Source: a virus
Reading direction: 5' to 3' (one strand)
IMG/VR virus record: IMGVR_UViG_3300037318_000083
Location: 1-41,001 of that record
DNA length: 41,001 nucleotides
Position 1 is the first letter of the stretch, and each line of letters begins with the position of its first letter. Positions 1 through 41,001 of this stretch are shown one piece after another. Under the pieces are notes generated by a model. That model saw only the letters and a list, made by a program, of their open reading frames with translations, searched no databases and was not told where the DNA came from. Position numbers and translations under genes: made by a program.

Positions 1-70
1 CGAGCGTGCGGACGAGGTACTGTCGTGGTTGTCCCAAGCGTCGGGCGGGGAACGATTCGGGGTCAACGAC
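1..70. repeat. terminal direct repeat, left copy (genome join)
   Basis: These 70 bases recur at 40932-41001 with one difference: G at position 40, C at 40971. The change is synonymous (Ala) in the tail-hub reading frame. The repeat is what a linear window cut from a circular or circularly permuted molecule would show, giving a unit of 40,931 bp. The single mismatch suggests reads from more than one strain or a sequencing error, rather than a functional terminal repeat. Confidence 0.9.
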
Positions 71-1570
71 GACTTTGAATTTTTCTTCCGTGAGGCCGAG
101 CAAGAGTCCGCGCCGTCGAACATTCTCGATGACGAGTGGTACGATTACGACTTGCCGGTCGAAGGGCGTCACGCGGTCAACGCCGTGCGCGTCTTCTACG
201 GGAACGGGACGAACACGGCGCGTTCAAGTGTCCTTGTCGAAGACCGGGTGTCCCAAGCCGATCTGAAAACGAAGCTGGACGCCCCCCGGCGTGTCGTGCT
301 TGGGTCGGACCACCACTACCCGGAAATCGACAACCGGGACGCCGCCCGGACGAAGGGCGAGGAAATCTTGGAGAACAAGTCCCCCGTCTTGACCGGGACC
401 GTCATGACGCTCAAGCGGTTCGACTGGGAACCGGGCCAGATATTCCGTCTCGAAATCCCCGAGAAAAATATCACGGACACGTACGCCGTCGCCGAAATGC
501 GCCACAAGTGGTCCACCGCCGAGACCACCGTGAAAGTGGCGAAGAACACCGACAACGTGGGCGACCTACTCAAGGAACTATCCGACGACGTGGTTCGGAT
601 CGACCTTCGTGACGCTGATCCGGACGCGACGTTCACCCGGTATCTCGACTTGGACATGGGCGCGACCGTGAGTATCTCCATCGAAGCCACCCAAACCATC
701 GTTTCTGACGGGTCGTTCGTCGCGGGGTTCGGGTCGGAAGGTGACGTGGGCGGGTTCACGCTCACCGAGGCGGGTGAGCCACAAGCGGGCTTCGGCGCCT
801 CGGGCACCACGTCTTCGACGGGGACGGGCGCCGCCACCGTGGCCGCGCTCAACCAATTCCGCGACGTGTGGCAAGGCGAGTCCCCGGACAGTATCACGGA
901 CTTCAAGGTCGGAACGGGGACGGCCGAGGTGGTCCAAACGGACACTGATCTTTCCAACGCGCAAGGGGGCTTGCGGGCCGTGGATCAAGTGTCCGCGAGT
1001 GGGAGTTACGAGGTGACGTTTGAGGGGTCGATCAGCCCGGGCGGTGCCCTCGTCGGGACGGAAATCACCGAGTTTGGCTTTTTCGAGTCCGACGGCACCA
1101 TGCACAACCGGGCGACGTTGGACACGGGCCTCACCCACGCGGCGACGACAACCACGTCGTTCACGGTCACGTTCACGCTCAACACCGACCCGACGAAGCT
1201 CGGCGTTATCACGAACACGGGCCAAACCCGGCTTCGGGATATGTACCTCGGCGACGTGGCCGTGGGCACGTACCACGCCGACGACCGGGCGTACGGCACC
1301 GGGACGACCACCGAGGCGGTCACGGACACGTCCCTCGGGTCGAAGAACGGCGAAGACGTAATCAGCCACGTGGACTCGGGCGTGGGTGCCGACTCGGGGT
1401 CGATGGAATTGGACACGTCCGAAGCGAACGGCATCACAATCTCCGAGATGGGCGACGAGAACGACAACAACGAGTTGTTGTCTCGTATCACCTTTGAAGG
1501 GTTGGACAAGTCGTCACAATTCAACTTCGTGAGCGACTTTACCGTCACCATCCGCCCGGTGATCCTATGA
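1..1570 (+). CDS. tail hub / tail-associated protein, C-terminal part (continues from 40477)
   Basis: The reading frame is already open at base 2 and continues the gene starting at 40477; joined across the 70-bp overlap it makes about 674 aa. The N-terminal part resembles a baseplate-hub protein: it follows the Dit-like gene and holds conserved-looking beta-rich segments around NYVAGNIDIL and GERADEVLSWLSQ. The part in this piece starts with the rest of the hub-like domain (up to about base 600) and then becomes a Gly/Thr/Ser-rich beta-strand region typical of tail-tip or adhesin extensions. The position after tape measure and distal tail genes and before a tail fibre fits a central tip protein. 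The role is inferred from order and architecture, not from a diagnostic motif. An ATG-less internal start near 29 is not needed once the circle is joined. Confidence 0.75.
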   Translation, partial: ERADEVLSWLSQASGGERFGVNDDFEFFFREAEQESAPSNILDDEWYDYDLPVEGRHAVNAVRVFYGNGTNTARSSVLVEDRVSQADLKTKLDAPRRVVLGSDHHYPEIDNRDAARTKGEEILENKSPVLTGTVMTLKRFDWEPGQIFRLEIPEKNITDTYAVAEMRHKWSTAETTVKVAKNTDNVGDLLKELSDDVVRIDLRDADPDATFTRYLDLDMGATVSISIEATQTIVSDGSFVAGFGSEGDVGGFTLTEAGEPQAGFGASGTTSSTGTGAATVAALNQFRDVWQGESPDSITDFKVGTGTAEVVQTDTDLSNAQGGLRAVDQVSASGSYEVTFEGSISPGGALVGTEITEFGFFESDGTMHNRATLDTGLTHAATTTTSFTVTFTLNTDPTKLGVITNTGQTRLRDMYLGDVAVGTYHADDRAYGTGTTTEAVTDTSLGSKNGEDVISHVDSGVGADSGSMELDTSEANGITISEMGDENDNNELLSRITFEGLDKSSQFNFVSDFTVTIRPVIL

Positions 1571-1574
1571 CCGG

Positions 1575-1595
1575 GAGAACGACTAAGGCGTCTTG
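1575..1595 (+). promoter_or_regulatory. late-type promoter element upstream of the tail fibre gene
   Basis: GAGAACGACTAAGGCGTCTT ends just before the fibre gene. CTAAGG begins 28 bp before the ATG at 1611, where an archaeal TATA box would sit for a leaderless transcript. The AAG-N4-CTT dyad is included. Confidence 0.65.
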
Positions 1596-1610
1596 GGGGG
1601 TAGTGAGACC

Positions 1611-2624
1611 ATGACGCGGAACCCCGTGGGGGACAACGAACCGTTCTCGGCCGTCTACTGGTCGGCGATACTCAACGCCCACAACTTTGAAGGGGTCTTG
1701 TCCGGTCTCGACCCCTCGTTGGGGACGGGAAGTTGGGACGTGGACTACACGTCCGGCGAAGCGATAGCGGGCGGGTCGCAAGTCACCCCGTCGGCGGGGA
1801 CGGTCACACACACGGCCGCCGACGGGACGAACACCCGCGTCGATCTGATTACCGTCGATTCGACGGGCACGGTCGCCGTGGTCGAAGGCACCGCGGCCGC
1901 CGACCCCCTCGCGCCGGACATACCCGCGGGCGAGACGCTGATAGCCGCGGTTGTCCTTCCCGGCGGGGCGTCGTCTCTTTCGGCGTCGAATATCCACGAC
2001 TATCGGGTGATTCTCGGCGTCACGGCCTATCCGATAGCCGCCCCGGACATAGCCGCCAACGCCGTGGGCGCCAGCGAATTGGCGAACGACGCCGTGGACA
2101 CGGCGGCGCTTCAAAACAACTCGGTGACGAGCGCGAAAATCGTAGACGGGACGGTCGCCCCGGCGGACCTTCAAGAGTCGTACTACAATCAGGCGTCGGC
2201 GGACAAGCGAGTCCCCTTATACGATCTATCGAACGTTCTCATGCGCTCGTCGCCCGACTTCACCCGAAGTACCGAATACTTCTACAACAACCCGGCGGGC
2301 GGCCAACCGGACCAACAAATCACGACCTTTTCGGGGACGAACCTCACGGCGGTCCATCAAATCCGGTGGGAAGCCGAGTTGAAGACACAAGGCGACTTGT
2401 CTCGCACCATGACGTTCCAACTCCGAGACGCCGATGGTGAGACGGTCGCCGGACTTACCACGCCCGAATCGGGATCGTATCAGTCGCTATCGACCACGGT
2501 CGAAGCTCGGAACCACCGGGGCACGTTGGAGTTGTGGGCGACCGCGGGCATCAACTCAAGTCAAGACGGGTACATCCGGAATCAGGAAATCTATTACAAC
2601 CAGACCACCGACGAGATACAGTAG
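1611..2624 (+). CDS. tail fibre / receptor-binding protein
   Basis: A 337-aa protein. The first ~150 residues are beta-rich; residues ~145-190 hold the pattern of short repeats seen in many phage tail fibres (ANAVGASELANDAVDTAALQ followed by NNSVTSAKIVDGTV), in which each unit ends in a small helix-turn. The C-terminal ~130 residues look like a compact beta-sandwich (EYFYNN to the end) and could be the receptor-binding tip. The ATG at 1611 is chosen over the in-frame TTG at 1593 because the CTAAGG promoter element lies 28 bp upstream of it. It follows the tail hub with a 40-bp gap. Tail-fibre assignment rests on repeat style and gene position. Confidence 0.75.
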   Translation: MTRNPVGDNEPFSAVYWSAILNAHNFEGVLSGLDPSLGTGSWDVDYTSGEAIAGGSQVTPSAGTVTHTAADGTNTRVDLITVDSTGTVAVVEGTAAADPLAPDIPAGETLIAAVVLPGGASSLSASNIHDYRVILGVTAYPIAAPDIAANAVGASELANDAVDTAALQNNSVTSAKIVDGTVAPADLQESYYNQASADKRVPLYDLSNVLMRSSPDFTRSTEYFYNNPAGGQPDQQITTFSGTNLTAVHQIRWEAELKTQGDLSRTMTFQLRDADGETVAGLTTPESGSYQSLSTTVEARNHRGTLELWATAGINSSQDGYIRNQEIYYNQTTDEIQ

Positions 2625-2628
2625 CCCC

Positions 2629-2647
2629 GAACCTACAAGCCCCCTTG
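2629..2647 (+). promoter_or_regulatory. late-type promoter variant before the small membrane protein
   Basis: GAACCTACAAGCCCCCTTG: a variant of the late element with ACAAG in place of CTAAG, 29 bp before the ATG at 2664, and a complete AAG-N4-CTTG dyad. Confidence 0.5.
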
Positions 2648-2663
2648 TCTCATATCGCCCAAC

Positions 2664-2867
2664 ATGAAGGAATCGACGGCCCGGGCGGTCCAAGTTGTGG
2701 CAGGGGTCGCGGCGGTAGTGATAATCACCGTCGTCGCTATCGTCACCACGCCTGAGCCGACGACGGAAGTGTGGGCCATGATCGGATCGGCCTTCGCGTT
2801 GATCGGTGGTCTACTCGGCGTCCACTACGGCGTCGAAGTCGTCCGAAACGGACACAGGAAGAAGTAA
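2664..2867 (+). CDS. small two-helix membrane protein, holin-like candidate
   Basis: A 67-aa protein with two hydrophobic helices (residues ~8-28 and ~37-57) separated by a short acidic turn (TPEPTTEVW), ending in a positively charged tail RNGHRKK. This is the size and topology of small holins, and it sits at the end of the late tail block. No lysis enzyme was recognised nearby, so holin is only one possibility; another is a virion or superinfection membrane protein. It has its own promoter-like element 29 bp upstream and converges with the minus-strand gene ending at 2874. Confidence 0.6.
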   Translation: MKESTARAVQVVAGVAAVVIITVVAIVTTPEPTTEVWAMIGSAFALIGGLLGVHYGVEVVRNGHRKK

Positions 2868-2873
2868 GGGGAC

Positions 2874-3290
2874 TTACGGACCGGCGACGCCGCCGCCGTT
2901 CGATCCACCCTCGCGTCGAGTCGATGCTGGCTCAAGCCGGTGGGCGTGGAACGAATACAGCTTCGTCCGGGGACTCGTCTCGACGTTCTTCCGAAGCGTC
3001 TCGAAATCCATCGTCCGCCACACCCCACCGAACGCATGGTCCAACGATTCGATATACGCCGCCTCAACCACGTGGTCGGCGTCCGGATCGTACTCGTCCA
3101 TCTCGCGGATCGGCCAGTCGTACGCGGCCTCGGCGAGCGTCATACCCTCCAAGTCGCTTATCTCATGCTCGTCGGCCCGCTCGTCCGCGTTGACGGCGAG
3201 AACGATCAACTTCGGCAGGTCGCCGGGCGACTTGTGGTCGTCCACAAGGTCGATTACCACGTCGCCGACCGAAAGGTACGTCTCGGTCAT
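2874..3290 (-). CDS. hypothetical protein, last gene of the minus-strand arm
   Basis: A 138-aa acidic protein starting one base after the stop of the regulator gene at 3292, so it is probably cotranscribed with it. The first half contains strand-rich segments (YLSVGDVVIDLVDD, KLIVLAVNADE). The middle has an acidic helix region and an FETLRKNVE helix. The last ~20 residues are glycine-rich and disordered. No family recognised. It ends 6 bp from the convergent membrane-protein gene. Confidence 0.65.
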   Translation of the reverse strand: MTETYLSVGDVVIDLVDDHKSPGDLPKLIVLAVNADERADEHEISDLEGMTLAEAAYDWPIREMDEYDPDADHVVEAAYIESLDHAFGGVWRTMDFETLRKNVETSPRTKLYSFHAHRLEPASTRREGGSNGGGVAGP

Positions 3291-3291
3291 G

Positions 3292-4698
3292 TCACGGCCC
3301 CCCGGCGAGCGCGTCCAATGCTTTGTCGGCCACGTCGTCGGGCGCCTCGCGGACGAGTTGTTTCATTTCCTCACGCGTCAAGTGTAGCGTGTATTCGGCG
3401 TCGCCGGGCGCCGAGTCGCGTTTCGAGACGGCGGCTTCGATAGCCTCCAAGTGGTTGTGCATCGAATCAAGTGAGTTACCCAACCGATCCACGTCGCCTT
3501 CGTCGGCAACGTCGGACAAGCGGTCTTGGATATTCGCCATGGCCGTGGCGAGCGCGGACGCTTTCTCACGCGCCGACGGCCCGTCGTCTTCGTCGCTGGC
3601 GGGTGGGCGCTCGGCGTTCTTCGCCTCCAACTCGTCCGGTTCGATGGGGTCGTCTTGGTGGGGCCGCTCGCTCACGTACTGTTCGGTAAGGTCCACGCCC
3701 GTCTCGGGACCGTCGTACGAGGCATTTCCTTTCTGCGTCCGCACGCGGCCCGTAGACGCGTTTGAGTCGCCGGAGGCTGTATCCCCCTCGGAATCTTCCG
3801 CGTCGTCACTCGCGCCGGCCACGGGCGTCACGGGGGCTTGTACGATCCAATCACCGGATGGGTCCGTACACATCCGAAGCGGGGTCCGACCGTTCTCACC
3901 ATTCCCCACGTCTTCGTCGTCGGGTAGCCGTTCGACGACCACCAAGTCCCCTTGCGAGTAGTCGTTGGGCACGTACAGCGCGGGGATATTCCGCTTGTGG
4001 ACAAGCCCCGTGTAATCGTCCTTGTAGTCACCCGACGCCGAGCGGGCCAGCGTGACGAACACACCGTACGGTTCGACGTTGTTCACGCGGGCTTCGTACC
4101 ACCCGCCAACTTCGGTGTTGTCCTTGGTGTCACCCACACTCAACGAGTTGACGGTCATGTCGTCCGGATCGGGGAACGGGTCGTACTCGTCGTCGGCGCC
4201 CCCGTCGTCGGGTTCCTCGTCCGGACCGACAAACTCAACGCCGGCGTCGGATAAGAGCGCGGCCGCTCGTTCCTTCCGATCTTGCACCGACCCGCCCGGG
4301 TTCCCTTCGCTAATGAGACTCAAGTCGCCGAGATAGTTGTCGATGGTACTCGTACTCACCGAAAGCTGGCGGGACAAATCCTCACGAGACGCGTCGGGGT
4401 CGTTGTAAATCGCCCACAAGAGCTTGAAGTGGTTGTCCGATACAACGCCTTTCGCGTCCGTCCGCTCGTTGAGTCGGGCAAGGACTTCTTCGGTTTCCCC
4501 AACGTACTCGACAAGGTGCGGGTCCGTGGAAGGGGACTTGCCCGCGTGGTCGGCGTCTTCTTTCGCGGAAATGTGACGCTTGAGCGACCCGAGGTTAGAA
4601 CGAGTCTCACCACAAATCCCACACCGATATTCGATTTCTTTTGACTTCGCCACGGTGCCAGCATCGGCCGAAATCGTATCGTTGCTTGCAGTCGCCAT
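3292..4698 (-). CDS. multidomain nucleic-acid-binding regulator: C2H2 zinc finger + HTH + S1-like domain + coiled coil
   Basis: 468 aa. Domains seen: a classical C2H2-type finger with C26, C29, H42 and H51; a helix-turn-helix around residues 88-127 (SREDLSRQLSVSTSTIDNYL); an S1/OB-like beta domain at ~197-260, recognised by the VEPYGVFVTL and GLVHKRNI signature; a long acidic linker; and a helical coiled-coil-like C-terminus (~385-455). It is probably a regulator that binds DNA and/or RNA. ATG at 4698 is preferred to the upstream GTG at 4728 because the conserved GTGCCTACCCA promoter motif lies between them. S1 domains act in translation and RNA decay; joining one to a zinc finger and an HTH is unusual. 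Confidence 0.75.
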   Translation of the reverse strand: MATASNDTISADAGTVAKSKEIEYRCGICGETRSNLGSLKRHISAKEDADHAGKSPSTDPHLVEYVGETEEVLARLNERTDAKGVVSDNHFKLLWAIYNDPDASREDLSRQLSVSTSTIDNYLGDLSLISEGNPGGSVQDRKERAAALLSDAGVEFVGPDEEPDDGGADDEYDPFPDPDDMTVNSLSVGDTKDNTEVGGWYEARVNNVEPYGVFVTLARSASGDYKDDYTGLVHKRNIPALYVPNDYSQGDLVVVERLPDDEDVGNGENGRTPLRMCTDPSGDWIVQAPVTPVAGASDDAEDSEGDTASGDSNASTGRVRTQKGNASYDGPETGVDLTEQYVSERPHQDDPIEPDELEAKNAERPPASDEDDGPSAREKASALATAMANIQDRLSDVADEGDVDRLGNSLDSMHNHLEAIEAAVSKRDSAPGDAEYTLHLTREEMKQLVREAPDDVADKALDALAGGP

Positions 4699-4708
4699 AG
4701 TGCATCGG

Positions 4709-4737
4709 TGGGTAGGCACTCGGGGCACTTAGTGTTA
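4709..4737 (-). promoter_or_regulatory. early promoter with GTGCCTACCCA operator
   Basis: On the minus strand ACACTAAGTG (TATA-like) is followed by GTGCCTACCCA (4719 to 4709) and the ATG at 4698. The operator-like motif is shared with the other early promoters of this genome. Confidence 0.6.
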
Positions 4738-4762
4738 CCGACCACGAAAAACTGAAACGCCG

Positions 4763-4915
4763 CTATTCGCCGAAGCGGTCCGCCAGCGCCCGCAAATCGT
4801 CTTCGGACAAGACCGCTTGTGAGACCTTCGTCCCCGGGTTAGTCTTGACGACGTACCACCCCTCGCCCTCGGGCACGACCACCGCGCCCGACGGAAGGAT
4901 CATGGTCTCGGTCAT
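4763..4915 (-). CDS. 50-aa hypothetical protein
   Basis: Start ATG at 4915, stop TAG. The protein begins MTETMILPSGAVVVPEGEGW and ends LRALADRFGE: a small beta-hairpin-like N-terminal part followed by an acidic amphipathic helix. Its ATG overlaps the stop of the upstream gene by four bases (ATGA), as for most genes in this arm, which supports it being real despite its size. No family recognised. Confidence 0.65.
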   Translation of the reverse strand: MTETMILPSGAVVVPEGEGWYVVKTNPGTKVSQAVLSEDDLRALADRFGE

Positions 4916-5154
4916 GCGCACCTCTTGTGAGCGACGACGCGCTCACTCGGGGTGAACGTCCCACCGACGACCGTCGTCGCCCGTTCGTTCGGGGGGACGC
5001 GCCCACCGCACACGCCGCACGGGGGCCACGTCCGTTTCTCGTCCATACACTTCGGGCACCGATCATCGTAGTACGGTTGGTTCGCAAGGTCGAATTTGAC
5101 CCCACACTCGCGGCACTCGGTCACTTCCATTTCGTGATTGTCTTGGTGTTTCAT
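4912..5154 (-). CDS. double zinc-ribbon protein
   Basis: 80 aa with two treble-clef/ribbon knuckle pairs: CRECG and CPKC in the first half, CGVCGG and HKRC in the second. It probably binds zinc and mediates protein or nucleic-acid contacts. ATG at 5154 is preferred over GTG at 5160. It overlaps the next gene's start by four bases, consistent with a polycistronic message. Confidence 0.75.
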   Translation of the reverse strand: MKHQDNHEMEVTECRECGVKFDLANQPYYDDRCPKCMDEKRTWPPCGVCGGRVPPNERATTVVGGTFTPSERVVAHKRCA

Positions 5155-5156
5155 GG

Positions 5157-5387
5157 TCACTCGATTTCGATTTCCGTCTCACTTGACCGGACACGCCGGA
5201 CAAGGGGCCTTGCGACGAGGAACCACACGGGGCCGAGGGCCACCGTGGACAGTCCAACCGTGAACAGCCACATGGCGACCGCCGATCCGGTAGTCCCGTC
5301 GTTCGACAGCATGAACATGACGAGGCCGACAAGGGCACTTGCCCCGCCAAGGAACACGGCCGCGGCGGCGTCGGTAATTCCGCTCAT
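5157..5387 (-). CDS. small two-helix membrane protein
   Basis: 76 aa. Hydrophobic helices at ~5-28 (with AAAAVFLGGASALVGLVMF) and ~38-60, then an Arg-containing loop and a strictly alternating acidic tail (SSETEIEIE). The charge pattern puts the Arg cluster on the cytoplasmic side. No family recognised; it may act at the host membrane during early infection. It overlaps the upstream zinc-protein gene by four bases. Confidence 0.7.
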   Translation of the reverse strand: MSGITDAAAAVFLGGASALVGLVMFMLSNDGTTGSAVAMWLFTVGLSTVALGPVWFLVARPLVRRVRSSETEIEIE

Positions 5388-5632
5388 AGTTCACCCCCGT
5401 CGGCGACGGTCAGGCGGCCGACCGTGATTCCCTTCCGCTCCAAGCGGTCTTCCAAGTAGCGGTTGTACGCCTCGCGGCACGCGTCGGACTGTTTCAGGTG
5501 GGACGCCATACAGTGGTGGGCACCTTCGGTCTCGTATTCGATAGACCTTCCGCACACGTTACACTCGGTCGTCCGGACCGCGTAGTGGTCCCCGCCCACC
5601 GGCCGGCAGAACCGCTTGACTTGAATCGTCAC
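5384..5632 (-). CDS. zinc-finger protein with CNVCG knuckle
   Basis: 82 aa. C24 and C27 (CNVCG), then HHC and ASH residues ~13-20 further on give a plausible C2H2/C2HC zinc site. A charged helix follows (EAYNRYLEDRLERKGI). The layout resembles a single zinc finger recognising nucleic acid. It overlaps both neighbours by four bases. Confidence 0.7.
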   Translation of the reverse strand: MTIQVKRFCRPVGGDHYAVRTTECNVCGRSIEYETEGAHHCMASHLKQSDACREAYNRYLEDRLERKGITVGRLTVADGGEL

Positions 5633-6051
5633 GCGGTCTCACCCCCGCGGGCCGGGCATACCTGCCCGAAGCGGTCGTGCCCACAGTTTTCGTACGCGTC
5701 CGGGTTGGAACACACCTCACACTCGGACGGGTCCGCGCACGCGTCGCAAAACGCGTCGACGTACGCGTCTTGAAGGTCCGCTTTGATCCACCATCGGTCG
5801 GTCAAGTCCCCACCGACCTCTTCGATCCGAGCGGCCACCGCCTCGCCAGTCGCGTTGACGAGCGCGACCGTCCCGTGGTCGCTGGCGTTCTCGTACGCGA
5901 GCGGCGTCGAGTTGACGCACGCCCGACAAAACTCGTCGGGGGCGTCTTCCCGGGCACGCTCGGTAACGATTTGCTTCCCTCGCGTCATGGCGCTTGAGAC
6001 GTTGCCCGTGCGGGCGAGAACGCCGTCAAACGCGGATTCACGTTCACTCAT
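5629..6051 (-). CDS. cysteine-rich hypothetical protein
   Basis: 140 aa. The N-terminal ~45 residues are helical and charged. There is a FCRACVNS pair in the middle, and a C-terminal cluster of six cysteines and a histidine (FCDACADPSECEVC, then CGHDRFGQVC) that could bind two zinc ions. ATG at 6051 is chosen; an upstream in-frame extension would run through the hairpin region 6060-6112 and looks non-coding. No known family recognised. Confidence 0.65.
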   Translation of the reverse strand: MSERESAFDGVLARTGNVSSAMTRGKQIVTERAREDAPDEFCRACVNSTPLAYENASDHGTVALVNATGEAVAARIEEVGGDLTDRWWIKADLQDAYVDAFCDACADPSECEVCSNPDAYENCGHDRFGQVCPARGGETA

Positions 6052-6061
6052 GTTGCTCACT

Positions 6062-6112
6062 TCCCCCGAAGGGGACAACCCACCCGGGAATCGAACCCGG
6101 GCAAGACCACTT
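6062..6112 (-). other. tandem hairpins with tRNA T-arm-like sequence
   Basis: Read on the minus strand, CCGGG-TTCGATT-CCCGG is a perfect tRNA T-arm (5-bp stem, canonical 7-nt loop), followed by a CCCC-TTCG-GGGG hairpin. No anticodon arm or matching 5' acceptor strand was found, so it is not a complete tRNA gene. It may be an RNA-processing or termination structure, or a relic of a tRNA 3' end (old attachment site). It fills the gap between 6051 and 6117. Confidence 0.5.
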
Positions 6113-6116
6113 GGGC

Positions 6117-6311
6117 TTACTCGACCGTCCACCCGGCGGGCGCCGACGCCCCACCGAACGGCGGTTCAAGAACCGTCGCCGACTCGTCGCACTCCGGACA
6201 GTAGAACCGGACACGGACGTTCCCGTGCCGATCCGGTTCCGGCGGCAGTCCGTCGCCGGGCGGCCGCGGTTCCGCGGGGGCGCCGCACGCTTCGTGGATT
6301 ACGGCGCTCAT
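6117..6311 (-). CDS. zinc-ribbon microprotein
   Basis: 64 aa with one clear knuckle, FYCPECDESA, and a possible second ligand set from C9 and H6 near the N-terminus (IHEACG). It is Pro/Gly-rich between the two. Probably a single zinc site. Overlaps the next gene upstream by four bases. Confidence 0.65.
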   Translation of the reverse strand: MSAVIHEACGAPAEPRPPGDGLPPEPDRHGNVRVRFYCPECDESATVLEPPFGGASAPAGWTVE

Positions 6312-6475
6312 GCGTCCACCCGTTCAAGTTGAACGAATCGAAGTTCGTTCCTCGGGACGCCGGTCACGTTGCTTACGTGGCCTTTCGCCGTCGCCGCGTT
6401 GAAGGATTCGACCACGTACACGGTGTCTTGGAGGTGGTCGGGCGTCTCGACAAGGACGCCGATTTCTCGTTTCAT
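6308..6475 (-). CDS. 55-aa hypothetical protein
   Basis: Starts MKREIGVLVETPDHLQDTVY at 6475. Its pattern is beta-beta-alpha-beta (EIGVLVET, TVYVVESF, NAATAKGHV, LRFVQLERV), a compact small fold. The longer in-frame extension upstream overlaps the neighbouring gene and is rejected. The fold pattern recalls small DNA-mimic or dsRBD-like proteins, but no family can be named. Confidence 0.6.
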   Translation of the reverse strand: MKREIGVLVETPDHLQDTVYVVESFNAATAKGHVSNVTGVPRNELRFVQLERVDA

Positions 6476-6630
6476 GCGTCCACCGCCCACGAGTCGTCTT
6501 CGGTGTCGTGGTCGATCCACACCTCACACACGTCGCACTCGTGCTTGACGACGTGGGGCGGCAGGCACGGGTCCGGGCCGAGCGGGACCAAGACCCCTTG
6601 CACACAGTACGGGCACTCGTGGGCGCTCAT
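6472..6630 (-). CDS. zinc-ribbon microprotein
   Basis: 52 aa starting at ATG 6630. Two CxxC knuckles, CPYC near the N-terminus and CDVC near residue 32, are spaced about 24 residues apart as in rubredoxin-like zinc ribbons. An acidic tail follows. Four-base overlaps on both sides place it in the early operon. Confidence 0.7.
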   Translation of the reverse strand: MSAHECPYCVQGVLVPLGPDPCLPPHVVKHECDVCEVWIDHDTEDDSWAVDA

Positions 6631-6785
6631 GCGCCGGCCCTCACGGGTTCTTGGGTCTTCCCACACTCGGGGCACGACGTGACGGCCACGCCCGCCAGCG
6701 TGTCGATCCGGACGACGGCCGACCACTCGTGGTCGCACTCGACACACCGAAGCGGTTGGTCGTACGCCGTCTCGAAACGGCTCAT
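6627..6785 (-). CDS. zinc-ribbon microprotein
   Basis: 52 aa starting at ATG 6785. Knuckles CVECDHEW and CPECGKTQ frame a short beta region (VRIDTLAGVAVTS), the standard zinc-ribbon layout. Overlaps its neighbours by four bases. Differs clearly in sequence from the ribbon next to it, so the two are not a recent duplication. Confidence 0.75.
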   Translation of the reverse strand: MSRFETAYDQPLRCVECDHEWSAVVRIDTLAGVAVTSCPECGKTQEPVRAGA

Positions 6786-7117
6786 GCGTCCACCTCGCCC
6801 GCCGCCTCTTGGAGCGGTCGCCACAGTAGGTCTTGGGACCGACCGTAGACGGCGAGCCAACGAAGGAACGTCGGCCCGTATAGCTCGGCCGCGTCGTCGC
6901 GCCCGGCAAGGTCGGCCCGGGCGAAGTGCCGGTGGCCGGCGTCGAGAACGTTCACGAAGCGCCCCGAGTCGAGTCGGTTGAGCGCCTTGCGGACGGCGGG
7001 TTTGGCGCCGGCGCCGTCCACGTCCATGTGCGCCATGAACATGGCCGGGTCGTAGTTACGCGACAGCGTTCCGTGTTCGAGAACGTCGCCGGATCGAAGG
7101 CCGCGGTCTCGGGCCAT
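6782..7117 (-). CDS. hypothetical protein, possible winged-helix
   Basis: 111 aa. The middle part, AVRKALNRLDSGRF followed by a two-strand turn (VNVLDAGHRHFARADL), has the spacing of a recognition helix and wing. The rest is helical with several Trp/Tyr residues. The winged-helix reading is a weak pattern match. It shares one base with the stop of the gene upstream. Confidence 0.6.
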   Translation of the reverse strand: MARDRGLRSGDVLEHGTLSRNYDPAMFMAHMDVDGAGAKPAVRKALNRLDSGRFVNVLDAGHRHFARADLAGRDDAAELYGPTFLRWLAVYGRSQDLLWRPLQEAAGEVDA

Positions 7118-7278
7118 TAGTGGCTCACCACCGGGTCGTCGGCGCGAAGGCCCACGACGAGGGGCACGTCCGCGTGGACGATCTTGATAGCGACCCGCAC
7201 GTTGGACGCCGGGTCGAATTTCTCAAGGTCCGAGTCTTCACGCACGTAGTACGCCTTGGGGTTGGTGTTCGATTTCAT
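7117..7278 (-). CDS. 53-aa hypothetical protein, first gene of an early operon
   Basis: Starts MKSNTNPKAYYVREDSDLEK at ATG 7278 and ends VVSH. Contains beta strands (NVRVAIKIVHADVPLVVGL). No family recognised. It is the promoter-proximal gene of the run 7278-4763: a CTTTATAA box and GTGCCTAC motif lie upstream. Confidence 0.65.
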   Translation of the reverse strand: MKSNTNPKAYYVREDSDLEKFDPASNVRVAIKIVHADVPLVVGLRADDPVVSH

Positions 7279-7312
7279 GGGTTCACTCACTCACGCAAGA
7301 CCACTTGCGCTT

Positions 7313-7346
7313 ACCCATTAGTAGGCACGCTATCGTTATAAAGGTA
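7313..7346 (-). promoter_or_regulatory. early promoter with TATA box and operator motif
   Basis: On the minus strand CCTTTATAACG (TATA, ~7345-7335) precedes GTGCCTAC (7328-7321) and TAATGGGTA. The transcription start would fall about 35 bp before the ATG at 7278. The same GTGCCTAC motif is present at the other early promoters. Confidence 0.65.
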
Positions 7347-7361
7347 TCGAAAATGACGAAC

Positions 7362-7380
7362 AAGCCCCCTTGTGGGGCTT
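7362..7380 (-). terminator. stem-loop at the end of the membrane module
   Basis: AAGCCCC and GGGGCTT form a 7-bp stem with a 5-nt loop, overlapping the stop codon of the gene at 7379. It lies between two transcription units and could mark transcript ends, but archaeal terminators are usually T-rich, so this is tentative. It also contains an AAG-N4-CTT dyad. Confidence 0.35.
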
Positions 7381-7540
7381 AGTCGAACCTATCCCACAAC
7401 CGCTCCGTGTGTTCCCGCTCACGTTCCCGCTCACGTTCTTGACGCTTCTTGTCCCACTTGTAGACGCGGAACAGTACGAGCGAGAACGCCAACGCGAAGG
7501 CGCATAGGATCAACACGGTGATAGCCACCCGAAACGCCAT
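7379..7540 (-). CDS. single-pass membrane protein with charged coiled coil
   Basis: 53 aa. A hydrophobic helix at residues ~4-25 (VAITVLILCAFALAFSLVLF) is followed by a cytoplasmic helix made of Arg/Glu repeats (QERERERERE). It is the last gene of the module SPFH protein - lipoprotein - this protein, two bases after the lipoprotein stop. It probably associates with the other two at the membrane through the charged helix; that is inference from context. Confidence 0.7.
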   Translation of the reverse strand: MAFRVAITVLILCAFALAFSLVLFRVYKWDKKRQEREREREREHTERLWDRFD

Positions 7541-7542
7541 GG

Positions 7543-7770
7543 CTACGACCCCGCGAGGGCTTCCGTCGTTTCCTCGTTACAGTCGAAGCCCTCAACCTCG
7601 TTCGTCCGGGCGTCATACAGATAGTAGCACACGGTTCCGTCCGGCGCCACCACCTCTTTCACCGTCATGTCGTCTTGTCGGGTCTCGGGAGACGCGCCCG
7701 CGCACCCCGCGACGAGCGCGACGAGGACGAGCGCGGCGACCGCGGCCCGGGCGTGACGCGTCCGGATCAT
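7543..7770 (-). CDS. putative lipoprotein
   Basis: 75 aa. The N-terminus MIRTRHAR is basic, then comes a hydrophobic stretch and the lipobox LVAGC with Cys23, as in haloarchaeal lipoproteins. The mature part is small and acidic, with two further cysteines (VCYYL and FDCNE) that could form a disulphide outside the cell. Start overlaps the SPFH gene stop by four bases, so the two are coexpressed. A surface lipoprotein made early by a virus would suit superinfection exclusion, but this is not shown. Confidence 0.75.
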   Translation of the reverse strand: MIRTRHARAAVAALVLVALVAGCAGASPETRQDDMTVKEVVAPDGTVCYYLYDARTNEVEGFDCNEETTEALAGS

Positions 7771-8675
7771 GGCGACGCCGTGCTATTGGTCGTTTGGTTC
7801 CCCGTCACGTCCACCACGGGCGCGGGGGACCCCGTGCCCCGCGGGACGTAGATGGTGTTGCCCTTTTCCAACGCTTCGATCCGACGTTCCTCAAGGAAAA
7901 TCGGATTCTCACGAAGCGCCTCACCGCGAATCCGAATCACGTCCGCGTCAGCCTCGGCTTCGATCCGCTTGCGCCGGGCCTCCTCGCGTTCGACCGCCAC
8001 CTCGTTTTGCTTCGTTTCGATCCGAACCCGAGCGTTCTCTTTCTCGGTCAACTCGGCTTGGTAGTCCTGCGGAAGCGTCACCTCACGGATTTGGACGGCT
8101 TCGATGGTGATGGGTTCGTCTTCCGCCTCGGCGTCGAGTGAGTCCCGGGCGGCGCCCGCCAGCAACTCACGCCCCCGAGACGTGTAGATTTCCGACGTTT
8201 TGATCGACGCCGCCTCGTCCCGAAGCCGCGACCGGACCGACGGGCGCATGAGGCGTTGCTCGACTTGTTCTTCATTGTTCCACTCGCTCACAAACTCATC
8301 GGACGCGCCGGCGTCGATTCGGTATCGGACTGTCACGTCGATCCGGTGGGTCGTCCCGTTCACCGATTGAACGACCACCGCGTCCCGGCGGTTGGCCTCG
8401 TCACCCTCACCCCGGGTGTCGGCCATGGTGTACGTCCGTGGACGAGTCTCAACGTTTTGGATTGTGACCCACGGCATGACCCAGTGCGGCCCGGGTTCGT
8501 GGACGTTTCCGGTCACGGCGCCCAACTCGCGTTCGACGCCCATGTGTCCTTCGGGCACTTGTTCGTAGAATAGTAAGCCGCCAATCGCCGCCAAGACCAC
8601 GAGGGCGACGAGGGCGACGGCGACCATTATCACCGATACCCCTCGGTTGTCGTTTCGGATTGATGGACTAACCAT
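7767..8675 (-). CDS. SPFH/Band 7 (prohibitin-like) membrane protein
   Basis: 302 aa. A membrane helix at residues ~15-38 is followed by an SPFH domain (~40-200): the VPEGHMGVERELG start, the GPHWVMPWV turn, and conserved-looking RTYTMADTRG and IDVTVRYRID strands. A long charged coiled coil (~205-265, with EKENARVRIETKQNEVAVER) leads to a disordered Ser/Thr/Asn tail. SPFH proteins form large ring-like assemblies in membranes and control membrane proteases and lipid domains. Here it leads a three-gene membrane operon with its own promoter. A virus-encoded copy is unusual; it may remodel or shield the host membrane. Confidence 0.88.
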   Translation of the reverse strand: MVSPSIRNDNRGVSVIMVAVALVALVVLAAIGGLLFYEQVPEGHMGVERELGAVTGNVHEPGPHWVMPWVTIQNVETRPRTYTMADTRGEGDEANRRDAVVVQSVNGTTHRIDVTVRYRIDAGASDEFVSEWNNEEQVEQRLMRPSVRSRLRDEAASIKTSEIYTSRGRELLAGAARDSLDAEAEDEPITIEAVQIREVTLPQDYQAELTEKENARVRIETKQNEVAVEREEARRKRIEAEADADVIRIRGEALRENPIFLEERRIEALEKGNTIYVPRGTGSPAPVVDVTGNQTTNSTASP

Positions 8676-8685
8676 CGACTACCGA

Positions 8686-8707
8686 AAGGCAGGCACGCAC
8701 TAAAACC
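8686..8707 (-). promoter_or_regulatory. early promoter of the SPFH operon
   Basis: On the minus strand TTTTAG (8705-8700) lies 25-30 bp before the ATG at 8675, consistent with a leaderless transcript. GTGCCTGCC, a one-base variant of the shared operator motif, lies just downstream. Confidence 0.65.
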
Positions 8708-8734
8708 GTTCCGGAAATCGACGTAGAAGGGGCC

Positions 8735-9121
8735 TTAATCGGGGCGCCGATCCGGGTGGTCCCGCAACGCCCGAAACAGTCCCCGCAACTCGTCGCGCCG
8801 GAACGGACGCCCCGCGTGCCACTCGTGCGTCGAATTGTCCGTCGGGTCGCACATATCCACGAACGGATCGTAGTAGAGATTGGCGAGAGTAATCACCACG
8901 TCTTCCCGTAGCTGTTCGATGGACGGCGACGCTGGCGTGTTGTACGCCTTCGGCGGGAACGCGAACGACCCAGTGAGATACCGCATGACGCTGTTCAACG
9001 TCGCCTTCGTCAAGTGCGACGACGGGCGTTGCCGACGACCCACGTACGAGGCGATAGCGAGACGGGCGTCCGTCTTCCGCATTTCATCGACTGGCGTCTT
9101 GAACGGGGCGGGTCTGACCAT
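8735..9121 (-). CDS. hypothetical protein
   Basis: 128 aa, mostly helical: SHLTKATLNSVMRYLTG and IEQLREDVVITLANLYYD are clear amphipathic helices, and the C-terminus is Arg/Asp-rich. It starts 6 bp after the zinc-ribbon gene at 9128 and is probably cotranscribed with it. No family recognised. Confidence 0.65.
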   Translation of the reverse strand: MVRPAPFKTPVDEMRKTDARLAIASYVGRRQRPSSHLTKATLNSVMRYLTGSFAFPPKAYNTPASPSIEQLREDVVITLANLYYDPFVDMCDPTDNSTHEWHAGRPFRRDELRGLFRALRDHPDRRPD

Positions 9122-9127
9122 GATCGA

Positions 9128-9472
9128 TCACTCGTCGTTAGCCAAGACCCGGATCGTTCCCCCGTCCGATACCGCCAGCGTGTTCGTATCAATCCCCACA
9201 CTTGAGTAGCATTTCGGACAAGTGGCCTTGTACCGATCCGTGTCGCCTTGGAATACCCATCGGTTCCCACACGACGGGCGCGGGCACTTGAGAACACGCC
9301 CCCCGACAGCGAGGCGTCCAAACCCGCGTTCGATGGACTCGCGGTCGGCAGACTGTCCGGCGAGACCGATCCGCGACGCCAGCGATTGAAGCTCCGTCCA
9401 CGCCATGTCCCGAACCGTGTTCATACGGGGGACCGGAATTTCCTCGTCTACGTCGTCTTCGACAACTTCCAT
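9128..9472 (-). CDS. zinc-ribbon protein
   Basis: 114 aa. Acidic N-terminus, a helical stretch (MAWTELQSLASRIGLAG), then a zinc ribbon CPRPSCGNRW ... CPKC with about 20 residues between knuckles. The pattern is close to transcription-factor-type ribbons. A strong TATA (TTTTTACG) lies 25-30 bp before the ATG, so it heads its own transcript together with the gene at 8735. Confidence 0.75.
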   Translation of the reverse strand: MEVVEDDVDEEIPVPRMNTVRDMAWTELQSLASRIGLAGQSADRESIERGFGRLAVGGRVLKCPRPSCGNRWVFQGDTDRYKATCPKCYSSVGIDTNTLAVSDGGTIRVLANDE

Positions 9473-9477
9473 ATGCT

Positions 9478-9503
9478 TGGGTAGGCACCACTACGTAAAA
9501 ACG
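9478..9503 (-). promoter_or_regulatory. early promoter with GTGCCTACCCA operator
   Basis: TTTTTACGTAG (9501 downward on the minus strand) sits at the TATA position for a leaderless start at 9472, and GTGCCTACCCA (9488-9478) lies between TATA and ATG. Confidence 0.7.
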
Positions 9504-9535
9504 TACGGTCCGAAAAACAGTCAACGGAAGGGGAC

Positions 9536-9700
9536 TTACACGTTCCCGTCCCAACCGTCGGGCGGGTCGAAGTAGACTTCGCACTTGAGGCAGTACCACG
9601 ACTCGTCCACCGTGTTCCCCCACGACCGGCGCGTCCACAACGACGACCCGCACTCGGGGCACGGCGGGTCGTCCAACGTGGACAGTCGTCCGTTACGCAT
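9536..9700 (-). CDS. zinc-ribbon microprotein
   Basis: 54 aa, ATG at 9700. Knuckles CPECGSSLW and CLKCEVYF are separated by ~22 residues. The protein is rich in Trp for its size. The ATG overlaps the stop of the upstream gene (9693) by eight bases. Typical small zinc ribbon; partner unknown. Confidence 0.7.
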   Translation of the reverse strand: MRNGRLSTLDDPPCPECGSSLWTRRSWGNTVDESWYCLKCEVYFDPPDGWDGNV

Positions 9701-9971
9701 CGTCGTCCGCCCGCGAAAGCGGGACGAGGCGGTAGTACGTCCACTCGTCCGTCCCGTGCTTTTGGAACGCGACGAAGACCCCTTGTTGGTCGTCCGGGTT
9801 CAACTCGGGGTGGGCCGTGTCGTACGTCGTCCGCTTGTCCACGTACCGGACGACCGTCGAGTGCGTTGTGTGCATCGTCGCGTTCGACCCGTACTCGTCG
9901 GGAATCTTGATCTTGCCGTCGATCACGGGCAAGTCCCCTTCAACGTCGAACGGCGGTTCGTGGTCCGTCAT
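9693..9971 (-). CDS. hypothetical protein
   Basis: 92 aa from ATG 9971. Contains beta strands (STVVRYVDKRT, GVFVAFQKHG, WTYYRLVPL) in an acidic context. No family recognised. The upstream in-frame extension overlaps the previous gene and is rejected. Four-base overlap with the next gene. Confidence 0.65.
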   Translation of the reverse strand: MTDHEPPFDVEGDLPVIDGKIKIPDEYGSNATMHTTHSTVVRYVDKRTTYDTAHPELNPDDQQGVFVAFQKHGTDEWTYYRLVPLSRADDDA

Positions 9972-10183
9972 GGTTCGTCGTTGCCGAGACCGAGTTGGTC
10001 TTTCAGCGTAGCCGTGCAACGGTCAACCTCCAACTTCCAATCGGCGAACGTCTCGCCGTCGTTCCCATCTGACTCACGGACCGTCTCGACCGTCACCTCA
10101 CCGCGTTGATCCGGCCCGTCGCCAAGCTGTATCTTCACCTTCCGCCGGACGTACTCGCCGTCCATGTGGTCTTGTTCGCTCAT
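9968..10183 (-). CDS. hypothetical protein
   Basis: 71 aa. N-terminal strands YVRRKVKIQLG and GEVTVETVRE, then a helix (KLEVDRCTATLKDQLGLG). Highly acidic overall. Part of the four-gene overlapping run 11579-9693. No family recognised. Confidence 0.65.
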   Translation of the reverse strand: MSEQDHMDGEYVRRKVKIQLGDGPDQRGEVTVETVRESDGNDGETFADWKLEVDRCTATLKDQLGLGNDEP

Positions 10184-10467
10184 GCGTCGTCACCGTCCAC
10201 GCCGTCACCGTCTTCCGGGCGGGCGAGGCCGCCGTAGTGGTCCAACGCCGCGAGGAACCCGAGGATAACGTCTTCCACCGTGTCGTCCGCTTGGACGCGA
10301 GACGACCGCCGGTTGGTCTCGTCAACGAGTTGGTCCCACAACACGTCGTTCTCGCGGATCGTCTCGGCCGCGTCCGTCACGTCCCGGCACGCGAGCGCGA
10401 GTTGTGCGATAGGCGAGTGGGCGAGACGTTCCAACTCGTCGTCGGACAAGCCCCCTTGGTCGCTCAT
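10180..10467 (-). CDS. helical acidic hypothetical protein
   Basis: 95 aa. Almost entirely helical: LSDDELERLAHSPIAQLALA, then a second and third helix up to AALDHYGGLA, and an acidic disordered tail. No family recognised. It sits immediately downstream of the 371-aa protein with a four-base overlap and may work with it. Confidence 0.65.
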   Translation of the reverse strand: MSDQGGLSDDELERLAHSPIAQLALACRDVTDAAETIRENDVLWDQLVDETNRRSSRVQADDTVEDVILGFLAALDHYGGLARPEDGDGVDGDDA

Positions 10468-11579
10468 GCGTCGTCACCGTCCCGAACCTCGGGCACCGGC
10501 ACGTCCGGATCGGACGCAAGCGCGTCGAGTAGGTCGTCCTTCGTCGGGTTCTGTCCAACGTCGAGACCGTGCTTCGACGCCTCACGCCGGAGTAGTTGGA
10601 ACGACAGTCCCACGTTCTCCCACGCGTCACGACGGCGGGCATACTCCGAGAGACCCATACCGTCGCCCTCGCCGGACTCGTCGTCGCCAGCGTCGTCGGA
10701 CTCGTGGTCGGGGTGGGCCGGGTCGTCCTTCGTCACCATGTCGCCGATGGTCACGCGGTTGAGTAGCCCGCGCTGTTCGTACTCACGCGCCCACTCGGGG
10801 TGCCCGCCGTCCGGGTCTGCCGTGTGAATCGCCCGGGTGAGGTACGTGTACCCGACAATGCCCGGGATAAACTCTTGGTCGTCCCAATCGGCCTTGTCGT
10901 CGTCGTCGTTGTCGATCTCGATTTCCTCACCCGAGGCGTCACGCCCCGTCGGAATCGCCCGCGGGTGAATCACGAACAGCCGCGTCCGGAACGGCCGGAT
11001 CATCGGCGGTTCTTGGTTCCCCGACGTAGGAATCTTCTTGTTCACGCCTTGCGTCTTCGCCTCGCTCACGAACGCCTCGGGGTCCGGGTAGTGGGACTTC
11101 CCGACCCACATGAGCAGGTCCATGGCGGTCATGGCCGGCAGGAACGGCGACCCCCGGAAGTCCGGCAGGTCGTCGTCCGACTCGACGCGCTTGAGGTAGT
11201 CCAACACCTCACCCTCGGGCAACTCGACGGTCGGCCCGCCGTCGTCACGAACGCGCTCGCGGTGTGCGACCGCCTCGTTCTCGGGCGACTCGTTCACGTG
11301 TTGCGTGGCGTCAAGTAGAAACTCGGTCCCGTTGATCCGCTTGAACGTCCGGAAGTGGCCTTCCCGGTACGGAATCGGACGGGAAAACTCGACGAACGTC
11401 GGGATTTCACCATCGGCCGATCCGAACGCCGGCACGTCCGCACGGAGGTACGTCGACCCCGAGTCAAGGAATTTGCACCCTCGCTCGTAGTTGGGCACCT
11501 CGTCGTAGTGACCCGCCTCTTTCAACGCCGATTCCAAATCCATGCCCTCGTAGTGAGGGCCTTCGTTTTCCACACTCAT
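10464..11579 (-). CDS. conserved-looking 371-aa protein of the replication arm, function unknown
   Basis: Start ATG 11579 (MSVENEGPHYEGMDLESALK). A beta-rich N-terminal half ends in a conserved-looking core (GVNKKIPTSGNQEPPM then TRLFVIHPRAI). An acidic loop of Asp repeats follows, then GIVGYTYLTRAI and a helical C-terminus ending with a SAP-like or lysine/aspartate helix pair (LRREASKHGLDVGQNPTKDD). The last ~45 residues fit a small SAP-like helix-extended-loop-helix module that could bind DNA. It lies just downstream of primase and helicase. I do not recognise the core family. Confidence 0.7.
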   Translation of the reverse strand: MSVENEGPHYEGMDLESALKEAGHYDEVPNYERGCKFLDSGSTYLRADVPAFGSADGEIPTFVEFSRPIPYREGHFRTFKRINGTEFLLDATQHVNESPENEAVAHRERVRDDGGPTVELPEGEVLDYLKRVESDDDLPDFRGSPFLPAMTAMDLLMWVGKSHYPDPEAFVSEAKTQGVNKKIPTSGNQEPPMIRPFRTRLFVIHPRAIPTGRDASGEEIEIDNDDDDKADWDDQEFIPGIVGYTYLTRAIHTADPDGGHPEWAREYEQRGLLNRVTIGDMVTKDDPAHPDHESDDAGDDESGEGDGMGLSEYARRRDAWENVGLSFQLLRREASKHGLDVGQNPTKDDLLDALASDPDVPVPEVRDGDDA

Positions 11580-11611
11580 GGTTTCACACACGCCGAACCT
11601 CGGCGCGTACA

Positions 11612-11642
11612 CTACCCTACGATGGGTAGGCACATAAAGGCG
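11612..11642 (-). promoter_or_regulatory. early promoter with operator dyad
   Basis: On the minus strand CCTTTATG (11640-11633) overlaps GTGCCTACCCA (11633-11623), followed by ATCGTAGGGTAG. CTACCC and GGGTAG arms (11612-11628) form an inverted repeat around the motif. It drives the 371-aa protein gene with a leader of ~30 nt. Confidence 0.65.
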
Positions 11643-11664
11643 TCGGTCGAAGAAGGGGGCTTGC

Positions 11665-11817
11665 TCAATGGACTCGCAGAAACCCGAGTGGAAACATAAA
11701 CGCCACGACAATAGCCGCCACAACGCCAGCTTGAACCTCGTGTCCAACCGAATATATTGTCCACACAATCGTCGCATGAAGCGCGACGACGGCCCAATAC
11801 GGCGGTGAGAAAAACAT
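11665..11817 (-). CDS. 50-aa two-helix membrane protein
   Basis: ATG at 11817, 10 bp after the primase stop. Two hydrophobic helices, with YWAVVALHATIVWTIYSV and AGVVAAIVVAFMFPLGFL, separated by GHEVQ. No charged residues inside the helices. It is too small for an enzyme; it could anchor replication proteins to the membrane or act as a small early membrane toxin-like peptide. Codon use matches the rest of the genome except for more ATT/GTT. Confidence 0.65.
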   Translation of the reverse strand: MFFSPPYWAVVALHATIVWTIYSVGHEVQAGVVAAIVVAFMFPLGFLRVH

Positions 11818-11827
11818 ACGACGCACC

Positions 11828-13228
11828 TCACTCACCCCCGTCAATCAACGCCGGATCGACCCGATTTGGCACCGACGACCCGGCTATGTAGTCTTGCTCA
11901 ACCGCCCACGCCCACACGTTCGCCACGAACGCGTCGTCCCGCTTCCACCGACGACGCACCTCGGCGCATTGAATCGACGCTTGCGGCACGTCTTCGATCC
12001 GCCACACGTATTCCATGGCGAGTAGGTGACACGTGTTCCCCGCCGCCTTGCACCGGAAACAATAGAACACCGTCGGGTCGTCCGGATAGACCTTGAAATT
12101 CTCGCCCGTCGAAGAACCATGCACCGGGTGGGAGTGCTTGACCCCCGGCGTACAATCGCACAACTCGGTGATCGGCGTGTTGTATAAGGGGCCTTCCGGA
12201 CCATCGCCGTCCGCATACTCGCGCTCACTCGGCGGTTCCGGCAACTCGCCCCCATGCTCGTCCCACAACTCGTCCAAGGCCCCTTGTGCGTCCACCGGTT
12301 CCGTCGGCGTCCCATCGAGATGATCGAACGACATGGTGACGTACTGTTTCCGCTCATACATTTCGATGCCCTTCGTCCGCACGTTCGACGGCAACTCACC
12401 ACGGACTATCACGTGGACGCCTGTGCCGCTCGGAGAGACTTCTGCGTACCCACCAAGGGTATCCATTGTCTCACGGGCGAAATCCGTTAGCGCGCCATTC
12501 TCGGCGTCTCGACAGTCGTCCAAGTCAACGGCCACATACGGATCGGCGTCGGTGAGATAAAACCCCGGGGCGATAGCGTCCGGCGTGCCCGCCAGCTTCG
12601 ACTCCCACTCCAAGACCGTCCGAACGGACGTTTGATTGAAGAACGCCGCGGCGTTGGCCGGGGACACGTCACCCGTCGTCCACGGCGCCACCGGCTTCTT
12701 ATCCGACTTCCGCCGAGCGACCCATTGATCGTACTCGAAAAGCTCGGTCGCCACGTCCGGCAACGACACGGCGTAGTCGTCGGCCGAATGATCCGTGAAC
12801 ACCTCACCACACGACACACACACGTGCGTCGAACCCGTCGCCTCGGCCGCGTCCAGCGCGTCACGAAGCTCTTGGCTTTTCGTCGGGAACACCCGTTCCG
12901 CCTCACGAAGCGAGACGACCCGATCCAACCCACACTCGGGGTGCGGGCACGTCCGAAGGTTCGGCATCGGCGACAACGGCCCCGTCATTTCCTCGGGCGA
13001 GTTGCGGACCATGACCGCGTTATGGCCCACCTCGTCTTCGACGTGTTCGACCCGCCCCTTGATCGTGGACTCGGCCACGTCCAAGCGCGACGCCGCGCCA
13101 GCGAAGGAATACCCCACTTCGATGGTCGCCACCGTCTCGGCCACGTCGTGCCGGAACGAGTGGTGCGCCTTCAACTCTTGCGTGCGTTTCTCGATCAATC
13201 GGTCTTCGTCCATGTTATCGGTTGTCAT
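11828..13228 (-). CDS. PrimPol-type DNA primase with zinc domain
   Basis: 466 aa. An HTH-like region (~35-62) is followed by two cysteine pairs (C94/C99 and C137/C140). The bifunctional primase/polymerase domain (~160-310) has the metal-binding motif DLDD (235-238) after GFYLTDADPYVAV, the nucleotide-binding SPSGTGVHVIVRG (265-277), and the following KGIEMYERKQYVTM strand. A C-terminal zinc ribbon of DnaG type (FYCFRCKAAGN, C389/C392) lies near residue 390. It makes primers for viral replication; no helicase domain is fused. Start ATG 13228 overlaps the helicase stop by 14 bp; ATG 13213 is an alternative. Confidence 0.85.
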   Translation of the reverse strand: MTTDNMDEDRLIEKRTQELKAHHSFRHDVAETVATIEVGYSFAGAASRLDVAESTIKGRVEHVEDEVGHNAVMVRNSPEEMTGPLSPMPNLRTCPHPECGLDRVVSLREAERVFPTKSQELRDALDAAEATGSTHVCVSCGEVFTDHSADDYAVSLPDVATELFEYDQWVARRKSDKKPVAPWTTGDVSPANAAAFFNQTSVRTVLEWESKLAGTPDAIAPGFYLTDADPYVAVDLDDCRDAENGALTDFARETMDTLGGYAEVSPSGTGVHVIVRGELPSNVRTKGIEMYERKQYVTMSFDHLDGTPTEPVDAQGALDELWDEHGGELPEPPSEREYADGDGPEGPLYNTPITELCDCTPGVKHSHPVHGSSTGENFKVYPDDPTVFYCFRCKAAGNTCHLLAMEYVWRIEDVPQASIQCAEVRRRWKRDDAFVANVWAWAVEQDYIAGSSVPNRVDPALIDGGE

Positions 13229-15017
13229 AGTTGTCAATCGGAAGGGACTGTTTGATACCGCCCACGTCCACCACGTACAAGTCCCCTTGCGTACGAGTGG
13301 CGCCCACGTACCACACGCGAGCTTCTTCGCCCTCGGGATACGGCCCATCGGACACCGCCGCCCGAGTCGTCGCGGTGAACAAGAACACCACGTCCGCCTC
13401 AAGCCCCTTCGACCCGTGAATCGTCGTCACGTAATGATCCGGGTCGTCCATCACCTCGGCGCCCCGAGACGCCCACGTCCGCTCCAACCGTTCGTTGATC
13501 GACTCGGCGAACACCGACTTGTTCAACGGACCGTCCCCGTTCAACATAGCCATTGGATTCGACGCCGTAGCTATTTCCGACAACCCCCGAAGCTCAATCA
13601 CGTCCGTCAACTCACCATCGAACGAATCGAACCCCGGGAAGTCCCCTTTCGGCACACGCCACAACGACCCATCGACCGACTCGGCTATCATGTCCTTGTC
13701 CGTCGACCCCAACGACTCAAACGTCGGCGTCGAACCGAACGAGTGCGAATCAAACACGCCAGCGAGACGAGCGAACGCATTGTAGAAGGCCACTTGCTTG
13801 TCCGTCCACCGCTTCCCCGACTTCGACGCGAACGGAATCCCCGCGTCTTCCAACACGTCCGCCGCCATGGACATGGACTTGTTCACCCGGAACAAGTGGA
13901 ACGTCGAATCGGCTTCATGCTCGGCCACCGCCTCGGCGTACTCGTCCAACGACGACAAGAGGAACACACCCCCATCGTCTTCTTCGCCCTCAACGACCGG
14001 CGGGTCGTGACCCCCGACCGTGAGAACCCGCCGAGCCTCGGTCGTCACCCGATCCGGGTTCCGATACGAGTGCGACAAGACCCGCGTCTCACTCGCCCGG
14101 TCCAAGGCCCCTTGCATGAACTTCGGGTCCGTGCCCATGTACGAGTAGATGGACTGATCCGGGTCGCCAGCGACGTACACCCGCTTCGCCCGGCGTGCCC
14201 ATTGATTGTGAACCGCCACCATCAACGGCGTCTTGTCCTGAAACTCGTCTTCGATCAACACGTCGCACGGCGGCGATAGGTTCTCGTCCACCACCATGAG
14301 AAACATATCCTCAAAGTCCACAAGGCCCCTTGCCCGCTTGTACGCACACCACGCCCGATTGAACGTCCGCAAGTCCAACGCCGACGGATAATCCACCCGC
14401 GACCCCGGACGCCCGGCGTCCAACACGCCCGGCGGGGCCACCGTCGCCCACACCTCAAACGCCGCGCCCGTCGTCTTGATTACTTGAAGTAAATCAAACA
14501 GCTTATCGCCCAACGCGTCGTCTTCCGACACTTGCGGCGTCCGGCGCTTCGAGAACGGCGAGTCCGGGTCCAACTCGCCCTCGTAGGACTTGGAGAACGG
14601 AACGCCCCGCCCGAACGTCCGGCAGAAATCCGCCCGATGCTTGTCCGTCACCACGTCCACGTCCCGCGCCTCACCCAGTAGCCGAAGACACACGGCGTGC
14701 GTCGTCCCCAACCACGGCGACGACCCACCCGTCCGCTCGGCCACCGCCTCGGCCAACGCCCGCGCCATGTCCGTCCGGAACGACGTAGCACACACGTCCT
14801 TCGGGTCCGTCCCGCGCCCCATCTCGTCTTCGACCACTTGTTGAAGCGTGTACGTCTTCCCCGTCCCCGGCGGACCGTGAACAGCCAACTCGGGGTTCGA
14901 CGTGACGGCCAACGGCACCGACGACCGCACCGACTCGTACAACGACTCGCCCGCCTCGGGGTCCATGCCGTCGAACAAGTTGTGCCGATCCAACGACGAC
15001 CACGCGACACGACTCAT
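13215..15017 (-). CDS. superfamily 1 DNA helicase (UvrD/Rep-like)
   Basis: 600 aa. Motifs visible: Walker A GPPGTGKT (48-55), DEFQD (257-261, motif II), GDPDQSIY (284-291, motif III), TIHGSKGLEADVV near 545 (motif V) and WYVGATRTQGDLYVV near 577 (motif VI). This is the 3'-5' UvrD/Rep/PcrA layout with the 2B region shortened. It probably unwinds DNA at the viral fork or during recombination-dependent replication. The gene is flanked by the 300-aa companion upstream (four-base overlap) and the primase downstream. Confidence 0.92.
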   Translation of the reverse strand: MSRVAWSSLDRHNLFDGMDPEAGESLYESVRSSVPLAVTSNPELAVHGPPGTGKTYTLQQVVEDEMGRGTDPKDVCATSFRTDMARALAEAVAERTGGSSPWLGTTHAVCLRLLGEARDVDVVTDKHRADFCRTFGRGVPFSKSYEGELDPDSPFSKRRTPQVSEDDALGDKLFDLLQVIKTTGAAFEVWATVAPPGVLDAGRPGSRVDYPSALDLRTFNRAWCAYKRARGLVDFEDMFLMVVDENLSPPCDVLIEDEFQDKTPLMVAVHNQWARRAKRVYVAGDPDQSIYSYMGTDPKFMQGALDRASETRVLSHSYRNPDRVTTEARRVLTVGGHDPPVVEGEEDDGGVFLLSSLDEYAEAVAEHEADSTFHLFRVNKSMSMAADVLEDAGIPFASKSGKRWTDKQVAFYNAFARLAGVFDSHSFGSTPTFESLGSTDKDMIAESVDGSLWRVPKGDFPGFDSFDGELTDVIELRGLSEIATASNPMAMLNGDGPLNKSVFAESINERLERTWASRGAEVMDDPDHYVTTIHGSKGLEADVVFLFTATTRAAVSDGPYPEGEEARVWYVGATRTQGDLYVVDVGGIKQSLPIDNYDNR

Positions 15018-15916
15018 AGCATATCGGCCCCCGCGTCCACGTTCTCGGGGTAGAACAAGCCCGCCTCGGTGAGCGCGTCCGCGTCAAACTCAACGACTCG
15101 GGAGTGGTGGTCCCGGGGGAAGTGTTCGTCCGACCCGCCCGGTTCAAACGCATGGCGCCTCGCCAGCCCACGCCCCACCAATATGGACATGACCGCTTGT
15201 TCGATAGCGTTGTCCACACGCGACGCCGCCGTCGAAATGGTATCGAAATCGAGATACACCACGCCGTCGTCGGGCGCATACAGTCGGTAGCCTTGGTCCC
15301 GATACGTCTCCCACGTCTCGTAATCCGACGTGGCGCCCGAGTTTTTGATCGTATGTTTCACCGACTCGACAACCGAGTGTTCCGGGCGCTCGGGCGCCTC
15401 GGTGACGACCGAAAACGTCCCCTTGTCCCGCGCTTGGTCGATCCAACGATCCGTCATGTCCTTCCACCCACCCGACGAATCGGGCAAGTCCACATCTACG
15501 TTGTGAGCGTCCGCCCACGCCGACACCGCGTCCCGGGCGTCCGTCCGACCGAACCGCAACGACCCGTACTCTTTTCGCCAGCCAAACACCACGTCGCCCA
15601 CCCACCCCGTCACGCGCATTTCCGCCGGTTCCTCGGCGGACTCGGGTTGGATCACCGTCACCGACTCAATGTCGAATTTGTCCGCTTGGGCTTCGTTTTT
15701 GATCGACTCCAACTCGTCACGCAACGCCGTCTTCGTCAACGGCGTGTTATCGGCCACAAGCCCCACCACAGCGTCTTCTTCGATGGGCGTCGGGTCACAC
15801 CGGGCGAGCGCGTCGATAGCGTTCAAGCCCGGTTGAATCGCCGCACGTTTCGATTGTGAGAGAATCGCTTGGACATACGGTTCCACTTCGTCGGGATATG
15901 GCATATCGTCGTTCAT
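15014..15916 (-). CDS. replication-arm protein of unknown function
   Basis: 300 aa. First gene of the helicase-primase operon. The N-terminal third is helical with a possible HTH (PLTKTALRDELESIKNEA). The middle is beta-rich (MRVTGWVGDVVFGWRKEYGS), with a GRTDARDAVSAWADAH helix. There is a second strand-rich part near VVYLDFDTIS. No motif for nuclease or polymerase could be found. Its stop overlaps the helicase start by four bases, so a helicase loader, initiator or single-strand-binding role is plausible but unproven. A long leader of ~100 nt precedes its ATG. Confidence 0.7.
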   Translation of the reverse strand: MNDDMPYPDEVEPYVQAILSQSKRAAIQPGLNAIDALARCDPTPIEEDAVVGLVADNTPLTKTALRDELESIKNEAQADKFDIESVTVIQPESAEEPAEMRVTGWVGDVVFGWRKEYGSLRFGRTDARDAVSAWADAHNVDVDLPDSSGGWKDMTDRWIDQARDKGTFSVVTEAPERPEHSVVESVKHTIKNSGATSDYETWETYRDQGYRLYAPDDGVVYLDFDTISTAASRVDNAIEQAVMSILVGRGLARRHAFEPGGSDEHFPRDHHSRVVEFDADALTEAGLFYPENVDAGADML

Positions 15917-16033
15917 GTGTTTCGTTCCTAACCGAAGCGTTGAAGCCTCTCCGGGTTGTAGAAGGGAACACGTTACCGGACCCTTCTACGGACGGCCGTT
16001 CGCTCGGTAGCTCATAGCTTCGGCGCCCGGGGC

Positions 16034-16061
16034 GATAAAGGTTCGTGTTCGTGCCTACCCA
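16034..16061. promoter_or_regulatory. divergent promoter/operator
   Basis: GATAAAGG is followed by GTGCCTACCCA and an ATG at 16061, the same order and spacing as at the leaderless early promoters. Read on the other strand, CGAACCTTTATCG is a good BRE-TATA for the helicase-primase operon. A repressor bound here could control both directions. Confidence 0.5.
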
Positions 16062-16156
16062 TGTCCGCGACGACGGGAGTGACGACGGTGTTACACCCCG
16101 GGGTGAACGGCCGGTCCCTACTTCTAACGTTACGCGTGAAGGGAGAGCCAGCATGA
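16061..16156 (+). CDS. possible 31-aa leaderless microprotein
   Basis: ATG directly at the end of the operator motif and ~27 bp after GATAAAGG. It encodes a 31-aa peptide (starts MSATTGVTTVLHPGV, ends VKGEPA) whose 3' half runs into the left arm of the hairpin element. Composition is not diagnostic. The transcript may instead be non-coding. Confidence 0.25.
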   Translation: MSATTGVTTVLHPGVNGRSLLLTLRVKGEPA

Positions 16157-16209
16157 ACCAGCAACAATTGCCGATTGATCCTCTCTCTCCCTCGCGCGTG
16201 ACGCGATAT
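16125..16209 (+). repeat. large imperfect inverted repeat, copy A
   Basis: Left arm TTACGCGTGAAGGGAGAG and right arm CTCTCTCCCTCGCGCGTGACG pair into a ~25-bp imperfect stem around a ~25-nt loop containing CAACAATTGCCGA. The element is clearly related to the one at 35015-35103: both have the CAGCAT ... TGATCCTCTCTC junctions and the CGCGATAT end. It could be an origin cruciform, a structured RNA or a small mobile inverted-repeat element. Confidence 0.7.
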
Positions 16210-16264
16210 GTATTGGAGAACGCCCGACGGCGTGGACTTCGGGGGGTCCGCAGAATCGGCAGGC

Positions 16265-16295
16265 TTTTATACAAGTTACCGCCGAGCTTGGTGAA
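16265..16295 (+). promoter_or_regulatory. plus-strand TATA box without an obvious gene
   Basis: GGCTTTTATACAAG is one of the best TATA boxes in the genome. The expected start near 16291-16295 leads into a region without a good ORF, so it may drive a non-coding RNA of up to ~300 nt. Confidence 0.4.
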
Positions 16296-16599
16296 AGTAG
16301 TCCCGTCCGTCGATTAAGCGGGGTGAAAGTGAAAAGGTGTCAACGCCCCGAGTCGTCACGGTACGCACGGCGCCAGCGTCGTCGGTACAAACGTTCAAGT
16401 CAATCCGGCACATTCGTTCACCCGGGCGTCCCGAACCAAAGGCACCAACCCACAACCCACACTCACGTCACCACACGTGACGCCCCGGATCGGTACGCCA
16501 TGTGACGGGTTCGCTTGCGTTGCTACACACCGGGCGGGGACACCGGACCCACGGTTTCCGGCGCAACGGCGCTTCCCATTTCCTCGCCCGATTCCCCCG

Positions 16600-16616
16600 A
16601 ACGGCTAAGGCTTTTC
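16600..16616 (+). promoter_or_regulatory. late-type promoter of the terminase operon
   Basis: CGAACGGCTAAGGCTTTTC: CTAAGG begins 29 bp before the ATG at 16634, with GAAC upstream as at the other late promoters. Confidence 0.6.
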
Positions 16617-16633
16617 AGCACCAACCCGGCGCC

Positions 16634-16897
16634 ATGGACCGCGAGACACTTGTCGAACGACTGTCCGCCGACGTGGACGGCGTGGGCGAAGCGCGAGCGA
16701 ACGAAATCGTAGATGTACTCGCCGAGCTTCAAGACAGCGAAGACACGGCGTCAACCGAAATGATCCGAGGGGCCTTGGACGACATAGAATCGACCGTCGT
16801 CGCCCTCGGCGCCACCGGCAAAAGCGACCGTGCCCGGGCCGACCGGATTCGTGAGACCGTGAAAGACCTTCGCGTCCTACTCAACGTGAGCAAGTAG
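16634..16897 (+). CDS. small helical protein before the terminase
   Basis: 87 aa, all-helical: a segment GVGEARANEIVDVLAEL resembles a helix-hairpin-helix DNA-binding turn, followed by two more amphipathic helices. It starts the late arm, three bases before the small terminase gene and with a good promoter 29 bp upstream. It may help DNA recognition during packaging; this is inferred from position and the HhH-like segment. Confidence 0.65.
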   Translation: MDRETLVERLSADVDGVGEARANEIVDVLAELQDSEDTASTEMIRGALDDIESTVVALGATGKSDRARADRIRETVKDLRVLLNVSK

Positions 16898-16899
16898 CC

Positions 16900-17466
16900 A
16901 TGCCCGACAACGACGACGACGGAGTGTGCGGCGAACCCAACAAGACCGGCGGGGCGTGTAAGAATCCGGTCGTAAACGACGACGGGTCGTGTTGGATTCC
17001 GTCGCACGGCCCCGACGAGGCGGAACGTCCCGATCCGGGGCGTCCGACGAAGCTCAACCCGGAACGGCAAGAGGCGGTCGCTTCGTATCTTGAACAAGGG
17101 TACTCGGCGAAGGTGGCGGCGGTCAAGGGAGGTATCAGCGAGGATTGTTTCTATCGCTGGCGCCGCCGTGGGAAGGCCGCGGCCGACGCTGACGAACAAG
17201 GCCCCTTCCGCGACTTCTACGAGAGAACAGAGCGTGCGAAGGCCGAAGGCGAGAAAAGGTGGACACAACGGGCATTTGAGTCGGCGATAGACAACGAATC
17301 GTTCGGAGCGTGCATGGAAATCCTACGAAAGCGGTATCCCGAGTCGTGGACGAGTGCCGCCCACGAAGACGACGAGGGCACGCGCCTTCGGGTCATGCTA
17401 TCGAACGAAGACGCCCCGGACGGCGCCGGCAAGGAATATACGATGGAACCCGAGACCGATGGTTAG
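16900..17466 (+). CDS. terminase small subunit
   Basis: 188 aa. An N-terminal zinc-binding segment of the type common in haloarchaeal proteins (C10, C20, C30 and H35, in CGEPNKTGGACKNPV) precedes an HTH domain (~47-90: KLNPERQEAVASYLEQGYSA, then AAVKGGISEDCFYRWRRRG). A helical oligomerisation region (FYERTERAKAEGEKRW...AFESAIDN) and acidic tail follow. The HTH recognises viral DNA for packaging; the helical hub makes the ring. The large subunit lies 1.4 kb downstream, separated by five small genes. Confidence 0.85.
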   Translation: MPDNDDDGVCGEPNKTGGACKNPVVNDDGSCWIPSHGPDEAERPDPGRPTKLNPERQEAVASYLEQGYSAKVAAVKGGISEDCFYRWRRRGKAAADADEQGPFRDFYERTERAKAEGEKRWTQRAFESAIDNESFGACMEILRKRYPESWTSAAHEDDEGTRLRVMLSNEDAPDGAGKEYTMEPETDG

Positions 17467-17611
17467 CGACTCGTACCCCGACGATATGCCGGGGTCGGTG
17501 AAGCTCCAACTTCGACAAGATGTGGCGCTGTACGGTGTCTCGTACGTCGAATTAACCGACGAGGGATACCGACGGATCGACCCCACGTCGCTGTTCAAGA
17601 TAGAAAAATAG
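17459..17611 (+). CDS. 50-aa hypothetical protein
   Basis: ATG overlaps the small terminase stop by eight bases. Begins MVSDSYPDDMPGSVKLQLRQ and ends LFKIEK; it looks like a small beta-rich protein. No family recognised. Overlap and codon use support translation. Confidence 0.6.
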   Translation: MVSDSYPDDMPGSVKLQLRQDVALYGVSYVELTDEGYRRIDPTSLFKIEK

Positions 17612-17612
17612 C

Positions 17613-17627
17613 GAGTAAGTACCCATG
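17613..17627 (+). repeat. 15-bp leader repeat GAGTAAGTACCCATG, copy 1
   Basis: Ends with the ATG of the 67-aa gene. The identical 15-mer ends with the ATG of the gene at 23993. Confidence 0.55.
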
Positions 17628-17828
17628 CCAGCGCCACCCGAACACAAGCGGCGGACGGACGTGTTGAGCGAAGAGTATCACGACCGGAAAGTCACCATCG
17701 ACTTCTACACGAATAGCGCAATTCGGATTTACCGGGGCGACGAGGACGACGACGAGCAAAACGTGTGGTTGGACAATCTCGAAAAGCGTGAGCTACTGCG
17801 CGTCCTCAACGACGAGTTGGGCGAGTAA
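17625..17828 (+). CDS. 67-aa hypothetical protein
   Basis: Basic N-terminus (PAPPEHKRRTD), then two strands (KVTIDFYTN, AIRIYRGDEDDDE) and a C-terminal helix (LEKRELLRVLNDELGE). The strand-strand-helix arrangement is compact; no family recognised. It lies between terminase subunits. Confidence 0.6.
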   Translation: MPAPPEHKRRTDVLSEEYHDRKVTIDFYTNSAIRIYRGDEDDDEQNVWLDNLEKRELLRVLNDELGE

Positions 17829-17879
17829 GGCCCCTTACACGACCGAAGGTGTTATGTCCGCGCGGCGCCTATGTTTGGG

Positions 17880-17898
17880 TAGGCACGGGAAGTGCCTA
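17880..17898. promoter_or_regulatory. inverted-repeat operator TAGGCAC-GGGAA-GTGCCTA
   Basis: A perfect 7-bp inverted repeat with a 5-bp spacer, eight bases before the ATG at 17906. Each arm is the core of the GTGCCTACCCA motif seen at the early promoters. It is the clearest evidence that this motif is bound by a dimeric protein. Confidence 0.7.
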
Positions 17899-17905
17899 TC
17901 GAACC

Positions 17906-18058
17906 ATGACCGACTCGCCCACCTGCAAAGGCTGTGGGGCATCGGACGCGTTCGTCACCCGCGAAGACGCGGGCGGCGAATACGAAATGTGCGCCGAGTG
18001 TGGTCGGCGTAACGACGGACTCGGGCGTCTCCAAGACCGGATCGGGCTTCGGTTCTAA
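17906..18058 (+). CDS. zinc-ribbon microprotein
   Basis: 50 aa. Knuckles CKGCGASDAF and CAECGRR are ~20 residues apart, a plain zinc ribbon with an Arg-rich end (RRNDGLGRLQDRIGLRF) suited to nucleic-acid contact. It is the only plus-strand gene with the early-type operator in front, so it may be controlled with the early arm, or may itself be the repressor. Confidence 0.7.
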   Translation: MTDSPTCKGCGASDAFVTREDAGGEYEMCAECGRRNDGLGRLQDRIGLRF

Positions 18059-18082
18059 CGCCCGTCCGCCCACCTGTTTTTT

Positions 18083-18100
18083 CGAGAACGATTAAGACCC
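18083..18100 (+). promoter_or_regulatory. late-type promoter variant
   Basis: GAGAACGATTAAGACC: TTAAG replaces CTAAG, 28 bp before the ATG at 18120. Confidence 0.5.
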
Positions 18101-18119
18101 CGCCAGCCGTAGGCATTTC

Positions 18120-18731
18120 ATGGACCGCGAACCGGGGGTCATGCTGTGGACGGCCGAGGCGTGGACACAAGACGAAGAATCGTACGAGGCGTGGGTGGCC
18201 GAGTACGGCGACCACCACGGCGTCGGGGCGACACGCGCGGAAGCCCTCTTGTCGCTATCCCGCTCACTCGGCGACGACGAAGTGGGCTTGGGCGAAATCC
18301 CGATCCACGGAGGTATCGACACGGACGCCGGGCGTGAGACCGAAGACGCGACGGACGTTATCGACCGGCACCACGACCGACTCGTCAACGACGAGGGCAA
18401 CGACCGACGGACCGAACACCTCGCCGATCAACTGCGCTACAACCCGACCGCTCGCTTGGACATTGACGATGCCGATTCGTTGATGGGCATCAACCGGGCG
18501 TTGATCGACCGCCGCATGGGCGGGTCGTTCGACGTGGACTTGAGCGGCGAAGACGAAGACGCGCAAGACGACTTGCGCGACGCGTTGATCCAAGCGTTCC
18601 TCGCCACGCCGCGACCGGACCACCGCGAGTCCATGTGCCCCGAGTGCGGGGCTATCAACGGCCGCGTGGCGAATTGGGCCGAGGTGACAGACATTTGCGG
18701 GTCGTGTGGCCACGAGTACGTCGTCCGATGA
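18120..18731 (+). CDS. acidic protein with C-terminal zinc ribbon
   Basis: 203 aa. The first ~50 residues (MLWTAEAWTQDEESYEAWVA, then GVGATRAEALLSLSRSL) resemble a HicB-like small alpha/beta domain: a strand pair, then a helix with an EAL-type start. A helical acidic middle follows and a zinc ribbon CPECGAIN ... CGSCGHEY at ~172-200. HicB-like domains are known from antitoxins and small regulators, so a regulatory role is possible; the match is by pattern only. Confidence 0.65.
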   Translation: MDREPGVMLWTAEAWTQDEESYEAWVAEYGDHHGVGATRAEALLSLSRSLGDDEVGLGEIPIHGGIDTDAGRETEDATDVIDRHHDRLVNDEGNDRRTEHLADQLRYNPTARLDIDDADSLMGINRALIDRRMGGSFDVDLSGEDEDAQDDLRDALIQAFLATPRPDHRESMCPECGAINGRVANWAEVTDICGSCGHEYVVR

Positions 18732-18847
18732 AAGAGTACGTGTGCCGGGAGTGTGGGTGCCTCACGGTCGAATCGTTCGTCACGCCGTCGTCCAACCGGA
18801 CCGTGTGTCATAACTGTGGGGCGTCCGTACGGCCGGGCAAGAGCTAA
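18728..18847 (+). CDS. 39-aa zinc-ribbon microprotein
   Basis: Begins MKEYVCRECGCLTVESF; knuckles CRECG and CHNCG, 21 residues apart. This is a minimal zinc ribbon with a basic C-terminus. The ATG overlaps the upstream stop by four bases (ATGA), supporting translation. Located immediately before the large terminase gene. Confidence 0.7.
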   Translation: MKEYVCRECGCLTVESFVTPSSNRTVCHNCGASVRPGKS

Positions 18848-18856
18848 CAAGTCCCC

Positions 18857-20218
18857 ATGTCCACCGCGGCCGAGCTTCAACCGACCGATCCGCGCTTCGA
18901 CGTTGAGCAACGCGAGAAAGAGCTAAAGCCGTGGTACGATCCGGACACGGGCTTTTCCCAAGAACCCTTCTTGGCCGCACCCGAGGGCTTCGACACTCCG
19001 TTCGTGGTGGACGGGACGACGCACTTCCACGGCTTCGTCTCGGGTATCGGCGCAGGCAAGACCACGGCCGGAATCATCCGCGCCGTCGCCAACGCCGAGT
19101 TGTGGAACCCGGGCGAGACGGGCATGATCGTCGCGCCCACGGTCCCCCACCTCAAGAACGTCATACTCCCCGAGATGCGCAAATGGGGACTTCTTGACCA
19201 CGTTCGATACGAGGGCAAGGGGTCGGACGAACCCGGGCTACACTTCCCGTCGGGCGCCCGGGTAATCCTTGAGTCGGCCGACAACGACCGGAAGATTGAG
19301 CGGCTACGCGGCCCGTCGATTTCGTGGTTCTGGATTGACGAGGCGGCGTACCTGCCGTTCAAGGTGTGGAAGATTCTCACCGGTCGGCTTCGGACGGGCG
19401 AGTACCGAAACGGGTTCATCACGACCACGCCGCGGGGCAAGAATTGGGTGTACCGCCGGTTCTACACGCATGAGACGGCCGACGGTATCACGGTCGAAGG
19501 CCCGCCGGGCGACGTGAATCTCGTCTACGGCGTGCCGTCCACGTCGAACCCGCACTTGCCGGACGACTATTCGGACGTGACTTCGGACTTGAAGGGGCAC
19601 GAGCGGAAGCAAGAGGTCTTGGGACTGTTCGTCCAGCCCGAAGGTCTCGTCTATCCGTGGTTCGATCCGAGTGAGGCGGGCGAGTATATTGTGGACAAGG
19701 CCCCTTCCAACCCGGGCCGAATCCTGTACGGTGTGGACTGGGGGGTGCGGAATCCGTCGGCGATTCTCGCTATCGTCGTCTCGCGGACGGGCGAAATCGT
19801 CGTGGCCGAGGAGTTTTACGAATCCCGCTTGACGACGCAAGACTTGATCGGGGTCGCCGATGAAATGGTGGGCCGTTGGGGGCCGGGCACGTTCTATTGT
19901 GACCCGGCGGAACCGGATCGGATTGAGGAGTTTTGCCGAGCGGGGCTTGACGCGGTGAAAGCGGACAACGAAATCCAAGCGGGCGTCTCGACGGTCGCCA
20001 GCCACCAAGACGACTTGTACGTCCGGTCGTCGTGCCAAGCTCTTATCAACGAGTTTTCGTCGTATCGCTACCCGGACGAGAACGAGGATAAGAACGACGA
20101 CGAAGACCCGGTGGACGCGAACAACCACGCTCTTGACGCGCTTCGGTACGCTCTACATACGGGCTTGGACGGGGGTCACAACATCGGCGTTACGTCGGGG
20201 GATATGTTCGATCTATGA
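18857..20218 (+). CDS. terminase large subunit
   Basis: 453 aa. ATPase: Walker A GIGAGKT (63-69), Walker B FWIDEA (158-163), coupling motif TTTPRGKNW (~189-197). Nuclease of RNase H fold: GVDWG with D294, YCDP with D349, and NHALDALRY with D427. It cuts concatemeric DNA and drives it into the prohead through the portal. Length is normal for the family. Glutamine codons here are eight CAA to one CAG, in line with the viral tRNA-Gln(UUG). Confidence 0.95.
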   Translation: MSTAAELQPTDPRFDVEQREKELKPWYDPDTGFSQEPFLAAPEGFDTPFVVDGTTHFHGFVSGIGAGKTTAGIIRAVANAELWNPGETGMIVAPTVPHLKNVILPEMRKWGLLDHVRYEGKGSDEPGLHFPSGARVILESADNDRKIERLRGPSISWFWIDEAAYLPFKVWKILTGRLRTGEYRNGFITTTPRGKNWVYRRFYTHETADGITVEGPPGDVNLVYGVPSTSNPHLPDDYSDVTSDLKGHERKQEVLGLFVQPEGLVYPWFDPSEAGEYIVDKAPSNPGRILYGVDWGVRNPSAILAIVVSRTGEIVVAEEFYESRLTTQDLIGVADEMVGRWGPGTFYCDPAEPDRIEEFCRAGLDAVKADNEIQAGVSTVASHQDDLYVRSSCQALINEFSSYRYPDENEDKNDDEDPVDANNHALDALRYALHTGLDGGHNIGVTSGDMFDL

Positions 20219-20430
20219 GCGACATTTCGATTCTCCCCGACGCGTGGGAGTGCCCGGACTGTGAGCGTGAGTGCTATCCGGTCGTCACGTACGATCCGGA
20301 GATGCGTGAGCGGGTGGACGCGTGGAAGTGCCCTTCTTGCGGTGGGCGGTTTTACCGTGACGACGAGGGGACGGGCGTCTCGCTTCGGGGTGTTGCTCGG
20401 CGCCTCGGCCGGTGGGCGCGTGGACGCTAA
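20215..20430 (+). CDS. zinc-ribbon protein with basic tail
   Basis: 71 aa. Knuckles CPDCERECYP and CPSCGGRFYR ~26 residues apart, then a basic helix (LRGVARRLGRWARGR). ATG overlaps the large terminase stop by four bases, so it is translationally coupled to it. A packaging accessory role is possible. Confidence 0.7.
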   Translation: MSDISILPDAWECPDCERECYPVVTYDPEMRERVDAWKCPSCGGRFYRDDEGTGVSLRGVARRLGRWARGR

Positions 20431-20446
20431 GGACTAAGGCCCCTTG
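20429..20446 (+). promoter_or_regulatory. late-type promoter
   Basis: AAGGACTAAGGCCCCTTGCG; CTAAGG begins 29 bp before the ATG at 20463, with a full AAG-N4-CTTG dyad. Confidence 0.6.
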
Positions 20447-20462
20447 CGTGGAAGGGGATTGT

Positions 20463-21374
20463 ATGACTGTCGATCCGAACGAGGCGGTGGCCGCGCTTGA
20501 GGCGGAGTTGTCGTCCGGTCCCCGGTCGGTCGGGACCGGTCCGGGTGCGTCCGGCGTGACGCGCGACGTGAGCTTTCCGTCCTTTTCGACCCGTGTGGAT
20601 GAACGAGTGGTAGCCAACCTCGGCCCGGTAGTCGTGGTCGAAGTTGAGTTGGACATGGACGTGGCGACGTACCGATTCATGAACGACCCGGACAACCCGG
20701 ATCAGCGTTCACCCGGGGAAGCGGTCTTGGACGCCATGGAATTGGTGGGGATTCGGCGCCCGGACGGGACGCCCGACCTTGGCGTCCAACTCGGCGTCGG
20801 CATGGACCGCGACCGCGTTATCGTCCAAGGGTACATACCGACAGAGGAGACGGTCGCTACCGACGGCGGTCTCGCCATGGTCGGCGCCGAGACGGTGCTT
20901 ATCGCCCTCGGGGCGGTCGGGCCGTTCGTGGGCATGGCCCGCGTTCTCACCGACTTGGGCGAGGAGTATACGATCAAAAACAATCTCGACACGGCGACGT
21001 TCGACGTGGGAATCTACGACGACGCATCGGCGGGCGCGACCGGGGACGCGGTGAGCGACACAAGTGACCTTGCGGCGCTCACTACCGAACCGTCGGACGG
21101 CAACTACGCCCGTCAATCCGAGGCGGTGAGTGCGTCGGACCTTTCGGGGAATTGGGGCGTGGACACGGACACGGACACGGTGTTCGACTTGACGAACACG
21201 ACCGGGGCGGCGGATTCGTGGTTTGTTGAAGTGAATTTCACGGCAGTCGATACGAGCGACGGGGCGGGCACCGACCACCTCCTTTGCACGGGGGCGCTAT
21301 CGCAAGAGTACGACTTGTCGTCGCTCACGCAACTCACTATTTCGAGTGGCGGGGTCGGGTGGACTGTCAACTAA
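20463..21374 (+). CDS. structural protein candidate of the adhesin block
   Basis: 303 aa. Residues ~40-150 are alpha/beta with long strands (GPVVVVEVELDMDVATYRF, DRVIVQGYIP). Residues ~165-303 are Thr/Ser/Asp-rich and beta-rich, similar in style to virion surface proteins (DTATFDVGIYDDAS and the Val/Thr-rich end). It opens a four-gene block ending with the repeat adhesin and BppU-like gene, so it may form the base or shaft of a fibre. Family not recognised. Confidence 0.65.
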   Translation: MTVDPNEAVAALEAELSSGPRSVGTGPGASGVTRDVSFPSFSTRVDERVVANLGPVVVVEVELDMDVATYRFMNDPDNPDQRSPGEAVLDAMELVGIRRPDGTPDLGVQLGVGMDRDRVIVQGYIPTEETVATDGGLAMVGAETVLIALGAVGPFVGMARVLTDLGEEYTIKNNLDTATFDVGIYDDASAGATGDAVSDTSDLAALTTEPSDGNYARQSEAVSASDLSGNWGVDTDTDTVFDLTNTTGAADSWFVEVNFTAVDTSDGAGTDHLLCTGALSQEYDLSSLTQLTISSGGVGWTVN

Positions 21375-21380
21375 GCCGCC

Positions 21381-21782
21381 ATGTCCGCCGGAACCATCTA
21401 CGACCGGTGGTTCATCTCCCCCGTCGCCGAGTACCAAGAGGCGGACGAGTCCGGCGAGACGGTCACGTACAAGGCGCCGAAGTACCACGACACCGAGGGG
21501 ATAATCGGATATTCGGGCGTGACTATTTCGCCCGCCACCGTGTCCGACCACTACCCGACCCTCGTTCAAGTGTACCCGGACGTTTCGGAGTGGTTTATCG
21601 TCCGTATGCACGGCGAAGGAATCAGCGGGTGGGGCGCCATCAACGCCATCCATAACTATCAGGACACACGGACGCTGGCGGACCACGCCGACGATGTGGC
21701 CCCCGTCTTGAACAGCCATTTCCCCCGGCTTGAGTGGAGTGGCGAAAAGTGGGCTGATTCGATTAAATCATGGGTACAATAG
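21381..21782 (+). CDS. hypothetical structural protein upstream of the adhesin
   Basis: 133 aa. Aromatic-rich, beta-rich start (AGTIYDRWFISPVAEYQEA), a VTYKAPKYHDTEGIIGYSG strand pair and a helical end (WADSIKSWVQ). The last 13 bases overlap the start of the 738-aa adhesin, suggesting coupled expression. No family recognised. Confidence 0.6.
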   Translation: MSAGTIYDRWFISPVAEYQEADESGETVTYKAPKYHDTEGIIGYSGVTISPATVSDHYPTLVQVYPDVSEWFIVRMHGEGISGWGAINAIHNYQDTRTLADHADDVAPVLNSHFPRLEWSGEKWADSIKSWVQ

Positions 21783-23986
21783 ACGACTTCGAGGCCGGGT
21801 CAATTGACTCGGGGTATGAAGATACATCAAACGTCTCACTCGACACGTCCCCCGTTTACAGCGGTTCACAGTCCCTCGCTATCAGTGATGGGTACTTGTG
21901 TGACAACGACGCGTCTATCTTCGCGTTCGGGACGGACAGTGAAATCTCGTTCTATTTGCAAATCTCCGGGTATGACGACGCGAAATTCTTTTTCGGAACG
22001 GACGGAACGACCAGCATCACCGGGACCGGCCCGTATCCAGACAACGGGTTCGTGGTTTCGGTGGGCCGATTCAACGGCATGAGGATGAGCCGATACGATT
22101 CCAATTCCCTCACGACCATAGCGTCCAATTCGAGTTACGACATAAACACATCGACTTGGTATAAGGGGATTCTGTCGTGGTCGTCCGGTGGGACGATTAC
22201 GTGGCGCGTCGAAGAAACGGACGGGACGTTGGTCGGTGAAATTTCAGCAACCGACACGACGCACACGGGCGACGGGTGGGGACCGGCGTGTTCCGGCGGC
22301 GCGAATTTCGACCTTATCGAATCGCCGGACACGGCGTCATCCGCGACCGACGCGGGGTCGGTCACGTCCGCGTCGGCCTCTCCAATAACGGCCACGGAAT
22401 CGGCGTTGCTCGCCGTCGATGAACCCGCACCCGCGTCGGTCGCGGGCAACGGGTCAACGTATTACAACACGCCAAATTCGACGGAAATCAACGACGGGTC
22501 GTTTCCGAACCGGACGCTCATGACGTGGATTCGGCACCCGTCGCCGGGGTCGGCTACGAACGAAATCGCGTATGAAGAAGGTGGCGGCACCAACGCCATG
22601 TCCTTCTACGTTGACGAAGGGGACTTGGTGGGCGCGTGTTTCGTCACGGGCGGCGACGCGTCGGACCAATTCACGACGTACTTGCGTGAGCCGATCAACG
22701 CGGGCGAGTGGGTCCACGCCGCGCTCACGCTCGACGGCCCGGTCGGGAGTGTCGATCCGAGCGGGACGAAGCTATACATCAACGGAGAGTTGGTGGCGTC
22801 GGGCGACGGCGCCGAGCTTAACAGTCACACGGGCGATATTGAGTTGCTTGGTGGGACGATCCGTCTCGACACCGGATCGACGGGCGGGAGTAGGTTCACC
22901 GGCGACGTGGACGTACTGTCGATCCACAACGCGACGCTCACGCAAAGTGAGATAGAAGACGCCATGTACGGCGCCGTCCCCGGGACGGGAAAGGTGGCAG
23001 AGTGGCGCATGGACGACGCTGGCGAAGACACGCTTGACGACGCGACCACGGACCACGACTTTACGCTCGGTGGGGGGACGGCGGCGAGTGCGGCCCCCTC
23101 GCCGGGGTCGTATCTCACGGCCCGGTCGTCGCCTATCACTTCGACCGAGACGACGGCGGCGGGGACCGTGGACTCGGGCACGGCCACGGCCGCCTCGGCG
23201 AGTCCGCTCACTTCGACTGAAACAGCGACGGCGACCGAAGCGGGCGCAACGGTCCAAGCATCGGCGAGTCCGCTCACTTCGACTGAAACAGCGACGGCGA
23301 CCGAGGCGGGGACGGTCACGGCCGCCTCGGCAAGTCCCCTTACGTCAACCGAGACGGGGACGGCGACCGAGGCGGGGACGGCCACGGCCGCCTCGGCGAG
23401 TCCGCTCACTTCGACTGAAACAGCGACGGCGACCGAGGCGGGGACGGTGACGACGGCGGTGGTGAGTCCGCTCACTTCGACCGAGACGACGACGACGGGG
23501 ACCACGGTAACGGACTCGGGCGCGGCCACGGCCGCCTCGGCGAGTCCGCTCACGTCAACCGAGACGGGGACGGCGACCGAGGCGGGGACGGTGACGGCGG
23601 CGGCGGCAAGTCCCCTTGCGTCCACCGAGTCGCCCGAGAACGTTCGGACGGACGCGGGATCGACGGTCCAAGCATCGGCGAGTCCGCTCACTTCGACGGA
23701 AACGCCCGTGGCGGTGGACGCTGGCGGGGTGTTCGCCGCCTCGGCGTCGCCGCTTGTGAGCGCGGAAGTCCCGGTGGCGGTGGACGTGGGCGTTGTGACG
23801 GTGGCCGTGGCGAGTCCGCTCACTTCGACCGAGACGCCGACATACGTTGGTGTGCCGATTCTCGATACGGGCACGCTGGCGGGGTCGTACGAGGCGGACG
23901 GCGAGTTGTCGGGGTCGTATCCGGACGGCGAGTTGTCGGGGTCGTGGGAGAAAGACCAAGACCTTGACGGTTCAACGGACGAGTAA
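21770..23986 (+). CDS. large adhesin/fibre: two concanavalin-like domains plus Ser/Thr-rich tandem repeats
   Basis: 738 aa. Residues ~10-185 form a jelly-roll-like domain; ~225-430 a LamG/concanavalin-like domain (MTWIRHPSPGS, GEWVHAALTLDG, TKLYINGELVASGD, FTGDVDVLSIHNATLTQSEI), a carbohydrate-binding fold. Residues ~450-700 contain about eleven ~22-residue repeats of the type ASPLTSTET-ATATEAG; another partial unit lies between the two domains. A short GELSGSYPD repeat ends the protein. It probably forms a glycan-binding spike or fibre, with the repeats as a (possibly O-glycosylated) stalk. Its place between terminase and portal, rather than among tail genes, is unusual. Confidence 0.8.
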   Translation: MGTIDDFEAGSIDSGYEDTSNVSLDTSPVYSGSQSLAISDGYLCDNDASIFAFGTDSEISFYLQISGYDDAKFFFGTDGTTSITGTGPYPDNGFVVSVGRFNGMRMSRYDSNSLTTIASNSSYDINTSTWYKGILSWSSGGTITWRVEETDGTLVGEISATDTTHTGDGWGPACSGGANFDLIESPDTASSATDAGSVTSASASPITATESALLAVDEPAPASVAGNGSTYYNTPNSTEINDGSFPNRTLMTWIRHPSPGSATNEIAYEEGGGTNAMSFYVDEGDLVGACFVTGGDASDQFTTYLREPINAGEWVHAALTLDGPVGSVDPSGTKLYINGELVASGDGAELNSHTGDIELLGGTIRLDTGSTGGSRFTGDVDVLSIHNATLTQSEIEDAMYGAVPGTGKVAEWRMDDAGEDTLDDATTDHDFTLGGGTAASAAPSPGSYLTARSSPITSTETTAAGTVDSGTATAASASPLTSTETATATEAGATVQASASPLTSTETATATEAGTVTAASASPLTSTETGTATEAGTATAASASPLTSTETATATEAGTVTTAVVSPLTSTETTTTGTTVTDSGAATAASASPLTSTETGTATEAGTVTAAAASPLASTESPENVRTDAGSTVQASASPLTSTETPVAVDAGGVFAASASPLVSAEVPVAVDVGVVTVAVASPLTSTETPTYVGVPILDTGTLAGSYEADGELSGSYPDGELSGSWEKDQDLDGSTDE
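23120..23850 (+). repeat. tandem coding repeats of the adhesin stalk
   Basis: About eleven units of ~66 bp; several differ at only a few bases (for example the shared GAGTCCGCTCACTTCGAC). Units 1-6 are the most alike, the last four have diverged in the linker. Such arrays change length by recombination. Confidence 0.85.
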
Positions 23987-23995
23987 GTACCCATG
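23981..23995 (+). repeat. 15-bp leader repeat GAGTAAGTACCCATG, copy 2
   Basis: Identical to 17613-17627. Here TAA is the adhesin stop codon and ATG starts the next gene. Confidence 0.55.
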
Positions 23996-24334
23996 GTGGA
24001 AGTAAATCAGGACATTTCGATCACGGCGGGGGACGACTTTGAACGCGTGTTCACGGTCACCGAGGGTGGGTCGGCGAAGGACTTGACGGGTGCGACGCCG
24101 CGGTGGGTGGCCGCCCGGTCGTCGGGTGGTACGGCGATTATTTCGTCGGACGATTCGGACGTGTCGGCGTCGGTGACGGCGGCGGCGTCCGGTGAGGTGA
24201 CGCTGACGGTTGACGATACGGCAACGGTGGACTTGTCCGGTGATTACGTCCATGAGTTGGAAATCGAGTCGGCGCCGGGTGAGGTGGTAACGGTGTCTCG
24301 GGGCGTCTTGAGCGTGGACGAAAACACCGCGTGA
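23993..24334 (+). CDS. BppU-like / Ig-fold small structural protein
   Basis: 113 aa, all-beta: a FERVFTVTEGG start, DLTGATPRWVAARSSGG, VTLTVDDTATVDLSGDYVHE and a strand-rich end. This order (GD.F...... D.tGa....v....., SG.v.l.l......l..G.Y.fel) is the pattern of BppU N-terminal-like domains that attach receptor-binding proteins to virions. It may connect the adhesin to the particle. Confidence 0.7.
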   Translation: MVEVNQDISITAGDDFERVFTVTEGGSAKDLTGATPRWVAARSSGGTAIISSDDSDVSASVTAAASGEVTLTVDDTATVDLSGDYVHELEIESAPGEVVTVSRGVLSVDENTA

Positions 24335-24340
24335 CGAGGG

Positions 24341-24360
24341 CGAACGACTAAGGGGGCTTG
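24341..24360 (+). promoter_or_regulatory. late promoter of the head operon
   Basis: CGAACGACTAAGGGGGCTTG; CTAAGG begins 29 bp before the portal ATG at 24377. It is one of the three best copies of the consensus (others before 31355 and 37078). Confidence 0.7.
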
Positions 24361-24376
24361 CGGGCAACAAGGCCCT

Positions 24377-25840
24377 ATGGACGAAACGGACGAACGAATC
24401 ATCGACGCCGCGAAGTCGTGGGTCAAGCGGCGACTGTCGCCGGGCACGTCTACCTTCGTCCACGGCGGGGGAAACGATAGCGACAGTCGGTCGTACCACG
24501 ACCCGCACGAACGCTCAACGCAACGCTTGGAGGAGTTTGAGTCGATCTACGAACGCGGTGGCCCCGTCGCGTCGTTGATCGACACGCGGGCGCTCATGGC
24601 CTTCGGGACGGGCGCCGAGTTTACGTCCGACGAAGACGAGCGATACCAAGCCGCCCGAGACGGCGAGGTACAGACCGTAAGCGAGTGGCTCAACGCCCAA
24701 TTCGACAATCTCGACAACCTCTTGGTGGACATAGGCAAGGACGCGTACATCTACGGGGACTCGCTCGGCGAGATTGTCGAGACGCGGGCGGGCCAATTCT
24801 CCCACGTGTGCCTCGTCAACCCAAAGACGATGAAACCGTTTTGGGACGACCACGGTCGAATCCATCGGTGGGTCCAAGAAATCACGAAGCCCGACGGCGA
24901 CGAAATCACCCGCCCGTTCCACGCCGACGAAATCCCGCACTTCAAGCTCAAGTCCGTCGGCAGAAGTCCCCTTGGCATCTCGCTGATCGAACAAAACTAC
25001 GACGAAATCAAGCGGTTCGCCCGGAACCAAGAGGCTATCGAGAACGCCATGCGGCTACACGGATTCCCGAAATACCACATCAAGGTTGGCCGCGAGGGCG
25101 CCGGGCAAGTCCCCGACGGCGACCTTCGGCGGGTCCGGGCGCGGTTCCGCAACTTCAACGAGAAAACGAATTGGACCACCGGGCGAGACATAGAAATCGA
25201 CACGGTGGACACGACGAAAACCGAGTTTGAAGGTCTCGCGGAACACGACCTGATGATCCTCGCGGCGGGCTTCGGTGTGCCCGAAGAAATGGCCGGACTC
25301 GGGCGCGGGTCCACCGAGGCGACGGCCAAGGTTAGGCTTCAATCGTTCGAGCGGAACGCCCGCGCCGAGCAACGGAAGCTGGCGGATCAATTTATCGAAC
25401 AAATCGTCCGTCCGGTGTTGGATCGGTATTCGCCGTTCCCGCGGGACGTGGACGTGTCGCTTGAGTTTGGCGACGTGGTGTCGGACCAAACCGCGACCGC
25501 CGAGTGGTTGTCCATCTTCAAGGAATACTACACGCCCGACGAGGTGCGCGAAAAGATGGGCGACGGCCCGGCCCCGGAAGACGAGGAGTTGGGACCGCCC
25601 GGCGGTGCCGAACAAGGGGGCATGGGCGGCGGATTCACGTCGTTCGGCACGGCGCCCGGTGGTCCCGAGACGGGCGGCACCGACGGTGAGGCGACGCCGA
25701 GCGAGGCCGTGACCGACCGCGAGCGTGAGGTGGACGCCCGACTGTCGGCCCCGCCGGACGAACGGCGTGACCGGCGGAAGAACGAAGAAGTCCCCGAGTG
25801 GGTCAAGCGGGGTGAGGTTCGACGGGACGGTGGGTGGTAA
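24377..25840 (+). CDS. portal protein
   Basis: 487 aa. Typical layout: an N-terminal clip/wing region with IDTRALMAFGTGAEF and DAYIYGDSLGEIVE; LVNPKTMKPFWDDHGRIH and the DEIPHFKLKSVGRSPLGISL stretch characteristic of phage portals; a stem helix region; then a crown. The C-terminal ~90 residues are Gly/Pro-rich and disordered. It forms the dodecameric DNA gate of the head. Its stop codon TAA overlaps the ATG of the next gene (TAATG). Confidence 0.92.
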   Translation: MDETDERIIDAAKSWVKRRLSPGTSTFVHGGGNDSDSRSYHDPHERSTQRLEEFESIYERGGPVASLIDTRALMAFGTGAEFTSDEDERYQAARDGEVQTVSEWLNAQFDNLDNLLVDIGKDAYIYGDSLGEIVETRAGQFSHVCLVNPKTMKPFWDDHGRIHRWVQEITKPDGDEITRPFHADEIPHFKLKSVGRSPLGISLIEQNYDEIKRFARNQEAIENAMRLHGFPKYHIKVGREGAGQVPDGDLRRVRARFRNFNEKTNWTTGRDIEIDTVDTTKTEFEGLAEHDLMILAAGFGVPEEMAGLGRGSTEATAKVRLQSFERNARAEQRKLADQFIEQIVRPVLDRYSPFPRDVDVSLEFGDVVSDQTATAEWLSIFKEYYTPDEVREKMGDGPAPEDEELGPPGGAEQGGMGGGFTSFGTAPGGPETGGTDGEATPSEAVTDREREVDARLSAPPDERRDRRKNEEVPEWVKRGEVRRDGGW

Positions 25841-27408
25841 TGCGCTATTTCCTCGGAGACGACGAGGACGCCCACGAGACGCGCCGCGTGGAGTACGAAC
25901 GTGGTAAGCCCTTCGTGGAAATGAAATCGCTCACGGAGCGCGTGAGGCGCTTACAAGAGGTTCCACCGAACGCCGAGTCCATTTCCGGCCCGGCCGAGGC
26001 CCCGCCGGGCGCCGAGGTGGTGCAAGGCCCCCGCGGTGGGTGGTACTACGTCCCGGGCGCCGGTGGCGAGGCGACGGAAGACGAGTCTCGCCGGTCCGAC
26101 CGCATGGACGCGATAGACCGGCAAGACGACTTGTGGGCTACCATCGAAGCTCAACTTGAAGACGGCGCGAGTCACGTATCGGTGTGGGGCGCCATTAACC
26201 ACGCCGACCCCGATCCGGATCGGATAAGCCTACACCAACAACGGAAAATCCAAGGGCGGTACGAGGAGTGGTTGGAGCGGCTTGTCGAACGGTCCTCAAC
26301 CGCCGAGAAACCGTTGGACCTTGGACCGGAACAATGGGTCAACGCACTCGTCAAGGCCACACGGGACATTGTACGTCCGATAGACGACGTAAATCACTTC
26401 TTGGAAGCGGTGTCCGACGAGCTATTCGCCCGCGGCTACGAGGCACCGGGTGAGGGTGGCCGGTCGGACGAACCACCGTTGGACGAGACGCCCGCACCCG
26501 AGGAACCGGAAGAAGAACAAGACCCCTTGGCCCCGCCGGAGGACGCGGACGTTCTCATACCGGCCCGGGTTATTCCCGATCATATCCCGGCGGCCGAAGT
26601 CGAACGCGTGGCACGCGACCTTCGGTTCGATTGGCGGTGGCCCAACTTCCGCGATTCGGACGTGAAACAGCGAGTGTCGGAAGCGTTGGCCGTCGCCGTG
26701 ATGGGGATAGCCGACCGGGACGTGCAAGACGCCGTGCTTGAGAATATCCGGGCGGTCAACTACATGAGTCCCATGCGGACCGTACTGTCGGGCGTCGGTG
26801 GGTCGTGTTCCCGGGCGGCGGCGGACGTGCCGCGGTTGGGACTGAAAGAGAACGACGTACTGTTCCAACTCAACGCCATGTCCGTGTCGGACGACCAAAT
26901 GAACGTCTACAATCACGAAATGGCCCACGCCGTCCACATGGTCTACGGGTTTTCCCAAGACCACGAACGGGCACAAGTGGACTCGGACGTATTCGGCCCG
27001 GAACCGTCGATTACGTTCCTCGCGGACCCCGAGGTGTACCACCTCACGCTTCAATACCCCGGACCGCGGCCGGTGCCCGAGTCGGTCATGACGCTCATGC
27101 GTGAGACCAACGACGCGTTCGACCGGGTGTATGACGTGGCCCAAGAGGGTGGTCCGTTCCAAGAGTACGACATGAGTCGGGCGTATTCGACCATCAACGG
27201 CGCCGAAATGCTCGCTGGCGCACATGAGTCCTTGTCCAATCTCAACGAAGACCGAGTGCGCGTCGCCGTGGCGAAAATCGAAGAACACCACCCGAATTTC
27301 ATCGACGCGTACGCCGACGTGTTCGGTCTCACGCCGTTGGCCGAACAAGTCTTGAGCGAGTACCGAGAACAGTACGGCAACGAGACGCCCGAGGGGGACA
27401 CCGCATGA
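25840..27408 (+). CDS. putative virion-associated HExxH metalloprotease with GPRGGWYY linker
   Basis: 522 aa. Near residues 50-70 lies the linker APPGAEVVQGPRGGWYYVP; an acidic Pro/Glu linker follows at ~215-240. The C-terminal domain (~245-515) contains YNHEMAHAVHMVYG with the zinc-ligand motif HExxH (H359, E360, H363) and a later GAEMLAGAHE helix (E456/E463) that could supply the third ligand, as in gluzincins. The location between portal and MuF-like genes and the linker suggest it is loaded in the head and possibly injected. Substrate unknown: it could process head proteins or a host target. Confidence 0.7.
   Translation: MRYFLGDDEDAHETRRVEYERGKPFVEMKSLTERVRRLQEVPPNAESISGPAEAPPGAEVVQGPRGGWYYVPGAGGEATEDESRRSDRMDAIDRQDDLWATIEAQLEDGASHVSVWGAINHADPDPDRISLHQQRKIQGRYEEWLERLVERSSTAEKPLDLGPEQWVNALVKATRDIVRPIDDVNHFLEAVSDELFARGYEAPGEGGRSDEPPLDETPAPEEPEEEQDPLAPPEDADVLIPARVIPDHIPAAEVERVARDLRFDWRWPNFRDSDVKQRVSEALAVAVMGIADRDVQDAVLENIRAVNYMSPMRTVLSGVGGSCSRAAADVPRLGLKENDVLFQLNAMSVSDDQMNVYNHEMAHAVHMVYGFSQDHERAQVDSDVFGPEPSITFLADPEVYHLTLQYPGPRPVPESVMTLMRETNDAFDRVYDVAQEGGPFQEYDMSRAYSTINGAEMLAGAHESLSNLNEDRVRVAVAKIEEHHPNFIDAYADVFGLTPLAEQVLSEYREQYGNETPEGDTA
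25998..26055 (+). repeat. GPRGGWYY linker, copy 1
   Basis: Encodes PPGAEVVQGPRGGWYYVP. Copies 2 and 3 lie in the next gene. Confidence 0.8.
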
Positions 27409-29645
27409 CGCAACTCACGATCATCGAAGACGGCGACGAGGTGGGCGTGGTACGGATCGAAAACAACCGCCTCGTCACGACGTACGAGGGCGACAACCCG
27501 TGGATCGGATCGGCTATCGGCGAGGCACAAGGGCACTTGGAAATGCGTGGGTCGGACTTCGGCGAGACCGAGGATATGGTCGGGCCGATGGAAGAACTAA
27601 TCCAAGTCCCGCCCGAGACGCAATTGTCCCGTCTTGAGGCGTCGCTGGCGGCACTACCGAACGTCGAAACCCGTCGTGACGGTGGTAGGGGCGACGGTGA
27701 CGACAGGGAAATGCAAAGTGGCGTCCCCGACGGGGCTATCAACATACCTGATCCGAGCGCGGCACCGCCCGGCGCCGAGGTGGTGCAAGGCCCCCGCGGC
27801 GGATGGTACTACGTTCCGTCGAAGGCGGACACGGGCGAGGCGGGCGAGTCCGGGGCGTACGAGGAACCGAAGGACGCCGCCGAAGACTTCGCCGACATGA
27901 TCCGCGACGCCATGGCCGACGTGGGCGACGGTGGGTCGGTCAAAGAGGTAGCCCGCATGAAACGAGGGGACGCCGTGGTCGAATTTTACCCACCCGACCA
28001 AGACACCTTGTACCCGTCGGCCGTCTACGTGGACGAGACGGGCGAAATCGCCGAGGCGACGATCCGCCTCGGGCCGCTCGGTGAGCGTCAAGCGGTGGAC
28101 GACTCGCGTGAGTTTGAGCTTGAGGGCGAGTGGGCGGACACCGTGTTGGAAGCGGCGTCCGACGCGGGCATCATGCACGCCATGGACGACGCGATATTCG
28201 ACCTTGGCGACGCGTGGGTGAGCGACACGCTCCGCCCGCACGTCCGCTTCAACGAGGCCCCGGGCGTCACCATGGATGAAATGGCCGAGTTTGTCGGGGC
28301 GCTCACTCGGCGTTTCGAGAACCGCTTTGGGGACTTCATGGACCGGGCGTCCGGCCCGGACTTCGGCCGCGAGAACGCCGCCATGACGTTCACGGTGGGG
28401 ACGGTCTCGCCGATGTTCCGGCGCCGAGTGGGCGGCCGGAAGCTCCAATCGTCCGTCCCCGACGGGGCTATCAATATCCCGAACCCGACCGACGCGCCGC
28501 CGGGTAGTGAGGTGGTCCAAGGCCCGCGAGGTGGGTGGTACTACATACCCCGACCGGGCGCCGAGACGGGCGAGGTGGACGTGGGTGGGGACGAGACGGC
28601 CGAGGCCGAACCCATCGAATCACTCACCGCCCGTATCAGCGAATGGGGCGAGCGGGTGAACGCGTACGCTTGGAACGGCGAACCCAACGTGGACTTCCAC
28701 ACGCCCATGCCGGGCGACCAACCGATCCGCTCAAGCCTTCATTTAGAGGGCGACGACGTGGTGGGCGGCACTATCCGATATGGGGTCTTGGACAAGGATC
28801 AATTCGATGGGCACCCAAGCGCGGACCAAGAACAGATAGACCGCCTCAAGACGGCCGTCGAACGCGCCGGCGAACCGCCCGAGGGAACGCCGGTGAAAGT
28901 GGACTTCGGCGACTTCCACTACCCACCCCGACCGCATATCCGGTTCCGACCGCCGGGTCTCGCCGGGGCGTACGAAGCGCAAGGCGGGCGTGAGGGAATC
29001 GTTTACGAAGGGGCGGGGCTACGCCGTCCCCGAGCGCCGGTCGGCGAGGTGTGGGACTACATACAGCGTGCCGCCGAGGAAATCCGCGAGGAGTTTGCTG
29101 GCGAGTGGTCCGGCGAGGAACCACCGACCACGGCAGAAGAAGTGGTCTTGGAGGCCGCCGAACCGGAACGGTTCTCCAACCGGGTTCAAGCGTTTATCGA
29201 CAACGACCCGCGGATGGGGGCGTTTCTCACGCCGCACTCGCCCGAGGAGTTGGCCGATCATACGATCATCATGTCCGAGAACGACTCGGCGGGTGTCACC
29301 GTGAGTCCCGAGGGGGACATACAAAACCTGTTCAACGCCGACGCCCCCCCGGGGACGGGCGGCCGGCTTGTCGAAATGGCGATAGACGAGGGCGCCCGGA
29401 CGTTGGACTGTTACGCCGGTCACTTGCCCCCGTTCTACGCTCGGCACGGATTCCGCGAGACGGGGCGCATGGAATTTGTGGACGAGTTTGCCCCCGACGG
29501 GTGGGATTACGACGAGTTTGACCGCCCGGACGTGGTGTTTATGGCGTACGACCCCGAAGCGCCAGTAGCGAAGGCAGAGACGTACTACACGACCGACCAA
29601 TGGGACGAGGCCAAAAATGAGTCAAGAGAACGAGCGGTCGATTGA
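27405..29645 (+). CDS. modular MuF-region protein: two GPRGGWYY linkers, duplicated domain, C-terminal GNAT-like acetyltransferase
   Basis: 746 aa. N-terminal ~100 residues of unknown fold; linker VPDGAINIPDPSAAPPGAEV + GPRGGWYY at ~105-138; a domain (~140-345) ending near RPHVRFNEAPGV and a helix; a second linker (VPDGAINIPNPTDAPPGSEV + GPRGGWYY) at ~350-382; a related domain (~385-580) with RPHIRFRPPGLAG; then a GNAT-like domain (~610-725) with AGVTVSPEGDIQNLFN, the acetyl-CoA loop region GTGGRLVEMAIDEGA and FYARHGFRETGRM near the end. The layout looks like a delivery scaffold with an effector at the C-terminus. Start overlaps the preceding gene by four bases. Confidence 0.7.
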   Translation: MTQLTIIEDGDEVGVVRIENNRLVTTYEGDNPWIGSAIGEAQGHLEMRGSDFGETEDMVGPMEELIQVPPETQLSRLEASLAALPNVETRRDGGRGDGDDREMQSGVPDGAINIPDPSAAPPGAEVVQGPRGGWYYVPSKADTGEAGESGAYEEPKDAAEDFADMIRDAMADVGDGGSVKEVARMKRGDAVVEFYPPDQDTLYPSAVYVDETGEIAEATIRLGPLGERQAVDDSREFELEGEWADTVLEAASDAGIMHAMDDAIFDLGDAWVSDTLRPHVRFNEAPGVTMDEMAEFVGALTRRFENRFGDFMDRASGPDFGRENAAMTFTVGTVSPMFRRRVGGRKLQSSVPDGAINIPNPTDAPPGSEVVQGPRGGWYYIPRPGAETGEVDVGGDETAEAEPIESLTARISEWGERVNAYAWNGEPNVDFHTPMPGDQPIRSSLHLEGDDVVGGTIRYGVLDKDQFDGHPSADQEQIDRLKTAVERAGEPPEGTPVKVDFGDFHYPPRPHIRFRPPGLAGAYEAQGGREGIVYEGAGLRRPRAPVGEVWDYIQRAAEEIREEFAGEWSGEEPPTTAEEVVLEAAEPERFSNRVQAFIDNDPRMGAFLTPHSPEELADHTIIMSENDSAGVTVSPEGDIQNLFNADAPPGTGGRLVEMAIDEGARTLDCYAGHLPPFYARHGFRETGRMEFVDEFAPDGWDYDEFDRPDVVFMAYDPEAPVAKAETYYTTDQWDEAKNESRERAVD
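27718..27820 (+). repeat. extended GPRGGWYY linker, copy 2
   Basis: Encodes SGVPDGAINIPDPS followed by the APPGAEVVQGPRGGWYYVP motif; ~75-80% identical in DNA to copy 3. Confidence 0.8.
28448..28550 (+). repeat. extended GPRGGWYY linker, copy 3
   Basis: Encodes SSVPDGAINIPNPT followed by the linker with two substitutions (GSEV, YYIP). With copy 2 it marks the boundaries of a duplicated domain. Confidence 0.8.
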
Positions 29646-30429
29646 AGACGAAATCGCCGAGGCGTACGGCGACGACGAGGTTCCCGAATCCCTCGTCAAC
29701 GCCCAAGAGCGCCTTGTCCACGGACCGGACGGTAAACCCGGAGGCGAGGAACGCGAAATGGCCGACGCGGACACGGACCAATTCATTTCGCCGTTCAAAC
29801 GAGTCCCGGCGTCCACCGACTACACGCCCGAGGAACAAGCGTTCCACGAGATATACGAGACGGTCTTGTGGGACGAACAGTCCGCGGGCGTCGAACTACT
29901 GTCGGCAAGTGGCCTTCCGGAGAACGCGAAGGACTACCTACTCGACGCGATTCGGGAAGGGGCCTTGTTCCCCAACTTCGACGCCATGAACGCCAGCCAA
30001 CGAGGGGACTTGCGGTCATGGCTCATGAACAAAGCCCAAGCCGACGGGTGGTCCACGCGCGAGTTGGCCGGCGAACTACGCCAAATCGACCCGAATCTCA
30101 CCCAATACGAAGCCGAGCGTATCGCCCGCACCGAAACCCAATCGATCATCACGACCGCCCGGGAAATGTGGTACGAGCAAGAAGGGGACTTCGTGGGCGA
30201 GGAAACGCTGTTCATATGGCAAGGCCCCCAAGACGGGCGGACGACCGACGCGTGTACGTGGCTCAAGGAACAGACCAACCCGCGGTACGGCGGCGAACCC
30301 GTCACGCTTGAGCGTATGCGGGAGTTGGTCGAAGAAGCGTCCCGTGAGTATTTCCCCGACTTGGACGTGCGCCGGTGGACGGTCCACCCCCACGAACGTC
30401 ACACCATCGTCCGGTACTACGCCACATGA
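29617..30429 (+). CDS. MuF-like minor head protein (SPP1 gp7 family)
   Basis: 270 aa. The C-terminal domain carries the family marks: a RELAGELRQIDP helix with ERIARTETQSIITTAREMWY (the AR.E. motif), a beta hairpin with FIWQGPQDGRTTDACTWL and a basic end (WTVHPHERHTIVRYYAT). MuF proteins bind the portal and are ejected with or before the DNA in several phages; in many temperate phages they carry toxin domains. Here the possible effectors are separate upstream genes. The start overlaps the previous gene by 29 bases. Confidence 0.85.
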   Translation: MSQENERSIEDEIAEAYGDDEVPESLVNAQERLVHGPDGKPGGEEREMADADTDQFISPFKRVPASTDYTPEEQAFHEIYETVLWDEQSAGVELLSASGLPENAKDYLLDAIREGALFPNFDAMNASQRGDLRSWLMNKAQADGWSTRELAGELRQIDPNLTQYEAERIARTETQSIITTAREMWYEQEGDFVGEETLFIWQGPQDGRTTDACTWLKEQTNPRYGGEPVTLERMRELVEEASREYFPDLDVRRWTVHPHERHTIVRYYAT

Positions 30430-30749
30430 ACCGAGAACGGACATACCTACTCCGGTGCCCCGAGTGTAACCGTGTATTCACGTCGGACGTGTTTTCCGAC
30501 GGCACTCGCGGCGAACACGCCACCGTATGCCCGAACGGCCACGCCGTCGATCCTATCGTTCTCGCCACCCCGCCCGCGCACTCGAAAGCCGGGGGACGCC
30601 GGCGGAAGCGCCAGCGTCAAGGACCACCGTTGAGCGAGCGGGGACCCGACTTCGATCATGTCGGTCCACACCCACTCGATAAACCCGGGAAAGGGCCGGG
30701 TAAGGGCAAGGGCGGCAAGGGCGGCAAGGGCAACGGTGGGAACGACTAA
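30426..30749 (+). CDS. zinc-knuckle protein with basic Gly/Lys tail
   Basis: 107 aa. Knuckle CPECNRVF and a second pair CPNGH give a zinc ribbon in the first 40 residues. A basic stretch RRRKRQRQ follows and then a tail of GKGKGGKGGKGNGG repeats. The tail is strongly basic, which stands out in this acidic proteome, and should bind DNA. A packaged DNA-condensing or portal-associated protein is plausible. Overlaps the MuF stop by four bases. Confidence 0.7.
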   Translation: MNRERTYLLRCPECNRVFTSDVFSDGTRGEHATVCPNGHAVDPIVLATPPAHSKAGGRRRKRQRQGPPLSERGPDFDHVGPHPLDKPGKGPGKGKGGKGGKGNGGND

Positions 30750-30758
30750 GGCCACTTG
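30739..30758 (+). promoter_or_regulatory. late-type promoter
   Basis: GGAACGACTAAGGCCACTTG; CTAAGG begins 28 bp before the ATG at 30774. Confidence 0.65.
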
Positions 30759-30773
30759 TCCCGAAGCGGGGGT

Positions 30774-31037
30774 ATGGACGACGAGACCAAGGCGGTCGTC
30801 CGGAACGTCGTACGCGAGTCCGTCGCGTTGGCGTACGTCGGTACGGTGTTGTCCGTGTGGGTCGTGTCAGTGACGAACCTCGGCTACGTCGCCCCGTCGC
30901 AAATCCAACAAGCGTTCTTGGACACGTTTTTCTTCGTCTTCGCCGTCGCCGGCGGCTACCTCGTGTTCGGGAAACAAGCGTTGGACGCCGCGGTGGACAC
31001 GTACCAAAAGCTCACGTCCAAAGGTGACAACTCATGA
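30774..31037 (+). CDS. two-helix membrane protein
   Basis: 87 aa from ATG 30774 (an in-frame TTG at 30756 is passed over because of the promoter spacing). Helices at ~18-38 and ~49-68 (FLDTFFFVFAVAGGYLVFG), and a short helix at the end. Overlaps the next membrane-protein gene by four bases. Lysis/holin or membrane contact during DNA entry are both possible. Confidence 0.65.
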   Translation: MDDETKAVVRNVVRESVALAYVGTVLSVWVVSVTNLGYVAPSQIQQAFLDTFFFVFAVAGGYLVFGKQALDAAVDTYQKLTSKGDNS

Positions 31038-31315
31038 GACCAAAGCGCCTCGTGTTCGATTCGTACCGCTTCCCGGCCGAAGACGAACCGGACGGCGACG
31101 TACTCGCCCCCCACCATTTCTACGTCGGGGCACTCCTCGCGTGGTTCGGATTCATGTTCGTGTGGCCGTACTACCCCGAGGCGGGCGCCGCCATGACCAT
31201 CGTCGGGACGCTCGTACTGATTGACGACGTGGTGAGCCACGCGTTCGGGGTGTGGACGCCGCTCGACGCCGTGTGGAAAAGGGTACTGTGGCCTATCGTC
31301 CGCCGTCGTAGGTAG
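31034..31315 (+). CDS. two-helix membrane protein, partner of the preceding gene
   Basis: 93 aa. Helices ~27-45 (FYVGALLAWFGFMFVWPYY) and ~50-70 (MTIVGTLVLIDDVVSHAFGV), ending in PIVRRRR. The Asp pair in the second helix is unusual in a membrane segment. Paired two-helix proteins recall holin/antiholin pairs, but they sit between head genes, so a structural or ejection role is also possible. Confidence 0.65.
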   Translation: MRPKRLVFDSYRFPAEDEPDGDVLAPHHFYVGALLAWFGFMFVWPYYPEAGAAMTIVGTLVLIDDVVSHAFGVWTPLDAVWKRVLWPIVRRRR

Positions 31316-31318
31316 GGG

Positions 31319-31338
31319 CGAACGACTAAGGGGTCTTG
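31319..31338 (+). promoter_or_regulatory. late promoter of the capsid operon
   Basis: GCGAACGACTAAGGGGTCTTG, with CTAAGG 29 bp before the ATG at 31355. Confidence 0.7.
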
Positions 31339-31354
31339 GCCGAAACGTTCGGTC

Positions 31355-32926
31355 ATGCCCGAAGACGTTGAAGCGTGCGTACGGTCGGTCTTGGAGGAAA
31401 ACCCCGACTACGACGAAGAACGCGCCTACGCTATCTGCAACGCCGCGGAGAACAAAGGCGAGTTGGAAGCGTTCGACCCGTCCGATCCGGTGTCGCTGTT
31501 CTTGAGCGCCCCCGAAGGCGACGTGCGCGTGGCCCTCACCCGGGGACTCGCACACGGCGAGAAACCGATCAAGCGAGTCGAAGACGGCGACAAGGTGCGA
31601 TACACGAACGTCATGCTACTCGCACCGGGCGAGTGGACCGACGCCGCCTCGCGTACCACGCTGTTCTACGCCCCTGACGCTATCAAACGGTCGGCCGGGA
31701 ATTGGATCGACCCGCGGACCGACGAACCGATCCAAAAGGCCCCGCTCAACCACTACCACGAACACGACAAACCCGCCGAGAACGTCGGGCACATCGACGT
31801 GTCGTCGGTCACGGCCGACGGACAAGGCCGCTTGTTCGGCGACATAGTGTTCCACCAACGGACCCAACGAAGCCGAGAAATGGAATCCATGATGGAACTG
31901 TCGATGAAAGAGGGTGGACAAGAGGGCTTGGGTGGTATCTCGGTGGAAATCCCCGACGACAACACCGAATGGGACGGCGCCCGGAACATGGAACGCATGG
32001 AAGAAATGTGGTTCTCGGGCGCCGGACTCGTCATGAACCCGGCCGCGGCCACCGTCGGTTTCGAGAATCAATCCAAGCGTGCGGTGGCGCTTTCGGCCCC
32101 CAACGCCGGGTCTCGAACGCTCTACGTCCACGACGGGGAAACGACTAAGCCGAGCGCGGACGGACAAGGGGACATGGGAGACGACGACACTCCCCCCGCC
32201 GTTCGACAACTCCGGTCGGCGAGGGACAAGCTCAACGAGACGCGCCGGGCGCTCCAAAACGAGACGGACATGGCGCTCCAAGCCCTCGGCACCTACCTTG
32301 AAGCCGAAGAAAACAGTCGAGACGATCCGGTCTCGGCGTTCCGAGCGTGGGCACAAGACGCCTTGGACGACGACATGGCGTCGATGGTCATGGCCGCCGT
32401 CGAATCGTTCATGGAAACGATGGACGAAGGGGACGAAGAAGCGACCGTCGGGGACTTCATGGACTGGTCCGAAGGCGCCACCGCCGAACCCGAGGAACCG
32501 CCCGCCGAACCGGGTGAGGAGGGGACCGAGCTTCAAGGCCCCGACGACGACCCCGAGGGCGGCGACCCGACCATGCCGCCGGAACCGCCGGACGACGCTG
32601 GCGGTCCCGACGATGCGACCGTCATGGAAATCGCCGACACGCTCTCGTCGGTCGCCGAGACGGTCAACATGGCCGCCTCGGAGTTGGAGCAAGTGACGGA
32701 CACGGCGGCGACGGCCCAAGAAGACGCCCAAGCCCTTCGCCAAGAGGTGAGCGAAATGGAACGCCGGCTTTCCGAAATCGAAGACGAACCGAACCCGCGG
32801 ACCCTCGCGGGCGCGACGAAGACGGGCGGTGAGTCGGGCGGATCGGACGACGACGGTGGGGACGGCGAGGCGCACACGACGGCGCCCGCGGTCAAGCGGA
32901 CCCGCGACGGCTACCTTACCCGGTAG
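31355..32926 (+). CDS. prohead protease fused to scaffold
   Basis: 523 aa. Residues 1-38 hold a small helical motif (PEDVEACVRSVLEENPDYD, then AYAICNAAE) also seen in front of other phage head proteins. Residues ~55-245 are the protease: LNHYHEHDKP (H133/H135/H137) and VGHIDVS, then GLGGISVEIP with S196 as likely nucleophile. From ~250 to the end the chain is acidic and helical with coiled-coil stretches, as in scaffold domains (delta region), ending in a short basic KRTRDGYLTR that may bind the shell. It would guide capsid assembly and then remove itself. Confidence 0.82.
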   Translation: MPEDVEACVRSVLEENPDYDEERAYAICNAAENKGELEAFDPSDPVSLFLSAPEGDVRVALTRGLAHGEKPIKRVEDGDKVRYTNVMLLAPGEWTDAASRTTLFYAPDAIKRSAGNWIDPRTDEPIQKAPLNHYHEHDKPAENVGHIDVSSVTADGQGRLFGDIVFHQRTQRSREMESMMELSMKEGGQEGLGGISVEIPDDNTEWDGARNMERMEEMWFSGAGLVMNPAAATVGFENQSKRAVALSAPNAGSRTLYVHDGETTKPSADGQGDMGDDDTPPAVRQLRSARDKLNETRRALQNETDMALQALGTYLEAEENSRDDPVSAFRAWAQDALDDDMASMVMAAVESFMETMDEGDEEATVGDFMDWSEGATAEPEEPPAEPGEEGTELQGPDDDPEGGDPTMPPEPPDDAGGPDDATVMEIADTLSSVAETVNMAASELEQVTDTAATAQEDAQALRQEVSEMERRLSEIEDEPNPRTLAGATKTGGESGGSDDDGGDGEAHTTAPAVKRTRDGYLTR

Positions 32927-32950
32927 AACGTCCAAGCCCCCTTACGTGGG

Positions 32951-32985
32951 GAAAGGACTAAGGTCTATTGCGGGCAAGGGGCCTT
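32951..32985 (+). promoter_or_regulatory. late-type promoter with two dyads
   Basis: GGAAAGGACTAAGGTCTATTG: CTAAGG begins 29 bp before the ATG at 32987. A full AAGGGGCCTT dyad (32976-32985) touches the start codon and another (32934-32943) lies just upstream. Confidence 0.6.
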
Positions 32986-32986
32986 C

Positions 32987-33403
32987 ATGGTGTTTCGAGA
33001 CGTAACCGACGACGTTCTCATCGACTCTGGTGTCGATGCGAACCTCCGTTCCTATACCGCCGAAGAAGCGGTCTTGGCCGGGCAAGTAGTTAAGGCCGGC
33101 GCCGCGGCGGAATCCGTCGAACCGTCCGACACGGACGGGGAAGACGTGCTTGGCGTCGCGTTGGAAGACGCGGCGGTGGGCGACCAAGTGACGGTCGCCC
33201 GGGACGGGTGCAAAGTGCGAGCAACGAGCGCGACCGGCACGGTGTCCGCGGGCGACTTCGTAGCCTCACACGGGGCGACGGGCGAAGAAGGCGAAGTGGA
33301 CACCAAGGCCGCCGGTGAAGCGTACCTTGGCGTTGCCGTCGCCGACGACGCCGGGGCCAACGACGACGTGAAAGTCGAAATCAACATCGGCACGGGGGCC
33401 TAA
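32987..33403 (+). CDS. capsid decoration / head-stabilising protein
   Basis: 138 aa. All-beta and Ala/Gly/Val-rich: EEAVLAGQVVKAG, GEDVLGVALEDAAVGDQVTV, GTVSAGDFVASHGATG, AYLGVAVADDA. This is the pattern of DUF2190-like decoration proteins that lie directly before the major capsid gene in many phages. Five bases separate it from the capsid gene. Confidence 0.8.
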   Translation: MVFRDVTDDVLIDSGVDANLRSYTAEEAVLAGQVVKAGAAAESVEPSDTDGEDVLGVALEDAAVGDQVTVARDGCKVRATSATGTVSAGDFVASHGATGEEGEVDTKAAGEAYLGVAVADDAGANDDVKVEINIGTGA

Positions 33404-33407
33404 ACCA

Positions 33408-34589
33408 ATGAGACCCAAGAACGAAATCCGCGAGCGGCTTCGGAACTACCAGCGTCGAAGCGGAAACTGGCGCCTCAAGGGCCTTCTACTGTCGGCGTTC
33501 ACCGACGCCGAGACGGTCGGCGAAGCGTGGCCCCGAACGGATCGGTGGCTCGCCGAGGAACACAAGCAGTCCCCGTACCGGGCCATGCACACGGCCGACG
33601 ACGGCGGACAAGGGGGCACGCGAAACGTCGTCGTCCCCGCCGAGCGGGACGGTCACGAAATGGCCCACGCCCGCGAGGAGTTTTCCGACCGGGAACTAAA
33701 CAGCGAGGTCCCCCGGGACGAGTATTTCCGGCGGATGCTCCTTCGCGGCGCCGAGGAGGAGTTGGACACGCTGTGGCGTGAGGAACTTCTCACCACGGTC
33801 ATCGAAGGCGCCCAAGTCAAAGAGGTGGCCCGGCAGGCGGCCACCGTCATCGACGTGGACTCGAAAAAGGGCGACTACCCCCGAGGCGAAGGCGCCGGGT
33901 ACGCCCAAGAGCTTTCGGAAGGTGGCCGGATCGAAGACGACATGGAAGGGTACGACACCGTGGCCTTCGACTGTACGAAGTACGGTGCCGGCTTTTCCGT
34001 GACGGACGAGATGATCGACCACGCCCAAATCGACGCTATCGAACGGCAGGTGCGATTCTCGGGCAAGCGGATCGAAAACAGCCTCAACCGGCGGTACATC
34101 AACCAACTCGTTGACAACGCCGGACTGTCGGTGGACACCGATCAGGCGACGCCGACGCTCTCGGAGGTGCAAGGCATCAACCACGCGGTCGGGGAAATCG
34201 AAAAAGCGGACTTCCCCGAACCGAACTACACGGTCATGCACCCCGACTACAAGACGGCGTACTTCGATGAGGCCAACATCAGTCGGGCCAACTACGCCGG
34301 AAGCGACTCGGGTCTCACCCAACGGGCGTTCGACCCCATCTTCGGCACGGAAATCCTCACCGCGTCGTCGGGCGTCTACGACTCCGGCACGGAGTCGTGG
34401 GAGTGGGACAGCAACGACGACGTGGGCGCCGTCGCTACCAACTCGGAAATGATTGGCATCTTCATGTACCAAGACATTTCCACCAAGGACTTCGAGGACC
34501 CGATCCGCGACATTCGGGGTGGCAACGCCCGGGCGTGGTTCGACGTACAAGTCCTTCAACCGGACGCGCATTGTACCCTCGGGTACTAA
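33408..34589 (+). CDS. major capsid protein (HK97-fold)
   Basis: 393 aa. An N-terminal helix rich in Arg (NEIRERLRNYQRRS) and an N-arm up to ~60, then an HK97-like body: EEELDTLWREELLTTVIEGA (spine helix region), AFDCTKYGAGFSVTDEMID, FPEPNYTVMHPDYKTAYFDE and a C-terminal RAWFDVQVLQPDAHCTLGY. Its place after protease and decoration genes, and its length, fit. The N-terminus could be processed by the protease. Confidence 0.88.
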   Translation: MRPKNEIRERLRNYQRRSGNWRLKGLLLSAFTDAETVGEAWPRTDRWLAEEHKQSPYRAMHTADDGGQGGTRNVVVPAERDGHEMAHAREEFSDRELNSEVPRDEYFRRMLLRGAEEELDTLWREELLTTVIEGAQVKEVARQAATVIDVDSKKGDYPRGEGAGYAQELSEGGRIEDDMEGYDTVAFDCTKYGAGFSVTDEMIDHAQIDAIERQVRFSGKRIENSLNRRYINQLVDNAGLSVDTDQATPTLSEVQGINHAVGEIEKADFPEPNYTVMHPDYKTAYFDEANISRANYAGSDSGLTQRAFDPIFGTEILTASSGVYDSGTESWEWDSNDDVGAVATNSEMIGIFMYQDISTKDFEDPIRDIRGGNARAWFDVQVLQPDAHCTLGY

Positions 34590-34627
34590 CGAGCGCGTTC
34601 TCGGCCCCGGCCAATTCTCACATTTTC

Positions 34628-34700
34628 AGTCCCGTGGTGTAGCGGCCAATCATGCCGGACTTTGATTCCGGCGACGGTGGTTCAAATCCGCCCGGGACTA
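34628..34700 (+). tRNA. tRNA-Gln (anticodon UUG)
   Basis: Acceptor AGTCCCG pairs with CGGGACT, followed by discriminator A. Anticodon stem CCGGA/TCCGG with loop CTTTGAT gives anticodon TTG (34662-34664), reading CAA. T-arm GGTGG-TTCAAAT-CCGCC is good; the D-stem is weaker. No CCA is encoded and no intron is seen. It lies right after the capsid gene and matches the strong CAA preference of this genome. Confidence 0.93.
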
Positions 34701-34712
34701 TAAGCCCCCTTA
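34694..34712 (+). promoter_or_regulatory. promoter overlapping the tRNA 3' end
   Basis: GGGACTATAAGCCCCCTTA: TATAAG begins directly at the tRNA discriminator base, 29 bp before the ATG at 34729, with an AAG-N4-CTT dyad. Confidence 0.5.
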
Positions 34713-34728
34713 CGCCGTACGTACGATC

Positions 34729-34983
34729 ATGCGATTCGCCCATACGAACCCCGGGCGCCCGGTGGACAAGCGGTTCCACGACCGGCGTCAAGAAGCCCGC
34801 TTGTACGCCATGAGCGACGAGGAATTGAGCGAGATAGAACAAGCCGACTACGCCATGTACGAAGACGACGGGGTGTACCCCCTCGGCGGGCTTCCGAGCG
34901 AAGTGAACGAAGACACGTGGCACGTCGAAGACCCCGTGAGCGGCAAGGAATACGACGTGCGAGACGCCCACGACACTATCTGA
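34729..34983 (+). CDS. acidic hypothetical protein after the tRNA
   Basis: 84 aa. Basic N-terminus (RFAHTNPGRPVDKRFHDRRQ) then a very acidic helical part (SDEELSEIEQADYAMYEDD) and a short beta end (WHVEDPVSGKEYDVRD). No family recognised. Promoter-like TATAAG 29 bp upstream. Confidence 0.6.
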   Translation: MRFAHTNPGRPVDKRFHDRRQEARLYAMSDEELSEIEQADYAMYEDDGVYPLGGLPSEVNEDTWHVEDPVSGKEYDVRDAHDTI

Positions 34984-35014
34984 CGCCCGTCCGATCCGGT
35001 CGGTTCCCAACTTA

Positions 35015-35103
35015 TAGCGCGCTACGCGCGTGAGGGAGGGACAGCATCTATCGGCAAATATTACCGAATGATCCTCTCTCCCTCTCACGCGTGGCGCGAT
35101 ATA
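35015..35103 (+). repeat. large imperfect inverted repeat, copy B
   Basis: Left arm ACGCGCGTGAGGGAGGGA and right arm CCTCTCTCCCTCTCACGCGT form a long stem. The loop holds TCGGCAAATATTACCGA, itself nearly palindromic and containing AATATTAC, close to the nick site of rolling-circle origins. CTTATAG (35011-35017) in front may be a TATA box. Related to copy A at 16125-16209 although the loops differ. It fills the 175-bp gap between 34983 and 35159. Confidence 0.7.
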
Positions 35104-35122
35104 GCTAAAGACTCGAATCGGA

Positions 35123-35137
35123 GGAACGCCTAAGTCC
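35123..35137 (+). promoter_or_regulatory. late-type promoter of the connector/tail operon
   Basis: GGAACGCCTAAGTCCCG; CTAAG begins 29 bp before the ATG at 35159, the standard spacing here. Confidence 0.6.
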
Positions 35138-35158
35138 CGCCGACCCGACGGCTTGAGT

Positions 35159-35428
35159 ATGGCCCGAGACACCGGCGGCGGTACGCACAACTCCTACGGG
35201 AAACTTCCCCCGTCCGTCTTGGAGGAACGCACGTCCGAACCCATGACGACGGGTGAACCGGAACACATGGACGACGCCGAGGGCTTCGCCGACGACGACC
35301 CGGCGTCACTTCTTGAACAAGGCGAGTGCCCGTGGTGTGAGAAGGGGGGCTTCGACCGTCCGGAAAGCCACGCCCGCCCGGCGCACCCCGACGAGTGGGA
35401 GGCGTTTCAGTCCGAACAGGGTGATTGA
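35159..35428 (+). CDS. zinc-finger protein of the connector region
   Basis: 89 aa. CPWCEKGGFDRPESHARPAH gives a C2H2-like site near residues 60-80. The N-terminal part is disordered and acidic. ATG at 35159 is preferred to TTG 35153 from promoter spacing. Related CPWC...H..H elements are common in small haloarchaeal proteins; role here unknown. Confidence 0.65.
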   Translation: MARDTGGGTHNSYGKLPPSVLEERTSEPMTTGEPEHMDDAEGFADDDPASLLEQGECPWCEKGGFDRPESHARPAHPDEWEAFQSEQGD

Positions 35429-35430
35429 GC

Positions 35431-35817
35431 ATGGCGGTCGAAGAAGGGGACTTGACGTTGGACAAGCTGGATGCGGTGTTCCCCCGGCGCCAGCTATCGG
35501 GAGACAAGTGTCTCTCGCTCCGGTCGTTCGCGGTGAACATCGTCAACGAGAACTTCGGCGACGACGTGGCACGCCTATCCGAAATCGAAGGTGACGAAAC
35601 GGACTTCGCTCACTACGTGTGGGCGGCGTTGATTCTCGCCCGCAACGGCGAGTCGTCAAGTGAGTCCCAATCGGGCGGGTCCGTCTCGTACAACGTGGCC
35701 GCCGCGGAAATCCCCGACGTTCTCCCCAACAACCGGTTCGGGCGTCTCGCTACCAAAATCTACCTTCGCCAAGGTCAATCGGTGGGTATCGTCAAGGGGC
35801 GGTCGAACTTCCACTAA
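35431..35817 (+). CDS. probable head-tail connector protein
   Basis: 128 aa. Helical N-terminal half (LTLDKLDAVFPRRQL, FAVNIVNENFG, HYVWAALILARNG), as in gp6-like connector proteins, followed by a Ser-rich loop and a beta end (FGRLATKIYLRQGQSVGIV). Position between capsid and the gp10-like gene fits head completion. Assignment by order and helix pattern. Confidence 0.6.
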   Translation: MAVEEGDLTLDKLDAVFPRRQLSGDKCLSLRSFAVNIVNENFGDDVARLSEIEGDETDFAHYVWAALILARNGESSSESQSGGSVSYNVAAAEIPDVLPNNRFGRLATKIYLRQGQSVGIVKGRSNFH

Positions 35818-35820
35818 CGC

Positions 35821-36279
35821 ATGATCGAAGTCAAGACCCGCGTCACGAAATTCCACCGGGTTGACGACTCGCCCGACGGGGCGGTCGTGGACGGCACGAA
35901 GTCGGCCATGAAAGAGGCGGCGGGCGCTGGTTTCCAAAAGTCGCAAGATTTGGTCCCGACGGACACGTCCGAACTACTCATGTCGGGCATCCCCCCGTAC
36001 GAAGACGAGCGTGGCAACATCGTATGGGCCTACGACGCCCCGCACACGCTTCCGGTCGAATACGGGTCTCGGCCCCATTGGGTGCCTATCGAACCGCTCT
36101 TGGGGTGGGCGAGGCGCGTTCTCGGCGACGAGTCGGCGGCGTACGCGGTCCGACAGAAAATCGCCAACGTTGGGACGGACCCACAACCGTTTGTCCGTCC
36201 GGGCGTCCACCTACAGCGTCTCGTTCTCAAGGGGACGGGCGTCGCCACGCACATTCGGGACGAGATACCGGGACTATGA
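35821..36279 (+). CDS. HK97 gp10-like neck / tail-completion protein
   Basis: 152 aa. The helix KSAMKEAAGAGFQKSQDLVP with T-DTSELLMSGI, the ENGT-like VEYGSRPHWVPIEPL motif (EYG...PH) and the FVRPGVHLQ end are the family signature. It links the head connector to the tail. Overlaps the next gene by four bases. Confidence 0.82.
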   Translation: MIEVKTRVTKFHRVDDSPDGAVVDGTKSAMKEAAGAGFQKSQDLVPTDTSELLMSGIPPYEDERGNIVWAYDAPHTLPVEYGSRPHWVPIEPLLGWARRVLGDESAAYAVRQKIANVGTDPQPFVRPGVHLQRLVLKGTGVATHIRDEIPGL

Positions 36280-36557
36280 TCGTAGAATTGATCGTGACCG
36301 GCCTCGTTGGCCTCGTGGTCGGCTACGCGTCCGGCCGAGTGCATGAGAACAGCATATGGGCGAAATCGCTTAGAAGCCAATCTCGGCCGTCTCGTGGGAA
36401 TGTATCAGAGAACGGTGACGATCCGATCTACACGTGTGAGTACCACGGCCGGTCGTTCTACGATCCGGACGAGGCCCGGCAACACGCTATCGAACAGCAT
36501 GGGGCGCCGCGCGACACGGACGACTGGCGACAAACGTATCCCGAGGGGCGCGAATAA
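36276..36557 (+). CDS. membrane-anchored C2H2 zinc-finger protein
   Basis: 93 aa. An N-terminal hydrophobic helix (IVELIVTGLVGLVVGYASG) is followed by a linker and a zinc-finger-like YTCEYHGRSFYDPDEARQHAIEQH (one Cys, three His, likely zinc or degenerate). An odd gene to find between neck and tail-terminator genes. ATG overlaps the gp10-like stop. Confidence 0.65.
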   Translation: MIVELIVTGLVGLVVGYASGRVHENSIWAKSLRSQSRPSRGNVSENGDDPIYTCEYHGRSFYDPDEARQHAIEQHGAPRDTDDWRQTYPEGRE

Positions 36558-36563
36558 GACCCC

Positions 36564-37034
36564 ATGTCCGTTCCAACGACTACCGACCCGGTGGCGTTCG
36601 TCCTCGCTATCTTGGACGCGAGTCAAGACGCCGATTACGCGAATGAGAACGGGAAGCCCGCGCGAGTGGCCCGTTCGGGCGATTACTCCCCCGAGGAAAA
36701 GAGACGGTACGAGCAAGACGCCTTGTACGTCTATTCGATTGGCGAGGTGAACAATCAGGCGTTCGCCGGATCGGGTGATGCAAAGCTCAAGAACGCGCAA
36801 GTGGGCGTGGACGTGTGGACGCTTTCGGGCGAGTCCGTCGCGTGGAATATCGGCGAGGACGTTGAGTCGATCATAGACGAGTATTGGACGGACAACCGTT
36901 CTACGACCCGTTGGGTGACGGTTCGGGTCACGTCGGAAAACGACTATTCCCACGAGACGTTCCACGACAGTACGGTGGGCCAACACGACCGGCACCTCGT
37001 CACGGTCACGCTCATGCGGGACAAATCGGTCTGA
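36564..37034 (+). CDS. tail terminator-like protein
   Basis: 156 aa. An N-terminal helix, then strands DALYVYSIGE, QVGVDVWTLSG, RWVTVRVTSEND and HLVTVTLMRDKSV. The alternation and place directly before the tail-tube gene match tail-terminator proteins that stop tube growth and join tail to head. Confidence 0.65.
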   Translation: MSVPTTTDPVAFVLAILDASQDADYANENGKPARVARSGDYSPEEKRRYEQDALYVYSIGEVNNQAFAGSGDAKLKNAQVGVDVWTLSGESVAWNIGEDVESIIDEYWTDNRSTTRWVTVRVTSENDYSHETFHDSTVGQHDRHLVTVTLMRDKSV

Positions 37035-37042
37035 TTCCGGGG

Positions 37043-37062
37043 GCAACGACTAAGGGGGCTTG
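37043..37062 (+). promoter_or_regulatory. late promoter of the tail operon
   Basis: GCAACGACTAAGGGGGCTTG, CTAAGG 28 bp before the ATG at 37078. Confidence 0.7.
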
Positions 37063-37077
37063 CGGACAAGGTGAGCT

Positions 37078-37530
37078 ATGGCCGCCGAACGATACTTCGG
37101 CGATTCCATGACGGTGACAATCGACACGGAAGACACGAGTCCCGTGTCCGTCCCGGTGGGGTCGCTCCAACAAGTACAGATAATCGCCAACGCCGAACAC
37201 GTCGAATTGACGAGCGCGGACACCACGAAGCGCGACGACGTGGCAAAGCGAAACTTCGGGGTGGACGTGACGGTCGGCGTCGCCGCCTTCGACATGACGA
37301 TAGTTGAGGAGTGGCTCGGCGGCGACGGGTCGTCGTCCTCGTCGTACACGGACGACAACTCGGTCGCTCTATTCACCGTCGCCGGGTCCGTTACCGGATC
37401 GGACGGGACCACGCACACGGCCACGGTGGACGGCGTGTATTTCCCGCAAATGCCGATCATCGACGCCCAAGAGGGCCAGTGGGTCCGGCACAACGTACAG
37501 GGCGACGGCGCCGACGTGACAATCTCATAA
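37078..37530 (+). CDS. major tail (tube) protein
   Basis: 150 aa. All-beta: SMTVTIDTEDTSPVSVPVG, LQQVQIIANAEHVELTSA, FGVDVTVGVAAFDMTIVEEWL and a Ser-rich loop, ending VRHNVQGDGADVTIS. This matches the tail-tube fold, and it precedes the assembly chaperone pair and tape measure. A strong dedicated promoter is expected for the most abundant tail protein. Confidence 0.82.
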   Translation: MAAERYFGDSMTVTIDTEDTSPVSVPVGSLQQVQIIANAEHVELTSADTTKRDDVAKRNFGVDVTVGVAAFDMTIVEEWLGGDGSSSSSYTDDNSVALFTVAGSVTGSDGTTHTATVDGVYFPQMPIIDAQEGQWVRHNVQGDGADVTIS

Positions 37531-37533
37531 TCC

Positions 37534-38034
37534 ATGAGCGAATCCGAACCAGAACCCACCATGACGGGCGGTCGTCCCGAGAATTGGGACGAAATGACCG
37601 ACGAGGAAAGGAAAGAGTGGGCCGATCAACGTGAGGCCGAGCTACACGACGCGGCGAACGAGGCGGCCCAACTTTCCGACGACGAACAAGCGGCCTTGGA
37701 TGCCCTTTCCGAGTCGTCGGACAAGCGGACGGCGGTAACACTTCGCGGCGGCGACGAGGTTGAGGTGAAGACGTACCTCAACGCCCGGATGGAAGACAAC
37801 TTCCAAGAAATCACGGAGAACCGCGACGACTTGTCAAGGATTCGGTCCGTCTTGGTGGAATCCCTTTCGTGGATCATCGAAACGGAACCGTACGATTCGG
37901 AACGCTTGTGGCGAGTCTACGCGGACGAGTACGGCACCATGTCACTCGCCGAGGAGTTTTTCGTGTGTGTCGAACCCGTCATGGACAGCATCGAAGACGC
38001 CGAGGTGGCGCAACGCTTTCGCACGGACAAATAG
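37534..38034 (+). CDS. tail assembly chaperone (gpG-like)
   Basis: 166 aa, acidic and helical. An N-terminal disordered part is followed by VTLRGGDEVEVKTYLNARM, then a helical core ending in DAEVAQRFRTDK. It lies between tail tube and tape measure where phages encode gpG and its frameshift extension. The next frame, open from about 38030, is +1 relative to this gene, so a G-T fusion is possible; no classical slippery heptamer is seen near the end. Confidence 0.75.
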   Translation: MSESEPEPTMTGGRPENWDEMTDEERKEWADQREAELHDAANEAAQLSDDEQAALDALSESSDKRTAVTLRGGDEVEVKTYLNARMEDNFQEITENRDDLSRIRSVLVESLSWIIETEPYDSERLWRVYADEYGTMSLAEEFFVCVEPVMDSIEDAEVAQRFRTDK

Positions 38035-38038
38035 GGGC

Positions 38039-38191
38039 GTGTTGCTCTACCAAGTGGTGAGCGACACGGGTCTCACCCCCGGCGAGGTGTTGACACTCCC
38101 ACCGACCGAACAAGCGTTCTTGTTCGCCGCCCGGAGTGAGGTGAACCAACGCGAGAACGAACGAAACCGGAATCGAAATCGAACGAGGTAA
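38039..38191 (+). CDS. tail assembly chaperone second part (gpT-like), separate or by frameshift
   Basis: About 50 aa from GTG 38039 (LLYQVVSDTGLTPGEVLTLP, then EQAFLFAARSEVNQREN), ending in Asn/Arg repeats. It could start independently five bases after the G-like stop or be reached by a +1/-2 shift. It ends four bases before the tape measure ATG. The sequence resembles T-type domains with a PPTEQAFLFAA helix. Confidence 0.6.
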   Translation: MLLYQVVSDTGLTPGEVLTLPPTEQAFLFAARSEVNQRENERNRNRNRTR

Positions 38192-38194
38192 CAC

Positions 38195-39622
38195 ATGGCG
38201 TCCGACGAAATCTACGAATTGGTAATCCGTATGCGCCCGGAGGGCGCCGAGGAAACGCAAGACACCTTGGAGGAGGCCCAAGAGACGTTTGAGGAAACCG
38301 CCGAGACGGCCGAAGAAGAAGCGGGTATCCTTGATCGGTTCGCCCGACGCTGGCGCGGCGCCATGACGGTAATCGCCGCTTCGCTGGCGGTCGTTTCGTC
38401 AGCGTTGCTGGCGAATATGCCCATCGTCTCGGACTTGATGGACGGGCTTCGGGCGATAGTGGAAGCCACCGCCCTCGTCATAGACGACAAGCTCCGTCCC
38501 GCGTTGGAACCCCTCGTCAACGACATGTTCGCACTCGCCGAGGCGATTGGAAACCGCGACGGGGAAGGGGTCTTGGCCGCACTCGACTCGATGGAAGACA
38601 CCTTGAACGACCTTCGGGACGCCGCGGCGAATATCGTCGTGGACATAATCTTCACGCTACCCGACATTGGTCGTCTACTCCTTGAACGCGCAACGCCCGA
38701 GACGTTCATTGAGGGCTTTGAGGAGTTTATCCTCAATCTCCCGGGCGTCCGAATCGCCGGCGCCCTCGCCCGCCGTCTCTTCGGGATGCTACCCGAGCAG
38801 ACACAAGAACACTTGTCCGAGTCGATGGAATTTGTGAGTGAGTTTGCCGACTGGTTGATCGACAAATTCACCGGCGTCCGACTCGACGTAGACACGTCGT
38901 GGGGCGACATATACCAAACGATCAACGACTATATCGGCCGAATAGGCAACGTTGTTCAAGATATGGGCGTCGACATACCGGGCATGATCCGCGGGCTGAC
39001 CGAAACCGGGCGCGAACATTTCGACGCGTTTGTCGAGCGTGTCATCACCACGTTTACCGACTGGCGGGACGACCTAACCGAGTTGGTTGACGACACCATA
39101 GAGCGTGCCGAAACCCGCTTTACCAACTTCCGCGCGTGGGTCAACGAGGTAATCCCCGACTTCGGTGACACGTTTGGCCGACTCGGCACCACGATCAAAA
39201 ATCGGTTCATTGGGCCACTTGAACAAGCGTTCTCGCGGGCCATGTCGATAGTCGCCACACTTCGGGAAAAGGCCAACGAGGCTATCGACATAGTGTCCGG
39301 CCTCACCGGCATCGACCTACGCGGAATCGGTGAAACGATACAAGACGCCTTCCGCGGAATCGGCGGTGCGGTCGGCATCGACATAGGCGGATACCAAACC
39401 GGGGGGCGTGTGACCGGGACGGGACTTGCAATGGTTCACGCAGGCGAGACCATCGAACCCGCCAGCGTCGAGCGGACGGGCGACCCGAACCGCGGGAGTA
39501 ACCGCTTCGCCGAGCGTCAGCAAATGGTGATTCGGTTTGAACCGCGCCAGTTTGAACAATTTATGTCGGCCGAGTTGGAGAACGCCCCCGCGAACACGGG
39601 CCGAGGCTCGGGGCCGAGGTGA
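38195..39622 (+). CDS. tape measure protein
   Basis: 475 aa. N-terminal Glu-rich coiled coil (ETQDTLEEAQETFEETAETAEEE as spaced heptads), hydrophobic helices (~50-75, with VIAASLAVVSSALLANMPIV), long helices through the middle, and a Gly-rich end (GGYQTGGRVTGTGLAMVHAGE) typical of tape measure C-termini. At ~1.5 angstrom per residue it would specify a tail of about 70 nm. The length is short for the class. Confidence 0.85.
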   Translation: MASDEIYELVIRMRPEGAEETQDTLEEAQETFEETAETAEEEAGILDRFARRWRGAMTVIAASLAVVSSALLANMPIVSDLMDGLRAIVEATALVIDDKLRPALEPLVNDMFALAEAIGNRDGEGVLAALDSMEDTLNDLRDAAANIVVDIIFTLPDIGRLLLERATPETFIEGFEEFILNLPGVRIAGALARRLFGMLPEQTQEHLSESMEFVSEFADWLIDKFTGVRLDVDTSWGDIYQTINDYIGRIGNVVQDMGVDIPGMIRGLTETGREHFDAFVERVITTFTDWRDDLTELVDDTIERAETRFTNFRAWVNEVIPDFGDTFGRLGTTIKNRFIGPLEQAFSRAMSIVATLREKANEAIDIVSGLTGIDLRGIGETIQDAFRGIGGAVGIDIGGYQTGGRVTGTGLAMVHAGETIEPASVERTGDPNRGSNRFAERQQMVIRFEPRQFEQFMSAELENAPANTGRGSGPR

Positions 39623-39625
39623 ACC

Positions 39626-40480
39626 ATGACGAGCGTGACGGTCTCGCGCGGAAGCCGCTCGGTGACGTTCGACGTGTACGAGTCACCCGGCGGGCTTCAT
39701 ATCGCCCGGGACGTGGGCAAGCCGGACTCTCGCGTCTACCGCGTCGGTCGTGACGACCCCCGGTACGTGGACAACCGGGCACCGTTGGAAGCGTACACGG
39801 TCGTCGGACAACTCGTCGGCGACGGGGCGTACGAAGACGCCCGCACACTCGCCGAAGATATTGTCAAGGCACACTCGGGGGGCACCAACGCGACGTTGGA
39901 CTTGAGCGCCGTAAGTGGCCTTACGTCGAAGGCGGTCGGATTCACCGGCGACCGGGCGCTTCGGTTGGGCTACCCACCGGGACAAGGCGAGTGGGTGAGT
40001 CTTCAACTCACGGCTATGGTCGTTGGCAACACCATCGGCGGGACCACACAAGGCGACGCCGGGTCGGGCCAGTCGTCGGTCACTGGCGAGGTGACGCTTT
40101 CGTCCGACTCACACAGCGTCGAACTTGTAAACAACATCGACATGGAACGCCGGTGCGGACGCCCGGACAACAAGTCCCGATTCACCGCCGAAGACGAGGC
40201 GTACATCGTAGACCGCCAGCGAGCGAGTCACGACGAGTTTGAGCTTTCCGGCTTGTGGCGCACGGACGCCGCGACCACACAAGACACCTTGGTAGAAAAC
40301 ATCCTCAAACCGAAGCTCGGATCGGGGTCGCTCACGTTGGACTTCAACGGGCACTACGGACTCGGGTCGTACCAAGTGGCCGCGGTCGATCCGCGGTCGG
40401 CCCGCGTGTCGTGGTCGGCGGGCGAGGCTGGTATGGTCCGTCTCGAAAGTCTCACACTAACGGTGGTGGATAATCAATGA
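39626..40480 (+). CDS. distal tail (Dit-like) protein
   Basis: 284 aa. Strands and a helix in the first half (SVTFDVYESPGG, LEAYTVVGQLVGDGAYEDAR), a region GSGSLTLDFNGHYGLGSYQV, and an end MVRLESLTLTVVDNQ. This is the position of Dit between tape measure and hub; YxVxGxxxGDGAYEDA resembles the small phage motif where a loop is replaced by a helix. Overlaps the hub gene by four bases. Confidence 0.72.
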   Translation: MTSVTVSRGSRSVTFDVYESPGGLHIARDVGKPDSRVYRVGRDDPRYVDNRAPLEAYTVVGQLVGDGAYEDARTLAEDIVKAHSGGTNATLDLSAVSGLTSKAVGFTGDRALRLGYPPGQGEWVSLQLTAMVVGNTIGGTTQGDAGSGQSSVTGEVTLSSDSHSVELVNNIDMERRCGRPDNKSRFTAEDEAYIVDRQRASHDEFELSGLWRTDAATTQDTLVENILKPKLGSGSLTLDFNGHYGLGSYQVAAVDPRSARVSWSAGEAGMVRLESLTLTVVDNQ

Positions 40481-41001
40481 CAAGCCCAACCGAGTGGCGG
40501 ATCGTTCGACAACCGAGCGGGACAGTAGAAGCGGACTTGTTCGACATTGAGACCGTCGAAGCGTACAACCGCTACGCGTCCCACTTCACCGCGTGGATAG
40601 ACGACCCGGCGGGCGACAAGGCCGCCGACTACCCACGGGGGCAACGGGCGACCGTGGAATACTCAACGGACGGCGGATCGACGTGGACGGTCAAACAAGC
40701 GGGCTTCGTCCAACGGCCCGACGACGGGAACAGCCTCGGGACGGGCTTGTTCAAGTGCCTGTTCATCGGGTACGATCACTTCTTGCGCCGCGAACCCGTC
40801 TACGAAGACTTCAACTCGGTGTCCATCTCGACGGCACTTCAAACGCTTGTCGAACAGCATACGCCGGTCAACTACGTCGCCGGGAACATCGACATACTCA
40901 ACGACGCCACCGTCTCGCGGAACTTCGTCGGCGAGCGTGCGGACGAGGTACTGTCGTGGTTGTCCCAAGCCTCGGGCGGGGAACGATTCGGGGTCAACGA
41001 C
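40477..41001 (+). CDS. tail hub / tail-associated protein, N-terminal part (continues at 1)
   Basis: Begins MTSPTEWRIVRQPSGTVEAD and is open to the window end; the reading frame continues at base 2 after the 70-bp overlap. The first ~175 residues look like a baseplate hub domain: ASHFTAWIDDPAGDKAADYP, TVEYSTDGGSTWTVKQAGFV, GYDHFLRREPVYEDF and VSISTALQTLVEQH, similar in layout to gp27-like proteins. The joined protein is about 674 aa. ATG overlaps the Dit-like stop by four bases. Confidence 0.78.
   Translation, partial: MTSPTEWRIVRQPSGTVEADLFDIETVEAYNRYASHFTAWIDDPAGDKAADYPRGQRATVEYSTDGGSTWTVKQAGFVQRPDDGNSLGTGLFKCLFIGYDHFLRREPVYEDFNSVSISTALQTLVEQHTPVNYVAGNIDILNDATVSRNFVGERADEVLSWLSQASGGERFGVND
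40932..41001. repeat. terminal direct repeat, right copy
   Basis: 69 of 70 bases equal 1-70 (C at 40971 versus G at 40). See the left copy. Confidence 0.9.

Follow-up and report, generated by a model that had tools for sequence, protein, structure and literature searches.

A prohibitin-like SPFH gene of a haloarchaeal tailed virus and the small membrane protein that accompanies it across haloviruses

Why would a virus of haloarchaea carry a prohibitin-like protein, and what might such a protein do in the infected cell? The question is raised by a locus in the window analysed here, a stretch of 41,001 bases that is an entire virus record, in which genes for an SPFH protein, a lipobox protein and a single-pass membrane protein lie on the minus strand at 7379-8675. 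The preliminary description read them as a three-gene operon, and this is borne out: all three are intact and closely packed, the ATG of the lipobox gene overlapping the SPFH stop codon by 4 nt, and 2 nt separating the stop of the lipobox gene from the start of the single-pass gene. The features discussed below are:

7767..8675, minus strand: SPFH/Band_7 protein, 302 aa (open reading frame; Pfam Band_7 and phrog_200 matches)
7543..7770, minus strand: lipobox protein, 75 aa (open reading frame; weak phrog_3641 match; lipobox genes in the equivalent slot elsewhere)
7379..7540, minus strand: single-pass membrane protein, 53 aa (open reading frame; structural model; leave-one-out HMM)
8688..8705, minus strand: putative promoter, TTTTA plus GTGCCTGCC (enriched motif, common to several minus-strand operons)
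7357..7385, minus strand: stem-loop over the stop codon of the third gene (folding energy against shuffles)
24377-25840 and 33408-34589: portal and capsid genes of the window

Upstream of the operon, TTTTA (8701-8705) and GTGCCTGCC (8688-8696) stand ~15-30 nt before the SPFH ATG. GTGCCTRCC occurs at seven places in the window where 0.35 would be expected (0/100 shuffles), and GTGCCT motifs stand ahead of four other minus-strand operon starts (4698, 7278, 9472 and 11579), so the promoter previously proposed at 8700 is plausible; the sigma-70 promoter scan is unsuited to archaea. The existence of two strand-specific upstream motifs suggests separate late and early promoter classes, and we infer that the operon is early from its strand and from the motif it has in common with its neighbours and with the replication-type arm, where a UvrD-like helicase is encoded. 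At the other end, the stem-loop overlapping the end of the third gene (-17.9 kcal/mol, z=-2.87, with 2/200 shuffles folding as well) is a possible terminator or processing site; a terminator scan did not flag it. Minus-strand motif sites are listed at 4711, 6560, 8688, 9480 and 11625, GTGCCTRCC lying mostly before minus-strand operons. Plus-strand genes have AACGAYTAAG instead (seven observed against 0.09 expected), at 1578, 18087, 24343, 30741, 31321, 32140 and 37045; every one of these sites is on the plus strand, and most precede the start of a gene.

By profile and by predicted structure, the first gene product belongs to the SPFH/Band_7 superfamily and has a predicted N-terminal membrane anchor. 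Pfam Band_7 matches over the full domain (2-175/176) at E=7.1e-28, scoring 98.3 bits where the cut-off is 23.6, and phrog_200 at E=4.5e-58; in the AlphaFold2 model (mean pLDDT 79) a helix at the N-terminus (residues 12-35) precedes the SPFH fold and a long helix of 54 residues (203-256) follows it, and the C-terminal tail is Thr/Asn-rich with two N-glycosylation sequons. The closest solved relatives by sequence profile are prohibitin-2/1, then erlin, stomatin and HflC. Indeed, prohibitin is the best match both by sequence (E=5.8e-20) and by fold (TM 0.64-0.66), with erlin and stomatin next, and the best Foldseek match of the model is the human prohibitin complex 8rrh (E=5e-16). Band_7, phrog_200, AlphaFold2 and Foldseek thus agree with the initial assignment of an SPFH/prohibitin-type membrane module to a viral operon.

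SPFH genes are not in themselves new to viruses, since those of HF1/HF2, HRTV and bacterial phages are already annotated. SPFH relatives were found at E<0.01 in 338 phage records; they include the annotated prohibitin/SPFH proteins of the HF1/HF2 and HRTV viruses and proteins of Staphylococcus phages, Burkholderia phages and others; Mycobacterium phages and P1 match more weakly. When viral contigs were searched with just the window SPFH, no relatives were found. On the role of phage or archaeal-virus SPFH proteins in infection, we found no functional paper in the open-access literature.

What appears to be new here is the small partner of the haloviral SPFH, of which we found no earlier description in the same literature. 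Every complete haloviral locus that we examined encodes a single-helix membrane protein of 44-75 aa just downstream of SPFH. The pair extends over three virus families, the Haloferuviridae-like window and five host-genome loci; the partner, here a single-TM protein of 44-63 aa whose C-terminal helix is charged, follows SPFH directly in HHTV-2, HGTV-1, HF2/HRTV, loci L007, L010, L011 and L019 and the viral contig L028, and lies ~1 kb downstream in L008. Most partners carry the consensus M..[KR][LV] ahead of the helix and HE.EM behind it, and some fall into phrog_27041, whereas those of HHTV-2, L007 and the window have diverged from the consensus; the partner alignment holds too little conservation to search viral contigs with.

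The 53-aa protein of the window is the most divergent partner, with weak sequence similarity to the family, and the phrog_27041 profile does not match it. AlphaFold2 models it as one continuous helix (2-52, pLDDT 84), of which the C-terminal half is charged. Scored leave-one-out against the partner-family HMM it reaches 18.3 bits, a value equalled by 12 of 1000 architecture-preserving shuffles (p ~0.012) and approached by no other non-family TM ORF among the 206 scored. It has the single TM, the charged helix and the place downstream of SPFH in the operon, with the lipoprotein gene between. Because the protein is so divergent, its place in the family is supported by position and architecture more than by sequence; we take it as the positional counterpart of the haloviral partner, and probably a remote homologue. 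That the same pair turns up in haloviruses unrelated to one another, and also in a few hosts, suggests that they share a genuine function at the membrane.

The 75-aa protein in between has a signal peptide and a lipobox cysteine near its N-terminus (...LVALVAGC followed by AG...) and is a predicted lipoprotein; it has a weak PHROG match, to phrog_3641 (E=3.5e-4). The slot is filled by lipobox proteins in HHTV-2 and L007 as well, the proteins differing among HHTV-2, L007 and the window. Most loci having the SPFH-partner pair are without a lipoprotein, which is an optional third component of the module.

How does this arrangement compare with known systems? One is gp81-gp80-gp79 of HHTV-2 (Saparoviridae), with the same order of SPFH, lipobox and single-pass helical proteins and an SPFH 55% identical to that of the window, but on another viral backbone. 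Homology of the two lipoproteins was considered and rejected: BLASTP gives no alignment, gp80 is assigned to phrog_3224, and the two have only weak PHROG matches in common. HGTV-1 (Halomagnusviridae) encodes an SPFH 49% identical to the window's with a small partner downstream (gp229-gp230); unlike in the window, the two are separated by an 86-nt gap and no lipoprotein. The Hafunaviridae HF1/HF2 and HRTV likewise follow their SPFH (e.g. HrrHF2_235) with a tiny single-pass protein (HrrHF2_240 in HF2, phrog_27041), but on their own backbone, with 33-36% identity in SPFH and no lipoprotein gene.

Beyond the haloviruses, the window SPFH resembles prohibitin and HflK-HflC-FtsH in its predicted fold, in having an anchor at the N-terminus and in its long C-terminal helix, but FtsH was absent from the 59 Halobacteria genomes searched, and we know of nothing in those complexes that corresponds to the 44-75 aa partner. 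SPFH-NfeD pairs (QmcA-YbbJ, 8z5g) similarly join an SPFH gene to a small membrane-protein gene; the window partner, however, is a single helix with no NfeD domain, and a Pfam scan of the lipobox, single-pass and other flanking window proteins gave no NfeD match. The SPFH genes of bacterial phages (Kayvirus MbpS, Mycobacterium phages, Burkholderia phage Maja) also often adjoin a small membrane protein, as the annotated records of Kayvirus and Maja show, but the proteins are ~20-28% identical to the window's, many are lipoproteins, and the small gene usually lies upstream. A small TM ORF stands immediately upstream in 16/27 viral SPFH locus clusters against 6/49 control genes, a lenient count that allows several start codons and falls to ~10/27 clear cases by eye (p ~0.02). 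These upstream ORFs are often 40-100 aa long with one or two TM segments (L089, L090, L113, L118, L124, L126, L138, L147, L165 and L174).

As for the virus itself, the only matches of its portal and major capsid proteins in the phage collection are to HFTV1, HRTV-4, HRTV-29 and BLv36. HFTV1 being a member of the Haloferuviridae, the window is a distant Haloferuviridae-like haloarchaeal tailed virus, and with identities of just 33-36%, a new distant member of that family or a sister lineage. HFTV1 was found to have no SPFH; the window thus places the module on a further viral backbone, and the module is not essential for such viruses, since HFTV1 replicates without it.

Nor is the pair confined to viruses. 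In a sample of the class comprising 242 Halobacteria genomes, the SPFH profile gave 41 strong matches in 40 genomes, and the partner profile three strong matches in three genomes, each directly after SPFH; two further pairs lie on host MAG contigs (L021, L024). A virus-only partner is ruled out by G147, G192, G023 and L024, in which the pair sits in chromosomal context among ordinary metabolic genes. The designation "virus-encoded" therefore needs qualifying: the gene does lie in a viral operon, but close relatives, and the pair itself, are found in host chromosomes. One candidate for a further chromosomal copy, L028 from a Nanosalina bin, was rejected on its phage-type RNR, thymidylate synthase, RtcB, helicase and RNA ligase. 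GL982570 (L084/L085), a 54 kb contig binned as Candidatus Nanosalina, is viral and carries the SPFH pair with a Tat-type HExxH protein downstream; its phage-type genes are a helicase, RNA ligase, RtcB, thymidylate synthase and ribonucleotide reductase. Other host SPFH genes stand alone or have downstream of them a gene for a TM protein of 114-156 aa that bears CxxC motifs, apparently an alternative partner of host haloarchaeal SPFH in this clade (CxxC-protein loci: L025, L026, L027, L057, L058, L061, L064, L069 and L071).

What, then, could the module do? Regulation of an FtsH-like protease, as first proposed, fails as stated, since a Peptidase_M41 search found FtsH in 0/59 Halobacteria genomes against 10/10 control bacteria. 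The role that we consider likeliest, and put forward tentatively, is that of an extracytoplasmic SPFH ring or cage that organises or protects membrane proteins of the infected cell in lytic growth. An SPFH assembly with its dedicated small helical partner would have been gained by horizontal exchange between haloarchaea and viruses. The SPFH subunits, anchored through the helix at their N-terminus and exposing the SPFH domain on the outside of the cell, would form a ring or dome like that of prohibitin or HflKC, beside which the partner would span the membrane as an anchor or adaptor, with its charged helix on the cytoplasmic side. In lytic infection such a cage would retain, shield or gather membrane proteins of the virus or of the host (LonB substrates, for example) and also stabilise the infected-cell membrane, and the lipoprotein would contribute an outward-facing, virus-specific component. 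We infer this topology from a positive N-flank in SPFH and a K/R-rich C-flank in the partner, charge rules being weak in halophiles; N-glycosylation sequons in the SPFH tails of the window and several relatives, and the lipobox of many phage SPFH relatives, also speak for it. Two proviruses of the HF1 group are without the prohibitin gene (PMC7230728), a small hint of a role in lytic growth.

Could the ring act through a protease other than FtsH? Membrane-associated LonB is the essential protease in Haloferax (PMC9263693), Lon was present in 39/39 Halobacteria, and LonB would be the protease on hand. The SPFH ring might capture LonB, the haloarchaeal counterpart of FtsH, through the cytoplasmic helix that the charge pattern of the partner suggests, and so shield viral proteins or redirect degradation. 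HflKC and prohibitin do assemble with FtsH-type proteases, and such structures (7wi3, 9cz2) are among the Foldseek matches. However, the classical partner FtsH is absent, nothing in the present data ties the module to LonB, and we know of no archaeal SPFH-LonB complex, nor did we find one reported in the open-access literature; we regard this reading as unlikely.

We would give about the same small chance to superinfection exclusion or envelope protection, whereby a surface SPFH ring and lipoprotein would block DNA entry or repeated adsorption. A lipoprotein slot filled by differing proteins would fit an outward, virus-specific function, and Ltp-type phage lipoproteins act in exclusion (PMC3952083). 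Yet most loci bearing the pair have no lipoprotein. Exclusion genes are, moreover, typical of the temperate state, and it is two proviruses of the HF1 group that are without the prohibitin gene.

Or is the module a host-derived passenger, a captured SPFH gene with its neighbours and no viral function? Its close relatives in host chromosomes and its absence from HFTV1 would fit such a reading, which we nevertheless think improbable. In the SPFH tree, which has some long branches and several weakly supported deep forks, viral and host sequences are intermingled and a single viral clade is rejected (p-AU 3.9e-6), so the gene has passed between hosts and viruses on more than one occasion. The tree neighbour nearest to the window SPFH is L055, a host SPFH without a partner, which counts against the role favoured above, as does the weak sequence similarity of the window's own partner, although both SPFHs are on long branches; that L055 is a provirus like the window was ruled out, as the two have SPFH alone in common. 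The capture was not recent, given nearest relatives just 51-55% identical, and the small-TM gene recurs across virus families; a very recent chance capture without conserved neighbours, an outcome that would have counted against the initial proposal, is thus not what we see. Furthermore, SPFH and partner are under purifying selection in the HF2 group (dN/dS of 0.156 and 0.148), and a passenger sits poorly with an intact, tight operon and a conserved pair found on several viral backbones.

A role in lysis or release, with the lipoprotein and single-pass helical protein as an Rz/Rz1 spanin pair or lysis timer, has a superficial likeness and a few weak Rz-like PHROG matches of partners behind it, but is very improbable, and a spanin is ruled out: haloarchaeal hosts have no outer membrane to fuse, the lipoprotein is missing from most loci, the matches, at E 0.007-0.2, do not stand clear of noise and are of a kind common among proteins with a TM plus a charged helix, the pair also occurs in host chromosomes, the partner's charge pattern suggests a cytoplasmic tail, and the module lies among replication-type genes away from the structural arm.

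Returning to the membrane cage, could it be more general still? A transferable two-gene cassette, gained repeatedly by several halovirus families and building a cage in the infected-cell membrane, with similar pairs in many bacterial phages, would amount to a general viral membrane-organising system; this wider proposal is speculative, and we hold it less firmly than the role itself. An obligate-looking small partner nonetheless offers a concrete handle on viral SPFH function in tractable haloarchaeal systems, and the host copies of the same pair permit comparison. If the cage is real, in a cell without FtsH, it would reveal what SPFH proteins do independently of that protease.
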